Source: Prevotella sp.
Lineage (GTDB): Bacteria > Bacteroidota > Bacteroidia > Bacteroidales > Bacteroidaceae
Reading direction: 5' to 3'
Length of the DNA stretch: 50,486 bases
Assembly (NCBI GenBank): GCA_017412705.1
Contig: JAFPWS010000037.1
Location: 1 to 50,486 of the forward strand
In this document: positions 1 to 50,486 of the stretch, piece by piece
Position numbering within the stretch: the first letter of the stretch is position 1
How the letters are laid out: every line of letters begins with the position of its first letter
The notes under the pieces: generated by a model
Told to the model about the DNA's origin: nothing
The model's database searches: none
What the model saw: the letters and a program-made list of their open reading frames with translations, nothing else
Program-made: the position numbers and the translations under genes

Positions 1-35
1 ACATGATTCCCCTTCTCAATCTCTTTTCCAAAAAC

Positions 36-312
36 ATATAACCATATAACCCAATCCCCTTCAAACCACGGTGGCGAAAGGGTTTCAGGCGGGTTATATG
101 TTCTTTGGAGATATAACCCACATGTAACCCACATATAACCTGATAGGCATAAGTCAGGGGTAAGCGGATACGCTTACCTCATAGATGTCTTTGTGCATTT
201 GGGTGGGGTTATATGTAGGTTATATCTGGGTTATATGTGGTTGGGTACATATAACCCACGCTCAGCCCTTTGTCTATGGGCCTTTGAGGCCTGTTGGGTT
301 ATATGGTTACAT
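36..312. repeat. Array of ATATAACC / GGTTATAT octamers on both strands
   Basis: Perfect copies of ATATAACC are seen at 36-43, 44-51, 111-118, 133-140 and 249-256. The reverse complement GGTTATAT is seen at 92-99, 207-214, 218-225, 229-236 and 297-304. One-base variants lie at 123-129 (ATGTAACC-like) and 305-312 (GGTTACAT). Many copies are extended to ATATAACCC or followed by CAT/TGT. Such clustering in under 300 bp is not expected by chance. The copies are in both orientations and irregularly spaced, unlike CRISPR or plasmid iterons. A protein-binding array or a decayed repeat element are both possible; no known family is recognised. Confidence 0.8.
159..178. repeat. Perfect 8-bp inverted repeat with GATA loop inside the octamer array
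   Basis: GGTAAGCG at 159-166 and CGCTTACC at 171-178 form a perfect stem with a 4-nt loop. There is no adjacent T-run, so it is a weak candidate for a simple terminator. It sits near the middle of the octamer array, with copies on both sides, as expected of an operator or recombination site core. That role is inference. Confidence 0.6.
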
Positions 313-436
313 GTAGTTGCAAATTCGCATATCCACACACAGCCTAATGGACACCCCATAAACGATTGGCAGGTTGTATGGTGAGGCGTTGAGGCGTTTT
401 GCGAAAAAGTAGCGTATAATTTTTTCGTGAAAACAT

Positions 437-467
437 TTTGTCGTTTCAGTTTTATTTCCTATCTTTG
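437..467 (+). promoter_or_regulatory. Bacteroidota sigma-ABfr-type promoter for the leader RNA and repeat-protein genes
   Basis: TTTG at 437-440 is followed after 19 bp by TATCTTTG at 460-467, matching the Bacteroidota -33/-7 consensus. Transcription would start near 471-475. That places the start just before the first long-range helix strand of the structured leader (479-486). Confidence 0.8.
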
Positions 468-469
468 CA

Positions 470-749
470 GCATCGTTTGTTAGCCCCAAGAGGGTGAGCG
501 GGCGGTCTTATTGTATGAGAAAGACGTTTTCGAACGTCTGTCGTTGTGGCTCGTGAATCTCGCAAATTCCATCTCTACAGCAGACAGATGACAACCGAGA
601 CGTCTGCGTGGAGCGTATCTATATACCTTTATTTATATATAGTTCGTTCTGGCGTGGGCTAACTGGCGTTGTCTATCCTGTGTAGAGAGGGCAATGCGAG
701 AGCCTACGAGTCCAGGATGGGCAGAAGAACAGACACCTACGCCTTTTTT
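470..749 (+). ncRNA. Candidate structured RNA (leader or independent RNA) with pseudoknot and terminator-like 3' helix
   Basis: The transcript predicted from the upstream promoter contains several exact complementarities. P1 is 479-486 with 656-663 (8 bp). Within it are hairpins 522-528/533-539 (TTCG loop), 580-585/602-607 and 619-625/636-642. A second domain pairs 665-674 with 731-735 and 739-743 (CCT bulge), continued by 675-680/713-718, and is followed by six T at 744-749, like an intrinsic terminator. Its loop holds 681-688 and 695-701, exact complements of 572-579 and 558-564 inside the first domain, giving a 15-bp pseudoknot or an alternative fold. The ATG at 826 lies 77 nt beyond. I recognise no Rfam family; it could be an attenuating riboswitch-like leader or a free-standing RNA. 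Confidence 0.65.
665..749 (+). terminator. Terminator-like helix ending the leader RNA
   Basis: GGCGTTGTCT (665-674) pairs with AGACA (731-735) and ACGCC (739-743) around a 3-nt bulge, followed directly by TTTTTT. The interior loop segments can pair upstream, so formation may compete with the alternative fold described for the leader RNA. If real it would attenuate transcription into the downstream gene or define the 3' end of a small RNA. Confidence 0.55.
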
Positions 750-825
750 GTGCCGTAAGCTAACCTAAGACTGTATGATTAAAATTGCCGACGTCGGGGT
801 GTGATAGGCTGCATAAACTGAGTTT

Positions 826-3800
826 ATGGATAGAATGATTAAGAACAAACACCGTGGAGCAGCAGCCGTGTGTTCCGGTATCCTCAAGTCTCACTTTACG
901 GTTGTGATGCTTTTCTTGTTGCTTGGAATCCAGGCAATGGCTCTGGACACCAGTCAAACGCGAACCATTAACGTTGCTACGGCAGGAAAATTGTCATCCT
1001 TGTTACCCCAGGCAGAGCGACAATACGTTGTCAACCTGACAATCACGGGAAAGCTGAACGGTACTGACTTCAACGTTCTAAGGGCTATGGCGACTGACGA
1101 GACACTCCAGACCCTTGATTTGTCTGGTGCTAATATCGTAAGCGGGGGTGACTCCTACTACACAAACTATGGGACAAAGTATTACACCAAGGACAACGAG
1201 TTTGGCTATTCTCTGTTCAATGGCTGCAAGAAGATACAGAAGGTTGTCCTGCCCAATTCCCTCACAACGATTGGCCAGTGTGCATTTTGGTATTGTACCA
1301 AACTGAAGACCTTGGTCATCGGTTCAAAGGTTACCACAATCAAACCAGGTATATGGGGCGGATGCAGCCAGCTTTCTGATGTCCAACTAAAAAGCAGTAC
1401 GTATTTTCATTTGCTAAATGGGATATTGTATAACAAGGACTATACTACCATTATTGCCGCTTTGCAGATTCAAAATTATGGCGACCTGACTATCCGCAGC
1501 GGGGTGAAGGAGATTCAATATAATGCTTTCGCATTCTGTAGCAAGCTGACCAGTGTTACATTCCCCTCTTCTGTGACGACCATCGGCGATACTGCTTTTG
1601 AATATACGGGCATCGCATCGGTGACCTTTACTAGTGCCATCACAAGCATTGGCAGCTTTGCTTTTAGTGGCTGTAAGAGTCTGAAGGAACTTGATTTGAC
1701 ACCACTTACTAAGGTGACCACTTTGGACTATGGAGTCTTTATGACTTCCAACGTTGAGATAGTGTATCTACCTAAAGGTCTGAAAGAGCTAAAGCAGTCA
1801 GTCTTCAGCGGCACACCATTAAAACACATCTTTGCATATACTGCAACGCCTGCAACGATGTACGACCTGTCAACAACCAGCCCGACATTTAAAAATGTGG
1901 ATGTAGAAACCTGTACCGTCCACGTTCCCCAAGGAAGAGTAAACACCTACAAGGCAGCTACAGGATGGAAGGACTTTAAGTATATAACAGATAGTCAAGA
2001 GATAACCAACAATGATAACTTGATTTATAACGAAACCCAACTCAGAACACGTCTAAAAGAAATTGCAGAAAATAATGAATCATCGCAGAGTAATCCTGTG
2101 AAGCTTACCATTGCACCTGCAGGTTTTGATATAACTTCAAGTGTCATCATTAGAAATTGTTATGTTGAGATTACAGGAGGGCGTTTAACCATTACGAAAA
2201 ATACAGCTCATTCTCCATTTATGATATTCCAGAACTCTTCCCTGTCTTTAAAGGACATCGAGATAGACTTCAACCGGTTTGACAGTTGGCCCAGAGGTTT
2301 TGAAAATGATGAAGGGGTTTTGACTATCGGGGCCGATGTTAAATTCTTAAATGCAGTTTCAGAGGGTTGGGCTACTATACCTTTCTATCATATAAGTAGT
2401 ATTACTACCATCTCCCCTACGTCATGGAATATAGCAAATGAAGTGTTTGGCGTATACTTTTCAAGTTTCCAGAAAAGTGCACAGATGCTGTTTACATCAA
2501 CGCTCCCTTATGCGCGTGTATCAGCTAATTGGGAAAGTTACAATTCAGAAGAGCCATACACACTTTTTAGAGGTTATGGATATACTCTCACAGAGACAGA
2601 CTATAATAACATAATATTTGAAGGAGTTCCGTCTAATCTTGAAGTTTTTTATGACAACAATGATAAAGCTGTGAAGCTACGGAAAAAGTATGATGGTAAT
2701 AGTGATGATTTACAAGCCTTCATTGATGCCAACGCAGGTGCAACAAGCTTTGTAGAGGTTGACCTCTCAAAGTTTGAAAACGATTTGGTGCGAGAACAGA
2801 CGCTCAATGTCAGTACAGGGGCCAGCTACCGCTTTATCAACGGAACACTTAGCCGTTCCGAGGCATTAGATGCCCCTGTGGTCTATGTCTCAAACGGTAG
2901 TAAAATGGAAGTTGGCAACGGTGCCATCATCACCAGTCAAGGACATTTGGCTGCCGACCCTCAGGCACTGTTCAAAGTGGAAGCCACAATCAAGCTGGAC
3001 AAAGGTTCTCTTTACATCACAAGTGGTAAAGTGGAAGGTTCGTGCGGTGGCAGAAATCATGGAAATGAAATGGTGACGACTATTGATGAGGAAGACCCTG
3101 CTGTAGAACTAACGTCAGACAATGACACATTCCTGATGACGGGTGGTGAAATGGGGGGCTATTTCCTCTGTACAGCCGAGGAAGCCAATGTGCGCTTTAT
3201 GGGAGGTGAGATTTACGGCCACTATTATAAAAAGAGCACTGCCGCTCAGGGCGTACCACAGACTAACCGGGCTACAGCATTCTATGACTATGCTCCTTTG
3301 ATTGATACCCGTTCTAATGTATATATAAATAAGGTGAAATCGTATTGGGGTCATCGCGGTTGGTATTTTGGAAACGAAGACCAGAATGACTTTAGTGTGT
3401 CGCTGCATGGCAACAATGTTGTATATCTGCAAAGTGGTGGAATGGATTCCTTTGGTTTCACCGTTGAAGACAAAAAGGATGGAGACCTCGTGATGGTAGG
3501 TGACAATTATACTATTACGGCAAGTGACATGGCTTGCATGAGTGTTAGGCCGTTCAGCTATTATTCTGAGAGCCTTGGACATTATGTGGAGCAGGAGTGC
3601 TACCTTGAACTGAAAGACAACAAAGTTTATCTGCGCTACAAGAAAGACGAAGTCTGCGATGCCGACGACATACAAAGATTCATCAAAGACAGGGAAGGAA
3701 CGGCTGATATGACGCTGTGCGACGAACCGACCATTGATGAAGATGTAGACGTAGATGATATACAGATTTTTATTGACGGCACTGGAAGGGAGTCCCAGCC

Positions 3801-4422
3801 AGTAATTGGCTTCTATGGCGGCACTTTCAATATCCGCCAGAATGCCGGCATGTCGTTCAAGAGCGTGACGTTTGCCAGCAAGTGCACCAACGCCATCTCG
3901 CGGCGGGCTGATGGGAATGGCGGCATCAACAATGCCGGAACGCTGTCTTTCCAAGATTGCACATTCCTTGATGGCAGCTATAGCATTGTCAACAGCAAGG
4001 ACACCTATATTGACGGAACGGTGACGGGCCTGCGCCTTACCAACAAATATGGTGGGCATGTCTATGTTACCAGTCCGCTGACGAAGGATGTTCAAGTCAG
4101 CATCGAGTCGGCTGCTGATGTGGAAGAAGGCACTCCTGTCATGCTCGGCGGAGATGGCTACACGTTGACGGAGGCCGATGCTGAACACATTGACCTCGCT
4201 CTACCCCAAGGCTATGAATGGAAGTACGACAACACGACCAACAGCATCATAGTATCTGTTGCATCCGGTATTTCACAAGCCGCAAGGGAACAGCCCACCG
4301 TCGTTGAAAGCTTCGACGTCACAGGCCACAAGGCCGACACCAACACGAAAGGCCTGAAAATCCAGCGCATGAGCGACGGGACGGTAAGGAAAACATTTAT
4401 TCATCCATTAAATAAACAATAA
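826..4422 (+). CDS. Secreted BspA-type leucine-rich-repeat protein with repeated parallel beta-helix-like modules
   Basis: 1198 residues. A basic N-terminus and hydrophobic stretch (about 24-39, ending AMA) form a signal peptide; M4 is an alternative start. Residues about 120-370 are Treponema/BspA-type LRR_5 repeats (recurring AFxxCxxLxxVxFPxSVTTIG). The rest reads as a Gly/Asn/Thr-rich right-handed beta-helix with recurring modules. Each module begins near DDLQxFI, passes through VDLSxF and RFINGTL, and closes with GYTLTxxD plus a YDN segment. A Cys/Asp-rich stretch has two DDIQxFI copies. The tail (GLKIQRMSDGTVRK) resembles C-terminal tails common on Bacteroidales secreted proteins. It is followed 3 bp later by a paralogous gene. 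Adhesin/surface function is inferred; BspA relatives bind host proteins or support co-aggregation. A small inverted repeat (813-827) overlaps the start codon. Confidence 0.85.
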   Translation: MDRMIKNKHRGAAAVCSGILKSHFTVVMLFLLLGIQAMALDTSQTRTINVATAGKLSSLLPQAERQYVVNLTITGKLNGTDFNVLRAMATDETLQTLDLSGANIVSGGDSYYTNYGTKYYTKDNEFGYSLFNGCKKIQKVVLPNSLTTIGQCAFWYCTKLKTLVIGSKVTTIKPGIWGGCSQLSDVQLKSSTYFHLLNGILYNKDYTTIIAALQIQNYGDLTIRSGVKEIQYNAFAFCSKLTSVTFPSSVTTIGDTAFEYTGIASVTFTSAITSIGSFAFSGCKSLKELDLTPLTKVTTLDYGVFMTSNVEIVYLPKGLKELKQSVFSGTPLKHIFAYTATPATMYDLSTTSPTFKNVDVETCTVHVPQGRVNTYKAATGWKDFKYITDSQEITNNDNLIYNETQLRTRLKEIAENNESSQSNPVKLTIAPAGFDITSSVIIRNCYVEITGGRLTITKNTAHSPFMIFQNSSLSLKDIEIDFNRFDSWPRGFENDEGVLTIGADVKFLNAVSEGWATIPFYHISSITTISPTSWNIANEVFGVYFSSFQKSAQMLFTSTLPYARVSANWESYNSEEPYTLFRGYGYTLTETDYNNIIFEGVPSNLEVFYDNNDKAVKLRKKYDGNSDDLQAFIDANAGATSFVEVDLSKFENDLVREQTLNVSTGASYRFINGTLSRSEALDAPVVYVSNGSKMEVGNGAIITSQGHLAADPQALFKVEATIKLDKGSLYITSGKVEGSCGGRNHGNEMVTTIDEEDPAVELTSDNDTFLMTGGEMGGYFLCTAEEANVRFMGGEIYGHYYKKSTAAQGVPQTNRATAFYDYAPLIDTRSNVYINKVKSYWGHRGWYFGNEDQNDFSVSLHGNNVVYLQSGGMDSFGFTVEDKKDGDLVMVGDNYTITASDMACMSVRPFSYYSESLGHYVEQECYLELKDNKVYLRYKKDEVCDADDIQRFIKDREGTADMTLCDEPTIDEDVDVDDIQIFIDGTGRESQPVIGFYGGTFNIRQNAGMSFKSVTFASKCTNAISRRADGNGGINNAGTLSFQDCTFLDGSYSIVNSKDTYIDGTVTGLRLTNKYGGHVYVTSPLTKDVQVSIESAADVEEGTPVMLGGDGYTLTEADAEHIDLALPQGYEWKYDNTTNSIIVSVASGISQAAREQPTVVESFDVTGHKADTNTKGLKIQRMSDGTVRKTFIHPLNKQ

Positions 4423-4425
4423 ACA

Positions 4426-6459
4426 ATGAGAAAGTTAGATTTTATGTTTAAGTTGCGATTGGCGATTTTGTTAGGAATGCTGGCATGCTTTGGCAGCGTT
4501 CAAGCGCAGGACGACCTGCAAGAGTACGTCAACAAGGTTTCTGCACAGAATGCTGGACGGCACCAGGCACCGAACAACATTATTGATGTTGACCTCTCTC
4601 AGTTTTCGGCTACGAAACGTAAGACAACCCTTGATGTGGCCAATGGCAACAACTACAGGTTTATCAACGGAACGCTGACTCGTGACGCCAGTCTCGACGG
4701 CCCCATCCTGCATGTGGGTGGTGGCTGCTATGTGGAGATAGGTAACGGAGCGACCATTTCAGCAGAAGAGTCAAGCAGCAACCGTGAGGCAATAATCCAA
4801 GACGGTGCTGAACTGCAATTGCTGAAAGGCGGTGCCATCAGGGGTAAGAAGGGCTGTACTTCGGTGCTGATGACAACAGCCAGCGACAACTTCACCATGC
4901 AGTATGGCACATTGTATGGCACATTGGTTTGTGAAGCCTCTGATGCAACCATTAACTTTAACGGAGGTGAGCTTGAGTGGAGCAACATTTCAGGTAATGA
5001 TTTCTATGACACCTTTAAGTCGGCAGCTGACATCAACGTCAATAGCATGCCCTTTAACGACGTTATCAGGGTTGAACTGACAGGCAAGAACAATGTCATT
5101 AATATGGACAGCGATTTTTGCCCACTATTCTATGTAAAAGCACCCGCCAAGAAAAGTGGTGATGTGCTTGTCAAAGTACTGCACTTTGGAACCTATTGGA
5201 GTCTGGATGATGTAAAGAAATATACCACATGGCAAGGGGACCAGAAATACGGCACTTATGCTGACAGCAAAACCAATACTGTCAAGCTGAGTTATGACGA
5301 CCTGCAGAGATTCTTTGACGACCCTGATGACAAGGACGAGCACTGTGGCTGTAGCGACGAAGACCCATATCGAGTAGATATTCCTTGTGACGGCCTTACG
5401 ATGAAGAAGGACTTGGACGTTCCCGATGATGATTTATACTGGGCCATCAATGGCCGTCCTGAGGGACAGGAGGATGAGTACGACTGTGAGGGTCAGGTAG
5501 ACGAAGGTGAGAATGACGTGTACATTCGTCCCAAAGCCAAGGTTAGGTGGCGTTGGCTGCGCTGGCGCGGCTGCGGCTGTCAGGGCAAGCACATCTGGGT
5601 CTACGGCACGCTGCGTATCTACAGGGTATGGTACTATTACTACTGGCGCTTTATTCACGTGATGCCTGGTGGTAAGGTAATCATTGAGGATTTGAACGGC
5701 GACTGCGACGAGACGGTGTTCCACGTTGAAGGCGGTGAGGTGGACTATGGCGGCGACAACAGCCATTGTTCCGGCGGCAAGTATGGCTGGTACTGTACTG
5801 GCGGTGTTATTTACATCCGTGGCGGATGGTTGAGCGGCGGAACCTGTGGTGGTTGGACAGGCCCGAAAGGTAAGAGCTACCACTACGACGGCACGGTGCA
5901 CGGCGGTATCCATAACTATGGCTGGCACTATTTCTATGGTGGCACCTGCTCGGGCGGTGGTTCTTATACCATCTATAACTATAAGGGCGGCCACTTCTAC
6001 TATTATAAAGGCACCTGCACGGATGGTGGCAAGATATGGAACGAGGGCGACCTCTACATAGACGGTGGCGGTGCAATCAGCTGCGGCGACATCTACTGCA
6101 TCAAGGGTGGCTGTATCTATATTCTGAAGAAGCTGACCTTCACGCTGCGCCTGATAATTACGGAAGAGAACATTGTTCCCGGTGCAACAATTGTTGTGGG
6201 TGGCGATGGCTACACGCTGACACAGGACGATATTGACAGGATACAGATTGACTTGCCTGATGGTTACGAGTGGAAGTACGACGGTGCTTGTGGTTGTATA
6301 TCAATCATCAAGACCACAGGCATTTCAAATGCCGTAACTAATGCCCCAGCCGTCATGCAGTCATACGATACTACAGGTCGCCAAGTGGGCGAAGGCAGCA
6401 AGGGCATCAACATCCAGCGCATGAGCGACGGAACGGTTCGTAAGGTTACTGCAAAATAA
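4426..6459 (+). CDS. Secreted repeat protein with Trp/Tyr/Gly/Cys-rich core, paralogue of the preceding gene
   Basis: 677 residues with a signal peptide (hydrophobic 11-21, SVQAQ cleavage region near 28). Residues 52-115 repeat the VDLSxF, RFINGTL, EIGNGA module of the upstream protein. Residues 590-628 repeat its GYTLTxxD/EWKYD module, and the last 15 residues are almost identical in type (INIQRMSDGTVRK). Between lies an extraordinary segment (about 373-565): WRWLRWRGCGC, a VWYYYYW cluster at 401-407, then many GG turns with His, Tyr and more than a dozen Cys. This reads as a beta-helix with aromatic ladders and disulfides or metal sites. It is co-transcribed with the previous gene (3-bp gap) and ends before a terminator hairpin. 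No enzymatic motif is recognised; the function is unknown. Confidence 0.8.
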   Translation: MRKLDFMFKLRLAILLGMLACFGSVQAQDDLQEYVNKVSAQNAGRHQAPNNIIDVDLSQFSATKRKTTLDVANGNNYRFINGTLTRDASLDGPILHVGGGCYVEIGNGATISAEESSSNREAIIQDGAELQLLKGGAIRGKKGCTSVLMTTASDNFTMQYGTLYGTLVCEASDATINFNGGELEWSNISGNDFYDTFKSAADINVNSMPFNDVIRVELTGKNNVINMDSDFCPLFYVKAPAKKSGDVLVKVLHFGTYWSLDDVKKYTTWQGDQKYGTYADSKTNTVKLSYDDLQRFFDDPDDKDEHCGCSDEDPYRVDIPCDGLTMKKDLDVPDDDLYWAINGRPEGQEDEYDCEGQVDEGENDVYIRPKAKVRWRWLRWRGCGCQGKHIWVYGTLRIYRVWYYYYWRFIHVMPGGKVIIEDLNGDCDETVFHVEGGEVDYGGDNSHCSGGKYGWYCTGGVIYIRGGWLSGGTCGGWTGPKGKSYHYDGTVHGGIHNYGWHYFYGGTCSGGGSYTIYNYKGGHFYYYKGTCTDGGKIWNEGDLYIDGGGAISCGDIYCIKGGCIYILKKLTFTLRLIITEENIVPGATIVVGGDGYTLTQDDIDRIQIDLPDGYEWKYDGACGCISIIKTTGISNAVTNAPAVMQSYDTTGRQVGEGSKGINIQRMSDGTVRKVTAK

Positions 6460-6504
6460 AGGGTAAGCATCCGATAAACTACAGGTAGTAATACCTATAT
6501 AAGT

Positions 6505-6542
6505 AATAGCAGCCACAGTCACATTCGACTGTAGCTGCTATT
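6505..6542. terminator. Strong hairpin terminator between converging operons
   Basis: AATAGCAGC-C-ACAGTC (6505-6520) pairs with GACTGT-A-GCTGCTATT (6527-6542), a 16-position stem with one mismatch and a 6-nt loop. It lies between the 3' ends of two converging units and could serve both strands. There is only a short T-rich flank. Confidence 0.75.
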
Positions 6543-6620
6543 ATCGTTTAGACCTTCAGGTCAGCCAACTTTCGCCTTATTTATAAGACAAGGATGCCCG
6601 TGCCTTGCTAACTCCCGAGG

Positions 6621-8387
6621 TCAGTTGCGGTAAAGGTGCGAAAACCCTTTGGAGTAAAGCTTTGAGCGCCCTTGCCGGTTGTCGATGGCCTCACCGACGA
6701 CTATCATGGTGGTCAATGTCAAATTATTGTCGTGGACGATTTTAGAAAGGTCTTTAAGCTGACCACGATAGATGTGCTGGTCGGGCCAGGTCAGATGATA
6801 GCATGCTGCTACGGGCGTATCCTCAGGATATTCCTGTAGCAGTTCTTTTTGCACTTCGTCGACAATAGCTGCTGAGAGGAAGATGCACATGGTGCTTTGA
6901 CTGCGCGCCAATAGGTGTAGCTGTTCCTTCTCCGGCATGGGAGTCTTGCCTTCGCCACGGGTCAGGATAATGGTCTGGGTGCGTTCCGGGATGGTGAACT
7001 GCGAGCGCAGCTCAGCAGCAGCAGCCAGGAAGGAGGAGATGCCCGGGGTGATGTGATAGGACATGCCCTCAAGGTCGAAGAACGCCATCTGTTCCTGTAT
7101 AGACCCGAAGATGCAAGGGTCGCCAGTATGCAGGCGGACGATGTACTTGCCCTCGTCGTAGAACTGCTTCATCAGCAGGCATTGTTCCTCAAGGGTCATG
7201 TCGGCCGACGAACGTACTGTAGCGCCAGGCTTGTGGCATTCGGTAAGCGCCTTGGGCACCAGAGAGCCGGCATAGAATATCAGGTCTGCCCGCTCCAGCA
7301 TCTTACGGCCACGGACCGACACCAGGTCAGGGTCGCCAGGACCGGCACCCACTATCTCGATGTGCCCCTTCTGCTCGCGCAGGTATTTGTAGTCGATGGC
7401 CAGGGCGGCAGTCCAGTTCCTGCCCTTTACCTTGGGGACGATGAGCTTGCCATTGTCAGAGCCCAGGATGGCTGCTGCCTCGCAGACGCTTGGCGTACCC
7501 ACATGCTTCTCGACCGTCTTGCTGGGATTGGGCACTTCTACCTTTGCCAGTTCCTCGGCAGCGTAGAACACCAGTTCTTCTCCCATTTCATCTGTGAGCA
7601 TGGCACAGAACTCCTCGTCCTTCTTCACGTCAATCGTACAATAACGCTTGTAGCAGGGCAATACGCCAATACGACTCATGGCCTCGTCTATCTCGTCGTA
7701 GATGTCCTCGTAGTTGTCAGGGTGGCTTGCCAGGCCGAAGCCCAGAGAGGCTATCATGGGTACGAAATGCAGCTCCAGCAGGCCTGCAGGGGAACACAGG
7801 TTATAGGGTGTCACCATGATGAGCAGGCTGTACTTCCTGGAATCAACCTCTTCGAGGCTCTTGACGATGGTGACATGGTAGGGCAGCGTCTTCTCCAGAT
7901 AGGCCGTACCCTCGTCGCAAATATCCATCAACAAGGCGGTGGGCTTGCGGTTGACGAAGGCAAAGATGCATTCGTTCATGTCGTCGTCGCTGGCGACGGA
8001 CCAGTTAAAGCGTTCTGCAAAGGCGTCGAGCGCCCATAGTCCGGCATTGTCGCTCTGGGTGGTGATGACAGCACTAGCTCCCAAGATGGCTGCCACCTCG
8101 CTGGTCAGTTCGTTGGCTCCTCCCACATGGCCGGAGAGTACGGAGACGGCATGCAGTCCGAGGCTGTCGACGCACACCACGGCAGGGTCTTCGTGCTTGT
8201 CCTTGATGAACGGGGCGATGGTGCGCACGCAGATGCCCATGGCACCGATGAACACAAAGGCGTCGAACTGTTGCCACTTCCTGCCGACCTCCGAACGGGT
8301 GAGGATACTGGCATGGAGCTCGCGCTGTAGCAGGTTGGCAATGTCGCTGCCTTGTTCGCTAATGGGGATGATGGCTATCTTCTGCAT
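6621..8387 (-). CDS. cobM: CbiG-CobM(CbiF) fusion: cobalt-precorrin-5A hydrolase / precorrin-4 C11-methyltransferase
   Basis: 588 residues from the ATG at 8387 (MQKIAIIPISEQG). A longer upstream reading frame exists but adds 30 low-complexity residues inside the previous gene. Residues 1 to about 335 are CbiG, with FIGAMGICVRTIAPFI and LSGHVGGANELT, which opens the ring-A lactone and releases the two-carbon fragment. Residues about 341-588 are an SAM tetrapyrrole methyltransferase of the CobM/CbiF type (VGAGPGDPDLVSVRG, RLHTGDPCIFGS, TPGISSF), which methylates C11. Both act in the cytoplasm at successive steps of corrin-ring contraction. It overlaps the 3' end of cobL by 13 bp, so translation is probably coupled. 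Last gene of the riboswitch-led cluster. CbiG supports the early-cobalt route. Confidence 0.93.
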   Translation of the reverse strand: MQKIAIIPISEQGSDIANLLQRELHASILTRSEVGRKWQQFDAFVFIGAMGICVRTIAPFIKDKHEDPAVVCVDSLGLHAVSVLSGHVGGANELTSEVAAILGASAVITTQSDNAGLWALDAFAERFNWSVASDDDMNECIFAFVNRKPTALLMDICDEGTAYLEKTLPYHVTIVKSLEEVDSRKYSLLIMVTPYNLCSPAGLLELHFVPMIASLGFGLASHPDNYEDIYDEIDEAMSRIGVLPCYKRYCTIDVKKDEEFCAMLTDEMGEELVFYAAEELAKVEVPNPSKTVEKHVGTPSVCEAAAILGSDNGKLIVPKVKGRNWTAALAIDYKYLREQKGHIEIVGAGPGDPDLVSVRGRKMLERADLIFYAGSLVPKALTECHKPGATVRSSADMTLEEQCLLMKQFYDEGKYIVRLHTGDPCIFGSIQEQMAFFDLEGMSYHITPGISSFLAAAAELRSQFTIPERTQTIILTRGEGKTPMPEKEQLHLLARSQSTMCIFLSAAIVDEVQKELLQEYPEDTPVAACYHLTWPDQHIYRGQLKDLSKIVHDNNLTLTTMIVVGEAIDNRQGRSKLYSKGFSHLYRN

Positions 8388-9637
8388 CGTAGTATTTCTA
8401 TTGGATGGTTGTCGTTGAGTATGATTCTTGTCGGGTTGTCTTGCGTGAGGTGCAGCTCGCGGCAGGCTTCGTCCCACAGTTGGTGGCTGTCAGTAAGCAC
8501 TTTAGGCGCTTTTACGCTGTTCATGACGATAACGCCGTCATCAGCCAAGACCGTAAGGACTTTCGCCATGATTTCTTTCAGTTCCCCCCCATGTCCGCCA
8601 ATAAAGACGGCGTCGGGAAGCCTCTCCCCCGAAGGGAGGGGAGTCTTCAGGAAGTCGCCGATGTGAACGTTGATACCCGGAGCACCGAACCTGCGGGCAT
8701 TCTCGTGGATGATGGCCTCGCATTCGGGGCGTATCTCAAAGGCCTCGATGTGCAGGTGTGGGAACTGCAGGCGGGCCTCTATGCTGACGCTGCCCGTGCA
8801 GAAGCCGATATCCCACAGGACATGGCGGCGTGGCAGGTCCAGTGCCTGAAGCGTCAGCAGCCGGACGGGCATCTTGGTAATCATCTTCCCGCGTCCGTCA
8901 AGCAGGGCGAAGTCACGCTCGGGAATGCCGAAGGGTGGTGCCGGAGCGATGGTCGCCGACGACGTCAGTATCAGGCAGTTCGGATAGTTGAATGCGTGTT
9001 GAACGGCTTCTTCAAGCGTTAGGGTGGTGATGCGCTCTCGTTCGGGATGACCCAGGTGTTCGCCCACATGCATGGTGTAGTCCTTGTAGCCGTAGTCCAG
9101 CATGCGCCGGGCTATGGCGGACGGGCTATGCTCGCGGTCGGTGAGCACGCCTATCTTCACGGCCCTCTCAATAAGTGCACGGTCGAAGTCAGGCCAGGGA
9201 CGACCTGTCAGCGAGACGATGCGCATGTCGTGATAGGGCAACAGCAAGCCATGGGCCAGCATCTGCAGACTGTTGAAGGCAGGATAGAGTACGATTTCCG
9301 CATCCGGCATCTTGCGCCGTATGGTATTGGCAAAGCCATAGAACAGGGGGTCGCCGCTGGCGAAGACGACGACAGACCCCTCCCGACCTCCCCTGTTTCG
9401 GGGATGGGTCTTCTCACCTCCCTCAACAGGGAGGGTGCGGGTCTTGTATTGCTCGAAGACGGCGTCGAGTGGGGTGGTGATGTCTATCCATTCCGCATCG
9501 TCAGGCAGCAAGGAGCCTACTATCTCGTGATGGCGCCTGCCGCCGGAGAAGAGTTTCCCCTGTCTGATGGCGTCAACCACCTCAGGAGGAAAGAAGGGCT
9601 TCGGGTGGTCTGTGATTCCGATAACGATAAACTTCAT
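8375..9637 (-). CDS. cobL: CbiE-CbiT fusion (CobL): precorrin-6Y C5,15-methyltransferase and decarboxylase
   Basis: 420 residues. The N-terminal half is the CbiE SAM tetrapyrrole methyltransferase (MKFIVIGITDHPKPF, VVVFASGDPLFYG). The C-terminal half (from about residue 235) is the CbiT class-I methyltransferase/decarboxylase, with the SAM loop LWDIGFCTGSVSIEA near residue 275 and DAVFIGGHGGEL. Together they methylate C5 and C15 and decarboxylate the C12 acetate. It overlaps cobJ by 4 bp (ATGA) and the next gene by 13 bp. Two segments look inserted relative to the family: a Pro/Gly/Arg-rich run before VVVFASGDP and TPLPSGERLP before DAVFIGG. Both coincide with small GC-rich palindromes in the DNA. 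Confidence 0.92.
   Translation of the reverse strand: MKFIVIGITDHPKPFFPPEVVDAIRQGKLFSGGRRHHEIVGSLLPDDAEWIDITTPLDAVFEQYKTRTLPVEGGEKTHPRNRGGREGSVVVFASGDPLFYGFANTIRRKMPDAEIVLYPAFNSLQMLAHGLLLPYHDMRIVSLTGRPWPDFDRALIERAVKIGVLTDREHSPSAIARRMLDYGYKDYTMHVGEHLGHPERERITTLTLEEAVQHAFNYPNCLILTSSATIAPAPPFGIPERDFALLDGRGKMITKMPVRLLTLQALDLPRRHVLWDIGFCTGSVSIEARLQFPHLHIEAFEIRPECEAIIHENARRFGAPGINVHIGDFLKTPLPSGERLPDAVFIGGHGGELKEIMAKVLTVLADDGVIVMNSVKAPKVLTDSHQLWDEACRELHLTQDNPTRIILNDNHPIEILRCRR
8621..8643. repeat. Imperfect palindromic element embedded in frame in cobL
   Basis: On the + strand, a CTCTCCC run is followed by an AGGGAGGGGAG run, giving an imperfect hairpin. Read on the coding strand it encodes TPLPSGER, between the beta-strand FLK and the conserved DAVFIGG of the CbiT domain. 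The peptide closely resembles the TPLSSGEG encoded by the palindrome at 9971-9989 in the next gene, suggesting copies of one mobile or spreading small element. Confidence 0.6.
9376..9441. repeat. Compound palindromic element embedded in frame in cobL
   Basis: CCTCCCT (9417-9423) and AGGGAGG (9428-9434) form a perfect 7-bp stem with CAAC loop. Immediately left, at about 9391-9403, is a CCCC...GGGG stem followed by a further GGG run. The segment encodes about 22 residues (RTLPVEGGEKTHPRNRGGREG) just before the conserved VVVFASGDP of CbiE. Family members usually have a much shorter linker here, so this reads as an in-frame insertion. Confidence 0.6.
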
Positions 9638-11061
9638 AGGTCGCGTCCAGGCTTTAGTTGTGCGGCATCGTCAAAGGTCAGGATGGCATTGCACAGTGTG
9701 GCGGCAAGGTTTGAGCCGCCTTTGCGGCCTTCAATAATAATCTTGGGAATATGGTGGAAGGGCTTCACCATGTGTTTCGACTCGCGCACATGCACAAAGC
9801 CTACGGGTGCGGCAATGATGCCTGCGGGACGGGCCTTGCCCTTGCGGATGAGGTCGCAGAGCTCCATCAGGGCCGTAGGAGCGTTGCCAAAGGCAAAAAG
9901 CGCATCGGGGTGCTCCTCGACAGCCAGCCTGATGCCTGCCTGTGTGCGGGTAAGGGGCCGTGCCTCAGGTCCCTCTCCCGAGGAGAGGGGAGTGGTCAGA
10001 GCCGCTACGCGGGAATCGCCCAGATAGCATTTGGCCTCGATGCCCAGTCGCCCGAGTGCTCCCTTGCGGATGCCGCTGGCGACCATAGTGACATCGGTCA
10101 CGATGGTTTTCAGCGTACCATCCTTCACCTTATTATATAGTGTCTCGACAGCACCGTCGTCAGTATGCAGAATGTCCTCCATGTCGAAGTCTGCCGTGGT
10201 ATGGATAGCGTGCAGCAAGGCCCACTTGTGGCCCAAGGGATAGTCCTGGCGCCTCAGTTCACGGCTTATGGTCCGGAACGACTCCATCATAATCTGCTGG
10301 CCCTTCTTCTCTGCCTCAGTGGGGGTGTTGCGGTAGTAGCCCCGAGGGGTGATGAACCTGCCGTCGGCGATGTACGACTGTGAGTTGCCGATGATGATGA
10401 CCGTAAACATATCGACGTCCTCCGGATTAAAATCTGCCAGAGTGGTGAGCTTGACTTGCTGTTCGTCGCGTCCGGCCTGACGGACATAGCCTACAGGCGT
10501 ATCAGCCGAGCGCTCTTGCAGAAAGAGTTCCTGCAAACGGTAGAGTTGCCAGTAGCGGTCGTGCGACTTGGGATTGTAGACGGCAGTAACGAAGTCGCCT
10601 GTAGCGGCAGCATGGATGCGTCGCTCTATCGACTCCCAAGGTGTCATAAGGTCTGATAGCGAGACGAGGCACAGGTCATGGCCGATGGGCGCACCCAGCA
10701 GGGAAGCCGCTTTCTGGAATGCCGAGATGCCGGGCAGCACCTCGATATCGATGCCGGCCTGACGCTCGCGCTTCATCTCATAGACCAGTGGAGCCATGCC
10801 ATAGATGCCTGCGTCGCCCGAGGAGATGACCACGACGGTCTTGCCTTGCCCGGCCAGCAGGAAGGCCTGCTCGGCACGCTCGCGCTCGCGCTTCATTCCG
10901 GTATCGACGCACTCACAGCCTTCCTTCAGGTAAGGCGTCACAAACTGGAAGTAGTACTTGTAGCCCACCACAACGTCTGCCTCGCCTACTGCCTGCATAA
11001 CTGCGGGGGTGATGTCTTCCTTGCTGCCAGGACCAATGCCTGCGATGATGATTTTTCCCAT
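9634..11061 (-). CDS. cobJ: CobJ-CbiC fusion: precorrin-3B C17-methyltransferase / precorrin-8X methylmutase
   Basis: 475 residues from the ATG at 11061 (MGKIIIAGIGPGS). An in-frame upstream ATG is rejected because a -7 box (11070-11077) lies between the two. Residues 1 to about 245 are CobJ/CbiH, the ring-contracting C17 methyltransferase (GIGPGSKEDITPA, SSGDAGIYGMA, VLPGISAFQ). Residues about 250-475 are CbiC/CobH, which moves the C11 methyl to C12 to give hydrogenobyrinate or its cobalt form (HAIHTTADFD with the conserved His, TDVTMVASGI, FGNAPTAL). The stop overlaps the cobL start by 4 bp. An odd TPLSSGEGPEARPLTRTQAG segment inside CbiC matches a palindrome in the DNA. Confidence 0.93.
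   Translation of the reverse strand: MGKIIIAGIGPGSKEDITPAVMQAVGEADVVVGYKYYFQFVTPYLKEGCECVDTGMKRERERAEQAFLLAGQGKTVVVISSGDAGIYGMAPLVYEMKRERQAGIDIEVLPGISAFQKAASLLGAPIGHDLCLVSLSDLMTPWESIERRIHAAATGDFVTAVYNPKSHDRYWQLYRLQELFLQERSADTPVGYVRQAGRDEQQVKLTTLADFNPEDVDMFTVIIIGNSQSYIADGRFITPRGYYRNTPTEAEKKGQQIMMESFRTISRELRRQDYPLGHKWALLHAIHTTADFDMEDILHTDDGAVETLYNKVKDGTLKTIVTDVTMVASGIRKGALGRLGIEAKCYLGDSRVAALTTPLSSGEGPEARPLTRTQAGIRLAVEEHPDALFAFGNAPTALMELCDLIRKGKARPAGIIAAPVGFVHVRESKHMVKPFHHIPKIIIEGRKGGSNLAATLCNAILTFDDAAQLKPGRDL
9971..9989. repeat. Palindromic element embedded in frame in the CbiC domain
   Basis: CCCTCTCC (9971-9978) and GGAGAGGG (9982-9989) form a perfect 8-bp stem with a CGA loop. On the coding strand it encodes TPLSSGEG. 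CbiC proteins usually run straight from the GD.xVA helix to the TR..A.I/MRLA helix here, so the element appears inserted without breaking the frame. Confidence 0.65.
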
Positions 11062-11069
11062 ACTGGTGA

Positions 11070-11077
11070 CAAAGTTA
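11070..11077 (-). promoter_or_regulatory. -7 box upstream of cobJ
   Basis: Read leftward the sequence is TAACTTTG, 8 bp upstream of the cobJ ATG. No clear -33 TTTG is seen. It would give an almost leaderless transcript for cobJ-cobL-cbiG/cobM separate from the riboswitch-controlled message, and it argues for the internal start chosen for cobJ. Confidence 0.5.
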
Positions 11078-11148
11078 CGAATAAAAATTGAAAAAGGAGG
11101 CATAATCTCACGACAATCCTCCTGTCTTTATATAATAATACACGTTTT

Positions 11149-13215
11149 TCACTTCACTTTCAGCCTCAGTCCCACCACCAGCATGCGTCCCGGGCTGTAG
11201 AGGGCGTACTTCCTGTCGCTGGAGTCTATGCGACGGTCCACCCGGTCGAAGATGTTCTCGATGCCAATGCTGGGCTCTATGTCGGCCCACTTGACAACCC
11301 GGAAGGTATGAATGGTGTTGATGTTCCAGATGCCGAAGCCTGGCGCATCCTCATAGCTGGTGTAATAGGTCTTCGACTGCAGCTTGCCATTCAGGTTGAC
11401 GTGCAGGCTGTACCAGTTCCAGGTATGGTGGTAGTTGGCGGCAATGGTAGCAGCATGCCGGATGCTGCGCTCCATGGTAGTCCACTCGTTGTCGGTCTTG
11501 TTGCGGGCATAGGTGTAGGCATAGTTGGCCGAGAGGTTGAAGCCCCGGAAGATGTTGGCCGAGACATTCAGCTGCAAGCCCTTGACATCACCCAGATCGC
11601 TGTTCTGGTAGAGCGAGTAGCGTTCCAGCTTGGCAGCCTGGTCGTCGGTCATCTCGGGGAACTCGCTTCGCAGCCTGGCCATCGTGGTCTCGTCTACAGG
11701 GATATCCTTTCTGACTACCATGTCGTTGATGCGGTTGATGAACCCTGTCACGCTGACGGCAATGAGGTCACTACGGTATTCTGCATTAAGCGATGCGTAG
11801 TGGCTGTGCTCTGCCTTCAGGTCGCGGTTGCCGAAGATGATTTGTGCCTTGCCGCGATTGACGGAAAAGTAGTGATAGTATATCTCGTCCAGTCCTGGGG
11901 CGCGGAAGCCTGTAGAGTAGGTGGCACGGAAGCGGAAATTGCCGGGTGCATACATCAGTACGGCCTTGGGCGACAGCTGGTTGCCGAAGGTCTCATGATG
12001 GGTATAGCGCAGCCCGACGGTTGCCGTGACGTCTTTCAGCAGACGATGCTCATGCTGGGCATAGGCTGCCAGGGTATAGACATGCTGATTGATATTGCCT
12101 GAGGTAGCTGTCAGGTAGTCTTTGCGCCAGTCGGCACCGAAGATGGAGGTGCTGCCCGGCAGCAGGCCGAGGATGGCTTTCACCTCGCCGTCCATGGTGC
12201 GTTGTTTCTTCGATTGCACATAGTCGCCTATGGCATAGGTCTTGGTGGCTACGTCGTACTCCTTGCCGTAGCGGAAGCGGTCGACGGTGAAGTCAGCCTG
12301 CAGGGAGTTCCGGTTGGTGAACTTATAGATGCCGCCAACGTTCCAGCGCAGGCCCTTATAGCGCATCTCGTAATCAGTACCGCCTGTGATGTCCTCACGA
12401 GTGTCGGGACGGTCTGTTATCTTGTATGAATAGTCTAAGCCCGCATTCAGCGCCAGATGCTGGTTGGGGGCGTAGGTGAATTTCTGTCCTATGACGCTGG
12501 AGCGATAGCCGGTAAAGTAGGGGGCTATGGTCTCCTGCGTTTCTGTGTCAGAACCTTTCTTGTATTCCAGGTTGTTGTTCTGATAGCTGTCGGCACGGTC
12601 ATGGCTGAAAGAGGTATAGGAGCCGAAGCCGTTCTTGTAGATGTCCAGGTTGACGCTTTGTGTCAGCGTGCCGTATCCACCAACCTTGGTGTTGCTGGTC
12701 GCGCTGACAAGCGAGCCGGTAGGCTGGTCGGTAATGATATTGATGACACCGCCAATGGCGTCGCTGCCGTAGAGCGATGAGGCTGCACCGTCCAGAATCT
12801 CTATGCGCTTGACACGAGACATGTTGATACGGTTCAAGTCTACATTGTTGGAAATGTCGCCCGAAAGTTTCTGTCCGTTGATGAGGATCAGGATGTACTT
12901 GCCACCCAGACCGTTCAGACGGAGGAAGGAACCCATGGAGTTGGGCGCCATCGACACTTGGGGCAGCATACGGGTCAGGGCAGCGTCGAAGGTGGTTATG
13001 CCCTGTTCGCTGATTTCCTGTGCGGAGAGCACATGGACGGGAGTGGCTGTCGACTTCAGGCGCTGGTGGTGGCCGGAGCCGGTGACGACCACGGGGTTCA
13101 GGTTGTAGGAGTGGGCCACGGAGTCGTGACGCTCCATCCTGTGGATTTGGGAGAAGGTGGTACTCCCCGAGAGGAGTACCACCGTCAAGGTTGTTATTAT
13201 CTTTTTATGAGACAT
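11149..13215 (-). CDS. TonB-dependent outer-membrane receptor (BtuB-like), second of two in the cobalamin cluster
   Basis: 688 residues. Signal peptide at 1-22 (TLTVVLLSGSTTFSQ). The plug domain follows with NPVVVTGSG (TonB-box-like), NGLGGKYILILINGQKLSG and IEILDGAASSLYGSDAIGGVINIIT, then a 22-strand-type barrel ending in alternating aromatics. The plug resembles those of BtuB and haem receptors. It transports cobalamin, corrinoid precursors or haem-like tetrapyrroles across the outer membrane using TonB energy. It sits 9 bp after the CbiK lipoprotein, which is itself flanked by another receptor, under one riboswitch. Exact substrate is inferred from context. Confidence 0.88.
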   Translation of the reverse strand: MSHKKIITTLTVVLLSGSTTFSQIHRMERHDSVAHSYNLNPVVVTGSGHHQRLKSTATPVHVLSAQEISEQGITTFDAALTRMLPQVSMAPNSMGSFLRLNGLGGKYILILINGQKLSGDISNNVDLNRINMSRVKRIEILDGAASSLYGSDAIGGVINIITDQPTGSLVSATSNTKVGGYGTLTQSVNLDIYKNGFGSYTSFSHDRADSYQNNNLEYKKGSDTETQETIAPYFTGYRSSVIGQKFTYAPNQHLALNAGLDYSYKITDRPDTREDITGGTDYEMRYKGLRWNVGGIYKFTNRNSLQADFTVDRFRYGKEYDVATKTYAIGDYVQSKKQRTMDGEVKAILGLLPGSTSIFGADWRKDYLTATSGNINQHVYTLAAYAQHEHRLLKDVTATVGLRYTHHETFGNQLSPKAVLMYAPGNFRFRATYSTGFRAPGLDEIYYHYFSVNRGKAQIIFGNRDLKAEHSHYASLNAEYRSDLIAVSVTGFINRINDMVVRKDIPVDETTMARLRSEFPEMTDDQAAKLERYSLYQNSDLGDVKGLQLNVSANIFRGFNLSANYAYTYARNKTDNEWTTMERSIRHAATIAANYHHTWNWYSLHVNLNGKLQSKTYYTSYEDAPGFGIWNINTIHTFRVVKWADIEPSIGIENIFDRVDRRIDSSDRKYALYSPGRMLVVGLRLKVK

Positions 13216-13224
13216 TATGCCGGG

Positions 13225-14400
13225 TTAGTCTTCAGTCGCTGTTGTGGGCGTCGACAGGGCATCGTCAGTGCCCAGCTTGGCGATAGCATCCTTTGTGTGC
13301 TGCATCCAGAGGGCACGCACCTTTGAGCGCTCGGCAAGGGCAGGAATATACTCATCACCGCTCTTATACTTTGACCAGCATGCTTCGGTGAAGTTGGTCT
13401 CGTAAGCTTCGGTTTCGATGCCCTTGGCATTGAACAGCGAGTACCAGCTCTCGTCGTCCTCGGGATCAGCCATGTCGTTGTGGGCGTGGTCACCGGCAAT
13501 CGACATCAGCGGGTAGAGCTGTGCCTTCTTCGAATTGTTCTTATCGTAATCGACAATCTTGACCATGTCGCCGACCTCATACTCGAACGTACCGCCATCG
13601 ATATGCTCCAGTACGTTCTCAGCATAAGTCTCGTCCATGTCCACGGTTCCTACATAGTAGCTGGGACTCAGTGCGCGCAGATAGTCCTCCAGCTGCAGAT
13701 AGCGGATGTTGCCTCCGTAGTAGTCGTAGCCCTCGGGGTTTCCATGACCCATGAAGGCAACGATGCCCTGAGCGGCAGCAGCCTTGACGTCGGCCTCGTT
13801 GTGCAGAACAGTAGCCAGCTTATAGGTGTCGCTCTCCTCAGCCATCAGCGGCGTACCAACCACCACCTGCTTGTCAATGCTGTGCATGTAGGTCTCGGTG
13901 AAGTCACCGTTGCGGTTGTTCATGAAGTCCTTCACATAGCTGTCGCGTACACGACGGTACTCCTCACCGGGAATCACCTGCAGCGACTGCACTACAATCT
14001 GCTTATAGCCGGCCAGGCCGATAGCGGTCAGGAAGTGCTCGGGGTCGTAGAAGTCGCGTGACGCCACGTTCTCGCCGGCACGGGCGTTGTTGATGCAGAT
14101 GGCACTTGAAAAAGAGAGGAACACGTCCCAGCCCGGGAAGTTGGTCTTGTAGTCGCTCACTACCTTGTCGAAGGTGTCGTAGGCCTGCTCCCACGTAGAA
14201 CCGAAGGCCACCACCAGGATAACCTTGCTGCTCGACTTCTGGGTGCTTACGATGTTGTTGACAGCTTGCTGATACTTGTCGTAGTTCGACTGCGTGTTGC
14301 TGTTGTTGTTGTTTTTGTCATCGTCACTGCCACAGGCCGTGAACGATGCACATGTGATGATGGCCAGCATCATCAGCATCATACTTTTAATCTTGTTCAT
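13225..14400 (-). CDS. cbiK: CbiK-type sirohydrochlorin cobaltochelatase made as a probable surface lipoprotein
   Basis: 391 residues. Residues 1-22 are a lipoprotein signal with Cys23 in FTACGSDDDKN. The acidic SDDD directly after Cys matches the Bacteroidota lipoprotein export signal, so surface exposure is likely. A Asn/Ser-rich linker (about 28-55) leads into the class-II chelatase fold: ILVVAFGST (61-69), FMGHG with His219, and IAGDHAHNDM with His305/307, the expected metal ligands. The usual CbiK Glu in VGAVES appears as VGTVD here. An extra loop (about 262-295) is present. It overlaps the upstream receptor by 14 bp and precedes a second receptor. Known relatives outside the cytoplasm include Desulfovibrio CbiK(P) and the P. 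gingivalis haem-binding lipoprotein IhtB/FetB, so haem or corrinoid handling is an alternative to cobalt insertion. Confidence 0.88.
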   Translation of the reverse strand: MNKIKSMMLMMLAIITCASFTACGSDDDKNNNNSNTQSNYDKYQQAVNNIVSTQKSSSKVILVVAFGSTWEQAYDTFDKVVSDYKTNFPGWDVFLSFSSAICINNARAGENVASRDFYDPEHFLTAIGLAGYKQIVVQSLQVIPGEEYRRVRDSYVKDFMNNRNGDFTETYMHSIDKQVVVGTPLMAEESDTYKLATVLHNEADVKAAAAQGIVAFMGHGNPEGYDYYGGNIRYLQLEDYLRALSPSYYVGTVDMDETYAENVLEHIDGGTFEYEVGDMVKIVDYDKNNSKKAQLYPLMSIAGDHAHNDMADPEDDESWYSLFNAKGIETEAYETNFTEACWSKYKSGDEYIPALAERSKVRALWMQHTKDAIAKLGTDDALSTPTTATED

Positions 14401-16498
14401 TGTTTTGATGTGAATTAAAGTTAGACTTATATTTGTTTGTGAGTTTCTTCCCTTGGTTCAGTCTTACCGTCAGCGAGGCATAGACGGTACGTCCCGGGGT
14501 AGTGGTACCCAGATGGAGTCCATGAGGGGTTCGGTCTACATAGTCGAAGATGTTGTCCATGCCCGCCTCGATGCGCATGGCCTTGCCCAGCTGGTGGGTA
14601 GTGGACAGGCGCCATAGCTGATAGCCTTTGCCGTCGCCGTCTGTCTGGTAGTAGCGCTTGGAACTCATGCGTCCATAGATGCCGATGCCCAGCTGGTAGG
14701 ATTTGGTGAAGTCATGTCGCCAGGTGGCATAGACGTTGGCCTTATGGTGGGCCATGCCGTCAATGGTCACACGCTGCATCATGTCGTTCTCGGAGTCGTA
14801 CTGGTTTGCCTTGGTGTCTAAATAGCTGTAGGATCCCCCTGCCGTAAAGTAGCGTCCCTGATAGCGGATGGTGAAGTCTACACCATAGGTCTTGGCATCC
14901 TCAATGTTCTGATACTGGCGTACGCGATGAGGGTCGTATTGCACAATCAGGTCGCCAGGGGCCTGGCTGTTGGGGATGGTTACCAGCGCTATCATATCGT
15001 CTACCTTATTATAATAAGGAGAGAGTGTCATGGTCAGCTGGCCGATGGTATACTCGGCACTCAATCCGAAGTAGTTGCTGGTCTGCGCCTTCAGGTTGGT
15101 GTTGCCCAGATAGAGGTATACGCCACTCATGTTGCGAATGTACTGGTAGTGCAGTTCCTTGGGCGTCGGGGTCTTGTATCCTTGGCTCCAGGTGGCTCGT
15201 ATTCGCAGGTCGCCAATCTTCAGCATGGCCGACAGCTTGGGGGTAAGACGAGTGCCGAAACCCTCATTACGGGTCAGGCGCAATCCTGCTGTCAGGTATA
15301 ATGGCTGCAGCATTGACCACTCGTCCTGCACATAGAGGGCCTGTGTGTTGTCAGTCGCCTTGCCGCCCTTGACACGCATAGGAGCCTCAAGCCAGTCGTG
15401 GCGATACTCCAGCCCTGCTGACAACTGCTGGTCGTAGGGTAGGGCGAAGATGCCCTTCAGCGACACCTGCGTCAGCCTTTGGTCACTCTGCAACTCCTTG
15501 TCGCCAGGGAAATATGGATAGTAGTTGGTGAAGCGCCCGTTCACATAGCCGTCCGTCAGCGTGGTGTCGGTATAGGCATAGCGGTAGGCATGCCGCTTCC
15601 AGTCAGCATCCAGTGTCAGCACATCCGTATCGTTCAGCTTCCACTTGCCTCCTGCAGAAATGGAGGCATTGTTGTATTGCAAGTCGTAGGTCTTGACGTC
15701 AACACCGGGGTGGTGACCACAAGGACGATAGATGCGCTTCCAATAGATGCTGCCCGAGGCATAGAGCTCTATCTGTGGTGTCAGCTGGTAGTTCAGCTGT
15801 TCGGCCAGTTGCCAGTTGGTATGACGATTGACCGTCTTGTTGCGCGAGTCTGTGATGTGGTATTCGGTCTGCGCGGGGTCTTCCTCGCTGGTGTTCTGCC
15901 ATCCGTCCGAGTGTTGAAGCTGGAAGTTAGTGTAACTCGATAACTTTCCGTATTTCAGCGCGATACCATTATGCTGACGGATGTCCCCATAAGAGCCTAC
16001 ACGACTGGTGTTTTCCACCATCACCCCTTGTTCGCGATGCTTGCGGGTAATGATGTTGATGACACCTGCTATGGCGTCGCTGCCGTAGAGGGCGCTGGAG
16101 GCACCCTTCACGATTTCTATACGCTCGATGTTGTGTGGGTCGATGAGTGAGAGGTCGTTCTCGCCACCATTGTCGCCATGCAGCCTGCGACCGTCAATCA
16201 GTATCAGCACATACGAGTTGCCCAAACCATTCATCTGCAGGTGGGAACCCATGTCATTCTCGTTGAAGTCGAACGAGGCTGTCAGTCCGCTAAGGATATC
16301 CTCTATCGAGCGGCCTGCATACTGTTGTAACTGACGATGGCTGATGACCTCCGTCTGCACAGGGGCGTCTTTCAAGAGGTGCTGGGTACCAGTACCTGTC
16401 ACGACCACCTCCTGGATGGAATCCATCTTCAGGACGTCTTGCGCCAATTGTGTCTGGGCCATGCACAATAATGCCATCCCCAGCAATAGTTTCTTCAT
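14387..16498 (-). CDS. TonB-dependent outer-membrane receptor (BtuB-like), first gene after the cobalamin riboswitch
   Basis: 703 residues from the ATG at 16498 (MKKLLLGMALL). A TTG two codons upstream is less likely. Signal peptide to about residue 20 (QTQLAQ), then TonB box-like EVVVTGTG, plug motifs MNGLGNSYVLILIDGRRLHG and IEIVKGASSALYGSDAIAGVINIIT, and a barrel. It is directly downstream of a cobalamin riboswitch, the usual arrangement for btuB-type corrinoid receptors in Bacteroidales. It overlaps cbiK by 14 bp, so the two are probably translationally coupled. Cobalamin or corrinoid uptake is therefore the favoured function. It is divergent in sequence from the other receptor in the same operon, suggesting a different ligand. 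Confidence 0.9.
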   Translation of the reverse strand: MKKLLLGMALLCMAQTQLAQDVLKMDSIQEVVVTGTGTQHLLKDAPVQTEVISHRQLQQYAGRSIEDILSGLTASFDFNENDMGSHLQMNGLGNSYVLILIDGRRLHGDNGGENDLSLIDPHNIERIEIVKGASSALYGSDAIAGVINIITRKHREQGVMVENTSRVGSYGDIRQHNGIALKYGKLSSYTNFQLQHSDGWQNTSEEDPAQTEYHITDSRNKTVNRHTNWQLAEQLNYQLTPQIELYASGSIYWKRIYRPCGHHPGVDVKTYDLQYNNASISAGGKWKLNDTDVLTLDADWKRHAYRYAYTDTTLTDGYVNGRFTNYYPYFPGDKELQSDQRLTQVSLKGIFALPYDQQLSAGLEYRHDWLEAPMRVKGGKATDNTQALYVQDEWSMLQPLYLTAGLRLTRNEGFGTRLTPKLSAMLKIGDLRIRATWSQGYKTPTPKELHYQYIRNMSGVYLYLGNTNLKAQTSNYFGLSAEYTIGQLTMTLSPYYNKVDDMIALVTIPNSQAPGDLIVQYDPHRVRQYQNIEDAKTYGVDFTIRYQGRYFTAGGSYSYLDTKANQYDSENDMMQRVTIDGMAHHKANVYATWRHDFTKSYQLGIGIYGRMSSKRYYQTDGDGKGYQLWRLSTTHQLGKAMRIEAGMDNIFDYVDRTPHGLHLGTTTPGRTVYASLTVRLNQGKKLTNKYKSNFNSHQNNEQD

Positions 16499-16549
16499 AG
16501 TCAAAAAAGTCTTTTCGGCGTTGCTTAATCCTGAGCACGCTTACTTTGA

Positions 16550-16725
16550 TTTTCAAGGCAGGTCTTCTGACTTTCCTCAGTCTGCTCTACCTTCCCGACG
16601 AATGCGCCAGTGGCGTTATAGGAGCAAACCCTTTTTACGAGGATTACAGCTGCAGGTACAGTTCTGGACTCTCACCAGATTCCCTTGCATCAGGCGGCTT
16701 CAGCCACCAGATTGCCTTTAACTGG
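16550..16725 (-). ncRNA. Cobalamin riboswitch (adenosylcobalamin aptamer)
   Basis: Read leftward, the conserved aptamer pieces occur in order: AAGGCAATCTGGTG..., GGGAATCTGGTGAGAGTCC, the CTGTACCTGCAGCTGTAA junction, GCCACTGG (B12 box), GGGAAGGTAGAG, and AGTCAGAAGACCTGCC at the 3' end. These are the hallmark blocks of the class-I cobalamin riboswitch. It lies between a promoter -7 box and the first TonB receptor gene. By analogy, bound cobalamin would repress the receptor-CbiK-receptor message, and perhaps the downstream cob genes. Confidence 0.95.
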
Positions 16726-16728
16726 CGA

Positions 16729-16736
16729 CAAAGGTA
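16729..16736 (-). promoter_or_regulatory. Promoter -7 box of the riboswitch-controlled cobalamin operon
   Basis: TACCTTTG on the minus strand lies immediately upstream of the aptamer. The transcript would begin around 16720-16725, at the 5' edge of the first conserved aptamer block. It is back to back with the promoter of the divergent cbiA-cbiP unit about 45 bp away. Confidence 0.7.
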
Positions 16737-16779
16737 CAACTTTTTTCTGAGATAGTGCAATTAAAACGAATATTTTTTC

Positions 16780-16787
16780 TAATTTTG
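16780..16787 (+). promoter_or_regulatory. Promoter -7 box of cbiA-cbiP
   Basis: TAATTTTG ends 4 bp before the ATG of cbiA, so the mRNA should be nearly leaderless. No clear -33 TTTG is present. No riboswitch precedes this unit, so any cobalamin response would have to act through another mechanism. Confidence 0.6.
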
Positions 16788-16791
16788 CAGC

Positions 16792-17445
16792 ATGAAAGCA
16801 AGTTTTATGGTAGCAGCTCCTACGAGTGGCTCTGGCAAGACAACCGTTGCCAGAGGCCTGATGGCTTTGCTGACGCAGAAAGGCTACAAGGTTCAGCCCT
16901 TCAAGTGTGGCCCTGATTATATAGACACCAAGTTCCATGAAGCTGTATGTGGACGCCCCAGCATAAACCTCGATACCTTCATGGCGACCCCGCAACATGT
17001 GTCAGACCTGTTCCGTCGCTACTCTCAGGATGCCGATGCCTGTGTGGTGGAGGGTATGATGGGCTTGTTCGATGGCTATGACCGTGACAGAGGCTCGTCT
17101 GCTGAGATAGCCCGTGTACTGGGTATTCCTGTCGTGCTGGTGGTCGACGCCCGTTCTGCTGCTTATTCCATGGCAGCACTCCTGTCCGGCTTTGTCCATT
17201 TCCGTCCTGCCGTCCACATTGCCGGGGTACTATATAATAAGGTGGGAAGTGAGCGCCATCGTCAGATGCTGCAACAGGTATCCGACGACTTACAGGTGGA
17301 GTGCTTCGGCATGCTGCCTAAAACGGTCGAGCTGGAGCAAGGTTCGCGATATCTGGGACTCGACTTTTCGGCCAAGACCGAATATGAGAAACTGGTAGAA
17401 CTGATAGAAGAGAACGTAAGATGGAAAAGACTGTTAGCGCTCTGA
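16792..17445 (+). CDS. cbiA: Cobyrinate a,c-diamide synthase CbiA, N-terminal ATPase half (frame broken)
   Basis: 217 residues covering only the P-loop dethiobiotin-synthetase-like domain of CbiA/CobB: APTSGSGKTTVARGL (Walker A), FKCGPDYIDTKFH and VVEGMMGLFDGYDR. The full enzyme, about 430-450 residues, amidates the a and c acetates of cobyrinate using ATP and glutamine. The frame ends at TGA 17443-17445 exactly where homologues continue LALIARNQ.FSFxY. The continuation lies in the overlapping next frame. Removing two bases (one CT of CTCT at 17440-17443) would join the halves, so this looks like a 2-nt duplication. Sequencing error, programmed frameshift, or two functional subunits made by reinitiation remain possible. 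Confidence 0.9.
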   Translation: MKASFMVAAPTSGSGKTTVARGLMALLTQKGYKVQPFKCGPDYIDTKFHEAVCGRPSINLDTFMATPQHVSDLFRRYSQDADACVVEGMMGLFDGYDRDRGSSAEIARVLGIPVVLVVDARSAAYSMAALLSGFVHFRPAVHIAGVLYNKVGSERHRQMLQQVSDDLQVECFGMLPKTVELEQGSRYLGLDFSAKTEYEKLVELIEENVRWKRLLAL

Positions 17446-17984
17446 TAGCTCGTAATCAGGAGTCGTTCTCTTTCCTCTACCAGGAAATCATCGACGGCTT
17501 CACGAAGGTCCGCTTCTTCGACCCGGAGAGAGAGGTACCTCGCTTCGACGGTATTGACTTGCTGTATCTGCCTGGTGGCTATCCTGAGAAACACCTCCAG
17601 GCACTGGTCGCCAACGAAGCCTGTCGTCAGGCCATCCGTATCTTTGCTGAGCGTGGTGGGCGCATCCAGGCTGAGTGTGGGGGCATGATGTACCTCTGCC
17701 GATGTATTGTTACCGACGAGGGCGAATATCCTATGTGTGGCGTCCTGCCTTATACCATTACAGCCCGCAAGGAAGACAGGAAGCTGTCGTTGGGCTATCG
17801 TCGCTTCGAACTTGACGGATGTGAGTACCGTGGACATGAGTTCCACTATACCCAGTTCATGGGCGATACGCCCCAGAGCTATGTACAGGTATATGACGCC
17901 ATGGACAGGCCAGTTGCCACACCCGTTTTCAGATATAAGAATGTTTTAGCCAGCTATATGCATTTGTATGGAATCGTTAAATAA
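17421..17984 (+). CDS. cbiA: CbiA C-terminal glutamine amidotransferase half (overlapping frame)
   Basis: 187 residues of the class-I glutamine amidotransferase domain of CbiA: LIARNQESFSFLYQE, LYLPGGYPEKHLQAL, IQAECGGMMYLCR with the nucleophilic Cys, and GHEFHYT. Residues from about 7 on match the interior of a normal CbiA; only the first six are frame-shifted filler. The ATG at 17421 lies 25 bp inside the preceding frame, so reinitiation could yield a separate subunit. It overlaps cbiP by 17 bp. Judged a broken or split gene; both halves retain intact catalytic motifs, suggesting either a recent lesion or continued function. Confidence 0.88.
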   Translation: MEKTVSALIARNQESFSFLYQEIIDGFTKVRFFDPEREVPRFDGIDLLYLPGGYPEKHLQALVANEACRQAIRIFAERGGRIQAECGGMMYLCRCIVTDEGEYPMCGVLPYTITARKEDRKLSLGYRRFELDGCEYRGHEFHYTQFMGDTPQSYVQVYDAMDRPVATPVFRYKNVLASYMHLYGIVK

Positions 17985-19446
17985 CATCATGTTTGTCGGA
18001 ACAGGTTCTGACGTAGGTAAGAGTGTCATTGCTGCTGCGTTCTGCCGCATCTTTAAGCAGGACGGCTACCAGCCGGCACCCTTCAAGGCACAGAATATGT
18101 CGCTCAACTCCTATGCCACTCCCGAGGGCTTGGAGATAGGGCGTGCCCAGGCTGTCCAGGCTGAGGCTGCCGGCATTCCGTGTCATACGGATATGAATCC
18201 CATCTTGCTGAAGCCCCAGTCCGACCATACCTCACAGGTGGTGCTGAACGGGCGACCGGCAGGCAACCAGAGTGCTGGCAGCTATTTCCGTCGTGAGGGT
18301 AGGGAGGAGTTGCGACAGGTGGCATGTGAGGCTTTCGACCGCTTGGCCCTGCGCTTTAACCCCATTGTGCTGGAAGGTGCAGGCAGCATTTCCGAGCTGA
18401 ACCTTCGTGATGTAGACCTTGTCAATATGCCCATGGCACTTCATGCCCATGCTGACGTCATATTGGTGGCCGATATAGACCGTGGAGGTGTCTTTGCCTC
18501 CGTCTATGGCAGCATCATGTTGCTTTCCGAAGAGGAACGCCGCCACGTCAAGGGCATCATTATCAATAAGTTCCGTGGCGACCTGACGCTCTTCGACAAG
18601 GGACGCCGAATTCTGGAAGAGCTCTGCCAGGTGCCGGTACTGGGCGTGGTGCCTTACTTTACTGACATCCACATCGAGCAGGAAGACAGCATGTCGCTCT
18701 ACGGGAAGTCTCATAGCTCGCAGAGTTCATCGGCAACGTCTCAGGTGCGTGTCGCCGTGGTTCTGCTTCGACATATCAGCAACTTTACCGACTTCGATGT
18801 CCTTGAGCGCGACCCTCGCATCCATCTCTATTATACCAATAACCCCAGCGACTTGGATGAGGCTGACATCGTCATCCTGCCTGGCAGCAAGTCAACCATT
18901 GACGACCTGTACCAGCTTCGTCGGAGTGGAGTAGCCGAGGCCATTATCCGTGCCCATCGCAGGGGAGCCTCAGTCTTGGGCATTTGCGGTGGTTACCAGA
19001 TGATGGGGCGTGAGGTGTGCGACCCCAACCATGTGGAGGGTGAGATAGAACGCATGCCAGGTCTAAGCCTTTTGCCTGTCACCACAGCCATGAGTGGTGA
19101 GAAGCGCACGCGTCAGGTGACCTGCGAATATGGACAGGGCTATGAAATCCACATGGGTGCCACCACGCCCTTGGAGAATCCTCAACCCTTGCTCCATCTG
19201 CACGACGGAACGACCGATGGCTATCTGGTAGACCAGAAGTGCATGGGAACCTACGTGCATGGCATCCTGGACAACCAGCCTTTCATCGACTACCTCCTAC
19301 AGCCTTATGCTGAGAAGCTGCAACAGACGGAGGCTTTCGACTATGCTGCCTATAAGCAACAGCAATATGACCTTCTGGCCGACCATATACGACGTAATGT
19401 CGACATTCCTGCTGTCTATCGCATATTAAATTCGAAAAAGCATTAA
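17968..19446 (+). CDS. cbiP: Cobyric acid synthase CbiP/CobQ
   Basis: 492 residues. It amidates the b, d, e and g side chains of adenosylcobyrinate a,c-diamide using four glutamine and four ATP. The N-terminal P-loop domain shows FVGTGSDVGKSVIAAAFCRI, FKAQNMSLNSY and ADIDRGGVFASVYG. The C-terminal glutamine amidotransferase domain has VLGICGGYQMMG with the catalytic Cys near residue 340 and YVHGILDN with His. Length and motif order are normal for the family. It overlaps the end of cbiA by 17 bp, so the cbiA-cbiP pair forms one operon, and it ends before a new promoter. Confidence 0.95.
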   Translation: MESLNNIMFVGTGSDVGKSVIAAAFCRIFKQDGYQPAPFKAQNMSLNSYATPEGLEIGRAQAVQAEAAGIPCHTDMNPILLKPQSDHTSQVVLNGRPAGNQSAGSYFRREGREELRQVACEAFDRLALRFNPIVLEGAGSISELNLRDVDLVNMPMALHAHADVILVADIDRGGVFASVYGSIMLLSEEERRHVKGIIINKFRGDLTLFDKGRRILEELCQVPVLGVVPYFTDIHIEQEDSMSLYGKSHSSQSSSATSQVRVAVVLLRHISNFTDFDVLERDPRIHLYYTNNPSDLDEADIVILPGSKSTIDDLYQLRRSGVAEAIIRAHRRGASVLGICGGYQMMGREVCDPNHVEGEIERMPGLSLLPVTTAMSGEKRTRQVTCEYGQGYEIHMGATTPLENPQPLLHLHDGTTDGYLVDQKCMGTYVHGILDNQPFIDYLLQPYAEKLQQTEAFDYAAYKQQQYDLLADHIRRNVDIPAVYRILNSKKH

Positions 19447-19450
19447 TAAA

Positions 19451-19482
19451 TTTGGTATTTTATTTAGATATTCTTAATTTTG
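19451..19482 (+). promoter_or_regulatory. Promoter of the TPR protein gene
   Basis: TTTG (19451-19454) and TAATTTTG (19475-19482) are separated by 20 bp, the Bacteroidota consensus. The TTTG begins 4 bp after the cbiP stop codon. The ATG is about 40 bp downstream. Confidence 0.75.
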
Positions 19483-19524
19483 CAGGCGTTATAATAATAT
19501 TAAGGTATAAAAGACAAAAACTAA

Positions 19525-20730
19525 ATGGCAACAATAAGAGTTTTCATGATAGCATGTGCCTGCCTGTCTTCTATGGTATGCCCGGGTCAGAAGAAAGAGC
19601 TGAACCAAGCCGAGGCTTACCTGAAGAGCGGCAAGGATTTTGACAAGGCTGAGAAACTGATGACCGACCTGCTGAAGAAACCGGAGCATCGCAACAACAA
19701 GAAGATTTATCTCATGTGGTATCGGTCGGTAGTGGCCCAGTACGAAGCCGCTAACGAGAAACTCTACCTCAGACAGAAATACGACACGGCGCAGTTCTTC
19801 GGACTCATACAACGTTTGTACCACGTGGCGGAAACCCTGGACTCCGTTGACGCCCGTCCCGATAAGAAGGGTAGGGTGCGCCCCGACTATCGCAAGCGCC
19901 ATGCCGAGTATCTGGACCATTTGCGCAGGAACCTCTATTTCGGAGGTACCTTCCACGTCCGCAAAGCCGACTACGACAAAGGCTACGGCTTCTTCGACAC
20001 CTATCTGGATGCTGCCCGTCAGCCCTTGTTCAAAGACTACGACTATCAAGCCAAGGACTCGCTCATGCCTACTGTGGCCTATTGGGCTACTGTTTGTGGC
20101 TATCAGGTCCAACGTCCTGACTCGCTGTTGCGTTACTCGGAAATTGCCATCGCTGATACCGCCCGACGTGCTTATGTGCTGCAATACGTCTGCGAGGCCC
20201 ATCGTTGGCAGAATAACGACTCGGCCTATGTGGCTTCCTTGAATCGTGGCTTCAACGAGTTCCCGGAGCATCCCTACTTCTTCCCCCGACTGGCTGACTG
20301 GTATACGGCTCATGTCATGCCTGACTCCGTGCTGGTGGTGGCCAATCGTGGACTGAAGGTGAATGCCGACAACCAACTGTTCCTGCTGGCCAAGTCGGTA
20401 GCCCAGCTGAACTTGAACGACGACGAAGGGTGCATAGAGACCAGCGAACGGCTGATAGCACTGAACGACACCCTGCCCGAGGCTTACTTCAACATTGCGA
20501 CCGTCTATCTGAACCAGGCTCTGGCTATAGAGCTGGAGAATGAGCCTCGCAAGAACCACGCCCGGCTGGTGAAGCTCTACCGGCAGGCCCGCCCCTACAT
20601 GGAATCTTACCGCAAGCTGGCAGCTGACGACAAACGCCGTTGGGCACCTGCCCTCTACCGCATTTACCTGAACCTGAACATGGGCAAACAGTTCGAGGAG
20701 ATAGACAACGTACTGAAGAAGATGAAATAG
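19525..20730 (+). CDS. Exported TPR-like protein of unknown role
   Basis: 401 residues. A short hydrophobic N-terminus (FMIACACLSSMVCPGQ) suggests export; M8 is an alternative start. A Cys at 19 could be a lipid site, but the lipobox is imperfect. The remainder is helical with TPR-like pairs (NQAEAYLKSGKDFDKAEKLMTDLL near 26-50; PEAYFNIATVYLNQALAIE near 320-340), plus Tyr/Arg-rich connecting helices. Such periplasmic TPR proteins usually scaffold complexes. It has its own promoter and stands alone between the cob operon and the phosphomutase gene. Confidence 0.75.
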   Translation: MATIRVFMIACACLSSMVCPGQKKELNQAEAYLKSGKDFDKAEKLMTDLLKKPEHRNNKKIYLMWYRSVVAQYEAANEKLYLRQKYDTAQFFGLIQRLYHVAETLDSVDARPDKKGRVRPDYRKRHAEYLDHLRRNLYFGGTFHVRKADYDKGYGFFDTYLDAARQPLFKDYDYQAKDSLMPTVAYWATVCGYQVQRPDSLLRYSEIAIADTARRAYVLQYVCEAHRWQNNDSAYVASLNRGFNEFPEHPYFFPRLADWYTAHVMPDSVLVVANRGLKVNADNQLFLLAKSVAQLNLNDDEGCIETSERLIALNDTLPEAYFNIATVYLNQALAIELENEPRKNHARLVKLYRQARPYMESYRKLAADDKRRWAPALYRIYLNLNMGKQFEEIDNVLKKMK

Positions 20731-20769
20731 CGAAAACATTAAAAAAATAAAAAAGAATAGGCCGAAGGT

Positions 20770-20799
20770 ACTGACTTCGCGAAAAAGTCAGTATCTTTG
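20770..20799 (+). promoter_or_regulatory. Promoter with overlapping inverted repeat upstream of the phosphosugar mutase
   Basis: TATCTTTG (20792-20799) is a -7 box. ACTGACTT (20770-20777) and AAGTCAGT (20785-20792) form a perfect 8-bp inverted repeat with 7-bp spacer that spans the -33 to -7 interval. No TTTG is seen at -33. This is the geometry of a repressor operator, but the cognate protein is unknown. Confidence 0.55.
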
Positions 20800-20839
20800 C
20801 GTTTAGTATGAACTAAATCTAAAACATATCTTTTTAATT

Positions 20840-22585
20840 ATGGAAAATAACGCTCAGCTCATTGCCCAGTGCGAGGCACAGGCAAAGTTATGGCTCTCTC
20901 CGGCCTTTGACGAGGAGACACGTAAGGAAGTTCAGGCTATGTTGGACAATCCCGACAAGACAGCCCTCATCGATGCATTCTACCAGAACCTGGAGTTTGG
21001 TACTGGTGGTCTGCGTGGCATCATGGGTGTAGGTACCAACCGCATGAACAAGTACATCGTAGGCATGGCCACGCAGGGTTTCGCTAACTACGTGCTGAAG
21101 GCTTTCCCAGGCAAGCAATGTTCTGTAGTGGTAGGTCACGACAACCGCAACAACGGACGAATGTTTGCCGAGACCGTAGCAGACATCTTCTCTGCCAACG
21201 GCATCAAGGTCTATCTCTTCGAGAGCCTGCGTCCTACTCCTGAGATTTCATTCGCCATCCGTCAGCTGGGTTGCCAGGCAGGTGTCAACGTGACGGCTTC
21301 TCACAACCCCCGCGAGTACAATGGCTACAAGGCATACTGGGACGACGGCGCCCAGGTGCTGGCTCCCCACGACAAGGGAATTATCGACGAGGTGAACAAG
21401 GTCACCATCGACCAGGTGAAGTTCGAGGGCAACAAGGAGCTCATCGACATCATTGGCGGTGAGATGGACTGGGACTACCTGACGGCTGTCAAGGAGGCCA
21501 TGGTCGACCAAGATGTCATCCTGCGCCAGAAGGACCTGAACATTGTCTATTCTCCCATGCACGGCACAGGCCGCGTCATCATTCCCGAGGCCCTGCGCTC
21601 TTGGGGCTTCCAGAACATCCATGTGGTGCCCGAGCAGATGGTCATCGACGGTAACTTCCCAACCGTTGTAAGTCCCAATCCTGAAAATGCCGAGGCCATG
21701 ACCTTGGGTATGAAGCTGGGCACGCGCCTGAATGCCGACCTCGTGATAGCCTCTGACCCCGATGCTGACCGTCTGGCCATTGTCTGCCGCAACGACAAGG
21801 GCGAGTGGGAAATCCTGAACGGTAACCAGACCGCCATGATGTTCTCGTGGTACATCATCACCAACAAGAAGAAGTTGGGTCAGCTCAAGGGCAACGAGTT
21901 TATGGTGAAGACCATCGTTACCAGCGAGATGATTGCCGACATTGCCAAGAAGAACGGCGTGGAGATTTTCGATGAGTATACCGGATTCAAGTGGATTGCC
22001 TATCGCATCCGCGTCAACGAGGGTAAGAAAAAGTACATTGGCGGTGGTGAGGAGAGCTTTGGCTTCCTGCCGTTCGACAAGGTAAGGGATAAGGACTCCC
22101 CCGCATCCATCTGCCTTATCTGCGAGATTGCCGCCTGGGCCAAGGACAACGGCATGACGCTGTACGACCTGCTGATGAACATCTACGCCGAGTATGGCTT
22201 CTCCAAGGAGACCACCATCAACGTGGTAAAGCCTGGTAAGAGTGGTGCTGACGAGATTAAGCAGATGATGGCCGACTTCCGCAAGAACCCGCCAACGGAG
22301 CTGGGGGGCTCGAAGATTGTGCTGTGGAAGGACTACCAGACGCTGGAGGCTGTCAAGGCTGACGGCTCTAAGGAGAAGCTCGATATGCCTGCGACCTCTA
22401 ACGTGCTGCAATGGTTCACCGAGGATGGCATCAAGATTTCCGTGCGTCCTTCAGGAACAGAGCCTAAGATTAAGTTCTACTGTGAGATCAAGGATCCTTC
22501 ATTCAAGTGCGCAGGCTGCTATGAGCGTTGCACCAATGCAGCCATGGAGAAGATTGAGGCCATCAAGAAGAGCCTGAATCTGTAG
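20840..22585 (+). CDS. Phosphoglucomutase / phosphomannomutase family enzyme
   Basis: 581 residues, the long bacterial phospho-sugar mutase type. It interconverts hexose-1- and hexose-6-phosphates (probably glucose) in the cytoplasm via a phosphoserine. The active-site loop TASHNPREYNGYK holds Ser154. The Mg-binding loop is ASDPDADRLAIV (about residue 307). The sugar-binding loop is GGGEESFGFLP, and the phosphate loop is VRPSGTEPKIKFY near the C-terminus. It stands alone between its own promoter and a strong terminator. Glucose-1-phosphate from this enzyme could feed UDP-sugars used by the capsule operon later in the window (inference). Confidence 0.93.
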   Translation: MENNAQLIAQCEAQAKLWLSPAFDEETRKEVQAMLDNPDKTALIDAFYQNLEFGTGGLRGIMGVGTNRMNKYIVGMATQGFANYVLKAFPGKQCSVVVGHDNRNNGRMFAETVADIFSANGIKVYLFESLRPTPEISFAIRQLGCQAGVNVTASHNPREYNGYKAYWDDGAQVLAPHDKGIIDEVNKVTIDQVKFEGNKELIDIIGGEMDWDYLTAVKEAMVDQDVILRQKDLNIVYSPMHGTGRVIIPEALRSWGFQNIHVVPEQMVIDGNFPTVVSPNPENAEAMTLGMKLGTRLNADLVIASDPDADRLAIVCRNDKGEWEILNGNQTAMMFSWYIITNKKKLGQLKGNEFMVKTIVTSEMIADIAKKNGVEIFDEYTGFKWIAYRIRVNEGKKKYIGGGEESFGFLPFDKVRDKDSPASICLICEIAAWAKDNGMTLYDLLMNIYAEYGFSKETTINVVKPGKSGADEIKQMMADFRKNPPTELGGSKIVLWKDYQTLEAVKADGSKEKLDMPATSNVLQWFTEDGIKISVRPSGTEPKIKFYCEIKDPSFKCAGCYERCTNAAMEKIEAIKKSLNL

Positions 22586-22620
22586 TACTGAATCTGATTC
22601 GTTAATCAATATTATAGTTT

Positions 22621-22660
22621 GGAGGGGGACATCCGATGTAAATCGGGTGTCCTCTTTTTT
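22621..22660 (+). terminator. Intrinsic terminator after the phosphosugar mutase
   Basis: A GGACATCCGAT / ATCGGGTGTCC stem with GTAA loop (one G-U pair), extended by GAGG/CCTC, is followed by TTTTTT. It lies 36 bp after the stop codon. Confidence 0.85.
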
Positions 22661-22691
22661 CTGCTGTCATGAAAATCCATATAAATGAGGA

Positions 22692-22722
22692 TTGTGGCAT
22701 CAAGGGAAATGCCGTACCTTTG
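22692..22722 (+). promoter_or_regulatory. Promoter of the third TonB receptor
   Basis: ATTG around 22691-22694 and TACCTTTG at 22715-22722 are spaced about 20 bp. The -7 box ends 9 bp before the ATG at 22732, which rules out the upstream in-frame ATG at 22669 as the main start. Confidence 0.6.
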
Positions 22723-22731
22723 CACCCGATT

Positions 22732-25182
22732 ATGAAACACTATAAAATCTTAACTCTTACGGGGGCTCTGTTGATGATGCCCCTCCTGTCGCAAGCTTTC
22801 GAGCTGAGCGATACTTCTCGTGTGGTTGACCTCGACGAGGTTGTAGTGGTCTCGCAACCCAAGGAACAAGTGCGCCTGCGTCTGCAACCCCTGAGCAGTA
22901 GCGCCTTTGGTAGCGAGCAGATGCAGCAACTGCATGTGCTCGACCTGAGCCAGTTGTCGCAGTATGTGCCTTCGTTCGCCATGCCCAGCTATGGCTCCAG
23001 GCTCACCTCGTCAATGTATGTCAGAGGTATCGGTTCTCGCGTCAACAATCCGGCTGTAGGGGTCTACTACGACAACATCCCCTTGATGTCGAAGGCGGCC
23101 TTCAACAACCATTTCTATATGCTCGACCGTGTCGATATCATGCGCGGACCACAGGGCACGCTCTACGGGCAGAACACCGAGGGCGGACTGGTGCGCATCT
23201 ACTCGAAGAACCCCATGAACTATCAGGGCACGGACGTGCGCCTGGGCATCGCCACAGGGCTCTACTCTAACATAGAGGTTGCCCACCATCATCGTCCCAA
23301 TGAAAAGCTGGCATTTTCGGTGGCCGGCTTCTACAGCGGGCTGAAGGGATTCATCAACAACCAGAACTTCTCGGAGAAGAACGATAAGACCAATGAGGCT
23401 GGCGGCAAGGTCCGGTTGGTTTATCAGCCCACCAAGTTGTTGCAATTGGACTGGACAGCCGACTATCAGTATGTCAACCAGAACGGCTTCGGCTATGGCG
23501 AGTTCCATCCGGTGGACTATTTGCCATCACTTTATTCGATGTACCAACCTGCTGACGAGACGGTCCAGGACCCTGCCACCACCATCATGAACGGCTATAA
23601 GCGCAACATGCTCAATACCGGCCTGAACATCAGCTATAAGATGCCCCGCCTGCTGTTCACCTCGACCACCAGCTATCAGTTCCTGCAGGACGAGATGCTG
23701 ATGGACCAGGACTATATGGCTCCCGACTACCTGCGGCTGGAACAGCGCCAGAAGATGAATGCCCTCACCCAGGAGTTTGTCTTGCGTAGTCACGACGACA
23801 GCCGCTGGCAGCACACTACTGGCCTCTTTACATCCTATCAGTGGTTGCGTACCGATGCTCCCGTCTACTTCGGCGATGCCGTCACCGGCCCCATCGGCAA
23901 TGCCATCACCACGGCAATGACGAGTGCTATGAAAAATGCCATGTACGGTCGTATGCTGCAACAGATGCTCGAACGGGGTATGCCCCAGGCAGCTGCCGAA
24001 GCCGCTGCCATGAAGGCTGCCGAAGAGGCCGTGGAGAAGGCTTGCATCACGATGTCGGCGGAGATGGCCGTTCCCGAGAACTTCCATACGCCGCAGATGA
24101 ACCTCGGCATCTATCATGAGTCTAACCTCATGTTGACAGACAAGCTGAAGTTGACGCTGGGCTTGCGCTTCAACTACGACTGGGTGAAGATTGACTACGA
24201 CGCACTGGCCTATATGAACATGACGGGTGGTACTGCCCAAGCGACGGCAACCTATCATCTGACCTCCCACGTCGTCGACTATCGTTCGAAGAGCTTCACC
24301 CAACTGCTTCCGAAGTTTGCCCTGACCTATGACTTAGGCGGAGGCACAGGCAATGTCTATGCGCTTGTGTCAAAGGGCTATCGGGCTGGAGGCTATAATA
24401 TCCAGATGTTCTCTGATATCCTGCAGAAAGACCTCAATGCCCACCAGCAGGATGCCATGAGGGGCAACTACGACGTGGAGCATACCGCAGAAGACTACAA
24501 TCAGATAGAGGAGACCATTGCCTATAAGCCGGAGGAGTCGTGGAACTATGAGGTTGGCACGCACTTGAACCTCTTCGGTGGAAAGATGCATTTCGACCTC
24601 ACCCTGTTCTACATGCAGATTCGCAACCAGCAGCTGTCTATTATGGCACCGCAATCCAATTATGGACGCATCATGGTAAATGCGGGAAAAAGCCATTCCT
24701 GCGGACTCGAGACGTCGCTGCGCGGCATGGCCTTCGACAATGCGTTGGAGTGGGGGGCCACCTACAGCTTTACCAATGCAAAGTTTGATGAGTATGAGTA
24801 CTGGTCGTCGACGACGCCCTATACCACTGACGTGACTTCCTTCAACTACAAGGACAACTACGTTCCCTATGTTCCCCAGCACATGCTGAGCCTGATGGCA
24901 GATTACCACATCGGCAAGTTCACCGTCGGCGCCAACCTCTCAGGTCAGGGCAAGACATGGTGGGACGAGGCAAACACCTATTCGCAGAAGTTCTATGCCA
25001 TGCTGGGTGCCCATGCCGACTACGACTTCGGACCCGTTGTCGTCAGCCTGTGGGGGCGCAACCTGACAGATACCCGCTACAACACCTTTGCTATCTCAAG
25101 CAGTGCCGCAGGAGGTACCCGCTATTTCGCGCAAAAGGGAAATCCGATACAAGTGGGATTGGATGTAAGGATTCATCTGTAA
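22732..25182 (+). CDS. TonB-dependent siderophore/iron-type outer-membrane receptor with Met/Ala-rich insert
   Basis: 816 residues from ATG 22732 (MKHYKILTLTGALLMMPLLSQAF signal peptide). The plug carries VVDLDEVVVVSQP, the RGIGSRVNNPAVGVYYDNIP stretch and VDIMRGPQGTLYGQNTEGG. The barrel ends with the typical RYFAQKGNPIQVGLDVRIHL-type terminal strand. The plug resembles FyuA/ferric-siderophore receptors rather than SusC (no carboxypeptidase-like N-domain, no SusD partner). Residues about 386-453 form an Ala/Met-rich amphipathic helical insert (ITTAMTSAMKNAMYGRMLQQ and following) in an extracellular loop region, which is odd for a barrel. The substrate is unknown. It has its own promoter; the RprXY system follows. 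Confidence 0.88.
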   Translation: MKHYKILTLTGALLMMPLLSQAFELSDTSRVVDLDEVVVVSQPKEQVRLRLQPLSSSAFGSEQMQQLHVLDLSQLSQYVPSFAMPSYGSRLTSSMYVRGIGSRVNNPAVGVYYDNIPLMSKAAFNNHFYMLDRVDIMRGPQGTLYGQNTEGGLVRIYSKNPMNYQGTDVRLGIATGLYSNIEVAHHHRPNEKLAFSVAGFYSGLKGFINNQNFSEKNDKTNEAGGKVRLVYQPTKLLQLDWTADYQYVNQNGFGYGEFHPVDYLPSLYSMYQPADETVQDPATTIMNGYKRNMLNTGLNISYKMPRLLFTSTTSYQFLQDEMLMDQDYMAPDYLRLEQRQKMNALTQEFVLRSHDDSRWQHTTGLFTSYQWLRTDAPVYFGDAVTGPIGNAITTAMTSAMKNAMYGRMLQQMLERGMPQAAAEAAAMKAAEEAVEKACITMSAEMAVPENFHTPQMNLGIYHESNLMLTDKLKLTLGLRFNYDWVKIDYDALAYMNMTGGTAQATATYHLTSHVVDYRSKSFTQLLPKFALTYDLGGGTGNVYALVSKGYRAGGYNIQMFSDILQKDLNAHQQDAMRGNYDVEHTAEDYNQIEETIAYKPEESWNYEVGTHLNLFGGKMHFDLTLFYMQIRNQQLSIMAPQSNYGRIMVNAGKSHSCGLETSLRGMAFDNALEWGATYSFTNAKFDEYEYWSSTTPYTTDVTSFNYKDNYVPYVPQHMLSLMADYHIGKFTVGANLSGQGKTWWDEANTYSQKFYAMLGAHADYDFGPVVVSLWGRNLTDTRYNTFAISSSAAGGTRYFAQKGNPIQVGLDVRIHL

Positions 25183-25278
25183 TTGGAAATAATCAATTAA
25201 AACAGCCTCAATCGGTTAAAGTCGTTAAATTTAACGGAAATAATTAACTTAAAGACTTCTTCGTAACCGTAAAGTTTG

Positions 25279-25286
25279 TAACTTTG
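25279..25286 (+). promoter_or_regulatory. Promoter -7 box of rprXY
   Basis: TAACTTTG ends 8 bp before the rprX ATG, implying a nearly leaderless message. No clear -33 box is seen. The 110 bp between the receptor gene and rprX otherwise show only AT-rich sequence. Confidence 0.55.
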
Positions 25287-25294
25287 CCAGCGTT

Positions 25295-26857
25295 ATGAAG
25301 AAGTCTACTATTTGGATCATAGCCGTCATCATGGGATTCTCGTTCCTGGCGCTGCTCTATCTTCAGTTCTCCTATGTCGAGGAGATGGTGAAGATGAAGA
25401 AGGAGCAGTTCGACGAGAGTGTCAACCGTTCACTCTACCAGGCGTCACACAACCTGGAGATGGACGAGACCTTGCGCTATTTGGAGAAGGATGTCAACGA
25501 GACAGAACGCAGAGCCTTCCAGCAAGACTCGGTCACCGTCGACGGTATCGGGGGTACCATCAAGCATAGTCATCAGTTCGCCGTAGCAGCCGACGACGGT
25601 ACCGTGTACTCGTCGTTCCAGGTGAAGGCCTTCCAGATGAAGCCCTCCAGTGTGCCCAAGGCCATGATACTGCGCAAGGACAAGAACTCGCTGGTCGATG
25701 CCACCAAGTCCATGCAAGAGATAGTGCGCAACCGCTACGTCTACCAGAAAGCCCTGCTCGACGAGGTCGTCTACAACATCCTCTATACCGCCAGCGACAA
25801 GCCCCTCAAGGAGCGCGTCAACTTCCGCATGCTCGACCAGGACATCCGCAACGAGCTCTCCAACAATGGCGTGAACATACCCTACCACCTCAAGGTGTCA
25901 ACAGCCGACGGGCGCGAGGTGTACCGTTGTCCCGACTACTCCGACGAGGGCGAGCAGTACACCTACAGCCAGGTGCTCTTCCGCAACGACCCGCAGTCCA
26001 AGATGGGCGTGGTGCGCATCCATTTCCCTGAGATGAGCAGCTACATCTTCTCCTCCGTTCGTTTCATGATTCCCAGCATCATCTTTACCATCGTGCTGCT
26101 GCTGACCTTCCTCTTCACACTGGTGGTCATCTTCCGTCAGAAGCGCTACTCGGAAATCAAGAACGACTTCATCAACAACATGACGCACGAGCTGAAGACG
26201 CCCATCGCCTCCATCTCGCTGGCAGCACAGATGATGAACGACGACTCCGTCACCAAGTCGGAACAGATGACCAAGCACCTCGGACAGGTCATTTCCGACG
26301 AGTCCAAGCGCTTGCGCTTCCTGGTGGAGAAGGTGCTGCAGATGTCTATGTTCGACAAGAAGTCCGTGGTCTTCAAGAAGAAGGAGCTCGACCTCAACGA
26401 GATGGTGGAGCAGATAGCCCAGACCTTCAGCCTCCGCGTGGAGCATACTGGTGGCAAGATATACACCGAGATAGAGGCAGTAGACTCAGCCATCTATGTC
26501 GACGAGGTGCACTTCCAGAACGCCATCACCAATCTCATGGACAACGCCGTGAAGTACCGCAAGCAGGACGAGCCCATCGACATCTATATCCGCACCTGGA
26601 ACGACGAGCACAACCACCTGTGCCTCTCCATCCGCGATACAGGACAGGGCATCAAGAAGGAAAACCTGCGCAAGATATTTGACAAATTCTATCGCGTACA
26701 TACAGGCAACAAGCACGACGTCAAAGGCTTCGGCCTCGGGTTGGCCTACGTCAAGAAGGTCGTCGACCTGCACCAAGGCGACATCAAGGCCGAGAGCGAG
26801 CTGGGCAAGGGTACCAAGTTTACCATCCAGTTGCCTGTATTGAACGAAGAGTCATAA
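25295..26857 (+). CDS. rprX: Sensor histidine kinase, RprX-like
   Basis: 520 residues. Two membrane segments (about 6-24 and 257-280) bracket a roughly 230-residue periplasmic sensor domain. The cytoplasmic HisKA domain has NDFINNMTHELKTPI with His298. HATPase_c boxes follow: N (FQNAITNLMDNAVKYRK), G1 (IRDTGQGI), F (IFDKFYRVH) and G2 (GFGLGLAYVKKVV). The pairing with the downstream regulator and the sequence style match Bacteroides RprX/RprY, described from Bacteroides fragilis in connection with tetracycline-related regulation and stress. The gene is 41 bp upstream of rprY on the same transcript. The specific stimulus cannot be told from sequence. Confidence 0.9.
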   Translation: MKKSTIWIIAVIMGFSFLALLYLQFSYVEEMVKMKKEQFDESVNRSLYQASHNLEMDETLRYLEKDVNETERRAFQQDSVTVDGIGGTIKHSHQFAVAADDGTVYSSFQVKAFQMKPSSVPKAMILRKDKNSLVDATKSMQEIVRNRYVYQKALLDEVVYNILYTASDKPLKERVNFRMLDQDIRNELSNNGVNIPYHLKVSTADGREVYRCPDYSDEGEQYTYSQVLFRNDPQSKMGVVRIHFPEMSSYIFSSVRFMIPSIIFTIVLLLTFLFTLVVIFRQKRYSEIKNDFINNMTHELKTPIASISLAAQMMNDDSVTKSEQMTKHLGQVISDESKRLRFLVEKVLQMSMFDKKSVVFKKKELDLNEMVEQIAQTFSLRVEHTGGKIYTEIEAVDSAIYVDEVHFQNAITNLMDNAVKYRKQDEPIDIYIRTWNDEHNHLCLSIRDTGQGIKKENLRKIFDKFYRVHTGNKHDVKGFGLGLAYVKKVVDLHQGDIKAESELGKGTKFTIQLPVLNEES

Positions 26858-26898
26858 CCAACTATTATATAGAAACTTAGTATTAACAATTAAAGATA

Positions 26899-27603
26899 AT
26901 GATTATGGACGAAAAACTGAAAATTCTTCTTTGTGAAGACGACGAGAACCTCGGAATGCTGTTGCGTGAGTACTTGGCAGCCAAAGGCTATGTTGCCGAG
27001 CTTTGCCCTGACGGCGAAGCTGGATACAAGGCTTTCCTGAAGACAAAGTTTGACATTTGCGTGCTCGACGTGATGATGCCCAAGAAGGACGGCTTCACCC
27101 TGGCGCAGGAAATCCGTCAGGCCAACCCCGACATCCCCATCATCTTCCTCACCGCCAAAATCCTCAAGGAAGACATCCTCGAAGGCTTTAAAATCGGTGC
27201 CGACGACTACATCACCAAGCCCTTCTCCATGGAGGAGCTCGTGTTCCGCGTAGAAGCCATCCTGCGCCGCGTGCGTGGCAAGAAGAACCGCGAGAGCTCA
27301 GTATACCGTATCGGCAACTTCACCTTCGACACCCAGAAGCAGCTGCTCATCATCGGCGACAAGCAGACCAAGCTTACCACCAAGGAGAACGAGCTGCTGG
27401 GACTGCTCTGCTCGCACGCCAACGAGATACTGCAGCGCGACTTCGCCCTGAAGACCATCTGGATTGATGACAACTACTTCAACGCCCGCTCCATGGACGT
27501 CTACATCACCAAGCTGCGCAAGCACTTGAAGGACGACCCGCAGATTGAGATCATCAACATCCACGGCAAGGGCTACAAGCTCATCACCCCAGAGGACGAA
27601 TAA
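26899..27603 (+). CDS. rprY: OmpR-family response regulator, RprY-like
   Basis: 234 residues (or 232 from the ATG at 26905). Receiver domain: acidic pocket CEDDEN, phosphoacceptor Asp57 in CVLDVMMPKKDGF, Thr in IIFLTAK and Lys in ADDYITKPF. A winged-helix Trans_reg_C domain follows from about 135, with LTTKENELLGLL, RSMDVYITKLRKHLKDDP and IINIHGKGYKLI. It binds DNA once phosphorylated by the adjacent kinase. Ends 66 bp before a terminator. Family members in Bacteroides and Porphyromonas respond to cell-envelope and oxidative conditions. Confidence 0.93.
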   Translation: MIMDEKLKILLCEDDENLGMLLREYLAAKGYVAELCPDGEAGYKAFLKTKFDICVLDVMMPKKDGFTLAQEIRQANPDIPIIFLTAKILKEDILEGFKIGADDYITKPFSMEELVFRVEAILRRVRGKKNRESSVYRIGNFTFDTQKQLLIIGDKQTKLTTKENELLGLLCSHANEILQRDFALKTIWIDDNYFNARSMDVYITKLRKHLKDDPQIEIINIHGKGYKLITPEDE

Positions 27604-27669
27604 GGCTACGCGCCAAGAACCTCTGCACAAAATAAAACACAAGAAACTCGACACAAAACAAAACACAAT

Positions 27670-27706
27670 AAAAGAGACACAAGCCCAACCGCCTGTGCCT
27701 CTTTTT
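27670..27706 (+). terminator. Intrinsic terminator after rprXY
   Basis: AAAAGAG-A-CACA-A-GC pairs with GC-C-TGTG-C-CTCTTTT around a 6-nt loop (two mismatches), followed by T-rich sequence. Confidence 0.7.
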
Positions 27707-28083
27707 CGTTTGTCCCTTCAGCTTCCCTTAAGCTGACTGCTCGGCTATCCAGTCCTGCAGGAGAGTCACCTTCTTGCCGTACTTCTTCGATATACTCAAT
27801 GCTATTTTAATTCCGCAAAGATTTTTTGAGTTCGTTCACGCTCGATAAAGTATGAGCAAGCTCTACTTTATGCTCACATAATCACGACCTTGACAGCCTT
27901 CTCGTCTATCATTGCAACGCACACCTTGCACCTTCCGGTCAGAGAATCAGCTCCATGGCTTTACAGGGGAAGAAATAAGCAAGAAGGCTCTCGTTGCTCC
28001 ATCGGTTGTCACGACGCAGCAACGAAAATGCATACACTTGCCGCAGATGCGTAGCATGTTGCGGAGGTTACGGGAGTCCTTGC
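27707..28083. other. Gene-poor stretch with a palindrome and possible decayed coding fragments
   Basis: No complete gene is convincing. On the minus strand a reading-frame tail runs to TAA near 27731 and reads ...ISKKYGKKVTLLQDWIAEQSA, which looks like the C-terminus of a protein but has no start and hits a stop about 45 codons upstream. Another minus-strand fragment near 27950-28050 reads RICGKCMHFRCC. A bulged palindrome (ATAAAGTA-T-GAGC / GCTC-TACTTTAT) lies at 27845-27871. The stretch may be the remains of a deleted or mobile gene; identity unknown. Confidence 0.4.
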
Positions 28084-30819
<2,736 letters not shown>

Positions 30820-30841
30820 ATACTTTATTTAAAATTGTCTG

Positions 30842-30872
30842 CAAAGGTACGAATTAGTGGGGAAAGAACAAA
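30842..30872 (-). promoter_or_regulatory. Promoter of valS
   Basis: Read leftward: TTTG (30872-30869), 19-bp spacer, TACCTTTG (30849-30842), then about 22 bp to the ATG. A full match to the Bacteroidota consensus. Confidence 0.8.
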
Positions 30873-30919
30873 AAAAATTCCGATTTATTTTGTTCTTCGG
30901 GCGAGATATCTTGACGGTC

Positions 30920-31435
30920 TCACTTTAGCTCATAGTCGTGGACGTACTCTTTGAGGAATTCTGCTGCCTCGGCACGGTCTGGCAGGTAGCGCAGGATGAT
31001 GGTGATGATGCGCGTGGAGTCGTCAATGACCTTCGCATAGTATTCAAAGTCACCTTCCTGGCCCGTATGGATGGAGCAGGTGTCTGTGGCCTCTAACAGC
31101 TCGGCACCCATGCCCATGAACTGTTGCCCTGGGGTACGGAAAAGGTCGTCGCCCTTGTATATTTGCTGTTCCATGAACGACAGCGAGAGGTCCTCGTTCA
31201 TGAATACCTCCATCTGTGTGTCCTCCAGATACTGGTGGCGCAGGTAGCTGGGGTAGGTGATGTCTATGTTCAGCGTAGGACTGTGATAGGTCAGCAGTGT
31301 CGACTTCGACAGCGCTATATTCAGACTGTCGTCAGCGGTGATGACATTGTTGAACGACTTCAGCTGTTGCCTGTTCTGACAGGCACAGCACAGCAGCAAC
31401 ATAGCGCAGGAAGCAAGGTATAACAGTTGTTTCAT
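30920..31435 (-). CDS. Small lipoprotein of unknown function
   Basis: 171 residues with a lipoprotein signal (LYLASCAMLLLCCACQNR, lipid Cys most likely at about 19). The mature part reads as a mixed alpha/beta domain (LTYHSPTLNIDITYPSYLRHQYLED, FMGMGAELLEATDTCSIHT, TRIITIILRYLPDRAEAAEFLKEYV) with no motif I recognise. No acidic run follows the Cys, so a periplasm-facing anchor is more likely than surface display. It lies 3 bp after the Crp-like regulator gene and ends the leftward cluster that starts with the DUF4199 gene. Confidence 0.75.
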   Translation of the reverse strand: MKQLLYLASCAMLLLCCACQNRQQLKSFNNVITADDSLNIALSKSTLLTYHSPTLNIDITYPSYLRHQYLEDTQMEVFMNEDLSLSFMEQQIYKGDDLFRTPGQQFMGMGAELLEATDTCSIHTGQEGDFEYYAKVIDDSTRIITIILRYLPDRAEAAEFLKEYVHDYELK

Positions 31436-31438
31436 CGC

Positions 31439-32104
31439 TTACATGAGTAGTCTCTCGAGCATCGGTATTTCTATGCGTCCCCGGTGTAGGGTCAGCAAGC
31501 CGTCTTCCTGCATCTGGTTCAGGGCCCTGCTGATGTCGAGGCGGCTGTCGTTGAGGTCGGCAGCCAGCTGGTTCATCAGCATGAAGAAGATCTTAGGGCC
31601 TGCAGGATATAGGCAGCGTGAGAAGAAAAAACGGACAATACGCTCACGCAGAGACTGCGGAGCCTGTCGCCACAGATTGTTACGCAGGCGCTGTGTCTCG
31701 GTAGTAGTGAGGTTCAGCATGTTCAGACGGAACACCAGCTGCGTCTCCAGCAGCATCAGCACTTCCTCCTTGTCCAGCGTGATGAAGTTGCAGTTGTTCA
31801 GCGTGCGGAAGGTGGTGGTGTAGCGTTGTGTCATGCCAAACAGGTGTTCTGGCTGTACCATGAAGGGGGCACTGACCTGCTCTACGACACGACAGGCATG
31901 GTCGTAGCTCTGCGTCTCGGCAGAGAGGGTGCCTGAGGTCAGGAAGATGAGGTGTGTGCAGGGGTCTCCCTCGCGTACCAGCCTCTTGCCTGCTGGCAGC
32001 TTGGTGAATCCGAACTTGGTATGACCGGCCACCTGCATGAGGTCGGCGTGACTCATACCCTGGAAGAGGGTAAACTGCAATAGTCGGTCATAAATCTCCA
32101 CCAT
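31439..32104 (-). CDS. Crp/Fnr-family transcriptional regulator
   Basis: 221 residues. The N-terminal cyclic-nucleotide-binding-like beta-roll (LLQFTLFQGMSHADLMQVAGH, LPAGKRLVREGDPCTHLIFLTSGTLSA) lacks the usual cAMP-contacting RxT/S signature. A dimer helix follows, then a Crp-type helix-turn-helix (MNQLAADLNDSRLDISRALNQMQEDGLL, about 177-204) in a winged fold ending IEIPMLERLL. No Cys set for an Fe-S cluster is present. Situated between apbE and a lipoprotein gene (3-bp gap). Its targets and ligand are unknown; redox or stress control of the neighbouring genes is only a guess. Confidence 0.87.
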   Translation of the reverse strand: MVEIYDRLLQFTLFQGMSHADLMQVAGHTKFGFTKLPAGKRLVREGDPCTHLIFLTSGTLSAETQSYDHACRVVEQVSAPFMVQPEHLFGMTQRYTTTFRTLNNCNFITLDKEEVLMLLETQLVFRLNMLNLTTTETQRLRNNLWRQAPQSLRERIVRFFFSRCLYPAGPKIFFMLMNQLAADLNDSRLDISRALNQMQEDGLLTLHRGRIEIPMLERLLM

Positions 32105-32140
32105 AGCTCCTTACTTGTCACTTAACGCTCATCACTCCTG

Positions 32141-33163
32141 TTACTCCTGTATTTTGTCTTTCAGTGAGGGCGAGTACCAGATGCGGCTCTGACCCTTGTC
32201 GTCGTAGATGAAGTACACCAAGAGCTCAGGGTGCTTCTCCAACAGCTGCTTGGCACGGTCCAGTCCCATCACCATGAAGGCGGTGGCATAGGCGTCAGCC
32301 TTGGCACACTGGTCAGCCACTACCGTAGCAGAAAGGATGCTATGCTGTACTGGACGGCCTGTCTTGGGGTCTATGGTATGGGCATACTTTTGTCCGCCCT
32401 TGTAGTAGAAGTTACGATAGTTGCCGCTGGTAGCCATGCACTTGTCTGTCACGTTCAGCACCGTCTGCAACTCACCACCGACAGCCAGCGAGTCGTCGGT
32501 AGGCTTGGTGACACCAATCTTCCAGGGCAGGCGCTTGTCGCTGATGCCCTTTGTAGCCACCTCACCGCCTATCTCCACCAGGTAGTTCTGGATGCCCTTG
32601 TCGCGCAACAGCTGGGCTACCACATCGACACCATAGCCCTTGGCAATGGCCGAGCAGTCAAGCATCACACGCTTGTCTTCCTTCTGTATGCTGTTGCCTT
32701 TGTAGCTCACCTTCTGGTAGCCCACAAACTGGTGCAGCGAGTCTATGACAGCCCTGCTGGGCATCTCGCCTTTCTTGAATCCGAAGCCCCAGGCATTCAC
32801 CAGGGGGGCCACCGTGATGTCGAAGGCTCCCTCCGTATCCTTGCTGACCTGTTGGGCCAGGTTGAACACGTTCAGGAACATCTCGTTAGGGCTGACCGCT
32901 TCGTTGCGGTTGATGCGTGATATGATGCTCTGCTCGTTGAACATCGACAGGGCGGAGTCTACCTGCAGCATAGCGCTTACCAGCTCAGGCTGCAGGTCCT
33001 TGTCGTACTGGTAGCTGATGGTGTATGTCGTGCCGAAGATAGCCCCTGAACATCGCTGATAAGGGGTATTCTGCTGCTGGCGGATAATCAGGATGGTGCC
33101 TATGATAAGCACTGCCAGAAACGGCAGCTGCCATATCAGTTTCTTGTTGCGGTCTGCGCCCAT
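32141..33163 (-). CDS. apbE: FAD:protein FMN transferase ApbE
   Basis: 340 residues. One N-terminal membrane anchor (about 11-27) places the enzyme in the periplasm. It transfers FMN from FAD to Thr/Ser of acceptor proteins, for example RnfG/RnfD and NqrB/C subunits. Motifs: SGAIFGTTYTISY, ALSMFNEQSIISRIN, GAFDITVAPLVNAWGFG, LDCSAIAKGYGVD, LVEIGGEVATKG and YAHTIDPKTGRPV with the metal-binding Thr/Asp region. Length and order are normal. It is 24 bp downstream of the DUF6048 gene and upstream of the Crp-like regulator, all in the same direction. Confidence 0.94.
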   Translation of the reverse strand: MGADRNKKLIWQLPFLAVLIIGTILIIRQQQNTPYQRCSGAIFGTTYTISYQYDKDLQPELVSAMLQVDSALSMFNEQSIISRINRNEAVSPNEMFLNVFNLAQQVSKDTEGAFDITVAPLVNAWGFGFKKGEMPSRAVIDSLHQFVGYQKVSYKGNSIQKEDKRVMLDCSAIAKGYGVDVVAQLLRDKGIQNYLVEIGGEVATKGISDKRLPWKIGVTKPTDDSLAVGGELQTVLNVTDKCMATSGNYRNFYYKGGQKYAHTIDPKTGRPVQHSILSATVVADQCAKADAYATAFMVMGLDRAKQLLEKHPELLVYFIYDDKGQSRIWYSPSLKDKIQE

Positions 33164-33187
33164 AGGTTTTAGTTATTGTCGTTAGTT

Positions 33188-33889
33188 CTATATATCGATG
33201 ATGATATTGAAGTCTGCAGTTATGTTGTCACGGTCGAAGATGCCAAAGCCCGGCACATACCACGTATTGTCGATGTCGCCTTCCTTCGAGAAGAGGCGCC
33301 GTTTGTAACGCACATCCCATCCCAGGTGGAAAGGACCGTAAATCTTGGCGTCGATGCCGAGCACAATCTCGAGCCAGTGCATGGTACAGGCCAGACCGTC
33401 AACGCCGAAACCTGCCATCGACTGCCACACAGGGTCAGGCAGGTTCTCGCGGATAATGTCGACCTTATAGGCGGTAAAACAATAGCGGAAGCCTGCAAAC
33501 ATGCGGTAGTCCTGATGCTTGCGTCTCAGGATGTTCCAGTCTACTCCAATACGGAAGTAAGGCGCTGTGGTACGGTAGGTGATGTTGGTCACCTCGTCTT
33601 TTTCGTGGTTGGCACGTCCTATACCCGTCTCAAAGATGGGGAACCACTGGTCGTGCAGGTTGATGCGCAGGGCTCCTCCTATCTCTCCGTGGTCACCAAA
33701 GGCCAGCATAGCTGCTCCCACCATGTCAAACGACACCGAGAAGCCGCGGAAGAAGGGGATGGAGTCCTGCTCCATGCGGAACATCTTCAGCTGAGCCTGT
33801 GAGGGCAGTGCTATCAGGAAGAGCAGCAACAGGCTAACGCTCAGTCTTGCTCTTGAAATAGATGTAGAAATGTGGGTTCGTTGCGTCAT
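33188..33889 (-). CDS. DUF6048-like predicted outer-membrane beta-barrel protein
   Basis: 233 residues with a signal peptide (hydrophobic about 18-31, SQAQ). The mature part is rich in alternating aromatic beta-strands (GIGRANHEKDEV, YFRIGVDWNIL, RMFAGFRYCFTAYKVDI, PFHLGWDVRYKRRLF), typical of a small OM barrel. The combination with an upstream DUF6452 lipoprotein is a recurrent Bacteroidales pair in my memory; the DUF assignment is therefore tentative. Its start overlaps the preceding gene by 56 bp; no internal ATG precedes the signal peptide. Function unknown. Confidence 0.75.
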   Translation of the reverse strand: MTQRTHISTSISRARLSVSLLLLFLIALPSQAQLKMFRMEQDSIPFFRGFSVSFDMVGAAMLAFGDHGEIGGALRINLHDQWFPIFETGIGRANHEKDEVTNITYRTTAPYFRIGVDWNILRRKHQDYRMFAGFRYCFTAYKVDIIRENLPDPVWQSMAGFGVDGLACTMHWLEIVLGIDAKIYGPFHLGWDVRYKRRLFSKEGDIDNTWYVPGFGIFDRDNITADFNIIIDI

Positions 33890-34361
33890 AGTTCACATTG
33901 GGGTTCTTGATAACCAGAGAGTCGATAATATTGTGCGTCGTCATCACCGAGGTAATCGTGTGGAAATAGGAGGCCTGACAGTCTACTGACTCGAAGTGCG
34001 GAAAGTTGTCCTTCTTGATGCGTATGGTGTCGACATACTCGTCTTTGTTGGCGTCGCGTATCAGCAGGTACAGCACGTCTTCAGGCTGTGTGTAGCTGAT
34101 GGGCAGCTGGAAGGTGGTGGCTTTCGGACCATAGTAGCAGTTCAGTTCGATATTGTCTTCGCGGTGTGTTGTAATCACCGTGTCAGTGCCGTCTACCCGC
34201 TGACTCCACACCCATAGCGTGTCTGTGTTCAGCGTGTCGGTAGTACCGTCGGCCTTCTTCAGGCCATACACCGTGTACACCGTGTTCTTTACAGGGCAGT
34301 CAATGCTTGTGCAGGCAGCCAGGGCCGCTACTGCTATGAGGACGATAATTATTTTTCGCAT
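33834..34361 (-). CDS. DUF6452-like lipoprotein
   Basis: 175 residues. Lipoprotein signal MRKIIIVLIAVAALAAC with lipid Cys17. The mature part is beta-rich (TVYTVYGLKKADGTTDTLNTD, ELNCYYGPKATTFQLPISY, PHFYIYFKSK), resembling DUF6452 proteins. It overlaps the glycosyltransferase gene by 13 bp and the DUF6048 gene by 56 bp, indicating tight coupling with a likely OM-barrel partner. The two may work as a pair at the outer membrane (inference). The DUF number is from memory. Confidence 0.75.
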   Translation of the reverse strand: MRKIIIVLIAVAALAACTSIDCPVKNTVYTVYGLKKADGTTDTLNTDTLWVWSQRVDGTDTVITTHREDNIELNCYYGPKATTFQLPISYTQPEDVLYLLIRDANKDEYVDTIRIKKDNFPHFESVDCQASYFHTITSVMTTHNIIDSLVIKNPNVNYDATNPHFYIYFKSKTER

Positions 34362-35314
34362 CGGATGTTCTCCTCTATTTGGTATTCGTTACGTCCGGCA
34401 CTGTTACGGCTGATGAGGTCGCCCAGGAATCCTGCCAGAAACAGCTGTGTACCTATCATCATCATGGTCAGCGCCAGATAGAAGTAGGGTGAATCGGTTA
34501 CCAGTCGCATGGGTACCCCACGGTAGAGGGCAATGGCTTTCTCGGCCCCTAAGAAGAAGGCGGAAAAGAAACCGATGATGAACACAATGGTACCTAAGAA
34601 GCCGAAGACGTGCATGGGCTTCTTGCCAAAGGTACCCAGGAACCACAGCGTCATCAGGTCCAGATAGCCGTTTACAAAGCGGTTCCAGCCCATGAACTTC
34701 GACTTGCCGTACTGACGCTTCTGGTGGTGTACCACCTTCTCGCCTATCTTGTCGAAACCGGCATTCTTAGCCAGATAGGGTATGAAGCGATGCATCTCGC
34801 CAAAGACCTCGATGTTCTTCACCACCTCACGACGATAGGCCTTCAGGCCACAGTTGAAGTCATGTAGGTTCTTGATGCCGCTGACCTTGCGGGCTGTGGC
34901 ATTGAAGAGCTTCGTGGGAATGGTCTTCGACAACGGGTCGTGGCGCTTCTGCTTGTAGCCGCTGACCAGGTCGTACTTCTGCTCCTTAATCATGCGGTAG
35001 AGCTCGGGAATCTCGTCTGGCGAGTCCTGCAGGTCGGCATCCATCGTGATGACGACATCGCCCTGTGCCTCCTTGAAGCCGCAGTAGAGGGCTGGCGACT
35101 TACCGTAGTTGCGACGGAACTTGATGCCCTTGACGTGCGCTGAGCGTGCTGCCAGCTCCGTGATGACATCCCACGAGTGGTCCGTAGAGCCGTCATTGAC
35201 GAAGATAACCTCAAAAGAGTAGTTGTTTGCTGTCATCACGCGCTCTATCCAGTCGTAAAGCTCTGGCAGCGACTCGTCCTCATTATATAAAGGTATAACT
35301 ACTGATATGTCCAT
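34349..35314 (-). CDS. Family-2 glycosyltransferase, polyprenyl-phosphate sugar transferase type
   Basis: 321 residues. GT2 fold: SVVIPLYNEDESLPEL, EVIFVNDGSTDHS, TMDADLQDSPDEI (DxD-like metal site) and FNCGLKAYRREVV. Two C-terminal membrane helices (about 233-257 and 272-298) match the dolichol/undecaprenyl-phosphate sugar transferases (DPM1/ArnC/GtrB-like). It probably loads a sugar from its nucleotide form onto a polyprenyl phosphate at the inner membrane. It follows the DUF4199 gene and overlaps the DUF6452 gene by 13 bp. Confidence 0.88.
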   Translation of the reverse strand: MDISVVIPLYNEDESLPELYDWIERVMTANNYSFEVIFVNDGSTDHSWDVITELAARSAHVKGIKFRRNYGKSPALYCGFKEAQGDVVITMDADLQDSPDEIPELYRMIKEQKYDLVSGYKQKRHDPLSKTIPTKLFNATARKVSGIKNLHDFNCGLKAYRREVVKNIEVFGEMHRFIPYLAKNAGFDKIGEKVVHHQKRQYGKSKFMGWNRFVNGYLDLMTLWFLGTFGKKPMHVFGFLGTIVFIIGFFSAFFLGAEKAIALYRGVPMRLVTDSPYFYLALTMMMIGTQLFLAGFLGDLISRNSAGRNEYQIEENIRCEK

Positions 35315-35320
35315 GATTTA

Positions 35321-35355
35321 ATTATCAATTATCAATTCTCAATTGTCAATTCTCA
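35321..35355. repeat. Five tandem copies of the heptamer ATTNTCA
   Basis: ATTATCA, ATTATCA, ATTCTCA, ATTGTCA, ATTCTCA in a row (35321-35355), partly covering the 3' end of the DUF4199 gene and the gap before the glycosyltransferase gene. Period 7 is not a multiple of 3, so copy changes would alter the end of the upstream reading frame. Confidence 0.75.
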
Positions 35356-35878
35356 CTTGTCTTTGCATCAGTGCTGCAATGGGCAGTCCCAGGAAAAACC
35401 CCGACATGATGTTGATGGTCAGCATGTTCAGGGCATAGTCTATGGGACGCATGCTCGCCAACTGCTTCAGACCCTCTTTCATCTGCTCTGCCATGCCGTA
35501 CATCTTCATCACCTGCCGACCCTCCTCAGAGTTGGTTATCTCCGTAAACTTGCCTAACAGGTAGCCATTGTCGATGAAGGCAAAGTAGATGTATAGCGCA
35601 GCAGCCAGCAACAGTCCTGCATAGAAGAATATCATGACCGTATAGGCATAGCCTCGCATGAACGAGATGATGCCTTCGCGGGCATAGTCACGGAAGTGGC
35701 GTAGCCTGTTGGCTGCATAAAAGGGCGATATAATGACCAGCACGACGGCAGCCATTCCTAACAGCGGATTGGTCAGCCCCTGCACGTAGCAGACGAGTGC
35801 ACCAATCCACAGCAGCGAGAGCAATGCACCGTCCTGTCGGGCAAAGGCTTTCAGTTGTACATATTCCTGTGGCGTCAT
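35339..35878 (-). CDS. DUF4199-like four-helix membrane protein
   Basis: 179 residues from ATG 35878 (MTPQEYVQLKAFARQDG). A longer frame starts upstream but crosses a -7 box at 35888-35895. About four membrane helices (LLSLLWIGALVCYVQG; LLGMAAVVLVIISPFYA; YTVMIFFYAGLLLAAALYIYFAF; LTINIMSGFFLGLPIAAL), separated by a charged RLRHFRDYAREG loop and a MKMYGMAEQMKEGL helix. This fits DUF4199, which is commonly adjacent to a GT2 glycosyltransferase in Bacteroidales, as here. Function unknown; it may partner the polyprenyl-phosphate glycosyltransferase. Confidence 0.8.
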   Translation of the reverse strand: MTPQEYVQLKAFARQDGALLSLLWIGALVCYVQGLTNPLLGMAAVVLVIISPFYAANRLRHFRDYAREGIISFMRGYAYTVMIFFYAGLLLAAALYIYFAFIDNGYLLGKFTEITNSEEGRQVMKMYGMAEQMKEGLKQLASMRPIDYALNMLTINIMSGFFLGLPIAALMQRQVRIDN

Positions 35879-35887
35879 AATCGCCTG

Positions 35888-35895
35888 CAAAGTTA
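35888..35895 (-). promoter_or_regulatory. -7 box for the DUF4199-led cluster
   Basis: TAACTTTG read leftward, 9 bp upstream of the ATG at 35878. The -33 element is unclear. It is likely the main promoter for the seven-gene leftward cluster down to 30920, because gaps within the cluster are short or negative. Confidence 0.6.
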
Positions 35896-35980
35896 CGCAA
35901 TAATATTCAATTAAAGCGTAACAAAATGTTAAAAACAAAAAAAACTTTAATCTTTAATCTTTTAACTATAAACTTTTTAG

Positions 35981-35988
35981 TACCTTTG
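35981..35988 (+). promoter_or_regulatory. Promoter -7 box of SRP RNA and tRNA-Thr
   Basis: TACCTTTG followed by GCACC; transcription would start near 35993-35998, just before the SRP RNA. The AT-rich upstream sequence (CTTTAATC-type runs) lacks a clean TTTG. Confidence 0.65.
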
Positions 35989-36000
35989 CACCCGCTTTGA

Positions 36001-36106
36001 ACGAACATGAGCGAGTCCTGTACGGCCAGCTCCCTCGGAATCCCCCAGGATGGGAACATAGCAAGGGTACTTGGTTGTAGCGGCGCGATACAGACAGCTC
36101 GCTCAC
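36001..36106 (+). ncRNA. ffs: Signal recognition particle RNA (small bacterial type)
   Basis: The terminal helix pairs TGAGCGAG (36008-36015) with CTCGCTCA (36098-36105). The SRP domain IV hallmark follows: CCCAGGA (36044-36050), GGGAAC apical loop, and AGCAAGGG (36060-36067). These correspond to the conserved CAGG ... GGAA ... AGCA asymmetric loops that bind Ffh. Size of about 100 nt is right. It guides co-translational membrane targeting. It is followed after 2-4 nt by tRNA-Thr, so both probably come from one processed transcript. Confidence 0.85.
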
Positions 36107-36108
36107 CC

Positions 36109-36182
36109 GCCTCTTTAGCTCAGTTGGCCAGAGCACGTGATTTGTAATCTCGGGGTCGTTGGTTCGAATCCGACAAGAGGCT
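36109..36182 (+). tRNA. tRNA-Thr (anticodon TGT)
   Basis: The 74-nt cloverleaf has acceptor GCCTCTT (36109-36115) with AAGAGGC (36175-36181), D-arm GCTC/GAGC, anticodon loop TTTGTAA (anticodon TGT), T-arm GTTGG/CCGAC with TTCGAAT, and discriminator T. CCA is not encoded. The anticodon stem CGTGA/TCTCG has one central T-T mismatch. It is co-transcribed with the SRP RNA. Confidence 0.93.
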
Positions 36183-36191
36183 CTCCTTAAT

Positions 36192-36236
36192 AGGAAATGA
36201 CTGTCCTTCCAGTAAAAGGGCAGTCATTTCCTTTTT
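36192..36236 (+). terminator. Intrinsic terminator after tRNA-Thr
   Basis: AGGAAATGACTGTCC pairs with GGGCAGTCATTTCCT around an 11-nt loop, followed by TTTTTAT. It could also act for the converging phosphatase gene, which ends 17 bp to the right. Confidence 0.88.
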
Positions 36237-36252
36237 ATGTTTCAGTGTTTTT

Positions 36253-38133
36253 TTACTGGTGAGCAATGCAGACCATGGTCAGGTCGTCGTTGGGCTCAGC
36301 GCCTTGGCGGTGTGCCTCCACCGCTGTTGTCAGCATGCTGATGAGCTCCTGGGGCGTGGTGAAGGGTGTCTGCTGCAGGATGCTGAGCAGGTGGTCGTCG
36401 CCAAACTGCTCCTTCGTCTGGTTCTCGGCCTCATTCAGACCGTCGGTATAGATGAACAAGGGCAGTCCCTTCATGTTCTCCAGCACCTCGCCGGTAAACT
36501 CAAAGTCGGCCCATAGACCAATGGGTGTGTTGGGCGTCATCTCCATGAAGTGGGCCTCCTGGCTGCCACAGCCTATGACGGGCGGATTGTGTCCGCAGTT
36601 GCAGAAGTCCAGCCGTCCTGTGCTCAGGTCTAACTTCCCGATGAACATCGTCACAAACATGCTGCTCTCGTTGTTTTCTGCCAGCTCCTTGTTCAGGTTG
36701 GTGGCTATCTCGGCAGGCATCACCTTCAGCTTGGCAAGTGCCTGGAACAGTCGGATGGTCTGTGCCATGAACAGCGAGGCAGGAACACCCTTGCCGCTCA
36801 CGTCACCTACGCAGAAGTAGAGCAGGTTGCCGTCTATGAGCAGGATGTCGTACAGGTCGCCTCCCACCTCGCGGGCAGGGGTCATGGCACCGTACACGTC
36901 CAGGCGGTCACAGTGGGGGAACTGGCTGGGCAACATCGACATCTGTATGTCGCGGGCAATGCGCAGCTCTGACTCTATGCGCTCTTTGGCGGTAGTGGTC
37001 TCCTCCAGCTGATCGTAGGCTTCCTTCAGCTCTGCATGGGCTTTCTTCAGGCGTATGGCGGCACGATGGCGTATGATGGTAAACACGCCCAGACCGCAGA
37101 GCATCAGCAGACCGATGATGATGGCATACCAGAACTGCATGTGCTCTTTGTGGATGCGCAGCTCGTCCAGCTCTGTCATGGTTTCCATCTCGCTCAGCTG
37201 CTGTCTGAGCTGTCCCAGGCGGTCATTGCTGCGCTGGTCTATCATGGGACGCAGCAGGTCGTAGGCCTCGTCAGAGCGTCCTAAGTCACGCAGTATCTCC
37301 GTGCGCAGCAGTCCCCAGCCCCATAGCAGTCCCGTATTGTCTGCCAGCGGCTTCATACGGTCTGTGGTGGCCAGTGCCAGGGCGTAGTCTCCACGGGCCT
37401 TGTAGTATTCGGCAATGGCTCGCAGAGCCTCGTATTCGTTCTGTTCGTCGTGGTTGCCTATCTTGGCATGCAGGTGGTTGATGAGTGCCTCGGCACGGTT
37501 CAGATGCCCCCTACGCACCTCTAAGAGGGCTTCGGCATTGAGCAGGTTGTCACGGTAGGTCTTGTACACCAGCGATGCCGTATCGCCCCACTCGTAGTAG
37601 CGTAAAAGGGGCTTCATGACGCCCAGAATACGGGCCTCCTCGCTGTAGCGTCCTGTCAGCTCCAGGGCGTAGGCATAGTAGTATAGCAGTCCTATGGCAT
37701 CGCGGTTCAGCTTGTGGCGGCGCAGCAGCTTGAAGGCTTCCTCTATCTGTCTGACGCTCTCCTCGTGGTCGCCCAGGTATCCGTAGAGCCATCCTATCTG
37801 GGCCAGCACCACACCGCGTCCGTACTCATGGTTGTTGTCGCGGGCAAACTCATACAGCTTCCTGCTTTCACGCAGGCCTGTCATGGTCTGACCCTCGTCC
37901 AGCACCTTGGTCATGTTACACAGCACGGCTACAAAGTAGTAGTGCTCCCACTGCTGGTTGGCGGCAAAGAACTCCAGGGCCTTGTCTTTCTCTGCCAGCA
38001 GGTGCTTGCTGTCTTCCCGGAGCGACCAGTCCACCATCTGCTCGTAGATGGAGTCGCCCTCTGCCTTGACGTCGGCATGTGCAGTAAGTGTCAGCAGGCA
38101 GAGAAAGACGAGGAGTGTCACGATACGTCTCAT
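36253..38133 (-). CDS. SpoIIE-family PP2C serine phosphatase with periplasmic TPR sensor domain
   Basis: 626 residues. Signal peptide or anchor (about 5-20), then roughly 300 residues of TPR-like helices (QWEHYYFVAVLCNMTKVLDEG, RDAIGLLYYYAYALELTGRYSEEARILG). A membrane helix at about 328-350 and a coiled coil (LKKAHAELKEAYDQLEETTTAKERIESEL) lead to a C-terminal SpoIIE/RsbU phosphatase: RDIQMSMLP, TPAREVGGDLYDI, VGDVSGKGVPASLFMA, CNCGHNPPV, FIYTDGLNEAEN and NDDLTMVCI with metal-binding Asp residues. It probably dephosphorylates an anti-anti-sigma-type protein in response to a periplasmic signal. The start overlaps the upstream lipoprotein gene by 4 bp, suggesting a sensory pair. No partner STAS or anti-sigma gene is nearby. 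Confidence 0.9.
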   Translation of the reverse strand: MRRIVTLLVFLCLLTLTAHADVKAEGDSIYEQMVDWSLREDSKHLLAEKDKALEFFAANQQWEHYYFVAVLCNMTKVLDEGQTMTGLRESRKLYEFARDNNHEYGRGVVLAQIGWLYGYLGDHEESVRQIEEAFKLLRRHKLNRDAIGLLYYYAYALELTGRYSEEARILGVMKPLLRYYEWGDTASLVYKTYRDNLLNAEALLEVRRGHLNRAEALINHLHAKIGNHDEQNEYEALRAIAEYYKARGDYALALATTDRMKPLADNTGLLWGWGLLRTEILRDLGRSDEAYDLLRPMIDQRSNDRLGQLRQQLSEMETMTELDELRIHKEHMQFWYAIIIGLLMLCGLGVFTIIRHRAAIRLKKAHAELKEAYDQLEETTTAKERIESELRIARDIQMSMLPSQFPHCDRLDVYGAMTPAREVGGDLYDILLIDGNLLYFCVGDVSGKGVPASLFMAQTIRLFQALAKLKVMPAEIATNLNKELAENNESSMFVTMFIGKLDLSTGRLDFCNCGHNPPVIGCGSQEAHFMEMTPNTPIGLWADFEFTGEVLENMKGLPLFIYTDGLNEAENQTKEQFGDDHLLSILQQTPFTTPQELISMLTTAVEAHRQGAEPNDDLTMVCIAHQ

Positions 38134-38825
38134 TGCTTCTCTTCCTTCTTGAAATAAGCCTGTTCGTGGTCTTTGAACTGCAGCGTCAGCGAGTCACGGC
38201 GCAACAGCTGTATGACGGCAGTGTCTGGTGCCTGATGGCTGGTACTGTCAGACAGCAGTATCAGCTTTCCGTTGTAGAGGTGCCAGTGCGCGTAGCGTTT
38301 CTGCTCAGCGTATGTCACGGGACTCATCTTGTCAGTGCTTTGTGGCTTGCCGGCACCCAGACTGATGGCTATGCCGCCGTTTCTCAGCTGGAGGCTGTAC
38401 TCGCGGGGCACCATGATGCGTTGCAGGATGCTGTCGGGCAGCGGACGGTTCTGGTGTCGCAGGGTAGGGGTCACCAGGTAGCGCCACCGCCCCTGCAATG
38501 TACTGATATTGATGGCCATCAGCACCTCTTTCGTGCTGTCAGGGTTCACGATGACAGCCATCTTGTCGCCTACATGCGGACGTCCGTAGAGTCTGTGTTC
38601 CTCAAAGGCCCTGACGATGTCGAGGGTGTCCGGGTCACCGCCTTTGTAGGGCAGCAACACCAGTAGCGAGTCCGTACATCCGTCGCAGGCCAGCCCGTAG
38701 CGTGTCGAGTCGCCAGGCAGGTTCTCGTTGACATCGATGGCCTGCAACTCTTGTGGAGGCTCAGGTTTGCTGCCGCAGGCTGTCAGCAAAAGGCAAAAAA
38801 CGGTAAAGAGTAGTGTTCTATTCAT
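38130..38825 (-). CDS. Lipoprotein (possibly DUF4738) coupled to the phosphatase
   Basis: 231 residues from ATG 38825 (MNRTLLFTVFCLLLTACGSKPEPP). A longer start at 38849 lies within the -7 box and is rejected. Lipid Cys at 17. The mature part includes YGLACDGCTDSLLVLLPYKGGDPDTLDIV and RQNRPLP-like beta-strands; it resembles DUF4738-type Bacteroidales lipoproteins, an assignment made from memory. CxxC after the signal (CDGC) may form a disulfide. Its stop overlaps the phosphatase start by 4 bp. Function unknown; perhaps an input protein for the SpoIIE-type phosphatase. Confidence 0.75.
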   Translation of the reverse strand: MNRTLLFTVFCLLLTACGSKPEPPQELQAIDVNENLPGDSTRYGLACDGCTDSLLVLLPYKGGDPDTLDIVRAFEEHRLYGRPHVGDKMAVIVNPDSTKEVLMAINISTLQGRWRYLVTPTLRHQNRPLPDSILQRIMVPREYSLQLRNGGIAISLGAGKPQSTDKMSPVTYAEQKRYAHWHLYNGKLILLSDSTSHQAPDTAVIQLLRRDSLTLQFKDHEQAYFKKEEKQ

Positions 38826-38846
38826 AAAAAACGTTCCTTTTGGGTG

Positions 38847-38854
38847 CAAAAATA
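38847..38854 (-). promoter_or_regulatory. -7 box for the lipoprotein-phosphatase pair
   Basis: TATTTTTG read leftward, about 21 bp upstream of the ATG at 38825. No clear -33 box. Confidence 0.5.
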
Positions 38855-38896
38855 CAAAGAAATAGTGAAAAAATCCTATGCAGTCGCATTTTTTTT

Positions 38897-38936
38897 ACTT
38901 TTCACTTTTCACTTTTCACTTTATTTCGTATCTTTG
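38897..38936 (+). promoter_or_regulatory. Promoter of the carboxyltransferase gene preceded by a heptamer tandem repeat
   Basis: The -7 box TATCTTTG lies at 38929-38936. Directly upstream, ACTTTTC is repeated 3.7 times in tandem (38897-38922), covering the position where a -33 TTTG would be expected (about 38906-38909). Copy-number slippage would shift the upstream element relative to the -7 box, as seen in phase-variable promoters. Confidence 0.65.
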
Positions 38937-38976
38937 CAGAAATATTCAATAATTATAGAACCTTATTATCGCATTT

Positions 38977-40752
38977 ATGAAGAAGAAAATCAAGTTTAGC
39001 CTCGTCTACCGCGACATGTGGCAGTCGTCAGGAAAGTTTCAGCCCCGTAAGGACCAGTTGGAGCGTATCGCCCCCGTCATTATCGATATGGGCTGCTTCA
39101 GTCGTGTGGAAACCAATGGAGGCGCCTTTGAGCAGGTGAATCTCCTGGCCGGTGAGAACCCCAACGACGCTGTGCGTGCTTTCTGTAAGCCGTTCAACGA
39201 GGTTGGCATCCAGACACACATGCTGGACCGTGGTCTCAATGCCCTCCGTATGTATCCTGTTCCCGACGATGTACGCCAGCTGATGTATAAGGTCAAGAAG
39301 GCCCAGGGTGTCGACATTCCCCGCATCTTCTGCGGTCTGAACGATACGCGTAACATCATCCCCTCCATCAAGTGGGCCAAGGAGGCAGGCATGATACCAC
39401 AGGCCACTCTGTGCATCACCACCTCGCCAGTCCATACCGTCGAGTACTATAGCGCCATTGCCGACGAGGTGATAGCTGCCGGAGCCGAGGAAATCTGTCT
39501 GAAGGACATGGCAGGCATCGGCCAGCCCGCACTGCTGGGAGCCCTCACCAAGAGCATCAAGACCAAGCACCCCGACATCATTATCCAGTATCATGGACAC
39601 TCAGGTCCCGGCCTCTCCATGGCGTCTGTCCTGGAGGTATGTAACAATGGTGCCGACATCATCGATACCGCCATCGAGCCCCTCTCATGGGGTAAGGTAC
39701 ATCCCGACATCATCAGCGTCCAGTCCATGCTGAAGAACGAGGGCTTCGAGGTGGCCGACATCAATATGAATGCCTATATGCAGGCCCGCTCACTGACACA
39801 GGAGTTTGTCGACGAGTGGCTGGGCTACTTCATCAATCCTGCCAACAAGCACATGACGTCCCTGCTTCTGGGCTGCGGACTGCCTGGCGGCATGATGGGC
39901 TCTATGATGGCCGACCTGGGAGGCATCCACTCCAGCATCAACAAGCTGCGTGCCAAGAAGGGCGAACCCGAGCTTAACATCGACGACATGCTTGTGAAGC
40001 TCTTCAACGAGGTCGAACACGTATGGCCTAAGGTAGGCTATCCTCCCTTGGTGACCCCCTTCTCGCAGTATGTCAAGAACATCGCCCTCATGAATCTGCT
40101 CACCATCGAGCAGGGCAAGGGACGCTATGTCATGATGGACGATGCCATGTGGGGCATGATCCTCGGCAAGAGCGGTAAGATTCCCGGCACCATCGACCCC
40201 GAACTGGTAGAGATAGCCAAGAAGCAAGGTCGTGAGTTTACCGATGTAGACCCCCATACCTTATTAAATAATGCACTGCCCGACTTCCGCAAGGAGATGG
40301 ACGAGAATGGCTGGGACTATGGCAAGGACGACGAGGAACTCTTCGAGCTCGCCATGCACCCCGAGCAGTACCGTGTCTATAAGAGCGGCATGGCCAAGAA
40401 GAACTTCCTGGCCGACCTGCAGAAGCAGAAGGACGCTAAGCTGGGCGCTAAGATGAGTCTCGAGGAGCTGACAGCCTTCAAGCATGCCAAGGCAGACCCC
40501 CTGACAGCCCCCGTGGCCGGACAGGTGTACTACGAGTTCTCGGGCGAGGGTGCCTGTGAGCCTTGTCTGGAGCCTTTCATCGGTCAGCAGTACAAGGAGG
40601 GCGACACATTCTGCTACATCCAGGCTTCATGGGGCGAGATAGTACCTATCCCTGCTGCCCTCGGCGGCAAGCTGGTAGAGGTCGCTGCCAAGCAGGGCGC
40701 CAAGGTGCGCCGTGGCGACAACCTCGGTTGGATTGAGCGGGCTGAAAGATAA
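38977..40752 (+). CDS. OadA/pyruvate-carboxylase-B-like carboxyltransferase with degenerate biotinyl domain
   Basis: 591 residues. The N-terminal carboxyltransferase TIM barrel (about 1-310) has SLVYRDMWQSS (metal Asp of the RDxxQS motif), CLKDMAGI (carbamylated-Lys region) and YHGHSGPG (HxH). The PYC/OADA conserved domain follows, with MMGSMMADL and TPFSQYV. A biotinyl-like domain closes the protein (about 505-591), but the usual EAMKM/EAMKT is replaced by QASWGEI, so no lysine is available for biotin. The family decarboxylates oxaloacetate or transfers carboxyl groups using biotin. This copy probably needs a separate biotin carrier, or works without biotin. No beta or gamma subunit genes are adjacent; it is monocistronic, followed by a terminator. 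Confidence 0.88.
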   Translation: MKKKIKFSLVYRDMWQSSGKFQPRKDQLERIAPVIIDMGCFSRVETNGGAFEQVNLLAGENPNDAVRAFCKPFNEVGIQTHMLDRGLNALRMYPVPDDVRQLMYKVKKAQGVDIPRIFCGLNDTRNIIPSIKWAKEAGMIPQATLCITTSPVHTVEYYSAIADEVIAAGAEEICLKDMAGIGQPALLGALTKSIKTKHPDIIIQYHGHSGPGLSMASVLEVCNNGADIIDTAIEPLSWGKVHPDIISVQSMLKNEGFEVADINMNAYMQARSLTQEFVDEWLGYFINPANKHMTSLLLGCGLPGGMMGSMMADLGGIHSSINKLRAKKGEPELNIDDMLVKLFNEVEHVWPKVGYPPLVTPFSQYVKNIALMNLLTIEQGKGRYVMMDDAMWGMILGKSGKIPGTIDPELVEIAKKQGREFTDVDPHTLLNNALPDFRKEMDENGWDYGKDDEELFELAMHPEQYRVYKSGMAKKNFLADLQKQKDAKLGAKMSLEELTAFKHAKADPLTAPVAGQVYYEFSGEGACEPCLEPFIGQQYKEGDTFCYIQASWGEIVPIPAALGGKLVEVAAKQGAKVRRGDNLGWIERAER

Positions 40753-40776
40753 TACAAAATTTATATTCTCCGACAT

Positions 40777-40807
40777 AAGGGAGAAGGCACCGTGCCTGCT
40801 CCCTTTT
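40777..40807 (+). terminator. Intrinsic terminator after the carboxyltransferase gene
   Basis: AAGGGAG-AA-GGCAC pairs with GTGCC-TG-CTCCCTT, followed by TTTTGTG. The remaining 40808-40878 is AT-rich with nothing recognisable. Confidence 0.8.
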
Positions 40808-40878
40808 GTGTGTGGTAACGGTTTCCTGTAGGGATGTAATAATGATTCTACAATAAATAAAAATAAAAGGTATTTTAT

Positions 40879-40909
40879 TTTGCATTGTGGTCATTAATTC
40901 GTACCTTTG
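40879..40909 (+). promoter_or_regulatory. Promoter of the exopolysaccharide operon
   Basis: TTTG (40879-40882), 19-bp spacer, TACCTTTG (40902-40909). Full match to the Bacteroidota consensus. The transcript would carry a leader of about 155 nt before the UpxY-like gene. Confidence 0.85.
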
Positions 40910-40914
40910 CAGCG

Positions 40915-41073
40915 GAAAATAGCCCCTCCCCATAAGGGAGGTAAGGTAAAGTGTCTGCTTATGTCACTTGAGGTCAGTACATTACAGGCGCAGCCCTTCT
41001 ATGAAGTCTTACGCTGTCTCCACATTTCATTTTGTGGTGACCCCAAGAATTTGTCTCTGTTACCAAGCTGCTG
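40915..41073 (+). promoter_or_regulatory. Untranslated leader of the exopolysaccharide operon
   Basis: About 155 nt without a gene. A hairpin CCTCCC/GGGAGG (40925-40930, 40936-40941) lies at the 5' end and a CCACA/TGTGG hairpin (about 41019-41036) near the 3' end. UpxY proteins are known to act on long leaders of capsule operons to prevent premature termination, so this leader is the natural target of the first gene product. Specific recognition elements cannot be assigned. Confidence 0.55.
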
Positions 41074-41676
41074 ATGGATACTTTTAAGGAAAATGAACTC
41101 CACTGGTTCCCCCTGCGAATCCGCAATTCCAGCCTGTCACGACTGGAAACCATGAAGCAGCGCCTCGAACTGCAGCAGGACATTGACGAGACTTATGCCC
41201 CCATGGGATTTATCAGAGTCAGCATGAAGAAGATGGACTTTGCACCCATCCTCTTGAACTATGTCTTCGTACGCTCCACCTTTTCCAGGCTGCTCAGCGT
41301 CAAGAGCAACCTCGACCAGTTCGAGCCTCTGCGCTTTATCATACACCCCGTATACGACGACAAGTTCGAACGACACAACGAGGTGCTGTACATCTCCGAC
41401 AAGAAGATGGCCGACTTCATGCGTATCACCAAGGAGGAGAACGACAAGGTCATTTTCCTCAATAATCCTAACTATGCCTTCAAGCCCAGTCATGCGGTAC
41501 AGATTACTGAGGGTGAGTTTGCTGGTGTCGTTGGCCGCATCAAGCGCATACGTGGTGCCCGTTGTGTGGTACTCCCTATCGGTAACGAGCTCATGCCGGC
41601 CATCCTCGATGTGCCCAACAAGCACCTGCGCTACCTCACAGAGGAAGAGGTAATAGGGCTGAAGGCTGAGGGTTAA
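41074..41676 (+). CDS. UpxY-family transcription antiterminator (NusG-like)
   Basis: 200 residues. NGN-type N-terminal domain (HWFPLRIRNSSLSRLETMKQRL, ILLNYVFVRSTFSRLL, LRFIIHPVYDDKF) and a C-terminal KOW-like region (VQITEGEFAGVVGRIKRIRGARCVVLPIG). UpxY proteins of Bacteroides bind RNA polymerase and promote readthrough of their own polysaccharide operon. First gene of the operon with a long leader, as is typical. The Wzc-like gene follows after 33 bp. The gene is a little longer than housekeeping NusG domains but within the UpxY range. Confidence 0.88.
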   Translation: MDTFKENELHWFPLRIRNSSLSRLETMKQRLELQQDIDETYAPMGFIRVSMKKMDFAPILLNYVFVRSTFSRLLSVKSNLDQFEPLRFIIHPVYDDKFERHNEVLYISDKKMADFMRITKEENDKVIFLNNPNYAFKPSHAVQITEGEFAGVVGRIKRIRGARCVVLPIGNELMPAILDVPNKHLRYLTEEEVIGLKAEG

Positions 41677-41709
41677 GAATAAGAAAAAATAAAATTTAAA
41701 TAATAATAT

Positions 41710-44271
41710 ATGTCAGAAGAAAAGAAATTTACGCTCGAAGAAGTCGAGAGTATGCTGAATGAAGAGTCTGGGTCTGGTGGCCTTGGCGGCTTGAACTTCC
41801 AGACCATCTTTGCAGCCTTGGTGCTCTATTGGCACTGGTTTTTGCTGTCGCTCATCATCTTTGTGTGCGGCGCACTCATCTATCTGCGCTATACTGAGCC
41901 GGTGTACAGCGTCTCAGCGCGTATGCTCATCAAGGACGAAAACTCCAAGCGGAGGAATGCCAACCAGATGCTCTCCAACATGGAGGACTTCGGCTTCCTC
42001 ACCAATTCTACCGGTATCGACAATGAGATGGAGATTCTCCAGTCGAGCCTGCTTATGCGCGATGTGGTCAAAGACTTGAAGGTCTATACCGAGTACCGCA
42101 GTGTCGGCAGGGTCATCAACTCCATCCTGTATGGCTCACAACCTCTGAATGTCGACCTCGACCCCGTCCATCTCGACTCCCTCGACATCAACCTTTTGAC
42201 GGGCGTCCGCAGCATCAAGATGAAGCTCTTCCGCCAAGGCGGCAATTATGTGGTCCAGGGCAGCTTGTGGCTGAACAAACAGGAGCAGAAGCCCTTTACC
42301 CGCCGTTTCAAGTCGCTGCCCGCCAGCTTCACCACCGATTACGGCACGCTGACCTTCACCCGGAACGTCGGTCACGACCTGGAGGCTGGCCAGGAGTGCT
42401 TGGTGACCATCATGCCTCCCATGCAGGTGGCCACGAACTACCTGAATGTGCTGTCCATAGAGCCTACGTCAAAGATGACGTCTATCGCCAAGCTGACGTT
42501 GAAAGACAAGAACATCAACCGAGGCATGGATTTCCTTCGACAGATAGCTATTTGCTACAATCGTCAGGCCAATGCCGACAAGAACGAGATAGCCCTGCGC
42601 ACCGAGGAGTTCATCAACGAACGTATCTCCAAGATCAATGCTGAGCTTGGCTCTACCGAGGGTAGCATCGAGGAATTCAAGCGCCGCAATGCCGTGACCG
42701 ATGTGGGTATCGATGCCACTACCTCCGTGCAGATGTCGGCTAAGTACTCCGCCCAACTCTCCGAGGCTGACGCCCAGCTTCAAATCTTGGACGACCTCCG
42801 AGGATATGTCAATAATCCGAAGAACAAATACCAGGTCATCCCCTCCAATGTCGGCATGACCGACGGTGCTTCTTCAGCCCTCATCAACAGCTACAACCAG
42901 GCCATACAGGAACGTAACCGCCTGTTGCAGGCAGCCAGCGAGGAGGCCCCGCAGGTCAAGACGCTGACAGCCACCATCGAGAATATGCAGAGCAGTATCC
43001 AGACCGCCCTGCTGCAAGCCCGTCGTGCTGCCGACATCAACCGCCAGGGCATTCTCTCACAGTATGGCATGTTCCAGGGCAAGGTGTCTGCAGCACCTGT
43101 CGCCGAGCGTGTGCTGACACAGATAGGGCGTCAGCAGGACGTCAAGTCAGGCCTTTACCTCATGCTCCTGCAGAAGCGTGAGGAGAACACCATCTCCCTG
43201 GCAGCCACTGCCGACAAGGGAAAGCTTATCGACAAGCCACTCTTCGAAGGCAAGGTCAGCCCCAAGAACCTCATCATCCTCTTGGCTTCCGTCGTCCTGG
43301 CCTTCCTGGTGCCTGGCTTCTTCCTGTGGCTCATCAACCTCTTCCGCTACAAGATTGAAGGTCATGAAGACCTGGCACGTCTCACCGACCTGCCGATTAT
43401 TGCCGACGTAGCAGTGGCTTCTGAGAATGTCAAGCAGAAGGCTGGCATCGTGGTGCAGGCCAACAAGAACAACCAGATTGACGAGATATTCCGTTCCATG
43501 CGCACCAACATCCAGTTCATGCTGCAAGGCGACCAGAAGGTCATCCTCTTCACCTCCAGTACCTCCGGCGAGGGAAAGACCTTCAATGCGGCCAACCTCG
43601 CCGTGTCGTTCGCCCTGCTGGGCAAGAAGGTCGTCCTCTGTGGTCTCGACATCCGCAAGCCGGCATTAGGCCGACTCTTCAACATTGCCGACCGCTTCGA
43701 CGGTATCACCACACTGCTCACCCTCGACAAGGTGACGCAGGAGGCCTTGACGGGACAAATCCGGAAATCCGGTGTCAACGATAACCTCGACCTGCTGCTG
43801 GCAGGTCCTGTGCCCCCGAACCCAACAGAGCTTCTGGCCCGTGACAACTTCAAACAGGTCATCGACATGCTGCGTGAGCGATACGACTATGTCATCTTCG
43901 ACACCGCACCGGTAGGTCTGGTCACTGATACCCTGCAGATTGGTCAGCAGGCCGACCTCACGGTCTATGTCTGCCGTGCCGACTACACGCCGAAGTCTGC
44001 CTTCGGACTGCTCAACACCTTGGCCGAGGAGAAGAAGATGCCCAACCCCTGTGTGGTGCTCAACGGTATCGACATGTCTCGCCGTAAGTATGGCTACTAC
44101 TATGGCTATGGCCGCTACGGCAAGTACGGCCGCTATGGCTACGGCCGTTATGGCTATGGCCGCTATGGCTATGGCAAGTATGGCTATGGCAATTACGGCA
44201 ACTACGGCAACTACGGCCAGTATGCCGAGTCGCACTATGGCAACAAAGACGATGACTCCATCAAGAAGTAA
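41710..44271 (+). CDS. wzc: Wzc-type polysaccharide co-polymerase with bacterial tyrosine kinase domain
   Basis: 853 residues. Wzz-like domain with membrane helices at about 38-58 and 520-542 flanking a large periplasmic coiled-coil region (ERISKINAELGSTEGSIEEFKRRN). The cytoplasmic BY-kinase domain has Walker A TSSTSGEGKTF (about 615-625, Lys623), Walker A' VLCGLDIRKPAL and Walker B YDYVIFDTAPVGL. The C-terminal tail (about 792-840) has 20 tyrosines in Gly-Tyr repeats encoded by near-identical TATGGC units; E. coli Wzc has a much smaller cluster. It controls chain length and export of exopolysaccharide or capsule, cycling by autophosphorylation of the tail. A matching phosphatase is not seen in the window. 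Confidence 0.94.
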   Translation: MSEEKKFTLEEVESMLNEESGSGGLGGLNFQTIFAALVLYWHWFLLSLIIFVCGALIYLRYTEPVYSVSARMLIKDENSKRRNANQMLSNMEDFGFLTNSTGIDNEMEILQSSLLMRDVVKDLKVYTEYRSVGRVINSILYGSQPLNVDLDPVHLDSLDINLLTGVRSIKMKLFRQGGNYVVQGSLWLNKQEQKPFTRRFKSLPASFTTDYGTLTFTRNVGHDLEAGQECLVTIMPPMQVATNYLNVLSIEPTSKMTSIAKLTLKDKNINRGMDFLRQIAICYNRQANADKNEIALRTEEFINERISKINAELGSTEGSIEEFKRRNAVTDVGIDATTSVQMSAKYSAQLSEADAQLQILDDLRGYVNNPKNKYQVIPSNVGMTDGASSALINSYNQAIQERNRLLQAASEEAPQVKTLTATIENMQSSIQTALLQARRAADINRQGILSQYGMFQGKVSAAPVAERVLTQIGRQQDVKSGLYLMLLQKREENTISLAATADKGKLIDKPLFEGKVSPKNLIILLASVVLAFLVPGFFLWLINLFRYKIEGHEDLARLTDLPIIADVAVASENVKQKAGIVVQANKNNQIDEIFRSMRTNIQFMLQGDQKVILFTSSTSGEGKTFNAANLAVSFALLGKKVVLCGLDIRKPALGRLFNIADRFDGITTLLTLDKVTQEALTGQIRKSGVNDNLDLLLAGPVPPNPTELLARDNFKQVIDMLRERYDYVIFDTAPVGLVTDTLQIGQQADLTVYVCRADYTPKSAFGLLNTLAEEKKMPNPCVVLNGIDMSRRKYGYYYGYGRYGKYGRYGYGRYGYGRYGYGKYGYGNYGNYGNYGQYAESHYGNKDDDSIKK
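44085..44215 (+). repeat. TATGGC-type coding tandem repeat (Tyr-Gly tail of wzc)
   Basis: Units of TAT/TAC GGC with interposed CGC, AAG or AAT codons recur about 18 times. The repeat is in register with codons (period 6-9), so copy-number changes keep the frame and alter the number of phosphorylatable tyrosines. Confidence 0.8.
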
Positions 44272-44321
44272 CAGTTAGCTTTAGTCTTAACACTAAACTC
44301 TCAACATTAAACACTCAACAC

Positions 44322-44762
44322 ATGATTATCGCAATCGATTTTGACGGCACTATCGTCGAGAACAGATACCCGGAGATTGGTCAGGAGCGCCCCTTCGCCA
44401 TTGAGACCTTGAAGATGCTCCAGCAGGACCGGCACCGTCTGGTGCTTTGGACCTGTCGCGAAGGACAGCTCCTCGACGACGCCATCAACTGGTGTCGCGA
44501 ACGTGGCGTGGAGTTCTATGCCGCCAACCGCGACTATCCCGAGGAGAACACTGACAACAATCCCCACTTCACACGCAAGCTGAAGGCCGACCTCTTCATC
44601 GACGACCGCAATGTCGGCGGACTGCCCGACTGGGGTACCATCTACCGCATGGTGTCGCGAGGCAAGAAATGGCGTCATCTCATCGACGAAGCCTATGAGG
44701 GCCTGGTCGACTATGGCAGTCCCTCCACTAATGAACGCCATCCGTGGTATCGTTTCTGGTAA
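44322..44762 (+). CDS. Small HAD-superfamily phosphatase-like protein
   Basis: 146 residues. HAD motif I IIAIDFDGTIVENRYP (catalytic Asp pair DxD), motif II LWTCREG, and a motif IV-like ADLFIDDRNVGG. No cap domain is present, so macromolecular or sugar-phosphate substrates are possible. It lies between wzc and a His-rich membrane peptide gene in the polysaccharide operon. Bacteroidales operons often carry this small HAD protein. The exact substrate is unknown; BY-kinase dephosphorylation is usually done by PHP or LMW phosphatases, not this family. Confidence 0.85.
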   Translation: MIIAIDFDGTIVENRYPEIGQERPFAIETLKMLQQDRHRLVLWTCREGQLLDDAINWCRERGVEFYAANRDYPEENTDNNPHFTRKLKADLFIDDRNVGGLPDWGTIYRMVSRGKKWRHLIDEAYEGLVDYGSPSTNERHPWYRFW

Positions 44763-44788
44763 AACAAGCGAAACTTGTATAAAGAGAT

Positions 44789-44983
44789 ATGGAAAACAGT
44801 TCCTCCCAAAACCATCACCACCATCACCACCGTCACCGCAAAGACCATGCGACGCGCTTCAAGGAGCGCAGCCTGAACGCCATAGTCCTCCGTCGTAGGA
44901 TGGAGAAGTGGCTGAAGATTCTCCTCTGTGTCGTCGCCTTGGCAATGGTCGTTACGGTGGTTTACCTGTACTTCCTGGCTTGA
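44789..44983 (+). CDS. Small His-rich single-pass membrane protein
   Basis: 64 residues. N-terminal NHHHHHHRHRKDH is a natural poly-His run, followed by a basic amphipathic stretch (RFKERSLNAIVLRRRMEKWLK) and one membrane helix (about 44-62, ILLCVVALAMVVTVVYLYFL). Topology by positive-inside would put the His-rich end in the cytoplasm. Similar short proteins occur beside Wzc/CapD genes in Bacteroidales, by memory. The His run could bind metal or interact with an acidic or phosphorylated partner. It lies 26 bp after the HAD gene and 32 bp before the CapD-like gene. Confidence 0.75.
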   Translation: MENSSSQNHHHHHHRHRKDHATRFKERSLNAIVLRRRMEKWLKILLCVVALAMVVTVVYLYFLA

Positions 44984-45015
44984 CCAGACTTGATTTTAAC
45001 CAATATTAGCTTCGA

Positions 45016-46971
45016 ATGACATTCTACAACAGATTCCTCTGGAAGATATCTAATTGGTACTTCAAAAAGACGGTATTGCCATATTGGGCTATCCTGTTGA
45101 CAGACTCGCTCATTGTGTTCGAGTCGGCATTGTTCACCTATTGGGTGCCCCACCGCACACTCGTCATGTTTGAACATCGCAATGCGGTGCTCTACACCTC
45201 CCTGTTCTTCGCACTCCTCAGCTGGATAGGAGCGCGCCTGTTCAGGACCTATTCCGGCGTGCTGCGCTATTCCAGCACGGCCGACCTGCAGAAGCTGGCC
45301 AATGCCAATGTCGTGTCCATGTTGCTGGCGTGTGGCTGTACTTACGTGTTCAGACACCTCGGCTACGATGCCCTCAGCGCTTTCTCCTTGCTGGAGGTTG
45401 TCGTGCTGTTCCTCATCGCCACCCTGCAGATGTGGGCCTTGCGGCTCTTGGTGAGGACACTCTTCGACGCCGTCAGTCAACACAGTCCCACTATGAACGT
45501 GTTAATCTATGGGGCCATGTCAGGAGGCATCGGCATCGCCAAGGCCATCCGTTCACAGCGACCTTTGAAATTTCATTTACGGGGGTTCATCTCACACGAT
45601 CAAAAGATTAAGGACAAGTTGCTCTTGGGAGTACGCGTCTATAGCTTCGACGACGATATCGCCAAGGTCATCTCGAAAGAGAAAATCCAAGGGGTATTGG
45701 TAAGTCCGTCGAGGATTGAGGACTTCAGGGAGAATCAGGCCGTACAGGATATTTTCATCAGTACCGGCTGTAAGATTTTCATGGTTCAGGAGACACATCA
45801 GATTGACGGCGAGGTGACAGCCTACACCCCTGCTGACGACCTGCACCTGAAGGAGGTCAGCGTAGAAGACCTCATGCCCCGTGACGAGATTCAGGTTGAC
45901 ATGAAGTCGTTGGAGGAGATGCTGACGGGCAGGCGTGTGCTGATTACGGGTTCTGCGGGTTCTATCGGTATGGAGATGGTGCAGCAGGTGGCTCGTTTCA
46001 AGCCTGCGGCCATGATGCTTATCGACCAGGCTGAGACACCCCAGCACGACGTGGAGCTGCTCATGGCCAAGGAGTATCCCGATGTGCCCTGCGAGGTCAT
46101 TGTCACCAGCATCAGCAGAAAGACGCGCATGGCCCATATCTTCAGCACCTTCCGACCTGAGTATGTGTTCCATGCCGCCGCCTACAAGCATGTCCCCATG
46201 ATGGAGAAAAACCCCAGCGAGGCTGTGATGAACAATGTCTACGGCACCAAGGTTATCGCCGACATGAGTGTCCAGTACGGGGTTCGGAAGTTTGTGATGG
46301 TCTCTACCGACAAGGCGGTGAACCCCACCAATGTGATGGGCTGTTCCAAGCGTATCTGCGAGATATATGTCCAGAGTCTGGACCGTAAGCTGAAGAAGGA
46401 GGCCCGGCAGGGCGACGGCTCCCAGACGTACACCCAGTTCGTCACCACCCGCTTCGGTAATGTGTTGGGCTCCAATGGCTCCGTGATACCCTTGTTCAGG
46501 GAGCAGATCAAGAATGGCGGTCCGGTGACGGTGACCGACGAGCGCATCGTGCGTTTCTTCATGCTCATCCCCGAGGCCTGCAAGCTCGTGCTGGAGGCTG
46601 GCACGAAGGGCCATGGAGGCGAGATCTTCGTGTTCGACATGGGACAGCCTGTGAAGATTGCCGACCTGGCAAAGAGGATGATAGCCCTGTCGGGAGCGAA
46701 GCATGTCGAGATCAAGTTCACTGGTCTCCGTGAGGGTGAGAAGCTGTATGAGGAGGTGCTCAACGAGCACGAGAGCACCAAGTCCACTTTCCACGAGAAG
46801 ATAAGGATTGCCCAGGTGCGTGAGTACGACTACGAAAAGGTCTCTCACGACATCGACGAGCTGATAGACACCGCCAAGCAGTTTGACAACATGGCCATCG
46901 TGAAGAAGATGAAGCAGCTGGTTCCCGAGTACAAGAGCAACAACTCAGTCTACGAGGTCCTCGACAAATAA
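45016..46971 (+). CDS. CapD/FlaA1-like nucleoside-diphosphate-sugar epimerase/dehydratase
   Basis: 651 residues. N-terminal region with about four membrane helices (WAILLTDSLIVFESALFTYWV; LVMFEHRNAVLYTSLFFALLSWIG; LANANVVSMLLACGCTYVF; FSLLEVVVLFLIATLQMWAL), a CoA-binding-like Rossmann domain (VLIYGAMSGGIGIAKAI), and the SDR domain (VLITGSAGSIGMEMV, about 307-320; AAAYKHVPMMEKNP; STDKAVNPTNVMG). Members (PglF, WbpM, CapE-like) are membrane-bound UDP-GlcNAc 4,6-dehydratases that begin synthesis of di-amino or deoxy sugars for capsule and glycans. In this family the usual catalytic Tyr is replaced by Met (TNVMG), as here. Fits the polysaccharide operon. Confidence 0.93.
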   Translation: MTFYNRFLWKISNWYFKKTVLPYWAILLTDSLIVFESALFTYWVPHRTLVMFEHRNAVLYTSLFFALLSWIGARLFRTYSGVLRYSSTADLQKLANANVVSMLLACGCTYVFRHLGYDALSAFSLLEVVVLFLIATLQMWALRLLVRTLFDAVSQHSPTMNVLIYGAMSGGIGIAKAIRSQRPLKFHLRGFISHDQKIKDKLLLGVRVYSFDDDIAKVISKEKIQGVLVSPSRIEDFRENQAVQDIFISTGCKIFMVQETHQIDGEVTAYTPADDLHLKEVSVEDLMPRDEIQVDMKSLEEMLTGRRVLITGSAGSIGMEMVQQVARFKPAAMMLIDQAETPQHDVELLMAKEYPDVPCEVIVTSISRKTRMAHIFSTFRPEYVFHAAAYKHVPMMEKNPSEAVMNNVYGTKVIADMSVQYGVRKFVMVSTDKAVNPTNVMGCSKRICEIYVQSLDRKLKKEARQGDGSQTYTQFVTTRFGNVLGSNGSVIPLFREQIKNGGPVTVTDERIVRFFMLIPEACKLVLEAGTKGHGGEIFVFDMGQPVKIADLAKRMIALSGAKHVEIKFTGLREGEKLYEEVLNEHESTKSTFHEKIRIAQVREYDYEKVSHDIDELIDTAKQFDNMAIVKKMKQLVPEYKSNNSVYEVLDK

Positions 46972-46983
46972 CCATAGACATTC

Positions 46984-46995
46984 CTCGGGATGACA
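46984..46995 (+). repeat. Fragment of a Bacteroidota REP-like element
   Basis: CTCGGGATGACA in the gap before the kinase gene is identical to 49229-49240, the right arm of the palindromic element inside the epimerase gene. It appears to be a solo arm left by a larger element. Confidence 0.5.
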
Positions 46996-47035
46996 TTATT
47001 AATATAACTTTCTATGTTTATAAAAGTTATTTGAT

Positions 47036-48211
47036 ATGGAATATCAATATCATATATTCTCGCCATACAGGGTATGCCCTTTGGGGGCACATGTGGATCA
47101 TCAGCATGGGCTGGTGACGGGATTCGCCATTGACAAAGGCGTAGACCTGTGGTTTGACGTGCGGGAGGATAGCCTTGTGAAGCTCTCTTCCAAGACCTTC
47201 GAGGGTGACGTGGAGTTTCATGTCAATACTCCTTCCCAGGTGAAGGAGGGACATTGGGGCGACTATGCCCGGGGTGCGAAGTATGCTCTCAGGAAGCGTT
47301 TTGAGCTGAAGCGGGGCATTGAGGGCGTGATACAGGGTTCATTGCCTGTAGGTGGACTGAGCAGTAGTGCCGCGGTGCTGATTGCTTACGTGATGGCGTT
47401 TGCCAAGGCGAATGATATTACACTCCAGCCTTTCGAGGTGGTGAAGATTGCTTCAGAGGCGGAAAGGGAGTATATAGGATTGAATAACGGTCTGTTGGAT
47501 CAGGCTTGTATTGCTTTGGGTAAGAAAGACGAGCTTCTTTTCCTCGATTGCGATTCCAATGAATACCGTCACATTAAGTTTGGTGGCAGTAATTCTGGCC
47601 TCCCTAAACAGGGAGGTTTGGAGGGCCTTTTTGAGATTGGCATCTTCTTTAGCGGCTTGACGCGTTCGTTGGTGAACAGCGATTACAATCTCCGAGTTTA
47701 TGAGTGTAAGACCGCTGCGTGGAATATGCTGGCTTATACTGACCAACCGCTGAAGACGTTTGACAAGACGTTTTTGAGGGATATTCCTAAGGCAACGTTT
47801 GACAAGACGCGAATTGCTATGCCACAGCGTTTTGCGCGTCGTGCAGAGCACTTTTACTCGGAGTACCGCCGTGTGCGTCAAGGTGTGACAGCATGGGAGA
47901 CGGGTAATCTGAAACTTTTCGGAAAGCTGTCGTTTGATTCGTGTGAGAGTAGCATTCATAACTATGAGTGTGGCTCACCGGAACTTATTGCCATATATGA
48001 GATTATGCGCACTCTGCCTGGTGTTTATGGAGGTCGCTTCTCAGGTGCAGGTTTCAAGGGGGCTTGTATTGCGCTGGTTGACCCTTCCTGCAAGGAGAAT
48101 ATCGAGAAGGTGCTGACAGAGAAGTATCTGGAGCAGTTCCCCGAGTATGAACATACATTCCAGGTGTTCTGGGTGAAACCGGATGATGGGGCTAGATTTG
48201 TAGAAGTATGA
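47036..48211 (+). CDS. GHMP sugar kinase, galacturonokinase/galactokinase-like
   Basis: 391 residues. The N-terminal sugar-recognition motif reads SPYRVCPLGAHVDHQHG instead of the galactokinase GRVNLIGEHTDYN form. From memory this spelling matches plant galacturonokinase rather than galactokinase. The ATP-binding GHMP motif is LPVGGLSSSAAVL and the third motif is GRFSGAGFKGACIAL. It therefore probably phosphorylates a uronic acid (GalA or GlcA) or galactose at C1. The segment SNSGLPKQGGLEGL (about 188-201) looks inserted and is encoded by a palindrome. Its stop overlaps the nucleotidyltransferase start by 4 bp. The next enzymes complete a kinase/uridylyltransferase/epimerase series. Confidence 0.88.
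   Translation: MEYQYHIFSPYRVCPLGAHVDHQHGLVTGFAIDKGVDLWFDVREDSLVKLSSKTFEGDVEFHVNTPSQVKEGHWGDYARGAKYALRKRFELKRGIEGVIQGSLPVGGLSSSAAVLIAYVMAFAKANDITLQPFEVVKIASEAEREYIGLNNGLLDQACIALGKKDELLFLDCDSNEYRHIKFGGSNSGLPKQGGLEGLFEIGIFFSGLTRSLVNSDYNLRVYECKTAAWNMLAYTDQPLKTFDKTFLRDIPKATFDKTRIAMPQRFARRAEHFYSEYRRVRQGVTAWETGNLKLFGKLSFDSCESSIHNYECGSPELIAIYEIMRTLPGVYGGRFSGAGFKGACIALVDPSCKENIEKVLTEKYLEQFPEYEHTFQVFWVKPDDGARFVEV
47599..47629. repeat. Palindromic element embedded in frame in the kinase gene
   Basis: CCTCCCT (47599-47605) and AGGGAGG (47610-47616) with AAAC loop, followed by TTTGGAGGGCCTT. On the coding strand it reads LPKQGGLEGL. The same 30-bp sequence with three changes occurs in the next gene (48510-48540) in the same reading frame. 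Confidence 0.75.
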
Positions 48212-48969
48212 AAAATATAGTTTTAGCAGCTGGCTATGCAACGAGGCTTGGTGAACTCACCAAGGATTTTCCTAAGCCGTTACTTAAAATAGGAAGCAGT
48301 ACTATTTTGGGAAGGTTGCTCGATGATATAGATGGTATTGATGGCATCACAAGGCATGTTATAGTGACAAACCACAAATTTGCTCCTATATTTGAAAAAT
48401 GGGCAACAGATCAACACTATTCCAAACCCATTACTATCATAGATGATGGTAGTACAACAAATGACAACCGTTTGGGAGCGGTCTGTGATTTGTTGTTGGT
48501 TTTGGAAAGTCTCCCTAAACAGGGAGATTTAGAGGGTCTTGATGACTTGTTGGTGGTGGCAGCGGATAACCTGCTGTTCTTCTCTATCGGCGAATTTGTC
48601 AAATTCGCAAAAGAAAAAGGCACCAGTTGTATCATGTGCCACGAGCAACCATCGATAGAGAAGTTGCAGCGCACGGGAGTAGTGGAACTGGATGCCGACA
48701 ACCGTGTCTTAGGTATGGAGGAGAAACCACAAGTGCCAAAGAGCCACTGGGCAGTACCACCGTTCTATATCTATCTGAAGAAAGACCTCGAGTTGGTGCG
48801 TCACTCCGTAGAGAACGGCTGCGGCAAGGATGCCCCCGGCAACTTGGCTCACTACATGGTGGAACACACCACCATGCATGCCTGGCCTATGAGCGCAGGA
48901 CGCTTCGATATAGGAAGTTTAGATACATATTATGAAGCCTGCGATTTAGTGAGAGCAGGCAAAATATAA
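48208..48969 (+). CDS. Sugar-1-phosphate nucleotidyltransferase
   Basis: 253 residues. Nucleotidyltransferase fold: IVLAAGYATRLGELTKDFPKPLL (the LxxGxGTRLxPLTxxxPKPxL signature with changes), LVVAADNLLFF (metal Asp) and GVVELDADNRVLGMEEKPQ. It joins a sugar-1-phosphate to UTP or dTTP. Position right after the GHMP kinase (4-bp overlap) and before a UDP-glucuronate-epimerase-like gene suggests a uronate-1-phosphate uridylyltransferase. The substrate is inferred. The ESLPKQGDLEGL run near residue 102-112 duplicates the insert in the kinase gene and interrupts the normal AVCDLLxxLE..DDLLVxAxDN. Confidence 0.86.
   Translation: MKNIVLAAGYATRLGELTKDFPKPLLKIGSSTILGRLLDDIDGIDGITRHVIVTNHKFAPIFEKWATDQHYSKPITIIDDGSTTNDNRLGAVCDLLLVLESLPKQGDLEGLDDLLVVAADNLLFFSIGEFVKFAKEKGTSCIMCHEQPSIEKLQRTGVVELDADNRVLGMEEKPQVPKSHWAVPPFYIYLKKDLELVRHSVENGCGKDAPGNLAHYMVEHTTMHAWPMSAGRFDIGSLDTYYEACDLVRAGKI
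48510..48540. repeat. Palindromic element embedded in frame in the nucleotidyltransferase gene
   Basis: TCTCCCT (48510-48516) and AGGGAGA (48521-48527) with AAAC loop, then TTTAGAGGGTCTT. It encodes LPKQGDLEGL, nearly the same peptide as the kinase element 900 bp upstream. Two adjacent genes carrying the same in-frame palindrome indicates dispersal of one element. Confidence 0.75.
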
Positions 48970-49021
48970 TTTTAGCATGCCGAGCGTAAGCAGGCTCGAC
49001 GAAGTCAAGCAGTAGAGAAAT
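48970..49021. repeat. Intergenic fragment of a REP-like element
   Basis: The 52-bp gap contains GCATGCCGAGCG and GGCTCGACGAAGTC, arms typical of Bacteroidota REP-type repeats of the CATGCCGAGC...CTCG form, but truncated. No promoter is obvious in it. Confidence 0.35.
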
Positions 49022-50107
49022 ATGGAAAAGATTAGTTTAGACAACAAGACAATATTGGTTACAGGTGCAGCAGGATTTATTGGCAGCAACCTGGTACTAA
49101 GGCTGTTTAAAGAGGTTAATGGAGCCACTATCATAGGAATCGACAACATGAACGACTACTATGATGTGCGATTGAAGGAATACCGTCTTTCTGTCATCTC
49201 GACCGAAGCGGAGAGATCCCTCGACAAGCTCGGGATGACAAATGGCAACGCATGGAAGTTCGTGAAAGGCGACATCGCCAATCGCGACACCATCGACGGC
49301 ATCTTTGCTGAGTATCACCCGCACATCGTAGTGAATCTTGCGGCACAGGCAGGAGTACGCTACAGCATCACTAATCCGGATGCGTATATACAGTCGAACA
49401 TGATTGGGTTCTATAATATACTGGAAGCCTGCCGCCACAATCCGGTAGAGCATTTGGTGTATGCTTCCTCTTCCAGTGTGTATGGCGGCAACAAGAAGGT
49501 GCCGTTCTCGACGGATGACCGGGTGGATAATCCTGTGAGCCTGTATGCGGCTACGAAGAAGAGCAATGAACTTTTTGCACACTGCTATTCGAAACTCTAT
49601 AATATTCCTACTACGGGTTTGAGATTCTTCACGGTATATGGTCCTGCAGGTCGTCCCGACATGGCCTACTTTGGTTTTACGAATAAGTTGTTGAAGGGTG
49701 AGACCATACAGATATTCAACTATGGCAACTGCCGCCGTGACTTTACGTATGTTGATGATATTGTAGAGGGTGTGATTCGTGTGATGCAGGGCGCTCCGGA
49801 GCGTAAGAATGGCGAGGACGGGCTGCCCGTGCCGCCGTATGCGGTGTATAACATTGGTGGTGGTCAGCCTGAGAACCTGCTGGACTTTGTACAGATCCTG
49901 CAGGAGGAGCTGGTCCGTGCAGGTGTCCTGCCTGCTGATTTCGACTTCGAGGCACATAAGGAGCTGGTGGCTATGCAGCCGGGTGACGTGCCCACCACCT
50001 ACGCTGATGCTACAGCCTTGGAGCGCGACTTTGGTTTTGTGCCCAAGATTACGTTGAGAGAAGGATTGAGGAAATTTGCGGAGTGGTATAAAGAGTACTA
50101 CCAATAA
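49022..50107 (+). CDS. NAD-dependent epimerase, UDP-glucuronate 4-epimerase-like
   Basis: 361 residues. Extended SDR: ILVTGAAGFIGSNLVLRLF (NAD loop, 11-29), DNMNDYYDVRLKEYR, VNLAAQAGVRYSITNPDAYIQSN, SSSSVYGGNKKVPF and YAATKKSNE (YxxxK), with YGPAGRPDMAYFGFT in the sugar-binding part. This pattern matches bacterial and plant UDP-glucuronate 4-epimerases (UDP-GlcA to UDP-GalA). Residues 57-77 (SVISTEAERSLDKLGMTNGNA) are not expected in the family and coincide with a 49-bp palindrome in the DNA. Last gene of the operon; a hairpin follows. With the kinase and nucleotidyltransferase it could supply uronic acids to the polysaccharide. Confidence 0.92.
   Translation: MEKISLDNKTILVTGAAGFIGSNLVLRLFKEVNGATIIGIDNMNDYYDVRLKEYRLSVISTEAERSLDKLGMTNGNAWKFVKGDIANRDTIDGIFAEYHPHIVVNLAAQAGVRYSITNPDAYIQSNMIGFYNILEACRHNPVEHLVYASSSSVYGGNKKVPFSTDDRVDNPVSLYAATKKSNELFAHCYSKLYNIPTTGLRFFTVYGPAGRPDMAYFGFTNKLLKGETIQIFNYGNCRRDFTYVDDIVEGVIRVMQGAPERKNGEDGLPVPPYAVYNIGGGQPENLLDFVQILQEELVRAGVLPADFDFEAHKELVAMQPGDVPTTYADATALERDFGFVPKITLREGLRKFAEWYKEYYQ
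49192..49240. repeat. REP-like palindromic element inserted in frame in the epimerase gene
   Basis: TGTCATCTCG (49192-49201) pairs with CGGGATGACA (49231-49240), ten positions with one G-U pair. The inside reads GACCGAAGCGGAGAGATCCC, the familiar Bacteroidota REP composition of the form TCATCTCGACCGAAG...CTCGGGATGA. It encodes a roughly 17-residue charged segment absent from family members. Confidence 0.8.
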
Positions 50108-50132
50108 GAAATACTATAGACAATAAGAGCTA

Positions 50133-50162
50133 ATCAGGAGCGTCCGTGAGAATCCTCCTGAT
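50133..50162 (+). terminator. Hairpin after the polysaccharide operon
   Basis: ATCAGGAG (50133-50140) pairs with CTCCTGAT (50155-50162) around a 14-nt loop; weak T content downstream. It could be a terminator or mRNA-stabilising hairpin. Confidence 0.5.
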
Positions 50163-50244
50163 ATTTAATCAATTATCATTTCCATATATAATGATTTTGT
50201 TAAGGGGGCACAATAAGATGTCTTATATAGCTTGATTGGAAGAG

Positions 50245-50337
50245 ATGAAGATAATAGGTATTGCGCAGATATTTTCATCGGATTTGAAGAGCCGGATGCG
50301 GGGCGGGATGTTGACGATTTTATATGAAAAACTTTAA
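50245..50337 (+). other. Small open frame, 30 codons, uncertain
   Basis: ATG to TAA encoding MKIIGIAQIFSSDLKSRMRG and a short tail. Sequence style is not clearly coding and no family is recognised. It may be a remnant preceding the fragment at the window end. Confidence 0.2.
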
Positions 50338-50345
50338 CTATTTAG

Positions 50346-50486
50346 ATCATTAATTTGCTAGTAAGGTTCTGCCCCCTATCTGGTAGTGAAAGGTATAATC
50401 CGTATGTTTGGCTGAGTGACAGAGGTCGACCAAAGGTCAACTACAAGATGGGGTGGACCCCTTTATACAAAGGGAACTGGAACTAA
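50346..50486 (+). pseudogene. Unidentified reading-frame fragment reaching the window end
   Basis: An open frame between TAG (50343-50345) and TAA (50484-50486) encodes 46 residues rich in aromatic, Gly and basic residues (RYNPYVWLSDRGRPKVNYKM). There is no ATG before the middle and no promoter. The composition looks protein-like, so it may be a degraded 3' gene end, but no family is recognised. Confidence 0.25.

Follow-up and report, generated by a model that had tools for sequence, protein, structure and literature searches.

Positions 470-749 of the window (the whole 50,486-nt stretch of Prevotella sp. DNA analyzed here) hold a conserved, pseudoknotted RNA that we take, with a probability of about 0.6, to be a cis-acting leader governing the gene directly behind it through intrinsic transcription termination, presumably by attenuation as judged from sequence. 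The order of its parts—promoter, sensor-like fold, terminator, short untranslated region (UTR), gene—suggests an attenuating leader, and reading of the downstream gene probably depends on the RNA. We regard it as a new family of structured cis-regulatory leader of unusual design. Its parts and surroundings are the following, where z scores come from the permutation test described below:

437..467, + strand: promoter-like boxes, TTTG (437-440) and TATCTTTG (460-467)
470..749, + strand: aligned extent of the conserved RNA (276 positions in model R1)
479..663, + strand: P1, 479-486 GUUAGCCC with 656-663 GGGCUAAC, a possible antiterminator
523..538, + strand: P2a, local hairpin with a UUCG loop
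537..588, + strand: P2, 537-542/583-588 and 543-548/576-581, loop 549-575
549..711, + strand: PKa, loop-loop helix 549-554/706-711, z -17.7 near and -32.0 far
559..700, + strand: PKmid, loop-loop helix 559-564/695-700, z -6.7 near and -11.1 far (partly circular, as this helix served as the test anchor)
572..688, + strand: PKc, loop-loop helix 572-579/681-688, z -10.3 near and -24.3 far
590..673, + strand: P6, 590-595/668-673, crossing P5, z -7.3 far
610..650, + strand: P3, variable A+T hairpin, 610-615/645-650 and 619-625/636-642
651..749, + strand: P5, terminator 651-658/736-743 followed by T6 (744-749), enclosing P4
674..719, + strand: P4, 674-680/713-719 within the terminator hairpin, its loop containing the 3' halves of the loop-loop helices
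733..809, + strand: UTR pairing, 733-737 ACACC with 798-802 GGUGU in a UTR hairpin closed by 787-789/807-809
826..4422, + strand: gene for a BspA-type leucine-rich repeat protein, 1198 aa (LRR_5, E 1.7e-38; hydrophobic N-terminus by eye)
4426..6459, + strand: second gene, coding for 677 aa without a Pfam match; by eye the product looks secreted

How widespread is this RNA? A covariance model, R1, built on an alignment (A1) of a near set of 30 copies, finds the RNA in 188 of 299 genomes from the same genus and, across the order, in 29 of 295 sampled ones (22 of 184 genera), the own genome being counted in both, and for a second model, R2 (57 sequences), the own genome is the sole match among 345 phylum-sampled genomes under strict filters; since these scans scored six candidates per genome under stricter filters, the copy numbers they give, zeros included, are lower bounds. 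A deeper scan of 16 genomes, in which 134 candidates were scored and matches at E <= 0.001 were counted, weak and partial ones included, gave 0 to 14 RNA matches each: two in the own genome, 14, 8, 8, 7, 9, 7, 4, 4 and 2 in nine other carriers, and, for six same-genus genomes without an R1 match, none in five and one weak match in the sixth. Dozens of long matches of ~66-91% identity, with more than one in some genomes, also came from a DNA search of 200 same-genus genomes; that search listed E-values up to 10, which renders its tally of 200/200 meaningless, and low E-values were used. A pattern scan of named genomes found at least 114 stretches, and R1 confirms 77 of 80 among the matches listed. 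These confirmed cases, again among the matches listed, come from Prevotella, Alloprevotella, Bacteroides clarus, B. bouchesdurhonensis, Parabacteroides distasonis An897 and P. faecis, as well as from Barnesiella, Mediterranea, Muribaculaceae, Paludibacteraceae and Salinivirgaceae records; one Clostridia-labelled record that also matched R1 is likely misbinned. Of 81 model matches 77 were used further (left out were L196, L206, L219 and an opposite-strand match in L247), and five pattern-scan loci (L214, L227, L243, L305, L307) had no model match. Searches of phage, plasmid and E. coli collections gave no match to the window RNA; contigs of a viral collection gave four hits, two of them confirmed (L304 and L306), and in L306 the first ORF after the RNA resembles an EF-Tu-type GTP-binding protein. 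The own genome's second copy, at L110:4001-5152 (G000:C32), is divergent and lies before a UpxY-like NusG paralogue. At L119:1884-4234, two similar copies (similarity ratio 0.96) and a weak 3' fragment share 2.4 kb of one contig.

Rfam 15, run over the whole window at gathering scores, places no family on 470-749, its matches lying elsewhere (SRP RNA, a cobalamin riboswitch and a tRNA). The region 400-850, searched at E up to 10, yields two chance-level matches only, and six distant loci of the RNA yield no match. The cobalamin riboswitch (RF00174, 82.8 bits) runs from 16734 to 16540 on the minus strand, and by eye the minus-strand ORFs beyond it resemble genes for a TonB-type receptor and for cobalamin synthesis. 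The original prediction of a large, pseudoknotted, riboswitch-like RNA outside any listed family is supported: Rfam is blank here, and many homologues with compensatory changes were found. No earlier description turned up in searches of open-access full text. Passages of PMC8040213 and PMC10994844 contain no such RNA; the former reports 3161 candidate structured RNAs from human microbiomes, with Prevotella-only candidates near uvrC, and these may include an earlier, unnamed entry for our RNA.

Compensatory changes support the structural model. In the near set, 97.2% of cells in the named helices are paired, and 16 of 56 pairs (153 cells) show changes on both sides; shuffling gives 11.8 pairs with 45 cells, and sliding the partners gives 18-27 cells; in a far set of 48 copies, 85.0% are paired, and 28 of 37 pairs (229 cells) have changed on both sides. 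For two-sided pairs, cells and covariation score, none of 500 shuffles reached the observed value, near or far; the count of further pair types was reached by 46 of 500 near and 129 of 500 far shuffles. In the far set P2 and PKa vary in length, follow no single register in the alignment and are 55-68% paired; they are covered by a test that needs no alignment. In this test, the duplex energy of each copy's own strands was compared with that of permuted partners (5000 permutations; 37 near or 75 far copies), with the segments picked after the alignments had been seen; it used 112 of 138 copies, two being not anchored and 24 redundant, and one weak 3' fragment, L119:2811-3039, is not among the 138. 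Two control segment pairs gave z scores of 0.8, 0.1, -1.1 and -1.5. A GACGU/ACGUC helix around P2 was tried and rejected (z 0.4 near, -1.3 far). The RNA contains conserved segments, and by eye identical pairing types recur in differing backgrounds.

At the heart of the fold, the 27-nt loop of P2 and the 32-nt loop of P4 are joined in three covarying blocks that amount to 20 bp in the window. All complementary words named in the original prediction are present in the window sequence, and its two loop-to-loop matches, 559-564/695-700 and 572-579/681-688, are backed by comparison; the matches are real, and the total of 15 bp given for them fell short of the three blocks. Within the near set, PKa has changed on both sides in six of six pairs, with up to four pair types per position, and PKc in four of four counted pairs. 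The end of PKc at 576-579 also pairs in P2, so the ends of the two helices compete in the window, an overlap hardly seen by eye in distant copies. P2 itself is 99.2% paired across the 30 near copies with no two-sided change, and its cognate strands outperform permuted ones (z -4.5 near, -11.9 far). P4 is 98.6% paired in the near set and 95.6% in the far set, where seven of eight pairs have changed on both sides (cognate versus permuted: z -5.3 near, -10.6 far). Because the loops of P2 and P4 pair with each other while P4 sits inside P5, the crossing of helices claimed from the outset is supported; the crossing helices may coexist or exclude each other. P6 is 95.7% paired in the 48 far copies, with three pairs changed on both sides, and is almost invariant in the near set, giving no covariation signal there. 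P3 shows two-sided changes in 5 of 13 near-set pairs, and its AT hairpin at 619-625/636-642, part of the original prediction, is backed by comparison as well. The predicted local hairpin at 523-528/533-538 (P2a) is 99.4% paired and varies so little that covariation neither backs nor refutes it. A hairpin proposed at 580-607 is not supported: 79% of its cells are paired, and among its six pairs one is broken in 14 and another in 20 of the 30 near copies. Five pairings are additions of the present analysis: 549-554/706-711, P2 (537-548/576-588), P4 (674-680/713-719), P6 (590-595/668-673) and the UTR pairing (733-737/798-802). The folding energy of 476-749 lies below that of all 200 shuffles (z -4.62), and its reverse complement gives z -3.17, with one of 200 shuffles as good.

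The predicted terminator P5 is 100% paired in the near set, where one pair varies on one side, and 97.9% paired in the 48 far copies, where five of eight pairs have changed on both sides (cognate versus permuted: z -2.3 near, -7.2 far). A terminal helix had originally been drawn at 665-674/731-743; it is 95-99% paired in the near set and has one two-sided change there, but 651-658/736-743, with which it shares 739-743, is better backed, and the original helix may be an alternative to it. Of 207 copies, 188 finish with a U-run (at least 6 T in 9 nt), and 19 lack one by the rule used. A simple terminator scan of 1-1200 returned none, the loop of P5 being longer than the scan allows. The expectation of a terminator-like 3' end ahead of a gene for a secreted repeat protein agrees with the BspA-type leucine-rich repeat protein encoded downstream. 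P1, likewise predicted, overlaps P5 at three bases, 656-658. It is 92% paired in the 30 near copies, where no pair has changed on both sides; cognate strands score z -5.9 far and -1.7 near, and by eye the helix is not visible in every distant copy. With P5 enforced, the RNA folds at -98.0 kcal/mol and also forms P2, P3, P4 and a 5' hairpin; with P1 enforced it folds at -88.1 kcal/mol, ~10 worse, pseudoknots being ignored. As folding omits pseudoknots, the loop-loop helix goes uncredited in these energies.

The surroundings of the RNA fit a leader. The boxes at 437-440 and 460-467 resemble the Bacteroidetes -33/-7 consensus. Of 204 copies, 167 have TAnnTTTG between -55 and +14 relative to the start of the RNA, most commonly beginning at -10, as opposed to 217 of 4080 shuffled segments, and these 167 boxes point to a leader with its own promoter at the 5' end. 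A predicted terminator stem with its U-run would then lie between promoter and gene. Among the 114 loci where the RNA is flanked by 900 nt on each side, 94 have a same-strand ORF, 100 aa or longer, that starts 20-150 nt after it, and 20 lack one; a divergent ORF precedes the RNA in nine of the 114, compared to four of 114 in the reverse control. No conserved leader peptide was seen in the near set: an ATG at 515 is kept in 26 of 30 near copies, with lengths of 12-77 aa. Upstream of the promoter, window positions 25-323 are dense with direct and inverted repeats of GGGTTATATG / CATATAACCC, for example 111-140 with 207-236 (90% complementary).

What lies behind the promoter and RNA varies, with a lean toward proteins with secretion- or membrane-type N-termini. 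By a crude hydropathy rule, a signal-peptide- or membrane-like N-terminus is found in 112 of 146 first ORFs of at least 150 aa versus 259 of 663 other ORFs, the background being non-overlapping ORFs of the longer loci (overlapping six-frame ORFs gave 283 of 845). Pfam was run on 172 of the 192 first ORFs that reach 80 aa, giving 75 families in 119 of them and 41 in the other 53: LRR_5 in 13 of 119 and 6 of 53, LytTR in 4 and 2, PEGA in 3 and 2, and the rest scattered. Such diversity points to no particular ligand. A type III toxin-antitoxin system, which would call for a single toxin family downstream, was considered and rejected, since even the commonest family, LRR_5, reaches 13 of 119 and 6 of 53 first ORFs. 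NCBIfam put one of eight downstream proteins over its cut-off, that of L007, in the Cbp1 collagen-binding adhesin family (228.6 bits versus 90). In the window, the genes at 826..4422 and 4426..6459 probably form one operon. A recurrent first gene with the motif ER(A/V)FAYELY(F/H)QW follows the RNA in L010, L013, L026, L029 and L118; the L013 protein has no NCBIfam match, and a secreted-looking gene comes next in L010, L013 and L026. In L121, L122 and L230 the RNA precedes short Cys-rich proteins, of which that of L122, at 43 bits (cut-off 50), is similar to the Cys-Xaa-Xaa-Xaa radical SAM target family.

Beyond the RNA itself, a small UTR hairpin has a loop that forms base pairs with nucleotides at the 5' edge of the 3' terminator arm. 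Cognate strands again outperform permuted ones (z -5.2 near, -7.5 far): a helix score of at least 15 is reached by 110 of 207 copies with their own UTR and by 39 of 207 with another copy's, and a helix length of at least 6 by 156 of 207 cognate versus 103 of 207 non-cognate pairs. This seed (score at least 14) has its median start 46 nt past the start of the U-run and its median end 24 nt before the start codon. By eye, many near copies have a GCC...GGC hairpin in the UTR, and pairs are apparent as CUCC/GGAG in L027, CCGCUC/GAGCGG in L105 and GAUUCCC/GGGAAUC in L099; in some copies, including L104, L116 and the own genome's second copy, no partner was seen by eye.

Taken together, a switch can be envisaged. 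By default, the 5' hairpin, P2, P4 and P5 would form, transcription would stop near 749 and an RNA of ~275 nt would be freed. A signal—a small molecule, a protein or an RNA—favoring P1, a helix whose 3' strand would use up three bases on the 5' side of the terminator stem, might then let polymerase read on. Within the longer, read-through transcript, the 3' side of the terminator could pair with the UTR hairpin ~24 nt before the start, which would hold the terminator hairpin open and may also set translation.

Alternatively, the RNA could be a stand-alone small RNA acting in trans on the adjacent UTR or on others, with the gene served by its own promoter or by leak-through. The terminator-like end would suit such a molecule, as would a 3' side that covaries with a short UTR loop in the fashion of an antisense seed. 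A strict UTR-motif pattern gave 32 matches in 15 genomes (27 distinct places) versus 14 in a backward control, two of them seen after a known copy, in a search that was too strict and too weakly controlled. We nevertheless consider a trans-acting role unlikely: the seed covaries with the adjacent UTR instead of staying constant across copies, and placement ahead of a same-strand gene is the rule. The working fold of a leader might also be a single long rod in which the P2 and P4 hairpins are minor. The unconstrained fold is such a rod (-105.7 kcal/mol), as is the RNAalifold consensus of the 30 sequences, and both exclude P2 and P4. Yet the outer arm, which excludes these hairpins, shows no covariation in the near copies (z 1.2) and little in the far ones (z -3.1), covariation among the far copies backs P2 and P4, and the inner part of the rod, P6, whose support comes from the far set, fits both folds; we rate the rod as rather improbable.

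Two further explanations concern the reader and the mobility of the RNA. A specialized NusG paralogue (an antiterminator of the UpxY/LoaP type) could read the leader in the manner of EAR or put RNAs. The own genome's second copy precedes a gene that resembles UpxY at 75.7 bits, short of the cut-off of 100, and more than one NusG match occurs in 6 of 10 carriers versus one of six genomes with no or one weak copy, a small sample. Set against this, NusG is matched a single time in four of the ten carriers (14, 8, 4 and 7 copies), so no such paralogue is needed, and single-sequence phmmer, an insensitive method, found no second relative of the UpxY-like protein over the ORFs examined; dependence on NusG paralogues therefore strikes us as very unlikely. 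That the RNA belongs to a module of retron, intron or cassette type, which would move or recombine and carry its own RNA before varied cargo, is, in our view, highly improbable. The shared pairing types in different backgrounds, the multiple copies per genome and the variety of downstream genes would be in line with it; against it speak the 25 of 75 and 25 of 41 Pfam families listed for the first ORFs, which include no reverse transcriptase or recombinase, and the collection searches, blank for plasmids and phages and with two of the four viral-contig hits confirmed. Within the preferred reading of a cis-acting terminator leader, a more specific idea, which we put forward tentatively and with the odds against it, is a new Bacteroidales riboswitch-like class in which one shared physiological signal would control a surface-protein regulon and copy-specific pairs, namely the ~20-bp loop-loop helix and the UTR seed, would insulate the copies.

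Gene control in gut Bacteroidales is, to our knowledge, little mapped at the RNA level, and a multicopy leader before BspA-type and other secreted-looking proteins would define a directly testable regulon. A loop-loop helix this long, lying partly within the terminator hairpin, would be an unusual design for a switch. If a ligand exists, it would imply a new class; if a protein reads the RNA, a new antitermination factor.

Which known systems come closest? The c-di-GMP riboswitches (GEMM-I/II) also occur in many copies per genome, stand before varied genes biased toward surface proteins and regulators, and are often linked to terminators; compared to these, the window RNA is larger, has a long loop-loop helix and a UTR partner, and matches no Rfam family. 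In the HMP-PP (thiS) riboswitch (PMC6478431), a sensor-like part likewise sits inside a terminator hairpin. From that class the window RNA departs by its lack of an Rfam match and by size and gene context. The leaders associated with UpxY/LoaP, EAR and put are structured and set the termination of surface-related operons, whereas the present RNA has a predicted intrinsic terminator built in, and 4 of 10 carriers have a single NusG match. The cobalamin riboswitch at 16734-16540 of the same window provides a neighboring case of a large pseudoknotted leader, unlike ours in being matched by RF00174.
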